Below, one piece after another: positions 1 to 39,729 of a stretch of DNA of 39,729 bases; positions within the stretch are counted from its first letter, which is position 1, and the number at the start of each line of letters is the position of its first letter. Position numbers and translations under genes: made by a program. Origin of the DNA: a virus. The stretch spans positions 1-39,729 of IMG/VR virus record IMGVR_UViG_3300048919_000152; one strand, written 5' to 3'. The notes under the pieces were generated by a model. The model had not been told where the DNA came from and did no database searches. It saw nothing but the letters and a program-made list of their open reading frames with translations.

Positions 1-2457
1 GCGGGGTGCGCCGGTCAAGGTCTGGATCGCCGTCTTCTGATCGGCGGTCAGATTGGCCCATGCGAAACTGTTAATACTGCCGCCGCCATAATAGCGCCCG
101 GTCAGCAGGTAATCGATGTGCTGCCAGTTATCGCCCCATTCGAGATATTCGGGGAAATCGCCGTCGAAGCCGACGTTCCAGCAGCATGCGACCGGGATGA
201 TGCGGGTCGCATAATCGGCGCCGAAGATATCCTCGATGTAGCTCAGATTGGCGCGCTGGTTCTTGATGTGCGCGCGACGGCGCGCGATCTCCCCGTCCTG
301 AATCTTCTGCCAGCGGGTGAGGTCGCTACCCGGCTTCAGGTTGCCGCTTGAGCCTGCGATCGCCGTCTTGGCCCGCCAGATATTCGCATCCGAAACCGCC
401 TCCTGATCGAGCGCATAGGAAGTCGTGGCGACCCAGTTAGCGGGGATCGTGTAAGAACCGGGCGGGTCACTATAGACCGCATCTTCAAGACACCCGGCCG
501 ATATCTTGCGGCCCCAGCCTGCCGCCAGCCCTTCGAGCAGATAGTCGATATATTGCCGAAAATTGGTGTTCCATGCTTCGTTACCCGTCTCGACTATGAT
601 CGGGATCGACGGGTCAAGGTGATCGCGCCAATAAGTATAACGCTCCCGCACGTAACTCTCGTCTGCAAGACGGGATAGGCAGTCATAGATAGGAATCTGG
701 ACAAAGTTATGGAGTTGGGCAAGGTGTTCGTGGGGGTGCGCTGGGGCGTAGTCGCGTCCTAGACCCATGAACAATGTCATCCATAGTTGATCGGTCGGTT
801 TCGGTCGGGACGCCGCTGATAGTGCGCCGCGTTGGGCGGCGCCGACATAGTTGCAAACTTGGTTGCCCATGTAGCGCAGGTGCGAGATGCCAGCCTGCGT
901 GAGATAATCGACGAATTCCTTGCGCCAGACCATATTTTCATCGGTGCCCACGAGCCGGATGCTCAGCTCCCACAGGCCGGTCGGCAGACCGCCGTTCGGC
1001 ATCGCGACATCCTTGGTGAGGAAGATGCCGAAGTTGCTGTCGCCCGCGCCATGCCCACCGGTGGCGCTGGCGATCGCATCGGTATCGATCACGACCTTAT
1101 GCTTGCGAAAGCCATAATAGTCGCGGGTGACGGTGACGTGGCCGAACGTCTGCTGGAAATCCCATGTCAAGTTCGGCGCTTGCGTCATGTCCATGATGTA
1201 AGTGCCCCGGATATTGTACCAGGGAAGCTGCGAGCTGATTACACCGCCCGCAGGCCATACCGTGGGCGAACCGTTAGGCTGCAACCCCATTACGGATGCG
1301 GCGTTCCAGTTAGTCGTGTCGACAGGATAAACCGAAGGGTTCTGGTCCATCCAGTAGCTCCGGTTGTACTTGCCGTCGCGCCATTGGATCATGCGGCCGA
1401 TATCGTTGTAGGGGTAGAGGCCCGAAAAATAGCTATAGCTGTTCTCGTTCTGGCCGAGCTTGAACGCCTGCTGCGGGATCGTCGACGGCAGGTAGAACAT
1501 CACCGACGATCGATCCTCGATGCCGCCAATGTTGCGCGCATCGATCCGGACCCATGCTTCCTCATTGACGTTCGGGATCGGCCCGACCTCGATCCACGCC
1601 TGATTGCCGACCGGCGATGCCGCGCCCGATCCGATCAGCGCGCCCGCCGCCGTGTATATCTCGACCTGCACGTTGCTGGCGCCGGCGACATTGCAGAACA
1701 CGCCGACCCTGATCTTTGACTGTGTCGTGTTCGCGCGCCGCACCTTGTAGCTGTTGATGTCGGTTCGGCCGGCGGCGTCGCGCACTGCCAGATAGGGCGC
1801 GAAGCGCTTGTTGCCGGTGACCGTGCGCCAGTAGCCGGCCATCGTCGCCCCGGCGACAGATGACGGCATCGGGATCGATGTGATGTTGGCCGCGCCCGAC
1901 GTGCTGTTGCGCAGATATTGCTTGATGCCGTTGACGTAGATCTCGATCGTGCTGCCGACGACGACGGCGGCGACGGTGACCGTCGATGGCAGGATCGTGT
2001 ACTGATTCAGCGTGAAGCCGCTATTGTAATAGATCTGATATGGGAAAGCCGACGCGACCTGCGCCACGCCGCCCTGCACCAGCACGAACTGCAAATATTG
2101 CGTCAGGCTTGCGCCGCTGCCGAAAAAGCTGCGGAAAACGGCTATGAAGTTCTTGTCGTCCTTCGCCAGCAGCACCGCATATTCATTATCATTGAACGAT
2201 GCGGGCTCGCGCAGTTGCACCTCCGTCCGGACGATCGCCGAGCCTTGATCCCATAGCGCGCGCGGCTGCAGCGAGAGATCGCCGGCGGATGCATCGGCGA
2301 GCAGCGAATCCGTTGCCGCCGTATCGCGCCGCCAGTTCGGTACCGTCGTTTGGTAAGTTAGGTCGGCCTTGAGCGCATTGTATTCCGAGAAACCCAGGCT
2401 GACGAGCGTCGTCCCCGTCGCCAGATCGGGGATCGAGACGGACTTGAGAATCGTCAT
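1..2457 (-). CDS. Tail fibre / receptor-binding protein with glycosidase-like region, 3' end outside window
   Basis: I walked this frame through all 819 codons and found no stop; it runs off the left edge, so the C terminus is missing. The start ATG overlaps the stop of the upstream gene (ATGA). It lies last in the tail-tip block, where siphoviruses put fibres and receptor-binding proteins. Residues 1-250 look like a beta-rich attachment region. Around residues 620-630 is IIVETGNEAWN; the Asn-Glu pair (Glu627) at the end of a hydrophobic strand resembles the acid/base motif of clan-A glycoside hydrolases. Several Trp/Tyr-rich stretches follow, including GGGSINSFAWANLT near the window edge. 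This suggests a fibre that binds or cuts a surface polysaccharide. Activity is inferred; no second catalytic acid was assigned. Confidence 0.8.
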   Translation of the reverse strand, partial: MTILKSVSIPDLATGTTLVSLGFSEYNALKADLTYQTTVPNWRRDTAATDSLLADASAGDLSLQPRALWDQGSAIVRTEVQLREPASFNDNEYAVLLAKDDKNFIAVFRSFFGSGASLTQYLQFVLVQGGVAQVASAFPYQIYYNSGFTLNQYTILPSTVTVAAVVVGSTIEIYVNGIKQYLRNSTSGAANITSIPMPSSVAGATMAGYWRTVTGNKRFAPYLAVRDAAGRTDINSYKVRRANTTQSKIRVGVFCNVAGASNVQVEIYTAAGALIGSGAASPVGNQAWIEVGPIPNVNEEAWVRIDARNIGGIEDRSSVMFYLPSTIPQQAFKLGQNENSYSYFSGLYPYNDIGRMIQWRDGKYNRSYWMDQNPSVYPVDTTNWNAASVMGLQPNGSPTVWPAGGVISSQLPWYNIRGTYIMDMTQAPNLTWDFQQTFGHVTVTRDYYGFRKHKVVIDTDAIASATGGHGAGDSNFGIFLTKDVAMPNGGLPTGLWELSIRLVGTDENMVWRKEFVDYLTQAGISHLRYMGNQVCNYVGAAQRGALSAASRPKPTDQLWMTLFMGLGRDYAPAHPHEHLAQLHNFVQIPIYDCLSRLADESYVRERYTYWRDHLDPSIPIIVETGNEAWNTNFRQYIDYLLEGLAAGWGRKISAGCLEDAVYSDPPGSYTIPANWVATTSYALDQEAVSDANIWRAKTAIAGSSGNLKPGSDLTRWQKIQDGEIARRRAHIKNQRANLSYIEDIFGADYATRIIPVACCWNVGFDGDFPEYLEWGDNWQHIDYLLTGRYYGGGSINSFAWANLTADQKTAIQTLTGAPR

Positions 2458-2909
2458 GCGACGTAGCTGCCGCGCAGCAGCAGGAACACGCGCGCCGCGC
2501 CCCGCTTGGTCCCGGCTGAATAGAACAACAGGGTTGACCCGGCCGGAACCGCCAGATCGCCGCCGCTCGTCTCGAAGCTGACCGTGCGATCGGTATTGAG
2601 CGTGATCGTCCCGACCGTCGTCTCGACCAGCGATCCCGGCGCCATGATCTTGACGGTGATCGCGTAAGCGGCCGATGGTGCCGCGCCTTTGACCGCGCCG
2701 GCCGAGCCCGCGAAGTCATTGGTGAACAGCACCGCATCGGCGAAGTGCAGCCCGAAGAACGCGACGTTGACCTCGGGCTCCACGTCCATCCACCCGAGCT
2801 GCGCCCGATAGGTGACCGTGATGCCATGTGCTTCGAGATAGCGGTCGATCTGATCCGAAATGATCTGCGCGATTTCGGCCGTGGATGCGTCTGGCGGTAT
2901 CGTGGGCAT
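2454..2909 (-). CDS. Small tail-tip associated protein, 151 aa
   Basis: This ORF sits between the tail-tip protein and the fibre. Its stop overlaps the fibre start by ATGA, so the two are probably translationally coupled. The N terminus (MPTIPPDASTAEIAQIISDQ) is helical; the rest alternates short beta strands (VEPEVNVAFFGLHF, GAARVFLLLRG) and looks like a compact beta domain. I recognise no family. Position suggests a baseplate or fibre-adaptor component. Confidence 0.75.
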   Translation of the reverse strand: MPTIPPDASTAEIAQIISDQIDRYLEAHGITVTYRAQLGWMDVEPEVNVAFFGLHFADAVLFTNDFAGSAGAVKGAAPSAAYAITVKIMAPGSLVETTVGTITLNTDRTVSFETSGGDLAVPAGSTLLFYSAGTKRGAARVFLLLRGSYVA

Positions 2910-2922
2910 GGGCGTTCCTTGC

Positions 2923-5709
2923 TTATCGCTTGCCGGCGTCGATGATCAGTTTTCCGGAAATGTAGGTCCCGCCGCCGTCGTCGCGCCGCGCTTCGATCCA
3001 ATAGGAATAGGCTTCGGTGACGCTGATCTCGTCGTCCCACTCGTAGCAGACGACCTGGGGGAAATTGGTCATGCCCGACGGCACGGCGTTGCCGATCTGC
3101 ACGGTCCCGGTCGTCGGCCCGTCGCGCATCAGCCGGAACGACACCCGGTCGTTGTCGCCGCCCGTGCGCTGCAGGATGACGAACATTCGCAGGTTGACGT
3201 CCGAGCCGGCCGGGATGACCGGATTGTCGGTTTGCACCGTCAGCGTGTCGCTGCCGAGGTGCATGATGTTCCAAACGCCTGTCGAGGCGTTGATGACCGT
3301 GGCCCCGCCCGCGCTGCCGAAGTCGATGAACTTGAAACTGCTCGTCGTTACCTGGTTGAGCGCGATATTCGCCGTGGTGACGACGCCGACCGCCAGCTTC
3401 TTTATGTAGACATTGTCCATGTAGAGGGCGCCGTCTTCATAATAGAGCGGGCGGATCGCGACCGCGCCGGAATCATCGACAAAGCTGAACTGGCTCGCGA
3501 CGACATTGAAGGCGGACGAAGTGCCGTCGTTGGTCAGCGTGATGCCCGAAATGTTGCCGTTGACGTCGAGCTGGATGACCGCCTTCGCCTGGCCGCCGCT
3601 AAGGTCCGTCACGGCCTGCAACAGGAAGCTGATCGATGCCGTATTGGTGCCGGTCGTCGTCGATATCCCGTCGAGCTTCTGCCCGAGGCTCTGATCCGGC
3701 GACACTTTCAGCGATTCGAGATTGACGATGAACGCCGAGCTGTCGCCCGACTTCGCCCCGATCAGCGACAGCGTCTGGACGATCGCGTTGAGGCCCTCGA
3801 TCGTCTGCTCCTGCCAGTTCTCGACCAGCGTGCCGATCGGCAGGCCGTTGAGCGTGGTCAGCGCATCGGTGTAATTCTTGGCCAGGCCCGATCGCAAAAT
3901 CTCGCTGATAAGGCCGATGCCGTTGCGCTCGAGGTCATCGACGATCGCCTGCGCCTCGCGGTCACCAACGGGCGTTCCGGGCGGCGCGCCGACGGTAGCG
4001 CCATCGAATGGCCGGGGTCGCGTGGCCGGATCGTCGTCAATGACGCCGGTCCAGTTCGCCGTCGTGCCGGCCTGGTTGATGCCGAGGATAAGCGGGCTGT
4101 TCAACGGATCGTAAACCGTCGGCGGCGCGGCGGTGACGGGCGCGCGATCGTCGGCGTCCCAGGCATAGATTGCTGCGGCCTCCTCGCGCAGGATCATCGG
4201 GCAGCTTCCGCCGATCGAGATTCCCTGCCCCTCGACCCGGAAAGGCTTGTTCACCCATCCGGCGGCCGAGAGCGTGAATCGCACCACGCTGCCGACTTTT
4301 GCGTTCCATGCGCGCGCGCCGAAGTTACCGGTGTATTTGCCCTGGTACTGCCGGCGCTCGAGCACCTGTTTCGCGAGGCGCTGCGCGCGGGCGGCGTTGT
4401 CGATTAGCGGGAGATCGAGCGTCAGGATACGATCGACGCCATCGGGGCTATCGAGCCGCACCTCGGGATAGTCGACGAGTTGGTAGAGGCTGTTCGGCGA
4501 CGGGTCGCAATAGCGGCCACGCACGACGTTATAGGCTTCGGTCAGGTCGGGCACCGGTTCCCATGTACCGGGCCCGATCGCGTCGTCGTCGGTGAGATCG
4601 ACGTCGGGCGCGCCGAGATCGTTGTGCCGGACGATGAAGCTAAGCTTGCCGCCTCCATCCCGCAGCGCGCCGTTGCAGGCGACCGCGAGCGCGGTCAGCT
4701 TGGAATCGCTGTCCGTGTCCTCGCCGAACACACCTGCGCAGGTATAGCGCTTCTGCGTCGTGCCACTGGCGGTCATCACCGCTTCGTCACAAAGGTTTGC
4801 CGCAGTGATGTAGGAAGCCAGATTGATACGAGATATCGGCGTTCCGGCGCCGACCGACAATTTGCCGTTGATCCGCCAGCCAATCTGCTGCGCCAGAACC
4901 TGAAGTGCGGGATTGTTGCCCTGGTCGAGGAAGCTGGCGTTGAACGACCATGTGCTCTGATCGGTCGCGCGTTGGGGACCCGATCCGCCCGGAACGGTGC
5001 TGTCGAGGCGCGGATCGTAGACCGGCATGCCTTCGCCGACGACCGTAAGCCGAGAGGACAGGCCGGAGACAAAGGGGCTTTCTGCCTTCTTACTGTTGCC
5101 GGTGCGCTTGATCCGGATATGCAGATAGGCGCAGCCGGTCAGGCGCCGGGTCGCGCCCCATTTCGCACCACCGTTGATCGCGACATAATTGCTTGCAGTG
5201 CCTTCGAGGATGGGCTCGACGGTCAAATAACCGAGATATTTGGCGGTGACGCCGCCTGCGAGCGTCCAGGCGGTCAGGTCATCGATCCATAACTCCTGGA
5301 TCGATGTGACCTTGTGGGCGGCGACAGCTATGATGTGGTCGATATACTCTTGATCGGTCCCCGATGGCTCGACGTAGCGGATGTCGGTCGCCATCGCGGT
5401 GCGGCCAAATACCGTTTTGCGCGGTGCCGACGGGTTGATCGAGGCGTTGAGGCGATCGAGCTGCGACAGCGTCGCGTGCGGCGTCTTGGCGAGCGCCGCG
5501 TTGACGCCGGCAGAGATCGAAGCAAGGCCAGCGCTGAGCGCCAGTCCCCCGAGGAGCGTTGTCGATGCGGCGGTGGTCGCGGTGACCGTGGCACCGGTAA
5601 ACAGGCTTGTGGTCGTGAAGCTGGCGCCGAAGCCAATGCCGCCGGTTGCCACGCCGACGGCGATGATGGCCGCGCCGATCAGGAGCGGCTTGAGGACCTT
5701 GCCGCTCAT
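2923..5709 (-). CDS. Tail tip protein, lambda J-like central fibre/hub
   Basis: At 928 aa it is the largest tail-tip protein and lies between the NlpC/P60-like protein and the fibre, the usual place of the lambda gpJ-type tip attachment protein. Residues about 8-75 are very hydrophobic and Gly/Ala-rich, as at the N terminus of many alphaproteobacterial tip proteins. The middle holds beta-rich hub-like sequence (for example VFGRTAMATDIRYVEP). From roughly residue 640 a DUF1983-like stretch (DQSLGQKLDGISTTTGTN, then QLDVNGNISGITLTNDG) leads into a collar-type region before a C-terminal beta domain. The ATG overlaps the stop of a 7-codon upstream ORF at 5706-5729, which may set its translation. 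Confidence 0.85.
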   Translation of the reverse strand: MSGKVLKPLLIGAAIIAVGVATGGIGFGASFTTTSLFTGATVTATTAASTTLLGGLALSAGLASISAGVNAALAKTPHATLSQLDRLNASINPSAPRKTVFGRTAMATDIRYVEPSGTDQEYIDHIIAVAAHKVTSIQELWIDDLTAWTLAGGVTAKYLGYLTVEPILEGTASNYVAINGGAKWGATRRLTGCAYLHIRIKRTGNSKKAESPFVSGLSSRLTVVGEGMPVYDPRLDSTVPGGSGPQRATDQSTWSFNASFLDQGNNPALQVLAQQIGWRINGKLSVGAGTPISRINLASYITAANLCDEAVMTASGTTQKRYTCAGVFGEDTDSDSKLTALAVACNGALRDGGGKLSFIVRHNDLGAPDVDLTDDDAIGPGTWEPVPDLTEAYNVVRGRYCDPSPNSLYQLVDYPEVRLDSPDGVDRILTLDLPLIDNAARAQRLAKQVLERRQYQGKYTGNFGARAWNAKVGSVVRFTLSAAGWVNKPFRVEGQGISIGGSCPMILREEAAAIYAWDADDRAPVTAAPPTVYDPLNSPLILGINQAGTTANWTGVIDDDPATRPRPFDGATVGAPPGTPVGDREAQAIVDDLERNGIGLISEILRSGLAKNYTDALTTLNGLPIGTLVENWQEQTIEGLNAIVQTLSLIGAKSGDSSAFIVNLESLKVSPDQSLGQKLDGISTTTGTNTASISFLLQAVTDLSGGQAKAVIQLDVNGNISGITLTNDGTSSAFNVVASQFSFVDDSGAVAIRPLYYEDGALYMDNVYIKKLAVGVVTTANIALNQVTTSSFKFIDFGSAGGATVINASTGVWNIMHLGSDTLTVQTDNPVIPAGSDVNLRMFVILQRTGGDNDRVSFRLMRDGPTTGTVQIGNAVPSGMTNFPQVVCYEWDDEISVTEAYSYWIEARRDDGGGTYISGKLIIDAGKR

Positions 5710-5729
5710 CGTCCGGACCTGTTCAGCAT
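5706..5729 (-). CDS. Seven-residue leader peptide before the tail-tip gene
   Basis: The ORF reads MLNRSGR and its TGA overlaps the ATG of the tail-tip gene (ATGA). Its ATG is exactly 45 nt from the start of the 13-bp motif copy at 5762-5774. That matches the motif-to-ATG distance at the other copies, and the bases before the ATG (CGTCGGCGCC) closely match those before the tape-measure ATG. This suggests ribosomes load at this short ORF and reinitiate into the tip gene. It is an inference from spacing; the ORF is too short for other evidence. Confidence 0.4.
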   Translation of the reverse strand: MLNRSGR

Positions 5730-5761
5730 GGCGCCGACGATGCGATCTAGATCAGGCGGAG

Positions 5762-5774
5762 GTTACCGCCGTCA
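5762..5774 (-). promoter_or_regulatory. Copy 1 of the recurrent 13-bp late element TGACGGCGGTAAC
   Basis: Exact match. Its TGA is the stop codon of the DUF6950-like gene. The first ATG downstream (5729) is 45 nt away, and the tail-tip start is 65 nt away. Confidence 0.75.
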
Positions 5775-6170
5775 AACGCGCCAGGCCATCTGCCAATCCT
5801 TGCGCGGCACGCGGACGAGACCCCCCGGTAGTCCGACGAAATAGGCGAATTCGCCCATACAGACCCCGGTCGAACCATCTGAGAGTACCAGGTCGCCACG
5901 ATGCGCGAGCGATGGCGGGACAGGTTCGCCGAGCTTGGCGGTGACGAGTGCGGGGATGTCCGCGAAGCCCTTGGCACGGATGAGGCGCAACCCGGATGTC
6001 AGCGACTTGTACTTCCGTCGGTACCCGCGCGCGTAATCCTTGCCGGTCTGGGCTTTCACGCTATTGGCGCCATGGAGGATGCAGTCGTGGGCGCCGAAGC
6101 CATACGCCTTGCCGCGGACGCTATCGAGATAGCTGGCGAGGCGGGCCTCCCAATCGAGCAGCCGCGTCAT
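5772..6170 (-). CDS. DUF6950 / NlpC-P60-like tail-tip peptidase candidate
   Basis: This 132-aa protein has GFGAHDCILHGANSVKAQTG near the N terminus and AHRGDLVL near residue 90. Cys inside HDC, followed by a later His before GDLV, is the signature of DUF6950 and NlpC/P60-like proteins next to alphaproteobacterial tail tips. Such proteins are thought to cut peptidoglycan during DNA entry. It overlaps the upstream gene by ATGA. Its stop codon lies inside a copy of the 13-bp late element, so the next cistron probably has its own control. Confidence 0.8.
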   Translation of the reverse strand: MTRLLDWEARLASYLDSVRGKAYGFGAHDCILHGANSVKAQTGKDYARGYRRKYKSLTSGLRLIRAKGFADIPALVTAKLGEPVPPSLAHRGDLVLSDGSTGVCMGEFAYFVGLPGGLVRVPRKDWQMAWRV

Positions 6171-6802
6171 CGGGTAAAACTGAAAGGATCGGGCGTCGCA
6201 ATCCCGAGCGCGGCCGTGGTGAGGTTCGACGCGTCCGTGCCATTCGCAATCGCGATAGCCGCCTCGGCCGAGTGATCGCCCGAATCGAATTCCGCCTGCG
6301 ACAGATAGGTTCGGTTGCTCGCCTGGGTCAGCGATGCGAGGTACGATTCGGCCGTAAGCTGAATGACCGAGCCATCCTTCGCGAAATGATAGGTCGGCAC
6401 GTTCATATAACCCGTGAAATAGGCATCCGGACGCCCGTACATCTGGAAACTATCGTTGAACATGGCGCGCCAGAGCCGCACCACCCGCCCGCGATAATTG
6501 GCCAGATTGCCGAATTCCGTCATGATCTCGCTGTCGTTGACGATGATCGCGGAGAGGGTGAAGGTCACCGTGTCGGCGCCGCGCTCGTTCAGTTGAACGT
6601 CGCTGACGCCGATCGGCTGATTGTCGATAGGTGAATAAGTGTGGCCGTCGAGATCCTCGTCGCCGGTATCCGAGAACGCGACGCCGTAAGGGCAGTCGGT
6701 CAAACGCATCGGCTCGTCGCCGAAGTCGATCAGCGCGAACCGGAAGGGTCGGATGACCGGGAGGTCTAGGGCTGCGCTGTGGTCAGGATCGAGGCGCGAC
6801 AT
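6167..6802 (-). CDS. Baseplate hub-like protein, DUF2163-type
   Basis: The 211-aa protein is beta-rich with a GTA-like context: it follows the distal-tail-like protein and precedes the NlpC/P60-like gene, matching the gp12-gp13-gp14 order of gene transfer agents. Segments such as YRGRVVRLWRAMFND and DAYFTGYMNVPTYHF resemble DUF2163 hub proteins, which assemble under the tail tube. It joins the upstream gene by TGATG and the downstream gene by ATGA. The family call is from overall appearance and context. Confidence 0.65.
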   Translation of the reverse strand: MSRLDPDHSAALDLPVIRPFRFALIDFGDEPMRLTDCPYGVAFSDTGDEDLDGHTYSPIDNQPIGVSDVQLNERGADTVTFTLSAIIVNDSEIMTEFGNLANYRGRVVRLWRAMFNDSFQMYGRPDAYFTGYMNVPTYHFAKDGSVIQLTAESYLASLTQASNRTYLSQAEFDSGDHSAEAAIAIANGTDASNLTTAALGIATPDPFSFTR

Positions 6803-7416
6803 CAGAACGCCTCCTCACACGTGAAACCCGTCTTTATGTCGGTATCGATACGGAATTCGTCCCAGCTTATCGTATTGTCCGAAAAACTGGTGTTGTCGTC
6901 GGCGAGCGCCATGATCGCGGTTGGGATATCCACGACAAGCGCGGATCCATTGGCGGGAGAGGACCTTAGCCACCGCTCGAAGTGTAACGTGGCCGCTCCC
7001 GACGCGGAAACGACGTCGGCCGTCAAACGCATCAACTGGTCATTCACGGTGACGAACTGGCCGCGCCGCAGCTTGACGCCGGATGTTCCCCATCCAGCGG
7101 TCACGAGATTATAGCCGATCTGCGCAGCGCCGTTGACGGTGGGTGTGACACCGACGATCTGCGGGCGCCGAACGACCGGGAGCCGGAACGTGTTGGCTCG
7201 GCCCTGCAAATCTGCAAAAAATGCGTTCCATGCCCAAAAGCTTTCCTCGTCGAGGATCTCGATATCAGGAACGTCAGCCGTCCACATGGCCGCAGCGGGC
7301 AAGATCGCGACCTTGCGCTTGTTCGTCCATTCCGAACGGTTGACTTCGGTCGGTTGCTGATAGCGCCAGTTTATGCCGGCGAGCGGCGGGCACGTCGGCA
7401 TCGCGATGACCGTCAT
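6802..7416 (-). CDS. Distal tail protein-like, 204 aa
   Basis: This gene starts at the tape-measure stop (TGATG) and is the first gene after it, the normal place of the distal tail protein (Dit, DUF2460-like) capping the tube. The N terminus contains WRYQQPTEVNRSEWTNKRKV, followed by a region rich in aromatic and beta residues (FWAWNAFFADLQGRANTFRLP) of a kind common in Dit-like proteins. No catalytic motif is visible. Function is assigned by order and fold appearance. Confidence 0.65.
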   Translation of the reverse strand: MTVIAMPTCPPLAGINWRYQQPTEVNRSEWTNKRKVAILPAAAMWTADVPDIEILDEESFWAWNAFFADLQGRANTFRLPVVRRPQIVGVTPTVNGAAQIGYNLVTAGWGTSGVKLRRGQFVTVNDQLMRLTADVVSASGAATLHFERWLRSSPANGSALVVDIPTAIMALADDNTSFSDNTISWDEFRIDTDIKTGFTCEEAF

Positions 7417-9098
7417 CAGCCCAGGCTCCCCGGCATACGCGGTCGGGCCGCGGCCTTCTGAACCTGCTGACCGGCAGAGAACGCGGTTTGGCCGGCGAGC
7501 GCCGCCTGTTGCGCTGAGCGGTTCAGGATTTGCTCTGCGAATCCGTCGGGGTTGACCGAGTTGCGCGCATCGACGCTGATATGTTGGACGACCGTCGTAC
7601 CGCCGCCACCCTGCGCAGCCTGCATCCGGCCAAGCGGGATGACGTTGCCCGAGCCGGTCGGGACGAAACCCTCCACCTTACCGGGCGACGCGCCTTCGTT
7701 GACGCGGATCATCTGGCCGCCGGGAACGTAGCCACCGGACGCGCGACCCAGCGTAGCTGAAAACGCTTTGCCGAGGTTGCCGAGGATGTTGCCAACACCA
7801 CCGCCGCCCTTGGCGAACTGCAGAACAGCGAACCGCGCGAGCAGGAGGGCCAACGTCTTCAACCCCTCGCGCTCGAACGTCTTCCAGATCGACCCGGATC
7901 CGCCGACGAACGCATTTTCGAATAGGTCGGCCAGCCTTACGACATCTTTCTCCTGTTGCTGGAAAACCCTCTGCTGGGTTTGCAGCTTTCGGCGCTCCGC
8001 CTCATCCTCAGAGTCCAAGCTCTGATCGATCCGACGATCAGACGCCCCGACCGTGTCTTGAATGCCGCCAGGGCGCTTGAGGATTTCATCGGCGCTGGGC
8101 TGATTTAACCCCTCCGCCTTCATTGCAGCCGCGCGACGCGCGATGTCGGCGCCACTGGAATAAGCAGCGGCGGTCGTGGCGTCGATTAGCCCCGCAGATT
8201 TTAGATCGCTGATATCCTTTAGCACATCGTAGTATTCGCGCGCCGATGCGGCCAGTGGATCGAACGCCGCCTGCAACTTCACGACGTTGGATTTCAATTC
8301 CTCCTGGCGGCGTTTTGCGTCGGCGTCCGCCTTCGTTCGGTCGGAGTCGGCCTTGGATTCCGCTTTCCGGCGCGCTTCCTCGGCGTCGGCGGCGTCTTTT
8401 GTAGCCTTCGCCGAAAGCTTATCGAGATTGAGCCGCACCCGGATAGCATCAGCCTCGGCCTCATACTCTCTCTTGAGCGAGCCGAGACCGCTACCCCGCT
8501 TAAACTTCTGCTTGTCGCCTGTTTCCGGGTTAATTCCGCGAGCGATAAGATCGAGGTTACCGTTGATCTGGGCTAGGCGATTTTGATCTTTTAGCGCCCC
8601 GGGATCGATATTGGCGAGACGTGTCATCGCGGCGACATAGCGATCCAATTCGGGCTGCGCCTTCGCCGCAGCGTCTCCCGTTTCAAGCATTTTGCCCGCG
8701 AGCACGCCCGCGATTGAACCAGCAGCAAGCAGCGCGGCGCCCCACGGCCCGGCAAAGAACGCCGCGACGCGCGCGGCCTTGCCGCCGGTGTCTGCGAGTG
8801 CGTCCGCTACTTGCGGTGCCTGCTGTGCGAGGATCAGGAACGGGGACTGCCCCCCGGCGAGCTGCGTCCCGATATCGGAAATCTGCCGGCCAAGATTGCG
8901 AGTGGCGTTCGCGGATCGGGCCGAGTTGATCGATACCACGTCACCGGAGCGCTTGACCGCCGCGTCACCTTTCGCGGCCGACCGCTCGACCGAGGTCATG
9001 CTGCTGTCGAACGTGCGCGCGTAGCCTGTAACGTTGGCGCTCGCCTTATCGACGTTCGCGATCAGATCTACGACGACGCTGTCTGCGGTTGTGGACAT
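7416..9098 (-). CDS. Tail tape measure protein
   Basis: The 560-aa protein has the usual layout of a short tape measure. The N terminus reads DLIANVDKASANVTGYARTF, then comes a hydrophobic stretch near residues 110-135 (AFFAGPWGAALLAAGSIAGV). A long charged helical rod rich in Ala, Lys, Glu and Asp follows (about 200-400), then a Gly-rich C terminus (RASGGYVPGGQMIRVNEG). It follows the frameshifted chaperone pair, as in lambda G/GT-H. The length predicts a short non-contractile tail. A 13-bp late element lies 44 nt before the ATG, and no Shine-Dalgarno sequence is visible. Confidence 0.9.
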   Translation of the reverse strand: MSTTADSVVVDLIANVDKASANVTGYARTFDSSMTSVERSAAKGDAAVKRSGDVVSINSARSANATRNLGRQISDIGTQLAGGQSPFLILAQQAPQVADALADTGGKAARVAAFFAGPWGAALLAAGSIAGVLAGKMLETGDAAAKAQPELDRYVAAMTRLANIDPGALKDQNRLAQINGNLDLIARGINPETGDKQKFKRGSGLGSLKREYEAEADAIRVRLNLDKLSAKATKDAADAEEARRKAESKADSDRTKADADAKRRQEELKSNVVKLQAAFDPLAASAREYYDVLKDISDLKSAGLIDATTAAAYSSGADIARRAAAMKAEGLNQPSADEILKRPGGIQDTVGASDRRIDQSLDSEDEAERRKLQTQQRVFQQQEKDVVRLADLFENAFVGGSGSIWKTFEREGLKTLALLLARFAVLQFAKGGGGVGNILGNLGKAFSATLGRASGGYVPGGQMIRVNEGASPGKVEGFVPTGSGNVIPLGRMQAAQGGGGTTVVQHISVDARNSVNPDGFAEQILNRSAQQAALAGQTAFSAGQQVQKAAARPRMPGSLG

Positions 9099-9129
9099 GG
9101 GCCGACGCTATCGGCGGGGCGATCCGGTA

Positions 9130-9142
9130 GTTACCGCCGTCA
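9130..9142 (-). promoter_or_regulatory. Copy 2 of the 13-bp late element
   Basis: Exact TGACGGCGGTAAC. Its TGA is the stop codon of the -1 frame chaperone extension. The tape-measure ATG (9098) is 44 nt downstream. Confidence 0.75.
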
Positions 9143-9382
9143 TTTCCGGTGTGCGGCCATAGCCCGGCGCAGATCATCGATATCCTGCGGGTCCGCCTCA
9201 AGCTTCGGCTTGCCGTCCCCATGCCGCGCATTCCATTCCGCCAGCGCCGCGACATAGGTGCCGTAGGTCAGCGTTTGCCAATCAAGCCCCATCAGCGAAC
9301 AGTTGATCAGGACTTCGTCGAGGCGGAGGCCGGCTTCTTTGCGCGCGGACGCCTTGGCGTTGCCGGTGCTACCGGCTCCCCT
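9140..9382 (-). CDS. Tail assembly chaperone -1 frame extension (gpT-like)
   Basis: After a -1 shift at the A7 run, the new frame is open for 80 codons to the TGA at 9140. It passes through KEAGLRLDEVLINCSLMG and WQTLTYGTYVAALAEWNAR and ends in DIDDLRRAMAAHRK. This is the position and size of the T part of lambda gpG-T. An internal ATG at 9292 could also give a free 50-aa product. The fusion would be 229 aa from the ATG of the upstream ORF, or 222 aa from its GTG. It is expected to bind tape measure and tube subunits during tail assembly. Confidence 0.75.
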   Translation of the reverse strand, partial: RGAGSTGNAKASARKEAGLRLDEVLINCSLMGLDWQTLTYGTYVAALAEWNARHGDGKPKLEADPQDIDDLRRAMAAHRK

Positions 9383-9828
9383 TTTTTTGGCGGGTCATAT
9401 CCTTCGACCGAGGCGCGCAAGATCGCTGCAGCCAACGTCCATCGCTCGACGATCGGTGCCGGATCAACGTAGGCCTTGACCAGATCAAGCGCCTTTATCG
9501 CGCTGACGACGACGTTAGCCCCGTTCACGGTACCGGAGGCGCCGCCGATCAGGGCGAGGCGGACGATCTCGCGGCAATCGAACGCCGACGCACGGCCAGC
9601 GTAGGGGTTTGCCACGACTTGCCCGTCGACCACGCCAAGGCCCGCGATGACGTCGGAATAGAGCTCGATGATACCTTTGCGGCGCTGATTGCCGTTCGCG
9701 TCGGTGAAGCCGCAGGACTTCTCAAGCTCGAGCTGCTGAGGGAGGCGCAGCGCGAAGGTGTAATCGCCGTCGGCGAACGCGAGGACGATATCGGTCGGAA
9801 GGCTCACGATGCTGCCGTGTACGTCCAT
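9307..9828 (-). CDS. Tail assembly chaperone, GTA gp10-like (gpG-like)
   Basis: The protein (173 aa from ATG 9828) lies between tail tube and tape measure. Segments VLAFADGDYTFALRLPQQLE and REIVRLALIGG match the style of gene-transfer-agent gp10 family chaperones. The C terminus is Pro/Ala/Lys-rich (ATPRRPRAKKPAS), as expected beyond a frameshift site. A GTG at 9807 overlaps the tube gene stop (GTGA) and would give 166 aa; I consider it the more likely start because neighbouring genes use such overlaps. Neither start has a strong Shine-Dalgarno sequence. A -1 shift at 9382-9388 yields the longer product. Confidence 0.8.
   Translation of the reverse strand: MDVHGSIVSLPTDIVLAFADGDYTFALRLPQQLELEKSCGFTDANGNQRRKGIIELYSDVIAGLGVVDGQVVANPYAGRASAFDCREIVRLALIGGASGTVNGANVVVSAIKALDLVKAYVDPAPIVERWTLAAAILRASVEGYDPPKKGEPVAPATPRRPRAKKPASASTKS
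9382..9388 (-). promoter_or_regulatory. -1 programmed frameshift slippery site A-AAA-AAA
   Basis: On the minus strand the chaperone frame reads CCA AAA AAA GGG, giving a seven-A slippery heptamer in the correct phase followed by four Gs. The -1 frame is open from here to 9140, while the zero frame stops at 9307. Both frames encode protein-like sequence on their own side, and the tape measure follows directly. Confidence 0.75.
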
Positions 9829-10253
9829 GTGCCGTGACTGGGGAGCGTGACCTCTGCCGTGCTGTCGCCCTCGTCATTGATCGACAGGTTCGCCGCGGTC
9901 ATTTTCGACGAATAGGCGTAGGTGCCAATCAGATCGCCAGCGTCCGTGCCATCGCGCTTGTACAACTCGACCTTGTAATTTTTGAGGTTGCCGAGCGCGG
10001 CGTCGAAACGGGCGATGTCGTCGGCGTTGGTCAGGCCAGTCCCGGAAATGTCGAGCTGGCGACCCTGAATCCGCTGCGTGCGCACGGGCACGCGCCCCGG
10101 GAAGGCGCAATCCTTCGTGAACTTGTCCTGGCTCGACGCTGTGCGGTTGATGGTGACATTGTTCAGGCCACAGAGAATCGTGAAGGCCTCCGTTGGCGTC
10201 GCGCCATCGCCCATCTTGATCAGGGCGAAGTCAATTTCATTTGGGATGGACAT
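9804..10253 (-). CDS. Major tail tube protein
   Basis: This 149-aa protein lies immediately before the chaperone pair and the tape measure, the standard tube position. Its sequence fits a beta-sandwich tube subunit: FTILCGLNNVTINRTASSQD, then VRTQRIQGRQLDISGTGL and AEVTLPSHGTWTYTAAS. GGAG sits eight bases before the ATG. A copy of the 13-bp element lies 64 nt upstream, with a short ORF starting at 10269 between them. Confidence 0.85.
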   Translation of the reverse strand: MSIPNEIDFALIKMGDGATPTEAFTILCGLNNVTINRTASSQDKFTKDCAFPGRVPVRTQRIQGRQLDISGTGLTNADDIARFDAALGNLKNYKVELYKRDGTDAGDLIGTYAYSSKMTAANLSINDEGDSTAEVTLPSHGTWTYTAAS

Positions 10254-10292
10254 GCCGGTCTCCGCTCATTTCGAGGGGGAAGGTATGGCTGC

Positions 10293-10589
10293 CTATGTCG
10301 CGGTGTTACCGCCGTCATCATTCGAGACGACACGAAAGCGGGCACGGGCGTCTTTTGCCGCAGCATCTGCGGGCGATCCGAGATCCATATCCACGCGAGC
10401 GAGAAGCATGGAAGCGCGGTCGGCCAGGGCCTTGAAGTGATCGATATCGGTCTGGCGGGTCGCGATCTTGGCGAGCTCGTCAAATTCAGCGTACATCTGT
10501 TCGATGATCGAGGCGGGGATGGCGCCGGCCTTGAGGAGTTGGACGAAGATGCGCCCGTACAACTCCATCTCTATGCGGCTGTCGCTCAT
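10293..10589 (-). CDS. Small tail-region protein, 98 aa
   Basis: I start it at ATG 10589 (MSDSRIEMELYGRIFVQLLK) because upstream sequence in this frame overlaps the DUF3168 gene and is Arg/Pro-rich shadow. It is acidic and helical (EQMYAEFDELAKIATRQTD, FKALADRASMLLARVD). It lies between tail terminator and tube genes. The last codons run through a copy of the 13-bp element, read as Asp-Gly-Gly-Asn. Function unknown; perhaps a tail assembly factor. Confidence 0.6.
   Translation of the reverse strand: MSDSRIEMELYGRIFVQLLKAGAIPASIIEQMYAEFDELAKIATRQTDIDHFKALADRASMLLARVDMDLGSPADAAAKDARARFRVVSNDDGGNTAT
10305..10317 (-). promoter_or_regulatory. Copy 3 of the 13-bp late element
   Basis: Exact TGACGGCGGTAAC inside the 3' end of the preceding gene. 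The first downstream ATG (10269) is 48 nt away and the tube ATG (10253) is 64 nt away. Confidence 0.7.
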
Positions 10590-10606
10590 GCCGACGATAT
10601 CGCACG

Positions 10607-11032
10607 TCAGGCGAGGTGGCGCACCCGGAAATTGACGATGGAGTGGAAGGCGTTTGCCTCGTCCGGATCCTGCAGCAACTGCGAGCCGGTCCATAGCACC
10701 CGGGCCGATCCGCCGCCCTCAAGCGCCAGGCTGGCGCCGTCGAGCACCGAGGCGATCGCCGCGCCGATCGCGGACGCCTCATCCTCTGCTGTCAGATCGG
10801 CCCGGCCCTTTGCGAAGCCGTGGACTGCGACGATCGTGTCCGCCCCATCGACGCACGCGCCGCGCCGCGGTGTGGGGCTTGGCGCGCCCATCCGGATGAA
10901 GGGGAACGCGGGCAGCGCCGCTGTCGTCTGGGGAAAAATGCTATCGGCATTGACGACGGCAAGCACGTCGGCCGCGCCCGCCATCTTGATCATCATCGCG
11001 CGACGAATGGCGAGAGTGCGGTCCCGCGCCAT
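10607..11032 (-). CDS. Tail terminator / completion protein, DUF3168 family
   Basis: The 141-aa protein has the DUF3168 pattern: a helical N terminus (LAIRRAMMIKMAGAADVLAVV), then SIFPQTTAALPAFPFIRMG and a charged beta-rich C-terminal half ending FHSIVNFRVRHLA. These proteins cap the tail tube at the head-proximal end. The ATG overlaps the upstream stop (TAATG). Order relative to the gp10-like protein and tube agrees. Confidence 0.8.
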   Translation of the reverse strand: MARDRTLAIRRAMMIKMAGAADVLAVVNADSIFPQTTAALPAFPFIRMGAPSPTPRRGACVDGADTIVAVHGFAKGRADLTAEDEASAIGAAIASVLDGASLALEGGGSARVLWTGSQLLQDPDEANAFHSIVNFRVRHLA

Positions 11033-11238
11033 TAATCCGCGATCGGAGCTGGATCTACGGCGGGCGGTGCTTTCACCGGGCTCGCGACCTTGGCAATCGC
11101 CTTCTTCTCGACGGCCCTGCCGGCTGCGATCGCCGCGTCGCCGACCTCCTTTGCGACGGTGACCTCGGTCCCTTCCTTATAGGCGGTGGTGACCTGCGGA
11201 GTGATGTGATCCCAATTGTGGGTGAACCGAATACGCAT
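11032..11238 (-). CDS. Small head-tail region protein, 68 aa
   Basis: I choose ATG 11238 (MRIRFTHNWDHITPQVT) because AAGGA sits seven bases before it. The earlier ATG at 11253 only overlaps the preceding stop. Phages often place a short protein of this type, with YKEGTEVTVAKEVGDAAI followed by a Lys/Ala/Pro tail, between connector and tail terminator genes. Role unknown. Confidence 0.65.
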   Translation of the reverse strand: MRIRFTHNWDHITPQVTTAYKEGTEVTVAKEVGDAAIAAGRAVEKKAIAKVASPVKAPPAVDPAPIAD

Positions 11239-11249
11239 ATCGATTTCCT

Positions 11250-11669
11250 TCATTTTTGACGGACAATTTGGGACACAGCGGCCCGGACGCTATCGATGAC
11301 GCTGTCGCGGTTCTTCGCAACGGCGGGCCGCATGAACGGGCGTTCGGCCATCTTCGAGGTGCCGAACTCGAGGTCGTTGGAATGCGGTGCGTTCGACTGG
11401 ACCTGCACGTGGAGTGGGGCGACCTGGACTGTGATGATGCCTCGATCGAGTTGATGGGTATCGGCATTCGGCGCTTCGCCCGGGCGGGACCGGACGTGGC
11501 CCTTGCCACTGACCGCGCCGTTTGTGATGGAGATGGCGGCATCGACCGCAATCGCGTCTCCCGCCACGAACAGGACTTGTCCTATCCGCTTGCGCGCACC
11601 GGCGCCCGTGAGGCGACGCAGCCGTTCCGCGTGTTCCTTGGCGCCCCGGATCCTAGCCACGACGACCAC
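11250..11669 (-). CDS. HK97 gp10-like tail completion protein
   Basis: The likely start is GTG 11669 (GGGAG four bases upstream) or GTG 11660; the long upstream extension in this frame is Arg-rich shadow of the preceding gene. The 139-aa protein has RIRGAKEHAERLRRLTGAG and GQVLFVAGDAIAVDAAISIT. It then has SNDLEFGTSKMAERPFMRPA, the hallmark C-terminal pattern of HK97 gp10-like proteins (EFGTSKMxARPFMRPA). These act in head-tail joining. Operonic overlaps flank it. Confidence 0.85.
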   Translation of the reverse strand: MVVVARIRGAKEHAERLRRLTGAGARKRIGQVLFVAGDAIAVDAAISITNGAVSGKGHVRSRPGEAPNADTHQLDRGIITVQVAPLHVQVQSNAPHSNDLEFGTSKMAERPFMRPAVAKNRDSVIDSVRAAVSQIVRQK

Positions 11670-12033
11670 GCAACTCCCAATAGGCGCCCATCGTATCGCG
11701 AGAGACGCTCTGGATCGAATATGTGCCGACATTTGGCCCTGCCAGCATCTCAATGCTCGCATCCGTGTCGACCGCGCCAATGAGCGTCGCGCCGAGGACG
11801 AGGAAGCGCAGGTCCTTATCCGTATAGCCTTCCGCCGACCGCATCGCTTCGGTGCAGGCATCGACCTGGGCCATGCAGGAGCGTTCGACGGGTGCGCCAG
11901 GCGTGACGATCGAGCCGCCGGCGTCGATCACCGCATCGGTCGAAGAAAGGATCTGGGCCGCGAAATACGGCCCGCCATACTCTCCCGAGATTGCCACCGA
12001 AAGATCGGCAAATAGCTGCGCCATATCAGGCAT
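11653..12033 (-). CDS. Head-tail connector/adaptor protein, 126 aa
   Basis: The gene sits between the DUF4054 adaptor and the gp10-like protein, the place of a head closure protein. The sequence is beta-rich at the C terminus (ASIEMLAGPNVGTYSIQSVS, then YWELRGRRG), which fits stopper-type proteins. Two starts are possible, ATG 12033 or 12024; both lie at the stop of the upstream gene. Family assignment is by position only. Confidence 0.65.
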   Translation of the reverse strand: MPDMAQLFADLSVAISGEYGGPYFAAQILSSTDAVIDAGGSIVTPGAPVERSCMAQVDACTEAMRSAEGYTDKDLRFLVLGATLIGAVDTDASIEMLAGPNVGTYSIQSVSRDTMGAYWELRGRRG

Positions 12034-12457
12034 ATGGCCACCATGCGTAATCAGAGCACGGCACTACGCCCAGCGAACTCGTGCCGAAGCTCACACCCCG
12101 ACGATACAGCAGCTCGAGGTATTCCCGGCCGTATCTGTCAGCCGACAACCCGCCCACTGCGGCCTGGTCAATCGCCTTGTCGCTGAAAGAAAGATTGGCC
12201 GATCCGGATTTCCAACTCGTCAGGCCCGACGCCAGCGCGGATGAGGCAGCATCGGCTGTGATCCCGGCGACCTTCTCCTCGGTCATGCGGTGCGCGGCAT
12301 ATGCCATCAGCGCGGGTGCGTAGTCAGCTTCGGACCAGCTCGTATCGACGTAGCGCTCGGCGTCAGTCAGCCAGTACTGCCGGATTGGCTCGGTCACCCC
12401 GGTAAATGCGGGATAGCGGAGGATCAGATCGGCGGGGGTCGGCTTGGTGTAGGCCAT
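12026..12457 (-). CDS. Head-tail adaptor, DUF4054 / gp6-like
   Basis: The 143-aa protein begins MAYTKPTPADLILRYPAF and contains YWLTDAERYVDTSWSEADY followed by an Ala-rich helix (ALMAYAAHRMTEE), the DUF4054 pattern of connector proteins that dock on the portal. It is the first gene of the connector-tail run. A 13-bp late element lies 43 nt upstream and no Shine-Dalgarno sequence is seen. Confidence 0.8.
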   Translation of the reverse strand: MAYTKPTPADLILRYPAFTGVTEPIRQYWLTDAERYVDTSWSEADYAPALMAYAAHRMTEEKVAGITADAASSALASGLTSWKSGSANLSFSDKAIDQAAVGGLSADRYGREYLELLYRRGVSFGTSSLGVVPCSDYAWWPYA

Positions 12458-12487
12458 GCGGCAAAATCGGCCCCGTTCGCGTCCGGT

Positions 12488-12500
12488 GTTACCGCCGTCA
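12488..12500 (-). promoter_or_regulatory. Copy 4 of the 13-bp late element
   Basis: Exact TGACGGCGGTAAC in the intergenic space between the plus-strand moron and the DUF4054 gene. The ATG at 12457 is 43 nt downstream. The upstream minus-strand gene ends over 300 bases away, so this copy is clearly intergenic. Confidence 0.8.
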
Positions 12501-12519
12501 CGCTTGCGAGAGGCCCGTC

Positions 12520-12585
12520 ATGCAGGATGACTATCTCTCATGGGATCATTATAAGGGCGATATTCGCTCGCCGTTGAAAGGATAG
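12520..12585 (+). CDS. 21-residue plus-strand peptide
   Basis: The ORF reads MQDDYLSWDHYKGDIRSPLKG. AGAGG is six bases before the ATG, a good ribosome site on the plus strand, and the next plus-strand ORF starts seven bases after its end. It may be a leader peptide or small protein in a moron transcribed against the late genes. Only the ribosome site and spacing support it. Confidence 0.4.
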   Translation: MQDDYLSWDHYKGDIRSPLKG

Positions 12586-12591
12586 TTGTAA

Positions 12592-12822
12592 ATGACCGTC
12601 ATGATCGTCACTGAGGGCGGTGCTGCCGGACCCGTGGATGTGTCACAATGGAAAGATGTCCTCGACCCTTTTGCGACGGGCACCATGTATAAAATAGGCG
12701 ATACCATACGAAACGGCGAAGAAATCCTCGTCGCGGTCGAACCCACATTGGCGAGGAATGGCCGGACGAGTAAACCCCAAAAATCGCCCGCGCCATTCCT
12801 CGGCCATATCAGGGAACCGTAA
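12592..12822 (+). CDS. Plus-strand 76-aa moron protein
   Basis: It is transcribed against the surrounding head and tail genes. AAAGGA lies about ten bases before the ATG. The protein contains DVSQWKDVLDPFATGTMYK and IGDTIRNGEEILVAVEP. The pattern of Gly, Asp/Gln, Val/Ile, Arg/Lys, Asn and then a hydrophobic strand resembles the GRGQRVKNAGNVYVSV stretch of the neighbouring SGNH protein and small beta modules of fibre proteins. Its 3' end overlaps the convergent SGNH gene by 14 bases. A virion or surface-binding accessory role is possible; function is unknown. Confidence 0.6.
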   Translation: MTVMIVTEGGAAGPVDVSQWKDVLDPFATGTMYKIGDTIRNGEEILVAVEPTLARNGRTSKPQKSPAPFLGHIREP

Positions 12823-14260
12823 CGAGCGCAGACAGCACCTCGCCAAGCTTTGCCCCCATCCGATGCCCTGCATATTCGCCGCCGCGCTGATTGGGATGTG
12901 CAGACGTGATGTACCATTGCCCGGAGCCAGTCGACGAACTGCCGAAGAAGCCCGACCCCGCGACCGCTGTGGCAAACGGAACCCAAATCACGCGAGGGTC
13001 ATTCAGCGCCGTGATGGCCGTGCGCAGCCATAGGTCGTTATTGCTCTCCACGCCGTCGAGCCCATCACCCCAGATGCCAGTGAAGATGAAATAAGCCGTC
13101 GCACCCTTGGCCCCCAACGCGGTGCGAGCATCGGTCAGGAATTGACTGACAGTGGCGGTCACATTGGCCTGACTGGTGCCAGACGAGTTGATGCTCGAAC
13201 AGACATGCACGATGTCGGGCTGGAACGCGGTGAGCCACGCCAATCGCGCTGCCGAGCCATAGGGATTTGTCGCATGGTAGAGGCTCGTGCCGGAAACTGA
13301 TTGGTTGAAGACATCTTCAAACCCCAGGTCCGCCCAGCAAATCTGGCTGAACGCGCCCGCATCGCGCGACTGGATGAACTCGTTCCCGAACGAGTCGGTG
13401 TAGACCAGAACCTTCGCGCCGAAGCGTTCGCCGCGCGGTGCCCAGCAGGCGCTATCGGCCCCCGTCGTTATGTACCGGATGCCATTGCTGTTGACCCAAT
13501 CGAACGATGTGGCGATGCGCCAGTTCTTCTTTTTGGGAAAAGTTACCGTCATGTAGAGCGTGCCACCGCCGCCGCCCGGATAGCAATATTGAGTATCCTG
13601 CAAGTATCGCCCATCGATTACGATATTGAAGCCTGTGCCCGGATTGGTCACGGCAATCGCAAGCGTCAGCACGCGCTCATCGGTGTCGAACATGATCCGC
13701 CCGCGCGATTGCTCGGACGCTCCGGTATCCAGCCCATTCGTATTGTCGGTCGGGATGTGACCGAGGGCGCGATACCATTCGTTGTTGCGAATTACCGATG
13801 TCGCACCGGTGGCTAGGGTCGCGGCGGCGTTCTGATACGACTTTGCAGGCGTGACCGGCGCAGTAGTGCTGAGGGTGAATGTCGGCGCGAACGGGTCGTT
13901 GGCGTAGTCCAGCGGGCCCATGTAGAGCCAATTCACCGTTCCATCCGCTACCGGAGCGGGCGTCGTGTGGACTGGCGGGGAGGATGCGCCCGTAGTGCCC
14001 GTCGTCGTAGTCGCTCCCGACTGCACGGAAACGTAGACATTTCCCGCGTTCTTCACTCGCTGACCACGCCCATAAGCGAAGTTGGCCTGGTAGTCGTCCG
14101 GCACGAGCCAAGGCTTGGTCAGGTGCCGGCGAGGCCCGGCCGCCCCCATGATGCTGCGGATGCGCGTCAGGGTGGTGTCCGCCAGGGCAGCATTAAGGTT
14201 AGCCGCCATCGGCAAGGCTTTGAACTGCGCCGGCGTGAGGCTTTCGAGGGCGGTCGTCAT
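12809..14260 (-). CDS. SGNH/GDSL-hydrolase-like virion protein
   Basis: The 483-aa protein has a helical N terminus (ALESLTPAQFKALPMAANLN). A small beta module follows (about 58-115: FAYGRGQRVKNAGNVYVSVQ and VADGTVNWLYMGPL). After a beta region comes an SGNH-like domain. Visible blocks are VLVYTDSFGN (Ser290), QSVSGTSL (Gly324), HVCSSINSS (Asn358) and TSAHPNQRGG (His455). The Asp expected three before His is Thr452, so catalysis may be altered. It is coupled to the Ig-like gene (ATGA) and sits between capsid and connector genes. I infer a virion-associated esterase that removes acyl groups from surface polysaccharide, or a binding derivative of one. Confidence 0.7.
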   Translation of the reverse strand: MTTALESLTPAQFKALPMAANLNAALADTTLTRIRSIMGAAGPRRHLTKPWLVPDDYQANFAYGRGQRVKNAGNVYVSVQSGATTTTGTTGASSPPVHTTPAPVADGTVNWLYMGPLDYANDPFAPTFTLSTTAPVTPAKSYQNAAATLATGATSVIRNNEWYRALGHIPTDNTNGLDTGASEQSRGRIMFDTDERVLTLAIAVTNPGTGFNIVIDGRYLQDTQYCYPGGGGGTLYMTVTFPKKKNWRIATSFDWVNSNGIRYITTGADSACWAPRGERFGAKVLVYTDSFGNEFIQSRDAGAFSQICWADLGFEDVFNQSVSGTSLYHATNPYGSAARLAWLTAFQPDIVHVCSSINSSGTSQANVTATVSQFLTDARTALGAKGATAYFIFTGIWGDGLDGVESNNDLWLRTAITALNDPRVIWVPFATAVAGSGFFGSSSTGSGQWYITSAHPNQRGGEYAGHRMGAKLGEVLSALVTVP

Positions 14261-15255
14261 GCGGCTACTCCATAGGTCAAAGGATCGTTGTTGAAGGTCA
14301 GTTGGTCACCGCCGAAGGTGAGAAGGTTCGAGGCACCCCCGGCGGCGGCCACCGTGATGCTGTTCGATTTCGGCGAGCCCGTTGCGCCCGCCAGCGTCTC
14401 GACCAAGCCGTTCGAAACGGTGCCCGCCGCGCCTGTTCCATCCCACGTATAGGTCCGCGCATCGCTGTTTACGGTAAGCCCGGTGACGTTGCTGACGATC
14501 GTCGAACCGGCGGTGGCGCCGCTGATCGTCCCAGACGAAGCCGTGCCGTTCGTGATCGTCCCGGAGAGCGAGAGCGTGCCCAAGACGGGGACAGCTGCGA
14601 CCACAACCGGGCCGACGGCGAGATCGGCCGTCGCGCCCAAATTGTCGGTGACGCGCAGCGTGTAATTGTAGGTCGCGGCGGTCGTGTAGGTTCCGGTGAC
14701 GGACAGGCCGACGATGGCGCGGCCAGCGGGAAGGGCGCCGCTAAACAGCGAAAGTGTGTAAGGGGCGGTGCCGCCGCTGATTGACGGATTGAAGGCCGTG
14801 CTGTCGCCGACGGTTGCGGATGTGAGGGTTCCGGTGATCGAAAGCGCGGCAGGTTGTCCGACCGCATAGGAGGTGGTCGCGCCCAGGGCATCGGTGACCT
14901 TCATCGTGTAGATGAGGTCGCCATTCGGCTGTCGGTCGGCCACGACACGGCGCGAGACATATCCCGGTACCGCCGCTGCGGCCTGCGCCTGCAGTTCGGC
15001 CCGCGTCGCCGCCGTGATCTCGATCCTCGTATCCCGGAAGCTCGGGCTCGCGCCCGGCTCATATTCACGAAGGACGACGGTCGAAACGGGATAGGGTAGC
15101 GCCTCGTTCAGCACCTTGCCGTTGACGACCCCGAACCCCGGCGCGCCATCGCTGCGAACGTCTACTTTGCCCGTGGAGAGCCCGTTGATGGTTGCCTGGA
15201 ACGGACGCCCTTGGACGCCTGCCGTGATGGTGAGGGTGAGTGCGCCAAGAGCCAT
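14257..15255 (-). CDS. Ig-like/cadherin-like repeat virion protein
   Basis: I place the start at ATG 15255 (MALGALTLTITAGVQGRPFQ), 45 nt from a late element; a TTG at 15264 is also possible. The protein (332 aa) has two related repeats of the bacterial Ig/cadherin-like type: YTMKVTDALGATTSYAVGQP and YTLRVTDNLGATADLAVGPV. Each is preceded or followed by G-T-A/Y strands such as GGTAPYTLSLFSGALPAG. Such domains decorate capsids and tails and hold weakly to carbohydrate. It lies just after the capsid genes, so a capsid decoration role is plausible. It ends in repeats of LTFGGDQLTFNNDPLTYG. Confidence 0.75.
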   Translation of the reverse strand: MALGALTLTITAGVQGRPFQATINGLSTGKVDVRSDGAPGFGVVNGKVLNEALPYPVSTVVLREYEPGASPSFRDTRIEITAATRAELQAQAAAAVPGYVSRRVVADRQPNGDLIYTMKVTDALGATTSYAVGQPAALSITGTLTSATVGDSTAFNPSISGGTAPYTLSLFSGALPAGRAIVGLSVTGTYTTAATYNYTLRVTDNLGATADLAVGPVVVAAVPVLGTLSLSGTITNGTASSGTISGATAGSTIVSNVTGLTVNSDARTYTWDGTGAAGTVSNGLVETLAGATGSPKSNSITVAAAGGASNLLTFGGDQLTFNNDPLTYGVAA

Positions 15256-15287
15256 GGCCGGCAAGATGCTGGCGGGGAGTGGTGCGA

Positions 15288-15300
15288 GTTACCGCCGTCA
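15288..15300 (-). promoter_or_regulatory. Copy 5 of the 13-bp late element
   Basis: Exact TGACGGCGGTAAC four bases after the stop of the 100-aa gene. The ATG at 15255 is 45 nt downstream. Confidence 0.75.
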
Positions 15301-15304
15301 GCCG

Positions 15305-15607
15305 CTAAATCGCGAACCGAACCAGGCGGGCCGAGCCATCCCTGCGGCGCCGTTCCCACATTACCAGCTCGGCTGACGGGAAAAGCTCCGCCTTAGCTAT
15401 GCGCCATGCAACGACGCCGAGCGGCGGGCCTATCCAGCCCGATAGGAACAATATGCGCCCGGCGTCCAGTTCGGTGACCACGATCATGCGATCGTAAGGC
15501 AGCTCCGCGTCGGGATGGAAGCGCACCAGATGGGAAGCGCATGGCAGCGCCGTCGCGACAATCTTACCGCCGTCAACCGTGGCAAAACGATGTACCGGAT
15601 GGCTCAC
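15305..15607 (-). CDS. Unknown 100-aa protein after the capsid terminator
   Basis: The start is GTG 15607 with GGGGGA six bases upstream, directly after the terminator. The sequence (DRMIVVTELDAGRILFLSGW, then GPPLGVVAWRIAKAEL) looks like a small beta-barrel protein. A near copy of the late element falls inside its N-terminal codons (Val-Asp-Gly-Gly-Lys). I recognise no family. It may be a minor head protein. Confidence 0.6.
   Translation of the reverse strand: MSHPVHRFATVDGGKIVATALPCASHLVRFHPDAELPYDRMIVVTELDAGRILFLSGWIGPPLGVVAWRIAKAELFPSAELVMWERRRRDGSARLVRFAI
15563..15575 (-). promoter_or_regulatory. Degenerate copy of the late element inside the 100-aa gene
   Basis: TGACGGCGGTAAG, 12 of 13 bases. 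It lies soon after the terminator at 15622-15655, but inside coding sequence and without a clear ATG in frame 43-48 nt away; a GTG lies 49 nt away at 15526. It may be chance. Confidence 0.3.
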
Positions 15608-15621
15608 GGATCATCCCCCAC

Positions 15622-15655
15622 GAAAAAGGCCGCTGCCCTTTTCAGGCAGCGGCCT
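15622..15655 (-). terminator. Intrinsic terminator after the capsid genes
   Basis: A perfect 11-bp stem (AGGCCGCTGCC / GGCAGCGGCCT) with a 7-base loop is followed on the minus strand by a run of five T. It lies 19 bases after the stop of the coiled-coil gene and would end transcripts from the major capsid operon. Confidence 0.85.
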
Positions 15656-15674
15656 CGGTATTCAGGCGATCGGG

Positions 15675-16001
15675 TCAGGACTTCTTCAGCTTCTCGATTT
15701 CGGCGGTGGCCGCCTTGAGATCCTTTTCCGCCTTGTCGGCGCGTGCCGTCTCTTCCTTCAGCGCGGCGGCATGATCGGTCTTAAGCGTGCCGATCGCCTC
15801 GGCATGGTCCGCTTTCAGCTTCTCGATCTCGGCGGTGGCATCATCCGCGACGCTTTTCGCCGATGCCTTGCCGAGGTCGGGGAGGGCGCCGATGATCGTC
15901 TTGGGATCGATCTCCACCGACGCTCCCGATTCGATCCAGACGGTGCCGCCGTCGGTGTTGATGCCGCGCAGGCCCGGCGTATGGTTCGTATACTTCTTCA
16001 T
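15675..16001 (-). CDS. Coiled-coil protein next to major capsid, 108 aa
   Basis: The N terminus (GINTDGGTVWIESGASVEID) is a short beta hairpin. Residues about 55-108 form a heptad-rich coiled coil with a repeated IEKLKADHAEAIGTLKTDH and IEKLK pattern, ending in Lys-Lys-Ser. It starts four bases after the major capsid stop. Similar small proteins sit after phage capsid genes as head fibre or assembly components. The coiled coil is clear; the function is inferred from place. Confidence 0.75.
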   Translation of the reverse strand: MKKYTNHTPGLRGINTDGGTVWIESGASVEIDPKTIIGALPDLGKASAKSVADDATAEIEKLKADHAEAIGTLKTDHAAALKEETARADKAEKDLKAATAEIEKLKKS

Positions 16002-16004
16002 CGC

Positions 16005-17003
16005 TCAGATCCCATCCACGAACGAAATGGCCTTGGGGATACGGTTCTCGTAGCCACCGATCGCCATGATGCCGGGGACCTCCCACGAGAACGGGCCCTT
16101 CTGCCACGACGGGAAGAACTGGTGACCGCCACCGGGCAGGTGGAAGCGGTGAACCTCGCGGGTGTTCGCGTAGGCGATCAGCCGCTTGGTGCTGCTGGCG
16201 CCGGCTGTTTCAAGATGGCGGCTGCGCTTGATCGTGAGGTTCGGAACGACCGAATTCTCGCGAATGTAGTTCAGCACGGACATGCCCGTGTCGGTCATAC
16301 GCCGCGACGCCAGGTCGTTATAAGTGCTGGTCGGCAACGCCAACGTCGTGGCCTGGTAGGTTTCGCCGGTATTGACCTCGACCGAGGTCAGGGCGGCGTT
16401 CACGACCGCGACGGCCGCGTCCGGAGTGCCTGCGCCGAGCGTGGCGCCTGCGGTCGACGTGGTAGCCAGCGGGTTGTTGATGAAGCCGGTAGGAAACTTC
16501 AGCCCGTCGCCGCGCATGCCGACCTTGTGAATGAAGCGCTCGGCCGTCTTGGTTGCCGCATCCGCCTTATCCGCAAGGATATTGATGCCGAGCTGCTGAG
16601 CCCGCTCGAGGTCGCCCCGGTTCCACTTGTAGCCGATCGCGGCCATGTGGTTTTCCTGCAGGAACTGCGTCCGGCTCGAATCGGCGTAGGGCATGTCGTC
16701 TGCCGCCACGTCGTACCATTCCGGCTTACCGGCGATGTCGCCCGAATAGAACAGCGAGCCGGCCGTCCAGACGGTGCCCTCGGTATCGACAGGCATGAAC
16801 TCGGCATAATCCGCGAGCGGATATTTGACCATGTAGACGCCCTGCTCGACCCGCAAGAGCTGCGGGGCGATGAACGCCATGGTCTGCTGAGCGTCGCCCA
16901 GATCGACGCCGCGAATAGCGGCGATGAAGCTGACGCCCGGAACATCGGGGTTAGCGTCGAGGTAGGCGACCGCCGACTGAACGGAATCGAAAAACTTGGA
17001 CAT
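16005..17003 (-). CDS. Major capsid protein, DUF2184-type
   Basis: This 332-aa protein has the DUF2184 features: long helical N terminus (AYLDANPDVPGVSFIAAIRG), YPLADYAEFMPVDTEGTVW in the E-loop region, then YKWNRGDLERAQQLGINILA. It lies after a decoration protein and the DUF2213 protease/scaffold candidate and before connectors, the normal place. DUF2184 proteins are HK97-fold major capsid proteins of alphaproteobacterial and other siphophages. The start (MSKFFDSVQSAVAYL) fits the gene spacing of 13 bases to the upstream stop. Confidence 0.85.
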   Translation of the reverse strand: MSKFFDSVQSAVAYLDANPDVPGVSFIAAIRGVDLGDAQQTMAFIAPQLLRVEQGVYMVKYPLADYAEFMPVDTEGTVWTAGSLFYSGDIAGKPEWYDVAADDMPYADSSRTQFLQENHMAAIGYKWNRGDLERAQQLGINILADKADAATKTAERFIHKVGMRGDGLKFPTGFINNPLATTSTAGATLGAGTPDAAVAVVNAALTSVEVNTGETYQATTLALPTSTYNDLASRRMTDTGMSVLNYIRENSVVPNLTIKRSRHLETAGASSTKRLIAYANTREVHRFHLPGGGHQFFPSWQKGPFSWEVPGIMAIGGYENRIPKAISFVDGI

Positions 17004-17016
17004 TGGTCAGGCCCCC

Positions 17017-17463
17017 TTAGCGGCGCACGATGCGGACAGGTGCGCCGCTCGCTACGGTGTCGTCGAAGAACCAACCGGTCGCGATCTGATTGCTCGTCGA
17101 GACGTTGGTGATGGCGCCGCCGCTGGTCACATAGACCTGGTCGCGATCCGCGACCGCGGCGCCGGCGAGAACCCAGATCTTGCCGCGGTTCTTGATCGGC
17201 ACGTTATCGCCCTGGATGAACGTGTCGGCCGCGCGCGCCGTGGTAACCGGGAGGCCCTTGCGGGCGATCGTGAAGCCGAGAAGCTCGGCCGACGGCGTGG
17301 TGACGCAGCCGCGATCGTTCGCCCCGACGTAGACCGCCTTGCCGAACGCGACCGAGGCGGACTCGAGCGTGCGGGTGATGATGTTGGACAGCTCGCCATC
17401 GGCTTCCATGCCGGGATAGCCGAAGGGGATATCCTCCCCGAAAGTGCTCTGAAGTACGGCCAT
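17017..17463 (-). CDS. Capsid decoration / structural cement protein
   Basis: The 148-aa protein is almost all beta strand and Gly/Val-rich (FGKAVYVGANDRGCVTTPSA, GKIWVLAGAAVADRDQVYVT). It lies between the protease/scaffold candidate and major capsid, where cement proteins (gp24-like) of DUF2184 phages are found. Such trimers stabilise the capsid. No enzymatic motif is seen. Confidence 0.75.
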   Translation of the reverse strand: MAVLQSTFGEDIPFGYPGMEADGELSNIITRTLESASVAFGKAVYVGANDRGCVTTPSAELLGFTIARKGLPVTTARAADTFIQGDNVPIKNRGKIWVLAGAAVADRDQVYVTSGGAITNVSTSNQIATGWFFDDTVASGAPVRIVRR

Positions 17464-17475
17464 GATGCGGGCTCC

Positions 17476-18579
17476 TTAGGCGGCGTCGCTGCGGTGGGCG
17501 GACTGCTTCTCCGCGAGCCATGCGGCGCGGGAGGAAGCGATTGCGGTGCGGGCATCGCCCAGATTGACTGGCTGGCCGGTGATGGTCTTAGGCGCAGTGG
17601 CCCCGCCGGCGGCGTAGGCGGTGAAAGCGCCCTCGATCGCAGCGTCGGCCATGGTCTTGACCTTCTCGTCCCCCAGCTTGGCCGTGACTGCGGCCTTGCG
17701 GATCTCGGCGTCGGTCAGGCCATCGGTGACCAGCTTGTCGCCCGCGATCTTCTTGGCGTCCGAAATGATGACGGCGCGGGCGGCGGCGAGCTGCTGCAGC
17801 TTCTCCGGGGTGACCACCGCATCCTTGACCTGCTGCTCGAGCGCGACGATCGCGCCGTCGCGGGCCTCGACCGTGGTCTTAAGCGCGGCGTTCTCCGCCG
17901 TCAGCGTGCCGACCTGCTTCTGCGCGTCGGCCAGGGTGGCGTTGAACGCGCCGATCGCGACTGCAACCGCCGCGCTATCCGACAGGTCCACCTCGGCATC
18001 GCCGATCTTGATCTTCATGGGTTTAGTCTCCGGGATGGTGCGCTCATCGACGATGCGCAGGTCGTGTCCGCCGCGGGCCGATCGGCACATGGCGAGGTGG
18101 TTGTAAGAGGGTGCGGTCATCGACCCGTCGTATTCGGCGTCGCCGAACTTGCCGGGGATCATCTCGAGGTCGGCCGAATAACCCCACGAGAATTCGGGGT
18201 GCGTCGTCTGGATCGCCTTCACGGCCTTGGCGTCCATGACCATGACGGGCACGACCATGGTCTCGCCGTCACGCATGATCTCGCCGCCGGTGTCACCGAC
18301 CGAGAGCGACTTCCAGTTCTCGGCGGTGACGTCTTCTTTCGGGTGATCGACGACGATCGGGCGGTGGAGCGCGCTCTTGAGCGAATCCTTCGCGAAGATC
18401 GCGCTTTCCGGGCGGAAGATGCGATAGGGTGTGCCGTCAGCCTTGGGCGGAAGCCCGAGCTCGGACGGCTGATAATCCTGAATATTGTTGGCTTTCGCGA
18501 CCCGGGCATTGGCCACGAAGTGCCCTTCCCGCGTGATGCGGGCCGGTCCATCGATCAAGGCGCGGTCGTGAAAAATCAT
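17476..18579 (-). CDS. Prohead protease/scaffold, DUF2213-type
   Basis: The 367-aa protein begins MIFHDRALIDGPARITREGH and holds YRIFRPESAIFAKDSLKSAL, HRPIVVDHP and FSWGYSADLEMIPGKFGD, which are DUF2213 features. From about residue 190 the sequence becomes a long Ala/Glu/Lys-rich coiled coil (LADAQKQVGTLTAENAALKT), a likely scaffold domain, ending in a hydrophobic-poor tail. It precedes the cement and major capsid genes. It is expected to assemble and mature the prohead. A one-mismatch late element (18612-18624) is 45 nt before the ATG and no Shine-Dalgarno sequence is visible. Confidence 0.8.
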   Translation of the reverse strand: MIFHDRALIDGPARITREGHFVANARVAKANNIQDYQPSELGLPPKADGTPYRIFRPESAIFAKDSLKSALHRPIVVDHPKEDVTAENWKSLSVGDTGGEIMRDGETMVVPVMVMDAKAVKAIQTTHPEFSWGYSADLEMIPGKFGDAEYDGSMTAPSYNHLAMCRSARGGHDLRIVDERTIPETKPMKIKIGDAEVDLSDSAAVAVAIGAFNATLADAQKQVGTLTAENAALKTTVEARDGAIVALEQQVKDAVVTPEKLQQLAAARAVIISDAKKIAGDKLVTDGLTDAEIRKAAVTAKLGDEKVKTMADAAIEGAFTAYAAGGATAPKTITGQPVNLGDARTAIASSRAAWLAEKQSAHRSDAA

Positions 18580-18611
18580 GGCGGCGAAACTGCCGCCCGA
18601 TTGGCGGGGCT

Positions 18612-18624
18612 GTTACCTCCGTCA
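18612..18624 (-). promoter_or_regulatory. Copy 6 of the late element, one mismatch
   Basis: TGACGGAGGTAAC differs from the consensus at one base. It lies five bases after the stop of the 139-aa gene and 45 nt before ATG 18579. Confidence 0.7.
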
Positions 18625-18629
18625 GAAAA

Positions 18630-19049
18630 TCAGATATCCCCCGCTTCGCGCATTATCCACTCTTCAGCCGCTGCTGCGGAATAGAATTTCAGTGCCTCCC
18701 CGCGCTCATCCTTGGCGTACTCATAGTCTTGAGGCTTCCACACAAAACAAAGGTCGCCATCTTGCCGAACTTGCCAAGCGCCATCGGCGATGGCCGTATC
18801 TATCATTGCTGTGAACGCCAGAGCCGCATCGGCGGGTTCGATGTCATATGCTGGTAATTCTTGGAAACCCGCGTTGACCATCGCCTCAGTCGGTTCGCGC
18901 ATGGCGGCGAGCGACGCCCGCGCCATGCTGCGATAAGTATAACGGTCAGGCTCGCCAGTGTTGCCCGAGTCCTCGCAAAGCTTCGCCCAATCGAGCCCCC
19001 ATTCCGTGGCTGCGGCGATCGCCATGCGCTCGATCAGGGTGTCAGGCAC
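18630..19049 (-). CDS. Unknown 139-aa protein in head gene block
   Basis: The start is GTG 19049, with GGAGG seven bases upstream. Upstream codons belong to the frame of the preceding gene. The sequence (RMAIAAATEWGLDWAKLCED) then runs TEAMVNAGFQELPAY and ends in a Tyr/Trp-rich tail (FVWKPQDYEYAKDERGEAL). I recognise no family. The N-terminal pattern of Glu, Ala, Trp and small residues resembles small phage regulators that act in a helical bundle, but this is a guess. Confidence 0.55.
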   Translation of the reverse strand: MPDTLIERMAIAAATEWGLDWAKLCEDSGNTGEPDRYTYRSMARASLAAMREPTEAMVNAGFQELPAYDIEPADAALAFTAMIDTAIADGAWQVRQDGDLCFVWKPQDYEYAKDERGEALKFYSAAAAEEWIMREAGDI

Positions 19050-19326
19050 TGTGGCGCCTCCCACCGATATAGACCGCGACACTGCTATTCGCCTCGCCAT
19101 CGGCTTCCGCCCGCCGCCACTCGCCGTTATACCAAGCGTCCTCATCAGTCGGAACGGGACTCACTTCCACCTTCTCCGGCGCCACCGCGACGGTCATGTC
19201 GCCTTCATAGCCCGTTACCAAAACCATCGCGTCGTCCGGCAATTCAACTAGTAGCGCGCGGAGAGAGCCGACAGTCATGTGCGGCTCGACGATCTCAAAC
19301 GGGTCGGGTAATTCTATCTCAGCCAT
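19042..19326 (-). CDS. Unknown 94-aa acidic protein
   Basis: AAAGGA lies eight bases before the ATG. The sequence has a short motif (MTVGSLRALLVELPDDAMVL) of the type seen in small phage proteins that bind a hydrophobic groove, followed by VTGYEGDMTVAVAPEKVEV. It runs by overlap into the next gene. Its operon partner is the 139-aa protein at 18630-19049. No function can be given. Confidence 0.6.
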   Translation of the reverse strand: MAEIELPDPFEIVEPHMTVGSLRALLVELPDDAMVLVTGYEGDMTVAVAPEKVEVSPVPTDEDAWYNGEWRRAEADGEANSSVAVYIGGRRHSA

Positions 19327-19412
19327 ATCGATGGTCCTTTCATCGTTTGGTCAGAGCCGGTTCGGGTTGCCGCCCGGATCGGCTCGATAATGCATACAGC
19401 GAAGGAAGAATT

Positions 19413-19541
19413 ATGGCGAGCGGAGATGCAGGCGAGATACTCAGGAAGATCGAAGAACTGCATCGTGAATTGCGGCGGGTTCACGATGATTTGACGCGTG
19501 TGAAACAGGATGTTGCTTACATAAAGTCGCACACGCGCTAA
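19413..19541 (+). CDS. Plus-strand 42-aa coiled-coil moron protein
   Basis: AAGGA is six bases before the ATG. The product (EILRKIEELHRELRRVHDDL, then TRVKQDVAYIKSHTR) is a single amphipathic coiled coil. It is transcribed against its neighbours and its stop overlaps the stop of the convergent head gene by four bases (CTAA). A GATAAT hexamer lies 22-27 bases upstream and may be its -10 box, though no good -35 is visible. It may be a small autonomous moron such as an anti-repressor or exclusion peptide; this is inference. Confidence 0.6.
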   Translation: MASGDAGEILRKIEELHRELRRVHDDLTRVKQDVAYIKSHTR

Positions 19542-20347
19542 TCGAGCACCAGCACAGCCTGCTCGCGGCACCCGCAAAACGGTAGTGTCCCGGCCCGATC
19601 TTCCGGCGCCGTCGCCTCGCTGTAGATCTTCCCATCTCGCGCCATATGTTCTTTTCGGCCATGCCGCTTATGCGACCATCGCCATTTGAACGACGTGATC
19701 CCCGCATCGGCGCGCCGCTCGCGGTCCAGCGCCGACGACAGCTTCACGAGCTGGTCCGACGCGATGTTGATCGAGCGGCGCCGGCCCATAGCGATAGCTT
19801 CGCGGATCTGCGCGGCGACCTCGCGCGCAGGCCGACGATCGCGGAACCCGGCGAACACCGCCGCCGTGATGCGCTGCTGCGCCTGGCTGCTGACGTCCTT
19901 CATGAGCGCGACGTTCCAAGCGATCGTGTCGGCGAGCGAGGTCGGGACGCCGCTGGCGATCAGGATCGTTTCAAGATCGACGCCCGTCGCGGTGAGGACG
20001 GCACCGCGCCAACGCGCGCGATGATGCTGCTCATAGCGAACGGTCCAGTCGCGCAGCTCGGGAACAAGCTCGAGGACGAGGCGGGTAAGCTCTTCGCCAA
20101 GGCTTTCGAGCAACGCGCCAAGGTCGGCGATAGAGTCGGTGATCAGCGCGTCTCGCACCGGCAGCGATCGATCGTACTCCGCGATGATCCGCGGTACCGC
20201 CGCCGTCCAACCGCCGATGATTGGCCGATAGCAGGCACGAAACAGGTCGGCCGCGAACATCGATGGCGGCGCGATGTCGCGCAGCACGATCTGCGACACG
20301 CGCGGATTGCGCGCGCGGCGGGTCAGCGCAGCGAGATCATAGCGCAT
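19538..20347 (-). CDS. Head morphogenesis protein, Mu gpF-like
   Basis: The 269-aa protein follows the portal and has the SPP1 gp7/Mu gpF C-terminal signature: KWRWSHKRHGRKEHMARDG, then RAGTLPFCGCRE with the cysteine pair. The N-terminal two-thirds are helical (IIAEYDRSLPVRDALITDS). Proteins of this type bind the portal and take part in head assembly or DNA ejection. It ends in convergent overlap with the small plus-strand gene. Confidence 0.8.
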   Translation of the reverse strand: MRYDLAALTRRARNPRVSQIVLRDIAPPSMFAADLFRACYRPIIGGWTAAVPRIIAEYDRSLPVRDALITDSIADLGALLESLGEELTRLVLELVPELRDWTVRYEQHHRARWRGAVLTATGVDLETILIASGVPTSLADTIAWNVALMKDVSSQAQQRITAAVFAGFRDRRPAREVAAQIREAIAMGRRRSINIASDQLVKLSSALDRERRADAGITSFKWRWSHKRHGRKEHMARDGKIYSEATAPEDRAGTLPFCGCREQAVLVLD

Positions 20348-20462
20348 CGTTGCAACTTTCGGCCGATTCAGCTATTACAGCACCCGAAGCCCGCCGTGTT
20401 TCGGACGTATGCGGATCAGGGGCTGCCAGCGATGGCAGAGCATTGATCTCCGCGGGCTTCAA
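20337..20462 (-). CDS. Possible 41-aa protein between portal and Mu gpF-like gene
   Basis: From TTG 20462, two bases after the portal stop, a frame reads MKPAEINALPSLAAP followed by DPHTSETRRASGAVIAESAE to a TGA overlapping the next gene. Its composition is protein-like and the 117-base gap would otherwise be empty. The TTG start and weak ribosome site keep this uncertain. A second frame has ATG 20443 with GGAG upstream and a 22-residue Arg-rich product. Confidence 0.35.
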   Translation of the reverse strand: MKPAEINALPSLAAPDPHTSETRRASGAVIAESAESCNDAL

Positions 20463-20464
20463 CC

Positions 20465-22912
20465 TCACGACTTCCGCATCGACTTGAGCGCGACGATCTG
20501 CGCGTTGGGCCGGATTTCCTCGACATACTGATATTCATGTCCGTCGATCGAGGCGGTATATTCGAGCCGCTGCAGCTTACGCCGCCCAGCCTCGCCGATC
20601 GCGCGGATGCTGTGGGCGCGCTCGACGATTTTCGGGATGCGGGCAAGATCCGCGTTGCTGATCGCGCGCTGTCCGCGCGCCGCCTCGCGCGCCTCGGACC
20701 CATGGTTTTTCAGCACGTGACGGATATCACTGGTTTCGAGGACGCGTTCGTGACCGGCAATATCGACGCCGGTTAGCGTCTTCACCTTGGCCGCATTCCG
20801 TGACGATACGGTACCGAGTGACGTGCGAGCGTGCTGATGACCTGGCAACCGTGCCTGCTCGACGTGCGCTTCGATGCGGTCGCCCTTGCTTGTCCACCGA
20901 CCGGCAGTACCACGCGGATGATCGGTTTCGCGATAGGTGGAATTCGGCCGATGTGAGCCGCTACGGCCGCGCCGGCTCTTTCCATCACCGAAAGGGCGGC
21001 GTTGCTCATCCTCCGCGTCTTCGATGATGGTCTTTTCCCAATCATCGACGACCTCGGAAAACAGTTCGGGACCGAACTTCAGCGGCCCGACATAGGGCTT
21101 CACCTTCGCCAGATCGAGACCGGCGGGCTTTGCGTAGGTGATCGTGACATGCGGCTGATATTCGTCGAAGTCGAAGGACGCACCCGCTTCGATCATCGCG
21201 TCGTGGCGCCATTTTAGGTCATTCGACGAGAACAGCAGAACGACTGCGCCCTTGTCGCCTAGCGGCTCGACCAGGCGCGCGCCGCCGGCGGGCACGACGA
21301 GGGTACCGTCCTTATCGCTGCTCCAATCCTGCCCGATCTTCATCCAGTCGAGGGGGCGACGCGAGAAGGTGATCGTGACGTGTATCTCATCAGCCGGCGT
21401 GGTGGTTTCGAAGCCTTCCTTCTTTGCCCAGCGGATCAAGTCGTCGGCGTTCAGAAGCTTGCGCTGCACGTATAGCGTGCGCGGTGCGGCGTCGGTAAAA
21501 CGCGCGTCGTTCGCAGCGCGGCGGCGCGGGGCGGGCGTCGCTCCACCGGCCTGCAGCGCGCTCGGATCCTCGTCGTCGTCGTCATTCGCCGCTGACAGGC
21601 CGAAGCGCTCGTCCTCGGGTATCTCGGACAGCGCATCGTCGAGGCCAGGCACCCAACCACGCTCGCTGAGCAGGTTCTGCAGGCCCTTGCTGAACGCCTC
21701 GTCAGGGATAGACCCCGTGTTCTGCAGCGCTGTCACGGCCTCCATCGTCGTCTTGAACGTCGTCGCTTCCTCGGCCTCGGTCGGCGTGGAAAGCGGCGCG
21801 AACTGAAACCAGACCTTCTCGTCGACCTTGCCCAGCGCCGACGGGATTAGCGCGACGTCGAGCCGCGCAAGACATGGCCGCATTTCGAGATCCTGCCGGG
21901 ATTTGACCTCGGCTTCCCATATCTGCTGATCGCCCTTGCCTGTGGCGTTCATGCCGGCCGGGGACCGTCCGAGCAGCACGGTCTCTGGCATATTGGCGGC
22001 AGCGGCGGCGACAGCGAGGTACGAAGCCTTGATATCCGGGATACCAGCCCAGACCATCTGCCGATCGTCGAGCTTCTCGCCGCCCTTGCCCTCACTGTCG
22101 CCGCCGTCGAGGAAGGTGACGCCGAGGCTGCTCTCGCCCACGGCCAATGCCTGCGCTCGCTTGCGGAATCGGCCTTCATCCTCGGTTGTCGCGAGGCGTT
22201 CCGTCAGCTTGGGGACGTAAAGCCGGCGGTTGTGCGCATCCTTGATCAGGGCCGCGAAGCCGTTTTCAGACGTGTGGACATTGTCGACCGCATCCCTGAC
22301 GACCTGCACCTTGCTGTCGCCCCACCATATATCCTGCCAGTCCATCGCGACGCTATCGCCCGGCTCGTCGCCTCGGAACGTGATCACGCGCGACGGGTGG
22401 AATTTGACGAGCTTCGCGGGGCCGGTGAGATTGACCTGATAATAGCTCGGGTGCCCGAACCATGGATCGCCCCAGGTGTCGATTGACTGGCCGACCGAGA
22501 AGCGGCTGCGGTGCCAGACGTGGAGGTCGGTAATGCTGCCGGCGCGGATCCGCTTGGGATCGAGCGGCTGCTCCTGATCGTCGTCAGCAATATAGATGAC
22601 CATCGCGGCGCCGCCCAGGCCGCGCAAGATCTCCGCTTTCTTGAACTTCTCGCGGACACCGAGGCGCGTTTCCTCCGCCTCGAGCTTTTCGATATTGGGC
22701 TTGTCGGTTTGCCAGTCGCGCCATTCGCGGACCATATCGGCCGCTGGTTTTACGATGATCTTGCGGATGAGCCACGACGCCCGGAACGCTGCGAATATCT
22801 CCTCATCGCTCAGGCGGAGGAACATGTAGCGGTTATGCGCCCGTGGATCGTTGCCGAAGCCGAGACCGGATATGGCGTTGACCAACCCGTCGAAGAAATT
22901 GCGAACGCCCAT
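20465..22912 (-). CDS. Portal protein fused to Acb1-like 2H phosphoesterase and PBECR-like nuclease domain
   Basis: At 815 aa it is far longer than a bare portal. Residues 1-430 are a DUF1073-type portal, starting MGVRNFFDGLVNAISGLG with VWHRSRFSVGQSID and LAVAAAAANMPETVLLGRSP. A Pro/Ala/Arg linker follows. Residues 478-630 hold a 2H-phosphoesterase-like domain with two H-x-T motifs: EIHVTITFSRRP (His511, Thr513) and YQPHVTITYAKP (His588, Thr590). This pair is the catalytic signature of 2H enzymes, including anti-CBASS Acb1, a family named with DUF1073. Residues 660-815 begin DHPRGTAGRWTSKGD. They contain SDIRHVLKNHGSEAREAARG and ADLARIPKIVERAHSI, resembling the PBECR nuclease-like domains at C termini of phage head proteins. 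A late element lies 45 nt upstream. Confidence 0.8.
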   Translation of the reverse strand: MGVRNFFDGLVNAISGLGFGNDPRAHNRYMFLRLSDEEIFAAFRASWLIRKIIVKPAADMVREWRDWQTDKPNIEKLEAEETRLGVREKFKKAEILRGLGGAAMVIYIADDDQEQPLDPKRIRAGSITDLHVWHRSRFSVGQSIDTWGDPWFGHPSYYQVNLTGPAKLVKFHPSRVITFRGDEPGDSVAMDWQDIWWGDSKVQVVRDAVDNVHTSENGFAALIKDAHNRRLYVPKLTERLATTEDEGRFRKRAQALAVGESSLGVTFLDGGDSEGKGGEKLDDRQMVWAGIPDIKASYLAVAAAAANMPETVLLGRSPAGMNATGKGDQQIWEAEVKSRQDLEMRPCLARLDVALIPSALGKVDEKVWFQFAPLSTPTEAEEATTFKTTMEAVTALQNTGSIPDEAFSKGLQNLLSERGWVPGLDDALSEIPEDERFGLSAANDDDDEDPSALQAGGATPAPRRRAANDARFTDAAPRTLYVQRKLLNADDLIRWAKKEGFETTTPADEIHVTITFSRRPLDWMKIGQDWSSDKDGTLVVPAGGARLVEPLGDKGAVVLLFSSNDLKWRHDAMIEAGASFDFDEYQPHVTITYAKPAGLDLAKVKPYVGPLKFGPELFSEVVDDWEKTIIEDAEDEQRRPFGDGKSRRGRSGSHRPNSTYRETDHPRGTAGRWTSKGDRIEAHVEQARLPGHQHARTSLGTVSSRNAAKVKTLTGVDIAGHERVLETSDIRHVLKNHGSEAREAARGQRAISNADLARIPKIVERAHSIRAIGEAGRRKLQRLEYTASIDGHEYQYVEEIRPNAQIVALKSMRKS

Positions 22913-22944
22913 GACGGAGGTATGCGGGCGGGGCGGGGTGTGCT

Positions 22945-22957
22945 GTTACCGCCGTCA
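22945..22957 (-). promoter_or_regulatory. Copy 7 of the 13-bp late element
   Basis: Exact TGACGGCGGTAAC. It begins nine bases after the end of an intrinsic terminator and 45 nt before the portal ATG (22912). This is the strongest case that the element restarts transcription. Confidence 0.85.
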
Positions 22958-22965
22958 CCGCGCAC

Positions 22966-22996
22966 GAAAAAGCCGCCGAGGTTTCCCCCGGCGGCT
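22966..22996 (-). terminator. Intrinsic terminator before the portal gene
   Basis: An 8-bp stem (AGCCGCCG / CGGCGGCT) with a 10-base loop is followed by TTTTT on the minus strand. It follows the hydrophobic 84-aa gene and the hairpin at 23003-23030, and would stop readthrough into the portal. Confidence 0.85.
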
Positions 22997-23002
22997 CTTG
23001 TA

Positions 23003-23030
23003 ACCATCTTCGCCGCGTGGCGAAGATGGT
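23003..23030 (-). repeat. Perfect 12-bp hairpin with 4-base loop
   Basis: ACCATCTTCGCC and GGCGAAGATGGT are exact inverse copies around GCGT. It lies immediately after the stop of the 84-aa gene and just before the terminator. It may protect the mRNA 3' end or act in a two-part terminator. There is no T run directly after it on this strand. Confidence 0.7.
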
Positions 23031-23033
23031 CGC

Positions 23034-23288
23034 TTAAATGTGGCGGTCTGCCGATTGTCGGCTGACATGGGCTTCGTGACGCAGGCTGTTCAAGAGCGAC
23101 GGCGACAGCGATCGGCCAGCTTTGGGCAGCGTCGTGCCAAAGCCAGCGAGCGCGAGGGGTTCGGCCGGGGATGCGATCGACATGACCGCCCCGATGAATC
23201 GATCGACTGCGGAAACGAGGAACACGGCGGTTCGGGTGGCGGCGAGGATCGCGAGGCTGGCCAGCGCTAGGGCAAAAGATCGGATCAT
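23034..23288 (-). CDS. Small hydrophobic protein between tRNA and portal, 84 aa
   Basis: The better start is ATG 23288, because GGAGA lies seven bases upstream; ATG 23294 is too close to it. The N terminus (MIRSFALALASLAILAATRT, then AVFLVSAVDRFIGAVMSIA) forms one or two membrane segments or a signal peptide, followed by a basic tail. It lies between the initiator tRNA and the terminators, so it may share the late transcript that begins before the tRNA. Exclusion or holin-like function is conceivable but unsupported. Confidence 0.55.
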   Translation of the reverse strand: MIRSFALALASLAILAATRTAVFLVSAVDRFIGAVMSIASPAEPLALAGFGTTLPKAGRSLSPSLLNSLRHEAHVSRQSADRHI

Positions 23289-23311
23289 GATCATTCTCCA
23301 TCAGGATTATC

Positions 23312-23388
<77 letters not shown>

Positions 23389-23424
23389 TCGACGGACGGA
23401 CGATGCGGGGTGGAGGCGCGGGCA

Positions 23425-23437
23425 GTTACCGCCGTCA
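23425..23437 (-). promoter_or_regulatory. Copy 8 of the 13-bp late element, before the tRNA
   Basis: Exact TGACGGCGGTAAC. Its TGA is the stop codon of the large terminase gene. The next feature is the initiator tRNA, 49 nt downstream, which argues against a purely translational role for the element. Confidence 0.75.
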
Positions 23438-24925
23438 GAACGCGTCTGGATTGTAGGTATAGCTATCCCCAAGCATCAACTCGGTCAGCATCCACACCAT
23501 CGCGTCCATCCGATCGGGTGATCCCGACCCTTGAAACCCGGCCGTCGTCGTCATGGTCATCTCTTCTTCGAGATCCGGAAACGACCCGACATGATGGACC
23601 TTGCCCTGCTCATAGAGCGCGGCAACCGGCTCCGCACGGACAACCTTGCCGCGGGACGCGTTGACGAGCTTGACGGGCAGGTTCGGTGCCCCGGTCAGCA
23701 GCACGGCCTCAACCATCGCGCCGCCGTAGTTGCGCTCGGCTGCGACGCGATCAGCGCCGAACTCCTGCGCGGCCCGCTGGACGACCTTGGCCCAACCTGC
23801 CGGCGACAGGCGGCACGATCGATCCGCGAGCACATAGCCGTGCCCATCGGTCCCGAGCGCGCCAACGATTATGCCCTGGCTATCGCCGCCGGTGCCGTCT
23901 GAGCCCGAGGGATCGACGCCTATGACGACGCGGGCGAGCGGTGGCACCTCATGCCGGCGCAACGCTTCTATCCCCGGTATTGGCTTGCCATCGTCGGCAA
24001 CGCGATCGGACAGCGACCATAGCGCGCCAGGCACCTCGCTCAGATACTTGCCATCGCGGAATCGCTGGCGCTGCTTGTCGGGCAGGCCGTCCAGTTCTTC
24101 GTGATATTCAGCCGGCAGATGGGGATTATCGACCGGGTTCATCACCACATAGGCGCGGCTTCCCTCCTGAATCGGCATGCCGTTATCGGGTCGGACCTTC
24201 TCGACGAACTCCCGATATGACCAATGACTGCGGCCGGTAGGGTTGAGATCGTAGAGCATTTTAAGCGGGAGCCGCGTGCCGTCGCGCAGGAAGGTCGATT
24301 GCGCGAGGCGGGTCCGCAGCGTCAGGATGGTGTTGTAAACGACCTGGCTGCTTTCGTTGACGTAGATCGTCGCGAATTCCTTGCCGAGGATCTTATCGAT
24401 GCGATCGGCGTCATCGAGGCCACCGAACCATACCTCCGACCCATCGCCCAGCGTCGCGAACTGATCGGATTTGTTGAGGCTGTACCGAACATCTGGAAAG
24501 GCAAGGCGCATCATCTTCGGCCAGGTGTCGAGCATGACCGACTGGCGCACATCGATGTTATGGAGGCGGGCTATCAGGTGTCGGCTTTCCGGTGCCTGTA
24601 GCGCGCGTTCGGCAACGACTTCGCAGATGCCGAAGGTCTTGCCTGATCGCGATCCGCCGTAGGAAAGGACGTGACGGGCGGTGCCGTTGATGGCCTCCCA
24701 TTGTTCCTGCTGCTTCACGGTGCGCTCGAACGATGCCGTGGGAGTGCCGGTAAGTTGTCGGCGCGCATCACCCCCCTCAGCGAAGGCGCGCGCTTGCTCC
24801 TCTAATCGCTGACGGTCGAAATCGGATGCGAGGCGAAGCTCCGCCGCCCGCCGATTGCGAGCGCGTATCTGATTAAGATGGCTGGCATTTAGCGAGAAGG
24901 CTCTCAAGCTGCTCTGCCTCTTCAT
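23435..24925 (-). CDS. terL: Large terminase subunit
   Basis: The 496-aa protein has Walker A SYGGSRSGKT (residues 88-97), a Walker B-like FATIYVNESSQV, and nuclease motifs VVIGVDPSGSDGTGG and SGSPDRMDAMVWML. An adenine-binding motif QQEQWEAINGTARHV precedes the P loop. It packages DNA into the prohead with ATP hydrolysis and cuts the concatemer. It overlaps the small terminase by 53 bases. The N-terminal 60 residues are Arg/Ala-rich, so a later start within them is possible. Confidence 0.95.
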   Translation of the reverse strand: MKRQSSLRAFSLNASHLNQIRARNRRAAELRLASDFDRQRLEEQARAFAEGGDARRQLTGTPTASFERTVKQQEQWEAINGTARHVLSYGGSRSGKTFGICEVVAERALQAPESRHLIARLHNIDVRQSVMLDTWPKMMRLAFPDVRYSLNKSDQFATLGDGSEVWFGGLDDADRIDKILGKEFATIYVNESSQVVYNTILTLRTRLAQSTFLRDGTRLPLKMLYDLNPTGRSHWSYREFVEKVRPDNGMPIQEGSRAYVVMNPVDNPHLPAEYHEELDGLPDKQRQRFRDGKYLSEVPGALWSLSDRVADDGKPIPGIEALRRHEVPPLARVVIGVDPSGSDGTGGDSQGIIVGALGTDGHGYVLADRSCRLSPAGWAKVVQRAAQEFGADRVAAERNYGGAMVEAVLLTGAPNLPVKLVNASRGKVVRAEPVAALYEQGKVHHVGSFPDLEEEMTMTTTAGFQGSGSPDRMDAMVWMLTELMLGDSYTYNPDAF

Positions 24926-25280
24926 CGGTTAACTTGCTGAAGTCGTAATATTGTTTCGTCTGCTCGAATAGCAGGCCCAGTACTTTGGCCTTGCCCATTG
25001 TTGCTGAAACGGCCGCGCTGCTCTGTTTCAGCTTGCGGGCGAAGGCTCGATCCTCGTCAAGCTGTCGGGCTATGTCGGCCGCCGTGGTGGTAGCCTTCTC
25101 CGCGGTGCGGGCCTGTAATTCGCCGAGACGAGCCAGGACGCTTTCATTTGCTTTCAAGCGGGCGGCGTTGCCGCGATTGTGCGTATACCCCGCAGCGACG
25201 TAGGCATCGTCGGTCGTAATACCCTTGGCGAGCTGCTGCGCGAACTTCTCGTGCCGCGCGTTCTTCAGCGGGCCGCTCAT
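24873..25280 (-). CDS. terS: Small terminase subunit
   Basis: This 135-aa protein has the HTH-like N terminus typical of terminase small subunits: NARHEKFAQQLAKGITTDDA, then YVAAGYTHNRGNAARLK. A helical oligomerisation part follows (DEDRAFARKLKQSSAAVSAT) with a Tyr/Phe-rich C-terminal part (EQTKQYYDFSKLTDEE). It directly precedes the large subunit. It should recognise the packaging site and recruit TerL. Confidence 0.9.
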   Translation of the reverse strand: MSGPLKNARHEKFAQQLAKGITTDDAYVAAGYTHNRGNAARLKANESVLARLGELQARTAEKATTTAADIARQLDEDRAFARKLKQSSAAVSATMGKAKVLGLLFEQTKQYYDFSKLTDEEAEQLESLLAKCQPS

Positions 25281-25495
25281 CGCTGTTTCGGCCCCGGCTT
25301 CGGCAACACCGTGCTGACACAGCCATTCCGCACGACGACGCGGTGGCCGCTCGACAATATGACGATCGGCGCCCCAAACTTATCCGCGATCTCGGCAGTA
25401 GGAGACGCCAGCTCGGCGCGAATGATGTCCATATCGATACCCTTAACCCGCTCGAGATAGCGCACGATCGCATGGTCGGTGACGTGCAGCGTCAC
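25277..25495 (-). CDS. Unknown 72-aa protein before small terminase
   Basis: The start is GTG 25495, overlapping the upstream stop as GTGA; the long N-terminal extension in this frame is shadow. The conserved-looking N terminus (VTDHAIVRYLERVKGIDMD) then SSGHRVVVRNGCVSTVLPK resembles a small phage family found near terminases and HNH genes. Its biochemical function is not known to me. Confidence 0.65.
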   Translation of the reverse strand: MTLHVTDHAIVRYLERVKGIDMDIIRAELASPTAEIADKFGAPIVILSSGHRVVVRNGCVSTVLPKPGPKQR

Positions 25496-25734
25496 AACCC
25501 GCCGGCCCGGACATTGCGACACGCGCCGCTCTTGCCAGTCTGCCGCATATGCGCAGCCCGTGCGGCGTAGAGCGACTGACCGCCGCTCAACTGAACCCAC
25601 TTCAGCAGCAGATCGGTTCGGGCGCCGTACAAGCGTTCCACGCGGCGCCATCCGCCGGCAATGAACTCGGCGGGAAACTCAGGTGGCACCGGCGGTATCA
25701 CGCGGGTCGGCGGCGGGCGATAGGCGATGGTCAT
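25492..25734 (-). CDS. Unknown 80-aa protein
   Basis: The start is ATG 25734, overlapping the upstream stop (ATGA). After a Pro-rich N terminus (AYRPPPTRVIPPVPPEFP) it has WRRVERLYGARTDLLLKWVQ and QSLYAARAAHMRQTGKSGAC. It is basic and could bind nucleic acid. It sits between early replication genes and terminase. No family recognised. Confidence 0.6.
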   Translation of the reverse strand: MTIAYRPPPTRVIPPVPPEFPAEFIAGGWRRVERLYGARTDLLLKWVQLSGGQSLYAARAAHMRQTGKSGACRNVRAGGL

Positions 25735-26269
25735 GCGTCGATCACTCCAAGATGCGATTCGGCCGCGAGTTCGACGAACTGCTCGCGGACGGAAACATTG
25801 GCCCGGTTCCATGCCCGTGTGATCGCCATGAGCATGTCGTGCTCGGGATCATCACGCGGTAGAAAGTTGGACAGCCCGATTTCGGCCTGACGCTTCACCG
25901 CCTCAATGCGAGTTTCGCCCGGCGTCCAGTGCTGCGATCGGGCCTGGCGGAGCAACGGCAGAGCTTCATCGCGGGGTAAGCTCTTCACAACGGCGTAGTG
26001 GTCGATCGAGAGTTTGGCGTCGCGCAGGGTGGCAGGAAATGCCGCTGCCGTTTCTTCCGCGACCTTTAGCCGCTTGCTGTCGATGCCGAGGGTATCAGCC
26101 GCGAACTCGAACTCGCCCTGGCTGATGAATTGAGCCTCACGGCCGGCGTGCAGCGGCGCTGCTGAGCCAGCGCTCGGCCGGTTTCGATCCACGCTTCGTA
26201 GGCGGGACCGACGGGCGATGGTCGCTGCACCGCGATGGAAGAACCGGCTTGGTTACCCGCAGGTGTCAT
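25731..26269 (-). pseudogene. Frameshifted early protein (apparent -1 shift near 26160)
   Basis: The coupled start is ATG 26269 (ATGA with the helicase stop) and reads MTPAGNQAGSSIAVQRPSPV then YEAWIETGRALAQQRR, after which the frame turns to shadow. The other frame then carries the protein: HAGREAQFISQGEFEFAADT, LGIDSKRLKVAEETAAAFPA and a C-terminal half to 25731. Joining them by a -1 shift restores an 18-residue spacing between GR and QGE, as in related phage proteins I recall. No standard slippery heptamer is present. The reason may be a mutation, a sequencing error or unusual recoding. A shortened 153-aa ORF starts at 26192. Confidence 0.6.
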
Positions 26270-27717
26270 GCTGCAAGATCCTCCATCTCGTAATTCGAGT
26301 AGCGAGAGCTGTCCGGGCTATAGATCAGATCGATCTTCCCCATTTTACCTGGCAGGCCCATACGAACCTTCGTGACCGCGATCGTCGTGGTCCAGTTCTC
26401 GCGGCTCTTGATCTGGAAGCTGACGCCATAATCGGCTTTGTTCGCCCAATTCGCCGAGCCGCTGATATCGTACAGGCCGGGCATTTTCGGGGTGCCAGCG
26501 CCGTTCCAAGGCTTCGAAGGATGGGCGATCATGATGGCCGCCACGTCGTAATTCTTAGCGAAACGCTTGATGCTGCGGATCGACCGTCCCGTGTAATCGG
26601 TCTCCTGCTCGTTCGCGCCGCGCTTGTGTTCGATCTCATTCCACGGATCGATGATGAAAACGCGGGTGCCGTTGCGAACGACCGATGCCTTGCCGAGTTC
26701 AAGCACGTCGTCGAGGCTCAGCGAATCGTCATCGTCGGTCGGCGAATGCGCGATAATTGCCAGATGCTTGCGGATGATGTTGTCCGCCCATTTCATCTCG
26801 TCGGGGCTGTGCTTGTGGTATTCCGACGTTTTCAAAAGCGCGGCGCGGAGCTTGCGGATCAGGATAGGCTTGATGTCGGTTTCGAAGCTGGCGAGCGTAA
26901 CATGCACGCCGCGGCCGATCAGACCTGCGATGATGAACACGAGGAAGCTTGTCTTTCCCTGGCCGGCATAGCCAGTGATGACCGTGAAGGTCCTCAGTAC
27001 GATCTGGAACAGTTTGTCGAGTTCAGCGATGCCGGTCGAATGGGTCGTGTAGGCGGGCTGCTCGGGAAAATCGTCGATCGAATACAGGCCCTTGACGGGG
27101 TAGGGCTTCGCCGCGTCGAGCATCTCGACGAGGCGGTTATGGCCGTAGTGCATGGCGACGTCGTTGGCGTCTTTGCACAGTTCCGGATATTCGACGAAAA
27201 GGCAGCGTTCGGGACCGAACAGCCGGCAGAGATCAGCGGCGAGCGCCTGGCCCGGCTCGTCGCTATCGACGCAAAGCACGACCTGCCGGACCTGCGCGAG
27301 CGCGGCCTGATTCCGCCAGAACCAGGCATAGCGCGAGCCTTCCTCAAGTTCCTGATCCTCACTCGCGCGACCCGGGGCGCCGTTGGGTACCGAGACCACC
27401 CGGCGCTTGCCGGCCGTTAGCGTTACCAGCATGTCCCATTCCCCCTCCATGATGATCAGGGGCTGGTCGGAGAGGGCCGGGTCGGTCACCACGTCGAAGT
27501 TGCACAGCGTCAACGGTGCGCCTGAGTCCATCATCTGCGCGGACTTGTCGGAGATGACCCGGTACTTGTGGTTCACGGGCTTGCCGCTCTCGATGTACGG
27601 CACCGCCAGCCAATTCCGGTCGCCGAGCTGCTTCGTGTGCAGCCCGAATTTTTCCGCCAGCGCGGGGTCGATACCGCGGGCGTTCAGCCATTCGGCGTGC
27701 GGCTTCTTCAGTTCCAC
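26266..27717 (-). CDS. TOPRIM primase-helicase, T7 gp4-like
   Basis: The 483-aa ORF begins GTG 27717 with AAGGGGG five bases upstream. The TOPRIM part has IIMEGEWDML (Glu91) and VVLCVDSDEPG (Asp151, Asp153). The helicase part has ITGYAGQGKTSFLV (Walker A, 249-257), RVFIIDPWNEIEH (Walker B-like) and IMIAHPSKPW, as in DnaB/gp4 helicases. It unwinds DNA and primes lagging-strand synthesis. The zinc-binding domain that normally precedes TOPRIM lies in another frame just upstream. The stop overlaps the next start (ATGA). Confidence 0.85.
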   Translation of the reverse strand: MELKKPHAEWLNARGIDPALAEKFGLHTKQLGDRNWLAVPYIESGKPVNHKYRVISDKSAQMMDSGAPLTLCNFDVVTDPALSDQPLIIMEGEWDMLVTLTAGKRRVVSVPNGAPGRASEDQELEEGSRYAWFWRNQAALAQVRQVVLCVDSDEPGQALAADLCRLFGPERCLFVEYPELCKDANDVAMHYGHNRLVEMLDAAKPYPVKGLYSIDDFPEQPAYTTHSTGIAELDKLFQIVLRTFTVITGYAGQGKTSFLVFIIAGLIGRGVHVTLASFETDIKPILIRKLRAALLKTSEYHKHSPDEMKWADNIIRKHLAIIAHSPTDDDDSLSLDDVLELGKASVVRNGTRVFIIDPWNEIEHKRGANEQETDYTGRSIRSIKRFAKNYDVAAIMIAHPSKPWNGAGTPKMPGLYDISGSANWANKADYGVSFQIKSRENWTTTIAVTKVRMGLPGKMGKIDLIYSPDSSRYSNYEMEDLAA

Positions 27718-27907
27718 GGGAGCCCCCTTTGTGCGTGCAGTGGTGGCAAAAAAAACAGAACCCGTCGGCGTCGATCAGCACCGACAGGCAGCGCGCCCGC
27801 TTCTTCTTCCGGTGCGGCGAGCATTCCGGGCAGGTGGTGACGTGCTCGCCCTGGCTGTAGCTCGACAGCCGGATGCCATGCGCGGCGAGATCCTCGGAAA
27901 TGTTCAT
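27359..27907 (-). CDS. Zinc-ribbon primase domain, likely detached N terminus of the primase-helicase
   Basis: The first about 60 codons (ATG 27907, overlapping the upstream stop) read DLAAHGIRLSSYSQGEHVTT then CPECSPHRKKKRARC and ADGFCFFCHHCTHKGG. This is a CHC2-type zinc ribbon used for template recognition. After that the frame turns Arg/Pro-rich and is the shadow of the primase-helicase. The two frames differ by +1, and a G5 run (27726-27730) lies at the junction. So either two proteins are made or the gene is frameshifted. The stop at 27359 is probably not biologically relevant unless the two-protein reading is right. Confidence 0.6.
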   Translation of the reverse strand: MNISEDLAAHGIRLSSYSQGEHVTTCPECSPHRKKKRARCLSVLIDADGFCFFCHHCTHKGGSRGTEEAARRMAERPRYRPRAGGKIRAAHEAARRPELAGGAVHRERQAREPQVPGHLRQVRADDGLRRTVDAVQLRRGDRPGPLRPAPDHHGGGMGHAGNANGRQAPGGLGTQRRPGSRE

Positions 27908-28647
27908 GCGATCGGAAGCTCAAGCTCGCCTCCGCGTGCTGCCAGCTGGCGCTGCGACGTCAGCAGTTCCTGATGCTTGCGGTTCAGCGAGCCCGACACG
28001 GTGTGGAACCATGCCTTCTGCTTCGCCTCCGGTTGGCCCGATAGCCAGGAATCGAGCGATGTCAGTTCGGCCATGATGTCGGGAATGGCGTGGTAGGATT
28101 TGCGCCATGTCGCGAGATCGCCAGCGTTGAGGCGGATCACATGACCCGAAAACGCATATGCGGCTGCAGGCGGGCGCTTGCCCGCGTCCTTCTTCTTATT
28201 TTCTTCTTCTCCATCCTCCATCCTCCATCCTCCATCCTCCATCTGCGGACGAATTTCCGAACCCTTGGGGGAGGACTGGGGAAGCGTTTCCGAAATCGAT
28301 GCAGCTAAGCCGACATACTTTCGGATTTCGGGTGGGGCAGGGTGTACGTCATTGGGGGTTTTCGGTCGCTGATGCTTCCTGAAATTCCGAATTGCACCGT
28401 AACTACGTCCGGCGATTTCGTACCTGCAGATGACATTGGCGTGCTCAAGCTCGGCAAGCATCGTGTCGATATCGATGTTGTCGGCGGGGAAAACCTTCAT
28501 CTTGACGGTGAGCGGCTTCCATTCGAACACGCCTTTGTCGTCCGCCTCGATGCCCAGACCAAGGACGAGAAGGCGTGCGCCCATGCTCACCGTGACGATC
28601 TCCTCGTCGGTGAAAAAGCCCGGATGAATCGAACGAATACGGGCCAC
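27904..28647 (-). CDS. Replication organiser-like protein with winged-helix N terminus
   Basis: The start is GTG 28647, one base into the preceding TAG. The N terminus (ARIRSIHPGFFTDEEIVTVS) and FEWKPLTVKMKVFPADN resemble phage replisome-organiser proteins with a winged helix. The linker is encoded by a 7-bp tandem repeat and reads MEDGGWRMEDGEEENKKK. The C-terminal half (ATWRKSYHAIPDIMAELTSL, then QKAWFHTVSGSLNRK) is helical. It precedes the primase-helicase, so it likely loads it at an origin. The origin is not identified. Confidence 0.75.
   Translation of the reverse strand: MARIRSIHPGFFTDEEIVTVSMGARLLVLGLGIEADDKGVFEWKPLTVKMKVFPADNIDIDTMLAELEHANVICRYEIAGRSYGAIRNFRKHQRPKTPNDVHPAPPEIRKYVGLAASISETLPQSSPKGSEIRPQMEDGGWRMEDGEEENKKKDAGKRPPAAAYAFSGHVIRLNAGDLATWRKSYHAIPDIMAELTSLDSWLSGQPEAKQKAWFHTVSGSLNRKHQELLTSQRQLAARGGELELPIA
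28211..28243 (-). repeat. 7-bp tandem repeat (CCATCCT on plus), 4.7 copies, in coding sequence
   Basis: The unit is seven bases, so loss or gain of one copy shifts the frame of the replication protein. Copies are identical. In the protein it gives a Met-Glu-Asp-Gly-Gly-Trp-Arg repeat. Confidence 0.85.
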
Positions 28648-28847
28648 TATGCCGTCTCCAACTGGTATGTTTCTATAAGTAGGCGAGCGTCGCGATCGCT
28701 GATCGCGCCAGCCTCATAGGACGCGAGGATCAGCGCCTTGCGATCGACCGCGGCGTCCACATTGGCGAGCATCTGTTGGAAGCCTGCCATGGCGTGAGTG
28801 CGCGAGATGATGAGGGCGAGTATCTCGCCGATGGGCCTGGCCGTCAC
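28647..28847 (-). CDS. Unknown 66-aa protein
   Basis: It starts with GTG 28847, overlapping the resolvase stop as GTGA, and runs into the replication gene (TAGTG). The product is helical (PIGEILALIISRTHAMAGF, then LANVDAAVDRKALILASYEA) and ends in RLLIETYQLETA. I see no motif. It could be a small partner of the replication proteins. Confidence 0.6.
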   Translation of the reverse strand: MTARPIGEILALIISRTHAMAGFQQMLANVDAAVDRKALILASYEAGAISDRDARLLIETYQLETA

Positions 28848-29416
28848 AGCCGGCCCTCACGAACAGCCCGTCCGCCGAACAGGTGCGCATCCTGCCAGGG
28901 CGTGCGGATCCCGAAGCAGGCGAGGCCATAGTCGAGCACGCCGGCAGCGTCCGCCTCATGGTCGTTCTGGACAGTCCAACCCCGCATGCGCGCCGCTTCC
29001 ATGGCAGCGCGCTTCAATTCCTTGGTCGGGCCGGTACCGCGACCGATGAAGTGCTTGCGCCAAGACTGTTGCTCGACCTGGCGGCAGTGCGCGCCGATCC
29101 GGCCTGTGAACCATTCGGCGAGTCCGGCGAGGGAGCAGAGCTTGTAAACGGTGGCGGCGGTCGTCATCTGGACCGCACGACCATCTTCGTTGACCCTCGG
29201 GTTTGGCAGGATCGGGACCTCGAACCAGAGATGAGTGATCGGGTCGATCTGATGGATGTCGGCCAACGCGGCGCGCAGCTTCTCCATCGGGCGCGCGACC
29301 TCGCCCGGGTCGCTCGGCAAACGGACCGTCGAGAGCAAGGGGCGACCAAGGTCGCTGTCCGGATACCAGACAGCGACCCCCGTATCGGTCGATATGTCGA
29401 GGCCGACGAAGCTCAT
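28844..29416 (-). CDS. RuvC-like Holliday junction resolvase / RNase H-fold nuclease
   Basis: The 190-aa protein has the acidic pattern of RuvC-like enzymes: FVGLDISTDTGVAVW (Asp7), HLWFEVPILPNP (Glu), and NDHEADAAGVLDYGLA near the C terminus (acidic pair). LRAALADIHQIDPITH and KELKRAAMEAARMRG supply the helices. Phages use such enzymes to cut branched DNA before packaging. It is coupled to the GapR-like gene (TGATG) and to the next gene (GTGA). Confidence 0.8.
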   Translation of the reverse strand: MSFVGLDISTDTGVAVWYPDSDLGRPLLSTVRLPSDPGEVARPMEKLRAALADIHQIDPITHLWFEVPILPNPRVNEDGRAVQMTTAATVYKLCSLAGLAEWFTGRIGAHCRQVEQQSWRKHFIGRGTGPTKELKRAAMEAARMRGWTVQNDHEADAAGVLDYGLACFGIRTPWQDAHLFGGRAVREGRL

Positions 29417-29838
29417 CAGTTGACCGCGTCGGGCACGGCCGCGAGGTGAGACTTCGCCGCGGCGAGAGCAGCCGCGCCCTTGGCGATGTCGCCCTTGAGT
29501 TCGGGTTCCCTCTCTCCGGAAGGCTGCTCCTCGATCGCCTCGAATAGCGAGCGCTGCAGCCCGAGGCCGAGCGCGTCGCGTGCGATCGCATAGCCCTCGT
29601 CGTGCTTCTGACGGTCCTCGGGATCGGCTTCCTTCATGCGGATCGCAAGATCGAGCGCCGCCGGCGGCACGCCGTAGTTCTTCACGCGGGCGCGCTGCTC
29701 GCCGATCGCCGCGTTGATTTCCTTTCGCTGGCTTTTCAGGTTCAGGATCTTCGCGACGGATTCCTTCACGACGGCCTTTGCCTCGGTCAGGTTGGTGACG
29801 CCCTGCGCGCCGTCACCGGGTTTCGCTTTTCGTGCCAT
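29416..29838 (-). CDS. GapR/DUF2312-like nucleoid-type protein
   Basis: The 140-aa protein has a coiled-coil core (VAKILNLKSQRKEINAAIGE, then RARVKNYGVPPAALDLAIRM) followed by KEADPEDRQKHDEGYAIARD. This resembles the alphaproteobacterial GapR/DUF2312 core, whose host version clamps overtwisted DNA. Phage copies occur in early operons. The assignment is by pattern, with an N-terminal and C-terminal extension. GAGG is about ten bases before the ATG. A 7-bp hairpin (29863-29881) sits in the upstream gap. Confidence 0.6.
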   Translation of the reverse strand: MARKAKPGDGAQGVTNLTEAKAVVKESVAKILNLKSQRKEINAAIGEQRARVKNYGVPPAALDLAIRMKEADPEDRQKHDEGYAIARDALGLGLQRSLFEAIEEQPSGEREPELKGDIAKGAAALAAAKSHLAAVPDAVN

Positions 29839-29891
29839 AGTCGATGGTCCTCATGGTCGTTCGCTGGCGATCCCCGCCAGCTGGGCAGTGA

Positions 29892-30467
29892 TCAGGCGGC
29901 TTCGAATTTCTCGGTTTCGTTGCCCCAGGATTCCCATCCCGGGCGCGAGGTTCGAGCGAACAACTCGACGTAGGGTCCGCCGTACATGCGCTCGATATCG
30001 GCGGGCACGCGGTCTGGCTTACGGCTGTGTTCGCGGACCGGCTCGACGATCAGCGAACGGACGGCGCGGGACCGTGGCAGGCCAACGTCACCAATGGTGC
30101 CGAGCAGACAGATCTCGGCGTTGGCGCGGGTCGAATAGCCGAGCCCCATGTGCCAGTCGGTGTCGCGGCGGGTGCGTTTGGCCCACGTGAAAGCGACGGT
30201 CGTATAGCGAAACCCCCACGCCTTCATGACTTCGATCGCTCTGTCGAGGAGCGGGTTCGTCGCCCATAGGAATAGGGCGCAGCGCTCCTGTGCGAGATGG
30301 CCGACCGGGAGCGCCGCGATCTGATCGATCGACATGCAATCATAATGACGAGCCGCGTTTTTCCATTCGCCGGCCTTCGAATAGTTCTCGTAACGCCAAG
30401 GCGGGTCCGCGTAGATCACGCGGTAACCGAACATGCGCAGGTCGCCGAAAGGCCATTCCGCACTCAT
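29892..30467 (-). CDS. MT-A70-family adenine DNA methyltransferase
   Basis: The start is ATG 30467, overlapping the upstream stop (ATGA). The 191-aa product has VIYADPPWRYENYSKAGEW with the DPPW catalytic motif. RCALFLWATNPLLDRAIEVM, FAWAKRT-like FTWAKRTRRD and RKPDRVPADIERMYGGPYVE follow, all typical of MT-A70 N6-adenine methylases of phages. It would protect phage DNA from restriction or mark it. Its place in the early operon fits pre-packaging modification. Confidence 0.9.
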   Translation of the reverse strand: MSAEWPFGDLRMFGYRVIYADPPWRYENYSKAGEWKNAARHYDCMSIDQIAALPVGHLAQERCALFLWATNPLLDRAIEVMKAWGFRYTTVAFTWAKRTRRDTDWHMGLGYSTRANAEICLLGTIGDVGLPRSRAVRSLIVEPVREHSRKPDRVPADIERMYGGPYVELFARTSRPGWESWGNETEKFEAA

Positions 30468-30643
30468 GCGCGCCGCCATTCGACAATGTCGAAGTCATAG
30501 GGCGAGACCTTCGGCATATCTGACCAGCGCCGCGACCGGGCCTCGACGGGGCCAAACTCAACGCCGCCACGGTACCGACCGATGACCAGCGTCGAGCCAG
30601 CAACCGGCATCCGGCCGGGATTGGGGGCGAACGCGCGCGCCAT
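30464..30643 (-). CDS. Unknown 59-aa protein
   Basis: The start is ATG 30643 (TGATG with the preceding stop) and the end overlaps the methylase start. The sequence (STLVIGRYRGGVEFGPVEAR, then WSDMPKVSPYDFDIVEWRR) is beta-rich and ends in a Trp-containing tail. No family recognised. Confidence 0.6.
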   Translation of the reverse strand: MARAFAPNPGRMPVAGSTLVIGRYRGGVEFGPVEARSRRWSDMPKVSPYDFDIVEWRRA

Positions 30644-30981
30644 CACGCGGCGACCTGCTCGAGCGGGAAATGACGGCAGCCATAGTCCCGCCGGGTCGCG
30701 CAATAGGGACAGGGGTCGCGATCGACGCGGGGAGGTTCAGGCTCGATCGGCGCCAGCGCCGCCGGCAGGAAGGTAGGCCCGAGCTGCTCGGCATGTTCCG
30801 GCAGAGCGTAGCGCGCGTGATGCCCGCTTCCGCCGATACTGCTGACGATCCTGCCTTTCTGACGAAGGAAGCAGCACGCCGCAGAGATAGAATCCGGGAC
30901 GACGCCGGTCGCAACGCGCAGCTCCGCATTCGTCATAGGGCCGTCGACGAGCGCGGCGAGTATGGCGGCGCGGATGCTCAT
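30643..30981 (-). CDS. Winged-helix protein with C-terminal Cys cluster, 112 aa
   Basis: The N terminus (SIRAAILAALVDGPMTNAEL, then VPDSISAACCFLRQKGRIVS) is a winged-helix DNA-binding domain. The C terminus has CPYCATRRDYGCRHFP, a possible zinc site. It is coupled on both sides. It may be a phage transcription regulator of the early operon. Confidence 0.7.
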   Translation of the reverse strand: MSIRAAILAALVDGPMTNAELRVATGVVPDSISAACCFLRQKGRIVSSIGGSGHHARYALPEHAEQLGPTFLPAALAPIEPEPPRVDRDPCPYCATRRDYGCRHFPLEQVAA

Positions 30982-31442
30982 CGTCCCGCCACCTTCCCGA
31001 CCTTGTCAGCCAGCCCCTCTGCAGCAAGCTCCAGGTCGGGCCTCTCGGTGTGGTCGATCCGCACGCCGCTAGGGCTGCTCGGATGCCTCGCGCGCGCCCA
31101 TTTCAGGGCGTATTCAAGTGCAGCGACCGCCGCGTCGTCCTGGTCGGTTTCTTCCGGCTCGGCGTCGCACACAGAGCGGCCGGCAGCTTCGAACGGCAGC
31201 GACAGGAGCTCGTTCGGGAACTCCTTGATCGCGGACAGCGCGACGAAACCGGCAAGGGGCATTCCGCTCTTGCCGGTGATCCAATCGCGCAGCGTGTCCA
31301 TGGGTATGTCAGTTTCGAGGTGCAGCACCTTGAGCGAGAAGCCGTGCTTGTTCTTCGCGAGGTCAAACATGCGAACCTGCGCCGACTTGACGGCGTCGAA
31401 GATTCCCCGGCCGCGTGTGGGGATTTCCCGCTTTCCAGCCAT
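30978..31442 (-). CDS. HTH-like early regulator, 154 aa
   Basis: The start is ATG 31442, overlapping the upstream TAA (TAATG). The N-terminal half (GIFDAVKSAQVRMFDLAKNK, then FSLKVLHLETDIPMDTLRDW) and ITGKSGMPLAGFVALSAIKE look like an XRE-type helix-turn-helix. The acidic C terminus has DQDDAAVAALEYALKWARAR. It may be a CII-like activator. It sits in the Cro operon, where such a gene is expected, but homology is not certain. Confidence 0.6.
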   Translation of the reverse strand: MAGKREIPTRGRGIFDAVKSAQVRMFDLAKNKHGFSLKVLHLETDIPMDTLRDWITGKSGMPLAGFVALSAIKEFPNELLSLPFEAAGRSVCDAEPEETDQDDAAVAALEYALKWARARHPSSPSGVRIDHTERPDLELAAEGLADKVGKVAGR

Positions 31443-31768
31443 TATACGGCGCTCCCATGACGAGGATCGAACATCCACTCGGCGCATGTCGGGTGCTCGA
31501 ACGGGTAGCGATCCGTGCAGGCTGTCGGCGCGGCTGCGCCGGGTTCGCGCGAACCTATCGCGATGAAGCGCATCGATCCGCGCGGCACCAATGGGCGATC
31601 GATCACAGTCTTTGTCGCGTGATCGACGAGACCCTGTTCGACGAGGCTTTGCACCAATCGGACGCAGCCGCTGCGACGCTTCAATCCGAAGCGGACGCGG
31701 ATCTCTTCATAGGTCGCGCCGGGCTTTTCGCGCAGGAATGCCAGCGTTTCGGCTTGGCGCGGGGTCAT
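31442..31768 (-). CDS. Winged-helix DNA-binding protein, 108 aa
   Basis: The N terminus (TPRQAETLAFLREKPGATYE, then EIRVRFGLKRRSGCVRLVQS) is a clear winged helix like LexA/MarR types. The second half (RFIAIGSREPGAAAP) is less structured. It overlaps its neighbours by ATGA and TAATG. It may control early transcription. Confidence 0.65.
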   Translation of the reverse strand: MTPRQAETLAFLREKPGATYEEIRVRFGLKRRSGCVRLVQSLVEQGLVDHATKTVIDRPLVPRGSMRFIAIGSREPGAAAPTACTDRYPFEHPTCAEWMFDPRHGSAV

Positions 31769-31902
31769 GCGGCACCGCCCATGATCGCCCGGACGCAGTT
31801 CGCGACTTCAAGGAAGCAGTGCGCGATCAGGGTAAGGAACAGCATACCGATCGCCAAGCCGGCGAGGCCGACGATGAGGCGGGACATTTGGTGAGCGATC
31901 AT
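31765..31902 (-). CDS. Small membrane protein, 45 aa
   Basis: The start is ATG 31902, overlapping the upstream stop (ATGA). The product has one transmembrane segment (RLIVGLAGLAIGMLFLTLIA, then HCFLEVANCVRAIMGGAA). It could block superinfection or be a small exclusion protein, but this is inference from size and place in the immunity region. Confidence 0.6.
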   Translation of the reverse strand: MIAHQMSRLIVGLAGLAIGMLFLTLIAHCFLEVANCVRAIMGGAA

Positions 31903-32309
31903 GCGGACAGCCCTCCGGCCGGAACGCTTGTGACGTCCCGGCCATCGGCTACAATCGGTTTGCGACCACCGATTGAAAGGATAGGCCAACCATGGAGGAA
32001 CCGCACTACGCGGGCGTTCGCTTCACATGCGACTGCGGACACAAGGGCGAGATACCGTTCGCTGGGCGAAATGACGATTTCGCCTGCCCCGAATGCGGGC
32101 AGGTGCACCGGTTCGACGCTGAGCAGGTCCGCAAGATCGAAATTGCTTTCGGCCGTGGGATCGTCGCCGGCGCCGAACAGCGCGACCGCAGCGGGCAGGA
32201 CGTTCGAACAATCACCGATGTTGGCGATAAGCGATTGGATTGACGCGACGACGCCCAGTCCGCCGGAAGAGCGGAGTTCGATCGTCACGCTGTCAGCGAC
32301 GACGCCCAT
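31899..32309 (-). CDS. Unknown 136-aa protein directly after Cro, antisense to a zinc-ribbon ORF
   Basis: It begins at the base after the Cro TAG and ends overlapping the next start (ATGA), so the operon structure supports it. The N-terminal half (DSVTIELRSSGGLGVVASIQ, SLIANIGDCSNVLPAAVALF) reads as a normal protein. From about residue 65 onward it is antisense to the convincing plus-strand zinc ribbon at 31992-32243. Codon positions of the two frames mirror each other, so composition does not decide between them. Both may be real. Confidence 0.5.
   Translation of the reverse strand: MGVVADSVTIELRSSGGLGVVASIQSLIANIGDCSNVLPAAVALFGAGDDPTAESNFDLADLLSVEPVHLPAFGAGEIVISPSERYLALVSAVACEANARVVRFLHGWPILSIGGRKPIVADGRDVTSVPAGGLSA
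31992..32243 (+). CDS. Plus-strand zinc-ribbon protein, 83 aa
   Basis: The sequence (GVRFTCDCGHKGEIPFAGRN, then DDFACPECGQVHRFDAEQV) has C-x-C and C-x2-C-G spacing of a small zinc ribbon, unlikely to arise by chance. AGGATAGG lies upstream of the ATG at a somewhat long distance. The C-terminal 30 residues are less convincing. It is transcribed against the Cro operon. Similar short zinc ribbons occur in phage accessory genes, function unknown. Confidence 0.55.
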   Translation: MEEPHYAGVRFTCDCGHKGEIPFAGRNDDFACPECGQVHRFDAEQVRKIEIAFGRGIVAGAEQRDRSGQDVRTITDVGDKRLD

Positions 32310-32552
32310 CTATGCCACCGCCTGCGTCGCGGGAGTTTCGCGGGGGATGGCGTCCGGATCGGGGCTGATCCAAGACTGCATCGCCACATTGCCATCGGTA
32401 TGCGTCTCGATGGCAGCGGCGGTGTCGATCGTGGGGCGCACCAACCCTCGTCGCAGCTTGCTGACCATGCTGCGGTCGCGGCCGATTTTCAGGGCGAAGT
32501 CGGCATCCGTGATGCCTTCTCGTTTTAAATAGCTGTCTAGGGCGGTGCTCAT
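32310..32552 (-). CDS. Cro-like repressor
   Basis: From ATG 32552 the 80-aa product has SYLKREGITDADFALKIGRD then RSMVSKLRRGLVRPTIDTAA, a helix-turn-helix like that of Cro/CI proteins. It is divergent from the CI-like gene across 94 bases that hold three operators. Its promoter (32559-32587) puts +1 at or next to the A of the ATG, so the mRNA is probably leaderless. It heads the leftward early operon. Confidence 0.8.
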   Translation of the reverse strand: MSTALDSYLKREGITDADFALKIGRDRSMVSKLRRGLVRPTIDTAAAIETHTDGNVAMQSWISPDPDAIPRETPATQAVA

Positions 32553-32558
32553 GCCCTT

Positions 32559-32587
32559 ATTATGTGCACCTGATGCACATCGGTCAA
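32559..32587 (-). promoter_or_regulatory. Promoter of the Cro operon
   Basis: On the minus strand TTGACC (32587-32582), 17 bases, CATAAT (32564-32559), then six bases to the ATG at 32552. Operator 32562-32580 fills the space between the boxes, so repressor binding would block RNA polymerase. Confidence 0.8.
32562..32580. promoter_or_regulatory. CI/Cro operator 1 (perfect palindrome)
   Basis: ATGTGCA-CCTGA-TGCACAT, a perfect 7-bp inverted repeat with 5-base spacer. It lies inside the Cro promoter. Confidence 0.85.
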
Positions 32588-32594
32588 GCACGTT

Positions 32595-32613
32595 ATGTGC
32601 ATACGATGCGCAC
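32595..32613. promoter_or_regulatory. CI/Cro operator 2
   Basis: ATGTGCA-TACGA-TGCGCAC. The left half is perfect; the right half has two changes. Its centre is 33 bp from operator 1, about three helical turns. Confidence 0.7.
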
Positions 32614-32640
32614 GACAGGCGTACCCGCGCTGTGCATATC
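32612..32640 (+). promoter_or_regulatory. Candidate promoter of the CI-like gene
   Basis: ACGACA (32612-32617), 17 bases, CATATC (32635-32640), then six bases to the ATG at 32647, predicting a leaderless mRNA like lambda cI from PRM. The -35 box is weak (four of six), as expected for a maintenance promoter helped by bound repressor. Confidence 0.55.
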
Positions 32641-32648
32641 AATCACAT
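32630..32648. promoter_or_regulatory. CI/Cro operator 3 (degenerate)
   Basis: CTGTGCA-TATCA-ATCACAT. It has the same arrangement with changes in both halves and overlaps the CI-like start codon, so binding here would shut off the repressor gene. Confidence 0.55.
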
Positions 32649-33327
32649 GGTAGATACACGGTGGTTTCAGGCCCGAAAGGCCGAGTTGGGAATCAGCGAC
32701 GCGACGATTGCGACGGCGATCGGGCGCGAGCGATCGGTAGTTTCGAAGCTGCTGAACGGCAAGGTCGCGTTCGATCCGGTCACGGTACCGGCTTTCGCCA
32801 AGGTGCTCGAAGTCGCGCCGGATGAGGTCCTTGTCCGATTTGGCGTGCTCGACGCGCCTGCGCCGCGCGGGCCGGAAGCCGATAACCCCGTAACCAAGCG
32901 GGCGCACCGCGATGACGATACCGTCGAGATATTACAGGTAGATTTTAGCTGGTCGATGGGGCCTGGCACGTCCGTCGACGATTACATCGAGGAGACGCCG
33001 GTAAGGTTCGATCTGGATTACATCCGGAGCTTCACCCGCACAGCGCCGGCCAAGCTGCGTATCGGGCGCGGAGTAGGGGACAGCATGTTCCCGACGCTGG
33101 TCAGCAGCGACCTTGTTTGGATCGACACGACGCAGCGGATGCTCAACCAGGCTGATCGGATATGGGCGATTTCCCTCTATGGCGCGGCCGGCATCAAACG
33201 GTTGCGGACGATCGGCCCGAACAGGGTGCTGGTGATGTCGGACAATCCCAGTGTGCCCGATCAAGAGGTGGACGCTGACGATCTGGTGATCGGAGGCCGC
33301 GTCATCCGGTTTTCGCGGGATTTGTAG
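32647..33327 (+). CDS. CI-like repressor with S24 peptidase domain
   Basis: From ATG 32647 the 226-aa protein has an N-terminal HTH (RKAELGISDATIATAIGRER, then SVVSKLLNGKVAFDP) and a C-terminal LexA/S24 domain. Catalytic residues are visible in RGVGDSMFPTLVSSDLVWID (Ser146) and YGAAGIKRLRTIG (Lys184). The linker (FGVLDAPAPRGPEADNP) contains no obvious Ala-Gly cleavage site, so self-cleavage needs testing. Longer in-frame sequence upstream covers the operators and is unlikely to be coding. It keeps lysogeny by binding five operators at two loci. Confidence 0.9.
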   Translation: MVDTRWFQARKAELGISDATIATAIGRERSVVSKLLNGKVAFDPVTVPAFAKVLEVAPDEVLVRFGVLDAPAPRGPEADNPVTKRAHRDDDTVEILQVDFSWSMGPGTSVDDYIEETPVRFDLDYIRSFTRTAPAKLRIGRGVGDSMFPTLVSSDLVWIDTTQRMLNQADRIWAISLYGAAGIKRLRTIGPNRVLVMSDNPSVPDQEVDADDLVIGGRVIRFSRDL

Positions 33328-33394
33328 GGCAGTACCGCGCTAATTTTCTTAAGTGTATTGCAAAGCCAGCCTGCTCGCGAATATTCCACGCTGA

Positions 33395-35308
33395 ATGACA
33401 TACAGACCCGACATCGACGGACTTCGGGCACTCGCTATATTGTCGGTACTTGCGTTTCACTTTCAGATCGGCCGCTACAGCAACGTCGGGTTTATCGGCG
33501 TGGATGTCTTTTTCGTCATCTCCGGTTATCTGATCTGTTCCGGCGTCGTTGGGCAAATGGAGCGCGGGACCTTTTCGCTGCGAAGCTTTTTTGAGCACCG
33601 GGTTAGGCGACTGGCGCCGGCGTTTATCCTCGTTCAGATCGTGACGTTAATAGTCGCTGCCGCGCTCTTTCTCCCATTGGAGTTGGCGGCGCTGGCGAGA
33701 GAGACCGTGTTCTCGCAGCTCTTCGTTTCGAATATCTATTATTGGCAGAATCTGAATTATTTCGCACTGACCGCGCAGCATGCCTACATGCTTCACACGT
33801 GGTCGCTATCAGTTGAGGCGCAGTTTTATATGCTGCTGCCCGTGACCCTGCTGCTGGCCAGACGTGTGGCGCCCCGGCATATGTCTGGCGTTTTGTTGCT
33901 CTCAGGACTGGTGTCCATCGCGCTCAATTTCCTGTTCGTTGCGAGCAAGCCGGAGGCGACCTTTTTCCTGCTCGCGACGCGGTGGTGGGAATTTGTCGCT
34001 GGCGCGATGGCCATTCGGATCCAGCCCGCATTTGTCGATCGCGCGTGGCTGCGCACTGCCGGAGCGGCCTCTGCGATCGTTCTGATAGTTTGCACAATCC
34101 TGCTTTACGAACCGTCGATGGGCATCCCAGGCTGGTTCACGCTCATGCCCGTAGCGGCGACCTGCCTCGCGATCGTTTCAGGGGCCGGCGACGGAAACTC
34201 TTTACTTCGGATCCTGCATCTGCGCGGCGTCGTTTGGGTGGGAAAGCTCTCGTACCCGCTCTACCTTGTGCACTGGCCAATAGCGGTTTTCGTAGCAAAT
34301 ATCCTGCCGACCTTCGGTGATTTCGGCCGGGTATGGCTGATCGGTTCGACCATCGAGTTCGGTATCGCCGTTTATATCGCTGAGACGATAATCCGGCGGC
34401 GAACGCTGCCGTGGAGCGGCCGCAAAGTGATCGCGACCTACATGGCGTGCGCCGCAGTTATCATCGTAGTATGTGCCTCGGCATGGGCCAGCGCGGGATG
34501 GCGGTGGAGGTTTTCGCCCCATGCTTTGACAGCGGCGGATGTCGCGGGACGAGGGACCGGCATAGCGGACTATGCCTATGTCGACGGCTCGCTGCCCGCG
34601 AAGCTCCACAGAGTAGGAGCGCCCGGTGCGCCGCCGCATTGGCTGATCCTCGGAGATTCCCACGCCGCAGCTCTGGCGCTCGCTTTCTCTAGCTGGCTGC
34701 AACAGCGTGGCGAGGCCGGTTATATTGCCTACAGCCCGGGCTGCGTGCCGGTCGCCACGAACATCGAACCGCGATGTCAGCGGTTGATGCGCGCCGCTCT
34801 CAGCTACCTGAAGCAAGACCGCCAGATCGGGAGCGTGATGCTGGTGTCGATATGGCGCAATGTGCTTGGCGATCAGCGCCGAGCTTCTCCCCGTGACGGC
34901 GGTGTCGACGCTAACATTGTCCCGGATATACATCGCACTGTCACAGAGATGAAGACAATGGGCCTCCGCCTCTACGTCTGGGAGCCTATACCCTCCATGC
35001 CAACCTCAGTTCCGGAGACTATCGCGCGGGCACGAATATTCGGCGGACCGGCAGATATGACGGCAAGCCTGCGCGCCTATCGAGCCGATACCGCGGCCCT
35101 GCGCGCGGCTCTGGATCGTGAAGGGGGGCTCATCGATGGTCGGATAGATCCTTCATTGGCGATGTGTGATGCGGATCGCTGTTTCGGATCTCTACGAGGC
35201 GAGCCCCTTTTGAGAGACAGCAATCATCCCGCGCCAGGCCAATCGGCCTATTTCGCGGCTATGATGACTGCTCAGCTCGCAAGCGCGCCCAAGGCGATAG
35301 CCCGCTAA
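33395..35308 (+). CDS. Membrane acyltransferase with SGNH domain (AT3/OafA type), lysogenic conversion candidate
   Basis: The 637-aa protein begins YRPDIDGLRALAILSVLAFH and GVDVFFVISGYLICSG, the acyltransferase-3 signature, followed by about ten membrane helices. The C-terminal third is a periplasmic SGNH domain with HWLILGDSHAAALALAF (Ser) and LRDSNHPAPGQSAYF (Asp/His). Such enzymes acetylate O-antigen or other surface glycan. It lies next to the repressor gene and reads in the same direction, so it can be expressed in the lysogen. It may change the surface and block superinfection. The 67-base gap before it shows no clear terminator or promoter. Confidence 0.9.
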   Translation: MTYRPDIDGLRALAILSVLAFHFQIGRYSNVGFIGVDVFFVISGYLICSGVVGQMERGTFSLRSFFEHRVRRLAPAFILVQIVTLIVAAALFLPLELAALARETVFSQLFVSNIYYWQNLNYFALTAQHAYMLHTWSLSVEAQFYMLLPVTLLLARRVAPRHMSGVLLLSGLVSIALNFLFVASKPEATFFLLATRWWEFVAGAMAIRIQPAFVDRAWLRTAGAASAIVLIVCTILLYEPSMGIPGWFTLMPVAATCLAIVSGAGDGNSLLRILHLRGVVWVGKLSYPLYLVHWPIAVFVANILPTFGDFGRVWLIGSTIEFGIAVYIAETIIRRRTLPWSGRKVIATYMACAAVIIVVCASAWASAGWRWRFSPHALTAADVAGRGTGIADYAYVDGSLPAKLHRVGAPGAPPHWLILGDSHAAALALAFSSWLQQRGEAGYIAYSPGCVPVATNIEPRCQRLMRAALSYLKQDRQIGSVMLVSIWRNVLGDQRRASPRDGGVDANIVPDIHRTVTEMKTMGLRLYVWEPIPSMPTSVPETIARARIFGGPADMTASLRAYRADTAALRAALDREGGLIDGRIDPSLAMCDADRCFGSLRGEPLLRDSNHPAPGQSAYFAAMMTAQLASAPKAIAR

Positions 35309-35715
35309 TGCCGATTCCTACCATGTCCCTCGATGTCGTCGGCGTCGATCATCCGAACCGGAAAAAGCAGGTCCCGCGCCGCTTCGAGATCGAAATGTGC
35401 TCGCCCGGCGAGCCGGTCGAACTGATCCCCGAGCCGACGAATCCTGCTGACGAGCGCGCCGTTGCCGTCTTTAGCGCGCGGGGAATACAGATCGGCTATC
35501 TCCGCGCCGAACGCGCGCCACTGATCGGCGGCATGATCAAGGCAGGCACCGAGATTCGGGCGATCTTTCAAGCGGCGACCAAATGGGGCGCGATCGTCCG
35601 CATCACGACCGACGGAACCGACCCGGTCTTGCCGCTTCCGTCGGTCCGCGACGTGCCGCCCGCAAGCGCCGATGATTCGGGCTTCTATCCCGATCCGGAG
35701 TGGCCCGACGACTGA
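35308..35715 (+). CDS. HIRAN-domain protein
   Basis: The ATG overlaps the acyltransferase stop (TAATG). The 135-aa product has LDVVGVDHPNRKKQ, VELIPEPTNPADERAVAVFS and ARGIQIGYLRAERAPLIGGM, which is the HIRAN pattern. HIRAN domains bind damaged or stalled DNA ends. It is coupled to the conversion gene, so it may also be expressed in the lysogen. The Asp/Pro-rich tail is not conserved-looking. Confidence 0.8.
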   Translation: MPIPTMSLDVVGVDHPNRKKQVPRRFEIEMCSPGEPVELIPEPTNPADERAVAVFSARGIQIGYLRAERAPLIGGMIKAGTEIRAIFQAATKWGAIVRITTDGTDPVLPLPSVRDVPPASADDSGFYPDPEWPDD

Positions 35716-35726
35716 CCTGCGAAATA

Positions 35727-35745
35727 TTGTGCATACCGTGCACGA
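35727..35745. promoter_or_regulatory. CI operator 4
   Basis: TTGTGCA-TACCG-TGCACGA. It has TGTGCA and TGCAC halves with a 5-base spacer, like the switch operators. Its centre is 35 bp from operator 5. Confidence 0.7.
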
Positions 35746-35752
35746 TTTGTGC

Positions 35753-35782
35753 TTGACGATAGTGTGCACGTGATGCACATAT
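35753..35782 (+). promoter_or_regulatory. Rightward early promoter overlapping operator 5
   Basis: TTGACG (35753-35758) followed after 17-18 bases by CACATA/ACATAT. The operator covers the spacer and -10 region, as at the Cro promoter. Confidence 0.65.
35762..35780. promoter_or_regulatory. CI operator 5
   Basis: GTGTGCA-CGTGA-TGCACAT, almost perfect. It is upstream of the plus-strand early operon starting at 35819. Confidence 0.8.
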
Positions 35783-35818
35783 CTCCCATCAGCCGTTCGC
35801 GGCGAGGGAGATCAAACC

Positions 35819-36178
35819 GTGCTTCACACCCCCATCATGCTGCAGACGATCCGGGCGAACCATGTCCGCCTGATCGACGCGCACGTTCTGAAGGCGACCC
35901 GCAATTGCGAGGGCGGCGCGCTGTCGTCACGTCTGGCGCTCGTCAGTGTGTGGCTCGTATCCAAGGGCTGCGATGATGCGCCTTGCTGGGGCGAGCAGCA
36001 TACGGGCGAGGGGCTTGCATTCTGGCGCGATTATGCCGCCAAGCTGACGCCTGACGCACTTGCCGACGAGCTGGCCAAGGCCGAGCGCGAGATATTCCAT
36101 AAGCGCAGCAGCTTCCTGCCGAGCGTGAACCTGCCGGCGCGGATGGATCGCATCGCAGCGGCGAGGGCGGCGGCATGA
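35819..36178 (+). CDS. First gene of rightward early operon, 119 aa, unknown
   Basis: GTG 35819 has GGGAG eight bases upstream; ATG 35837 is an alternative. The product (MLQTIRANHVRLIDAHVLKA, then TGEGLAFWRDYAAKLTPDAL) is mixed helical. Its C terminus is Arg/Ala-rich. It is the first gene behind the repressed promoter. No family recognised. Confidence 0.65.
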   Translation: MLHTPIMLQTIRANHVRLIDAHVLKATRNCEGGALSSRLALVSVWLVSKGCDDAPCWGEQHTGEGLAFWRDYAAKLTPDALADELAKAEREIFHKRSSFLPSVNLPARMDRIAAARAAA

Positions 36179-36606
36179 ACGCCGTTTCCGCCCTCTCGCT
36201 CGATCTGTCCGAAGCCAAGCTCGCGGCCGCAGTCGCCGAGGCTTCGGGCTGGGTCCGTGTCGCAACACCGATCATCAAGGCCATGTTCGCGCTGGACGAT
36301 GCGCAGGCCGATCTCCGCTCGGCGAAATACGATTTCCGGGGCAAAAAGCGCTGGAATGAGCCCGCCGCGTATGACGAGCGCGCGATGAAGGAAGCCGACG
36401 ACATCGTCGATGAGGCCCGCCTCAGGCTGTTCGAAATGCTCGACGGCATCCGCGATGACTTCCGCTGCGACGCGCTGCACAGCTTCGGCGAACCCGCCGA
36501 CGGCGATGACGACGCCTGGGGTGCGCACGAGGCGCTGGTCGAGGAATTCGACCGCCAGCTTCCGACCGTAGATGCGGTCGTCAAGCAGGTCGGAGACGCA
36601 ATGTGA
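36175..36606 (+). CDS. Unknown helical protein, 143 aa
   Basis: It is coupled to the preceding gene (ATGA). The sequence is acidic and helical (LDDAQADLRSAKYDFRGKKR, then EADDIVDEARLRLFEMLDGI) and ends in VDAVVKQVGDAM. No motif seen. Confidence 0.65.
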   Translation: MNAVSALSLDLSEAKLAAAVAEASGWVRVATPIIKAMFALDDAQADLRSAKYDFRGKKRWNEPAAYDERAMKEADDIVDEARLRLFEMLDGIRDDFRCDALHSFGEPADGDDDAWGAHEALVEEFDRQLPTVDAVVKQVGDAM

Positions 36607-36884
36607 GCGCGCCCGAAAACCCCCGCGCGTTCCCAAGCACCGCCATTGCTTCCCAATGCGGCGGGATGACCTTGCGCGACTGGTTCGCGGGGCAGGCGAT
36701 GATGGGCTTTCTCGCCGATGGTTCGCAACGCCTCGTGGCGGCGGCAATCGAGGAAGACGCTCCACTCGGCATGTTTCAGGACGCGACCGCGAAGGCATCA
36801 GTCGTCAATCAACAACTCGCGATCGGCTTCTACCAACTCGCCGACGCCATGCTCGCTGAACGCGAGAAGGCGACCGGCGCATGA
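36603..36884 (+). CDS. Unknown phage protein, 93 aa
   Basis: It starts with GTG 36603, overlapping the upstream stop. The GGMTLRDWFAGQAMMGFLAD motif with a later YQLADAMLAEREKATGA tail is common in small phage proteins near recombination operons. No function is known to me. Confidence 0.7.
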   Translation: MSAPENPRAFPSTAIASQCGGMTLRDWFAGQAMMGFLADGSQRLVAAAIEEDAPLGMFQDATAKASVVNQQLAIGFYQLADAMLAEREKATGA

Positions 36885-37132
36885 CGCCCGCCCACGCCCT
36901 CATCGAATCCGCGTTCGTCGTGGCGATCGTCGTCGGCGTCGCCTCGATCGTGCGCGATGTCGTCCGCAACCGGTCGCGCATCGTCGCGATCCTTTCCACC
37001 TTCCCAGCTTGGCTGCGCGCACTTGCCCCCCGCGCGCGGTCGGATGCTGCTCGGCCTGCCTCGATCCCCCGGCAGGAAGCTCAAGGCGTCGCTCGTTCCG
37101 AGCGCGACGACGCCGAAAGGGCGGACGCATGA
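36881..37132 (+). CDS. Small membrane-anchored protein, 83 aa
   Basis: The N terminus holds one transmembrane helix (ALIESAFVVAIVVGVASIVR) followed by a basic region (DVVRNRSRIVAILSTFPAWL) and a charged tail. It is coupled on both sides by ATGA. Role unknown. Confidence 0.6.
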   Translation: MTPAHALIESAFVVAIVVGVASIVRDVVRNRSRIVAILSTFPAWLRALAPRARSDAARPASIPRQEAQGVARSERDDAERADA

Positions 37133-37620
37133 AGCTGGTCTGTCCCTATTGCCCCCGCGAATTCGGCAGCGCCGACGCGATCGAGCAGCATTGCCGCGCC
37201 AAGCATAGTCTTCCCGCCGGCAAGATCGCTACGCCTGCCGTCGAGGATCCGATATGCATCGAGTGCGGCGCGACGGCTTCGCTTGTAGGCGGCGCTCAGA
37301 TATACCCGCACCGGCCGGACCTTTACGGCAAGCGTTTCTGGCTCTGCGCGTGCGGTGCCTATTGCGGCTGTCATGGTCAGACGACGAACCCGCTCGGCAA
37401 TCCAGCAGGCCCCGCGACCCGTCGCGCCCGTAGCGCAGCGCACGACAATTTCGATCCGATCTGGAAATCGCGGCAGATGCACCGCGCAGAGGCTTATGCC
37501 TGGCTGTCCCGCGAACTGAATATCGCGCCCGAGCATACGCACATCGGCATGATGACCGCCGCGCAGGCATGGGCCGTCGTCGATCTCTGCAATGCGCGCC
37601 GGAAGGCGATGGCAGCATGA
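37129..37620 (+). CDS. Zinc-finger protein, DUF3268-type, 163 aa
   Basis: The start is ATG 37129, overlapping the upstream stop. The N terminus is a C2H2-like finger (LVCPYCPREFGSADAIEQHC). It is followed by a zinc region with DPICIECGATASLVGGAQIY, RFWLCACGAYCGCHGQ-like spacing, and a helical end (AEAYAWLSRELNIAPEHTHI, GMMTAAQAW). This order matches DUF3268 phage proteins. It may bind DNA near the recombination operon. Confidence 0.8.
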   Translation: MKLVCPYCPREFGSADAIEQHCRAKHSLPAGKIATPAVEDPICIECGATASLVGGAQIYPHRPDLYGKRFWLCACGAYCGCHGQTTNPLGNPAGPATRRARSAAHDNFDPIWKSRQMHRAEAYAWLSRELNIAPEHTHIGMMTAAQAWAVVDLCNARRKAMAA

Positions 37621-37802
37621 CCGACGACCGCAAAGGCAAGTTCATCGTCATGGTGCCGACTGCGCATGTCCTCGAGATAATCGAGGAATCGGCGCTGCTC
37701 GATTTCGGCTTTGCCGTCCGTCTCAATATGGAAGGCGAGCATACAGGCCAGCACGTCATTTATCGACCGTCGGACCTCTACGATGACGAGCGCACCGCAT
37801 GA
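37617..37802 (+). CDS. Unknown 61-aa protein
   Basis: The start is ATG 37617 (ATGA). The product (KFIVMVPTAHVLEIIEESAL, then GEHTGQHVIYRPSDLYDDE) looks like a small beta-alpha protein. It continues the coupled chain. No family recognised. Confidence 0.65.
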   Translation: MTDDRKGKFIVMVPTAHVLEIIEESALLDFGFAVRLNMEGEHTGQHVIYRPSDLYDDERTA

Positions 37803-38185
37803 GCCGCCACGAGATCATCTATCGCGACGGCGCCGCGCCGATAGCCGGGTTCGCGGGCTTCGACGCTGACGCTCCGATTGCGGGCCTTTACAAAATGCGG
37901 CTGCGCTCCGGCGGCGTCTTTGTCGGCATCAGCATTCGCTTCGGGCCTGCGCGCGACCCCCTGACGGGCGAGGAGTTGGACCGATCCTATTTCTGGCACG
38001 CCGAAGCCAATGGCGCCCCGATCGATATGGAAGAGGTCTGGCCGCGCTGCGCCGCCGATCCGATCGACCAGGCCGAGGCCGATTATCTCGCGACGTTGCA
38101 GGACTGGGGCCGGGAGACGGGTCACGCCGCGCTCGCCGACCCGCGCAAGCGTCTCGATCCGCTTAACTCACCTTTGCTCTTCTAA
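37799..38185 (+). CDS. Unknown 128-aa protein
   Basis: Coupled by ATGA. It is beta-rich in the N-terminal half (LYKMRLRSGGVFVGISIRFG, then DRSYFWHAEANGAPIDMEEV). The helical end has AEADYLATLQDWGRETGH. It may bind DNA or a host partner. No assignment. Confidence 0.65.
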   Translation: MSRHEIIYRDGAAPIAGFAGFDADAPIAGLYKMRLRSGGVFVGISIRFGPARDPLTGEELDRSYFWHAEANGAPIDMEEVWPRCAADPIDQAEADYLATLQDWGRETGHAALADPRKRLDPLNSPLLF

Positions 38186-38200
38186 CCGAAAGGCCATCCG

Positions 38201-38962
38201 ATGACCCGTATTGCCGCTGCCGTTCCGCTCGCCGAACCGTCGGAAAACCCGCGTATAGCACTCGGTGGCAACCGTCCGCCGCTCGACGTTGAGGCGCGCG
38301 CCGCGTTCGACGACATCCTCGACGGGAAGGCGGGCTTTCGTCAGCGGATCAAGGATCTGCTCGGATCCGCCGATCGGGCCGTCGCGACCGACGAGGAAAC
38401 CGCTGGCAAGTGTGGTGAGCTGGTCAAGCAGCTGCGCGCGGCGTCCACCTTCATTGAGGGCGCGCATAAGGAAAGCAAGGAGCCGTATCTGCTAGCGGGC
38501 CGCGCGATCGATGGCGCGAAGAACGAGCTTATCGGCCCGCTCGCCGCCGCCAAGGTCAAGGTCGAGGGCAAGCAGACACAGTTTCTCCGCGAGGAGGATG
38601 CGCGGCGCCAGGCTGAGGCGCGTCGGAAATGGGAAGCCGAACAAGCCCAGCGTCGCGCAGAAGATGAAGCGCGCCGCGCCGCTGAGCCGACGGCACTGGT
38701 GACCGATCCCGCACTGATCGCAGACCTCCCCGCGCCCGAGCCCGAACGGCAGATCATCCGGGGCGACTTCGGCGCGGCCGTGTCGGGCAAGAAAGAGTTC
38801 GTCGCCACCGTCCGCGATTACGAGGTCGCGTTCATCGCCGTCGCCGACAACGTCAACGTCCGCGCGGCGATCGACAAGGCGGTCTCTGCCTTGGTTCGCG
38901 GCGGCGTGCGGAAGATCGAAGGCGTCGATGTCATCGAGCAGCTCAAGGTCAGCAACCGATGA
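38201..38962 (+). CDS. Coiled-coil protein of the recombination operon, 253 aa
   Basis: AAAGG lies seven bases before the ATG. The middle is a long charged coiled coil (REEDARRQAEARRKWEAEQA, then QRRAEDEARRAAEP). The C terminus has VATVRDYEVAFIAVADNV and VSALVRGGVRKIEGVDVIEQ, a beta-alpha part found in phage proteins near RecT and single-strand binding proteins. It probably works with the recombinase downstream. Function is inferred from position. Confidence 0.7.
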   Translation: MTRIAAAVPLAEPSENPRIALGGNRPPLDVEARAAFDDILDGKAGFRQRIKDLLGSADRAVATDEETAGKCGELVKQLRAASTFIEGAHKESKEPYLLAGRAIDGAKNELIGPLAAAKVKVEGKQTQFLREEDARRQAEARRKWEAEQAQRRAEDEARRAAEPTALVTDPALIADLPAPEPERQIIRGDFGAAVSGKKEFVATVRDYEVAFIAVADNVNVRAAIDKAVSALVRGGVRKIEGVDVIEQLKVSNR

Positions 38963-39180
38963 AGATGTCAGCCCCGCCCTTTTATCTGGTGTGGTGTGAA
39001 AACGGCGGCGAGCCGCGGCAGAAGCACGACACCCTTCAATCGGCCGAACGCGAAGCCGAGCGCCTAGCCAAGGTCCACCCCGGAATGCCCTTCTGCGTGA
39101 TGCTTCCGGTCGCCCGCTTCACCGAGCGTCGCGTGACGGTCGAGCGCTTCGATGTCCTCGACACGGACGTCCCATTCTAA
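38959..39180 (+). CDS. Unknown 73-aa protein
   Basis: Coupled by ATGA. The product (YLVWCENGGEPRQKHDTLQS, then AEREAERLAKVHPGMPFCVM) has the form of small phage proteins of this operon, often with a W-C-E motif. No function known. Confidence 0.65.
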   Translation: MKMSAPPFYLVWCENGGEPRQKHDTLQSAEREAERLAKVHPGMPFCVMLPVARFTERRVTVERFDVLDTDVPF

Positions 39181-39190
39181 GGAGAGACCT

Positions 39191-39487
39191 ATGCCCCAAT
39201 TCTGTGCCTGCAGCTTCAAGTCCGGCGATAAGCGCCTCTACACCTATCAGAACGACGGTCCCGAGGTTTTCCCCGGCGACCGCGTGAAGGTGCCCGACAA
39301 TCGCAGCGATGGCTGGAAGGCCGTCACCGTGGTGTCGGTGACTGACGAGGAGCCGCCCTTCGCGTGCAAGCCGATCCTCGGCCGCGTCGAGGATGTGCCC
39401 GCGCCGGCCGAGCCCGACGATCTCGATATCCTCGACGCCGCCGATCTCGATCGCGTCCACGACGACCCGCCCGTCGTCCAGTTCTGA
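39191..39487 (+). CDS. Unknown 98-aa protein
   Basis: AAGGAG lies six bases before ATG 39191, which decides the start over the longer reading. The product has a beta-barrel-like N terminus (CSFKSGDKRLYTYQNDGPEV, then FPGDRVKVPDNRSDGWKAVT), resembling an SH3-like KOW fold, and an Asp-rich C-terminal tail. It precedes the recombinase gene. Confidence 0.7.
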   Translation: MPQFCACSFKSGDKRLYTYQNDGPEVFPGDRVKVPDNRSDGWKAVTVVSVTDEEPPFACKPILGRVEDVPAPAEPDDLDILDAADLDRVHDDPPVVQF

Positions 39488-39510
39488 CCTTTCCTCCGGA
39501 GATTATAGAC

Positions 39511-39729
39511 ATGAACCAGATGGCCCACCGTCCCGCGCGCGCTGCCGCCGTGCAGCGTCAGCAGGACCAAATCGACCAGAACGTCCAGCGGATCGAGGCA
39601 ACTCGTAAGCCCTCGGCCCTGCAGCTGATGGGCGAACGCTTGAACGTGCCTTCGGACATCTTGAAGAGCACGCTCCTCAACACGGTATTCAAGGGCGCGA
39701 AGGATGACGAGTTCGTCGCGCTCGTAATC
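39511..39729 (+). CDS. RecT/Bet-like recombinase, 3' end outside window
   Basis: GGAG lies nine bases before the ATG. The first 73 residues are visible. After an Ala/Gln-rich start, SALQLMGERLNVPSDILKST and LNTVFKGAKDDEFVALVI match the N terminus of RecT/Bet single-strand annealing proteins, which anneal ssDNA for phage recombination. The gene continues beyond the right edge. Upstream coupled genes probably serve the same pathway. Confidence 0.85.
   Translation, partial: MNQMAHRPARAAAVQRQQDQIDQNVQRIEATRKPSALQLMGERLNVPSDILKSTLLNTVFKGAKDDEFVALVI

Follow-up and report, generated by a model that had tools for sequence, protein, structure and literature searches.

The stretch of DNA analysed here (the window) is a 39.7-kb virus record in which a portal protein continues, within one open reading frame, into two further domains. 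The initial annotation had placed an 815-residue protein at 20465-22912 and had divided it into a DUF1073 portal, an Acb1-like 2H phosphoesterase and a PBECR-like C terminus. The coordinates and the length are right, the strand is minus (22912 down to 20465), and the three-domain make-up stands, all three Pfam domains exceeding their curated cut-offs. The genes on the same strand follow in the order terminase large subunit, fusion, MuF-like protein, head maturation protease, major capsid protein and tail genes; the neighbourhood of the fusion is an ordinary head module. The features of the locus are as follows.

20465..22912 (-), portal-2H-PBECR3 fusion protein, 815 aa (ORF, translation, Pfam)
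21731..22801 (-), Phage_portal_3 domain (PF06381, DUF1073), residues 38-394; Pfam E 1.9e-88
21494..21622 (-), linker 1, residues 431-473, with disorder in most of the part from 443 on (pLDDT <50); cargo-exchange junction
21032..21481 (-), Acb1-type 2H phosphoesterase domain (PF23474), residues 478-627; Pfam score 129.5 bits (cut-off 27)
21374..21382 (-), first HxT motif, H511-V-T513
21143..21151 (-), second HxT motif, H588-V-T590
20834..21016 (-), linker 2, residues 633-693, disordered (pLDDT <50 for 635-693)
20894..20920 (-), HPRGTAGRW boundary motif, residues 665-673; confined to PBECR-tailed portals
20471..20809 (-), PBECR3 RNase-like domain (PF18812), residues 702-814, candidate active-site His732, His737 and Ser811; Pfam score 59.1 bits (cut-off 30)
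23435..24925 (-), terminase large subunit (context)
19538..20347 (-), MuF-like minor head protein, the next gene downstream of the fusion (context)
17476..18579 (-), head maturation protease, DUF2213 (context; could be a processing enzyme)
16005..17003 (-), major capsid protein (context)

The domain matches are not due to chance, since their E-values lie far below threshold, the AlphaFold folds are confident and further proteins of the same make-up exist. The presence of several diverged portal-2H-PBECR3 proteins in other viral contigs (L010, L024/L025, L141 and L143) makes an assembly artefact very unlikely. NCBIfam gives a sub-threshold portal match only, and PADLOC returns nothing. Base composition does not point to recent acquisition: the GC content of the domains (0.61-0.63) is in line with that of the window (0.63), the linkers have values of 0.65 and 0.72, and GC3 in linker 2 is lower, at 0.61. 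The ATG, GTG and TTG codons of residues 431-720 give no support to internal starts that would release the 2H or PBECR3 domain alone; codon 540, which lies within the 2H domain, is the only one of these start codons with a Shine-Dalgarno-like stretch upstream.

Several other genes of the window have distinctive features. An S24 peptidase with a helix-turn-helix is repressor-like (32545-33327, plus strand), and the phage may accordingly be temperate. A protein that combines acyltransferase-3 and SGNH domains (33395-35308, plus strand) is a possible modifier of host surface polysaccharide. The window also encodes an MT-A70 type methyltransferase (29892-30479, minus strand), a HIRAN-domain protein (35308-35715, plus strand) and, in the head-tail region, a 483-residue protein with a weak GDSL-lipase match (12809-14260, minus strand).

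Domains and linkers of the fusion protein

The AlphaFold2 model of the full protein, built with an 82-sequence alignment, has a mean pLDDT of 82.7, and its three domains are mostly confident. Residues 443-474 and 635-693 mostly have pLDDT values below 50, so that, in the model, the 2H and PBECR3 domains both hang on flexible linkers by which they are tethered to the portal. The N-terminal part is the DUF1073 portal that had been proposed: besides the Phage_portal_3 match at residues 38-394, it superposes on the portal of cyanophage Pam3 (8hds) with a Z score of 27.9, and profile match, fold and gene position between terminase and MuF all place it in PF06381. The Pam3 structure has 442 of its 621 residues modelled, and its alignment to the window model ends at residue 432. 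The Pam3 2H domain, at about 463-618, lies beyond the aligned part and is not modelled in the virion structure. Since the alignment ends before this domain, it would be mobile, removed or unbuilt in the mature virion; as an ordered element it is missing from the mature Pam3 portal model.

Superposition of the 2H domain on Acb1 of phage FBB1 (7t27) gives a Z score of 17.1 and a deviation of 1.9 Å over 135 residues, extending up to residue 629, which bears out the proposed 2H fold. Both HxT motifs are where the initial annotation had put them, and in the alignment to T4 gp57B, His511, Thr513, His588 and Thr590 correspond to H44, T46, H113 and T115 of T4 Acb1. Conservation was assessed in 127 distinct portal-2H proteins, with a median pairwise identity of 37% in the portal and 57% in the 2H domain. 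In this set Tyr481 and His511 are invariant (127/127), Thr513 and His588 are each kept in 126 proteins, and position 590 is Thr or Ser, also in 126 of 127. The base-stacking aromatics Y12, F107 and W147 of Acb1 are present as Tyr481, Phe582 and Trp625, the last being Trp in 109 of the 110 proteins in which that column is filled. Another base-stacking residue, W74, which contacts the substrate and lies outside the catalytic tetrad, is not kept: Glu549 is aligned with it, and the column has no Trp in the portal-2H group, where it is Glu or similar. Trp530, found in a nearby loop in 125 of the 127 proteins, could stand in for W74. The column of E141, which contacts adenine N6, holds Ser619 in the window and Glu in most other members, while Glu616, three residues away, is present in all 127. 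Because W74 is not kept and the counterpart of E141 is ambiguous, the nucleotide preference of the 2H domain may differ from that of T4 Acb1. The conservation of the HxT motifs and of most of the Acb1 pocket argues for an active 2H enzyme, since loss of function would have eroded the near-invariant catalytic residues.

The C-terminal domain had been called PBECR-like on account of RHVLKNHG (residues 731-738) and ADLARIPKIVERA, both of which lie within the PBECR3 domain; the profile score of 59.1 bits and the predicted active-site residues agree with this assignment. According to the text of Iyer et al. 2017 (PMC5512222), PBECR domains are RNases that have the BECR fold and combine a histidine in the helix with a Ser/Thr at the C-terminal end, and this configuration is present as His732, His737 and Ser811. 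In the PBECR3 alignment, each of the two His residues is kept in 11 of 12 sequences, and position 811 is Ser or Thr in all 12. Modelled alone, the domain has a pLDDT of 85.4 and shows good similarity to predicted polyvalent phage nucleases. The top PDB alignments are to BrnT, RelE-type and CdiA toxins, with moderate Z scores of about 4 to 6.7. With Foldseek, no PDB entry matched the model at E <= 0.001, and the weakly scoring entries returned were mainly NTF2-like folds; the RelE/BECR reading comes from the structural alignments (best Z 6.7) and the Pfam profile. As judged from the models, the 2H fold is firmly and the PBECR3 fold moderately supported.

Distribution and exchange of the cargo domains

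The portal-2H form predominates in this portal group. It is found in Pam3 and in Synechococcus, Rhizobium and Pseudomonas phages, and PHROG 146 covers both the portal and the 2H domain. Among 131 portal-2H proteins with closed ends in the collected loci, the window excluded, 126 stop right after the 2H domain and five have a longer tail. The tail is a different domain in L002 and PBECR3-like in L010, L024 (of which L025 is a near copy), L141 and L143, where the Pfam PBECR3 cut-off is passed by the L143 tail only, those of L010 and L141 lying below it; Pfam did not report the L024 tail, and since the home-made profile included this sequence, its PBECR assignment comes from a tblastn match to the window and an alignment. 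A scan with the PBECR domain as a single sequence recovered no relatives, and one with an alignment recovered five loci. The triple fusion, singled out in the initial annotation as the outstanding feature, is thus not unique: at least four further portal-2H-PBECR3 examples are known, and both two-domain fusions already appear in the text of PMC5512222, published in 2017.

Each of the two enzymatic domains also occurs without the other, so that their pairing is not obligate. In L046, PBECR3 follows directly after the portal with no 2H domain, and in Rhizobium phage RHph_N28_2 it is a standalone gene behind a portal that lacks 2H. In all PBECR-tailed portals encountered, the cargo begins with a PRxxxGRW-type motif, which none of the remaining scanned portals has. 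Portals of three Pfam families, PF06381, PF04860 (L205) and PF06074 (L210 and L211), have members of the 2H family as C-terminal fusion partners, and a MuF protein (L013) contains one as well.

Four of the collected loci have unusual architectures of their own. The portal-2H protein of L002 (5680-6414, plus strand) has a 245-residue C-terminal extension in the cargo slot, for which Pfam gives no match and PHROG none of significance. In L205 (976-3252, minus strand), an HK97-type portal (PF04860) with Acb1 is followed by a PRGPDGRF linker and a further domain without assignment. In L125 (364-2541, plus strand), from an alphaproteobacterial genome, PBECR3 (residues 381-490) lies inside a 726-residue GMP synthase ORF, as an insertion of roughly 180 residues before the C-terminal part of the synthase. 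L122 (1641-9683, plus strand) encodes a 2681-residue polyvalent protein with PBECR3 and an ADP-ribosyltransferase domain.

Cargo domains are exchanged between portals at domain edges, as judged from tables of pairwise identity rather than from change counts on a tree, in which L025 was labelled 2H despite its PBECR-like tail. The portals of L046 and L021 are 91% identical, with PBECR3 in the former and 2H in the latter occupying the same slot; their DNA is 87% identical through the portal to the linker, dissimilar over the cargo and similar again downstream. The portals of L020 and L026 are 90% identical and their 2H domains 43% identical. The reverse is seen in L065 and L074, with portals 33% identical and 2H domains 96% identical; here the DNA identity (93%) is almost confined to the 2H domain, running from -41 to +485 nt with the gene end at +474. 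Portal and 2H pairwise identities correlate only at 0.50, and in some close relatives the 2H domain is missing or an unrelated fold takes its place. This modularity, which the initial annotation does not mention, is a more striking property of the group than the triple fusion itself, and the exchange of enzymatic cargo on portals is the strongest new point.

Probable function of the portal-borne domains

The architecture is real and well supported, and a function is strongly suggested: the portal C terminus is probably a swappable cargo slot for counter-defence enzymes. Residues 1-430 would build the portal ring. The Acb1-type 2H domain, on its disordered linker, most likely destroys cyclic oligonucleotide alarm signals such as those of CBASS, as its family membership and predicted fold suggest, and the PBECR3 domain, behind the second disordered linker with its PRGxxGRW motif, most likely acts as an RNase within the infected or target cell. 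A CBASS target is plausible, since PF18144, a CBASS-type nucleotidyltransferase, is over the cut-off in 19 of 296 sampled genomes from the order of Stakelama, the host of the relative L092. Portal C termini generally face the head interior, so two routes are possible for the cargo, of which a particle presumably holds about 12 copies: action in the infected cell during late assembly, when the portal is made, or release within the head through the maturation protease, followed by ejection together with the DNA. These two routes are about equally likely.

It is unlikely that PBECR3 and the other tails are toxins with which the particles kill competing cells, even though the constant trunk, the boundary motif and the exchangeable C-terminal domains are what a polymorphic-toxin device of a temperate phage would have, with the 2H domain as separate cargo. 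MuF toxins (PMC5576092) provide a precedent, and the S24-type repressor suggests that the phage is temperate, but the 117-bp gap before the MuF gene holds no candidate immunity gene, and the sole cargo of most portals in the group is 2H, a member of a counter-defence family and not a known toxin. It is somewhat harder still to credit that the two enzymes work together on RNA with no cyclic nucleotide defence involved, PBECR3 cutting RNA to 2',3'-cyclic phosphate ends and 2H opening them, thereby blocking host repair. Both domains are in one chain in the window, L010, L024, L141 and L143, and, according to the text of PMC5512222, RNA 2',3'-cyclic phosphates are substrates of the 2H enzyme class. 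The pair is, however, not obligate: 126 of the 131 portal-2H proteins have no tail at all, and PBECR3 lacks a 2H partner on L046 and has a gene of its own in RHph_N28_2. The 2H domain itself belongs to the Acb1 family and has the Trp147 lid position conserved.

The least probable of these alternatives is that the extra domains are portal decorations with a structural or DNA/RNA-binding role and no catalysis. Retention of 2H in most portals of the group and the 12-fold symmetry favour such a role, and the MuF protein of phage Mu has an inactive PBECR domain, as stated in the text of PMC5512222. Nevertheless, the catalytic residues are near invariant at a median portal identity of about 37%, the Pam3 virion structure has no modelled 2H domain, and some close relatives are without this domain or have an unrelated fold in exchange for it.

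The reading of the portal C terminus as a slot for counter-defence enzymes has a broader form, which is possible but doubtful, in which tailed phages in general use this terminus as a docking site for delivery. Counter-defence and effector domains would then be loaded as exchangeable cassettes onto portals of several families and, either cut free or tethered in the head, enter the next host with the DNA, and alarm nucleotides would be destroyed as soon as infection begins. If the portal-borne 2H domain is active, many phages, at least those of Alphaproteobacteria and cyanobacteria, have a counter-defence enzyme built into the protein that nucleates head assembly, and this enzyme would be either timed to capsid assembly or delivered with the genome. 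The 2H/PBECR swaps on near-identical portals are natural pairs for testing.

Comparison with known systems

Acb1 is an anti-CBASS nuclease whose residues have been assigned their roles (PMC9117128), and in the published work it is a free protein that the phage produces in the infected cell; the word "portal" is absent from the main text of that paper. The window 2H domain has in common with T4 gp57B and FBB1 Acb1 (PF23474) the 2H fold, the HxT/HxT tetrad, the Y12 and F107 positions and the lid Trp147. T4 Acb1 is a free protein of 152 residues, whereas the window 2H domain is part of a portal and a predicted enzyme that lacks W74 and has an ambiguous counterpart of E141.

Among portals, that of Pam3 and those of PHROG 146 have the same arrangement of a portal fold followed by a 2H domain. 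Unlike the window protein, the Pam3 portal ends after 2H, has HxS as its second motif and lacks PBECR3. Fusions of 2H and PBECR to portal and MuF proteins, among them the portal-2H and portal-PBECR forms, are described in the text of Iyer et al. 2017 (PMC5512222), where it is also suggested that 2H might degrade the nucleotides of counter-invader systems. The three-domain protein and the cassette exchange were found described neither there, the comparison covering the text without the figures, nor in the other literature searched. For PBECR3 (PF18812), the profile match, the helix His, the C-terminal Ser/Thr and moderate RelE/BECR-like alignments are all found in the window, but the carrier is different: here it is a portal, with PBECR3 behind a 2H domain, rather than a MuF or a giant polyvalent protein.

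The MuF polymorphic toxins (PMC5576092) share with the window protein a constant virion-protein trunk with exchangeable C-terminal effectors, located near the packaging genes. The trunk in the window is, however, a portal without an N-terminal MuF domain, MuF being the next gene; the intervening 117 bp contain no candidate immunity gene, and one of the two effectors belongs to a counter-defence family.
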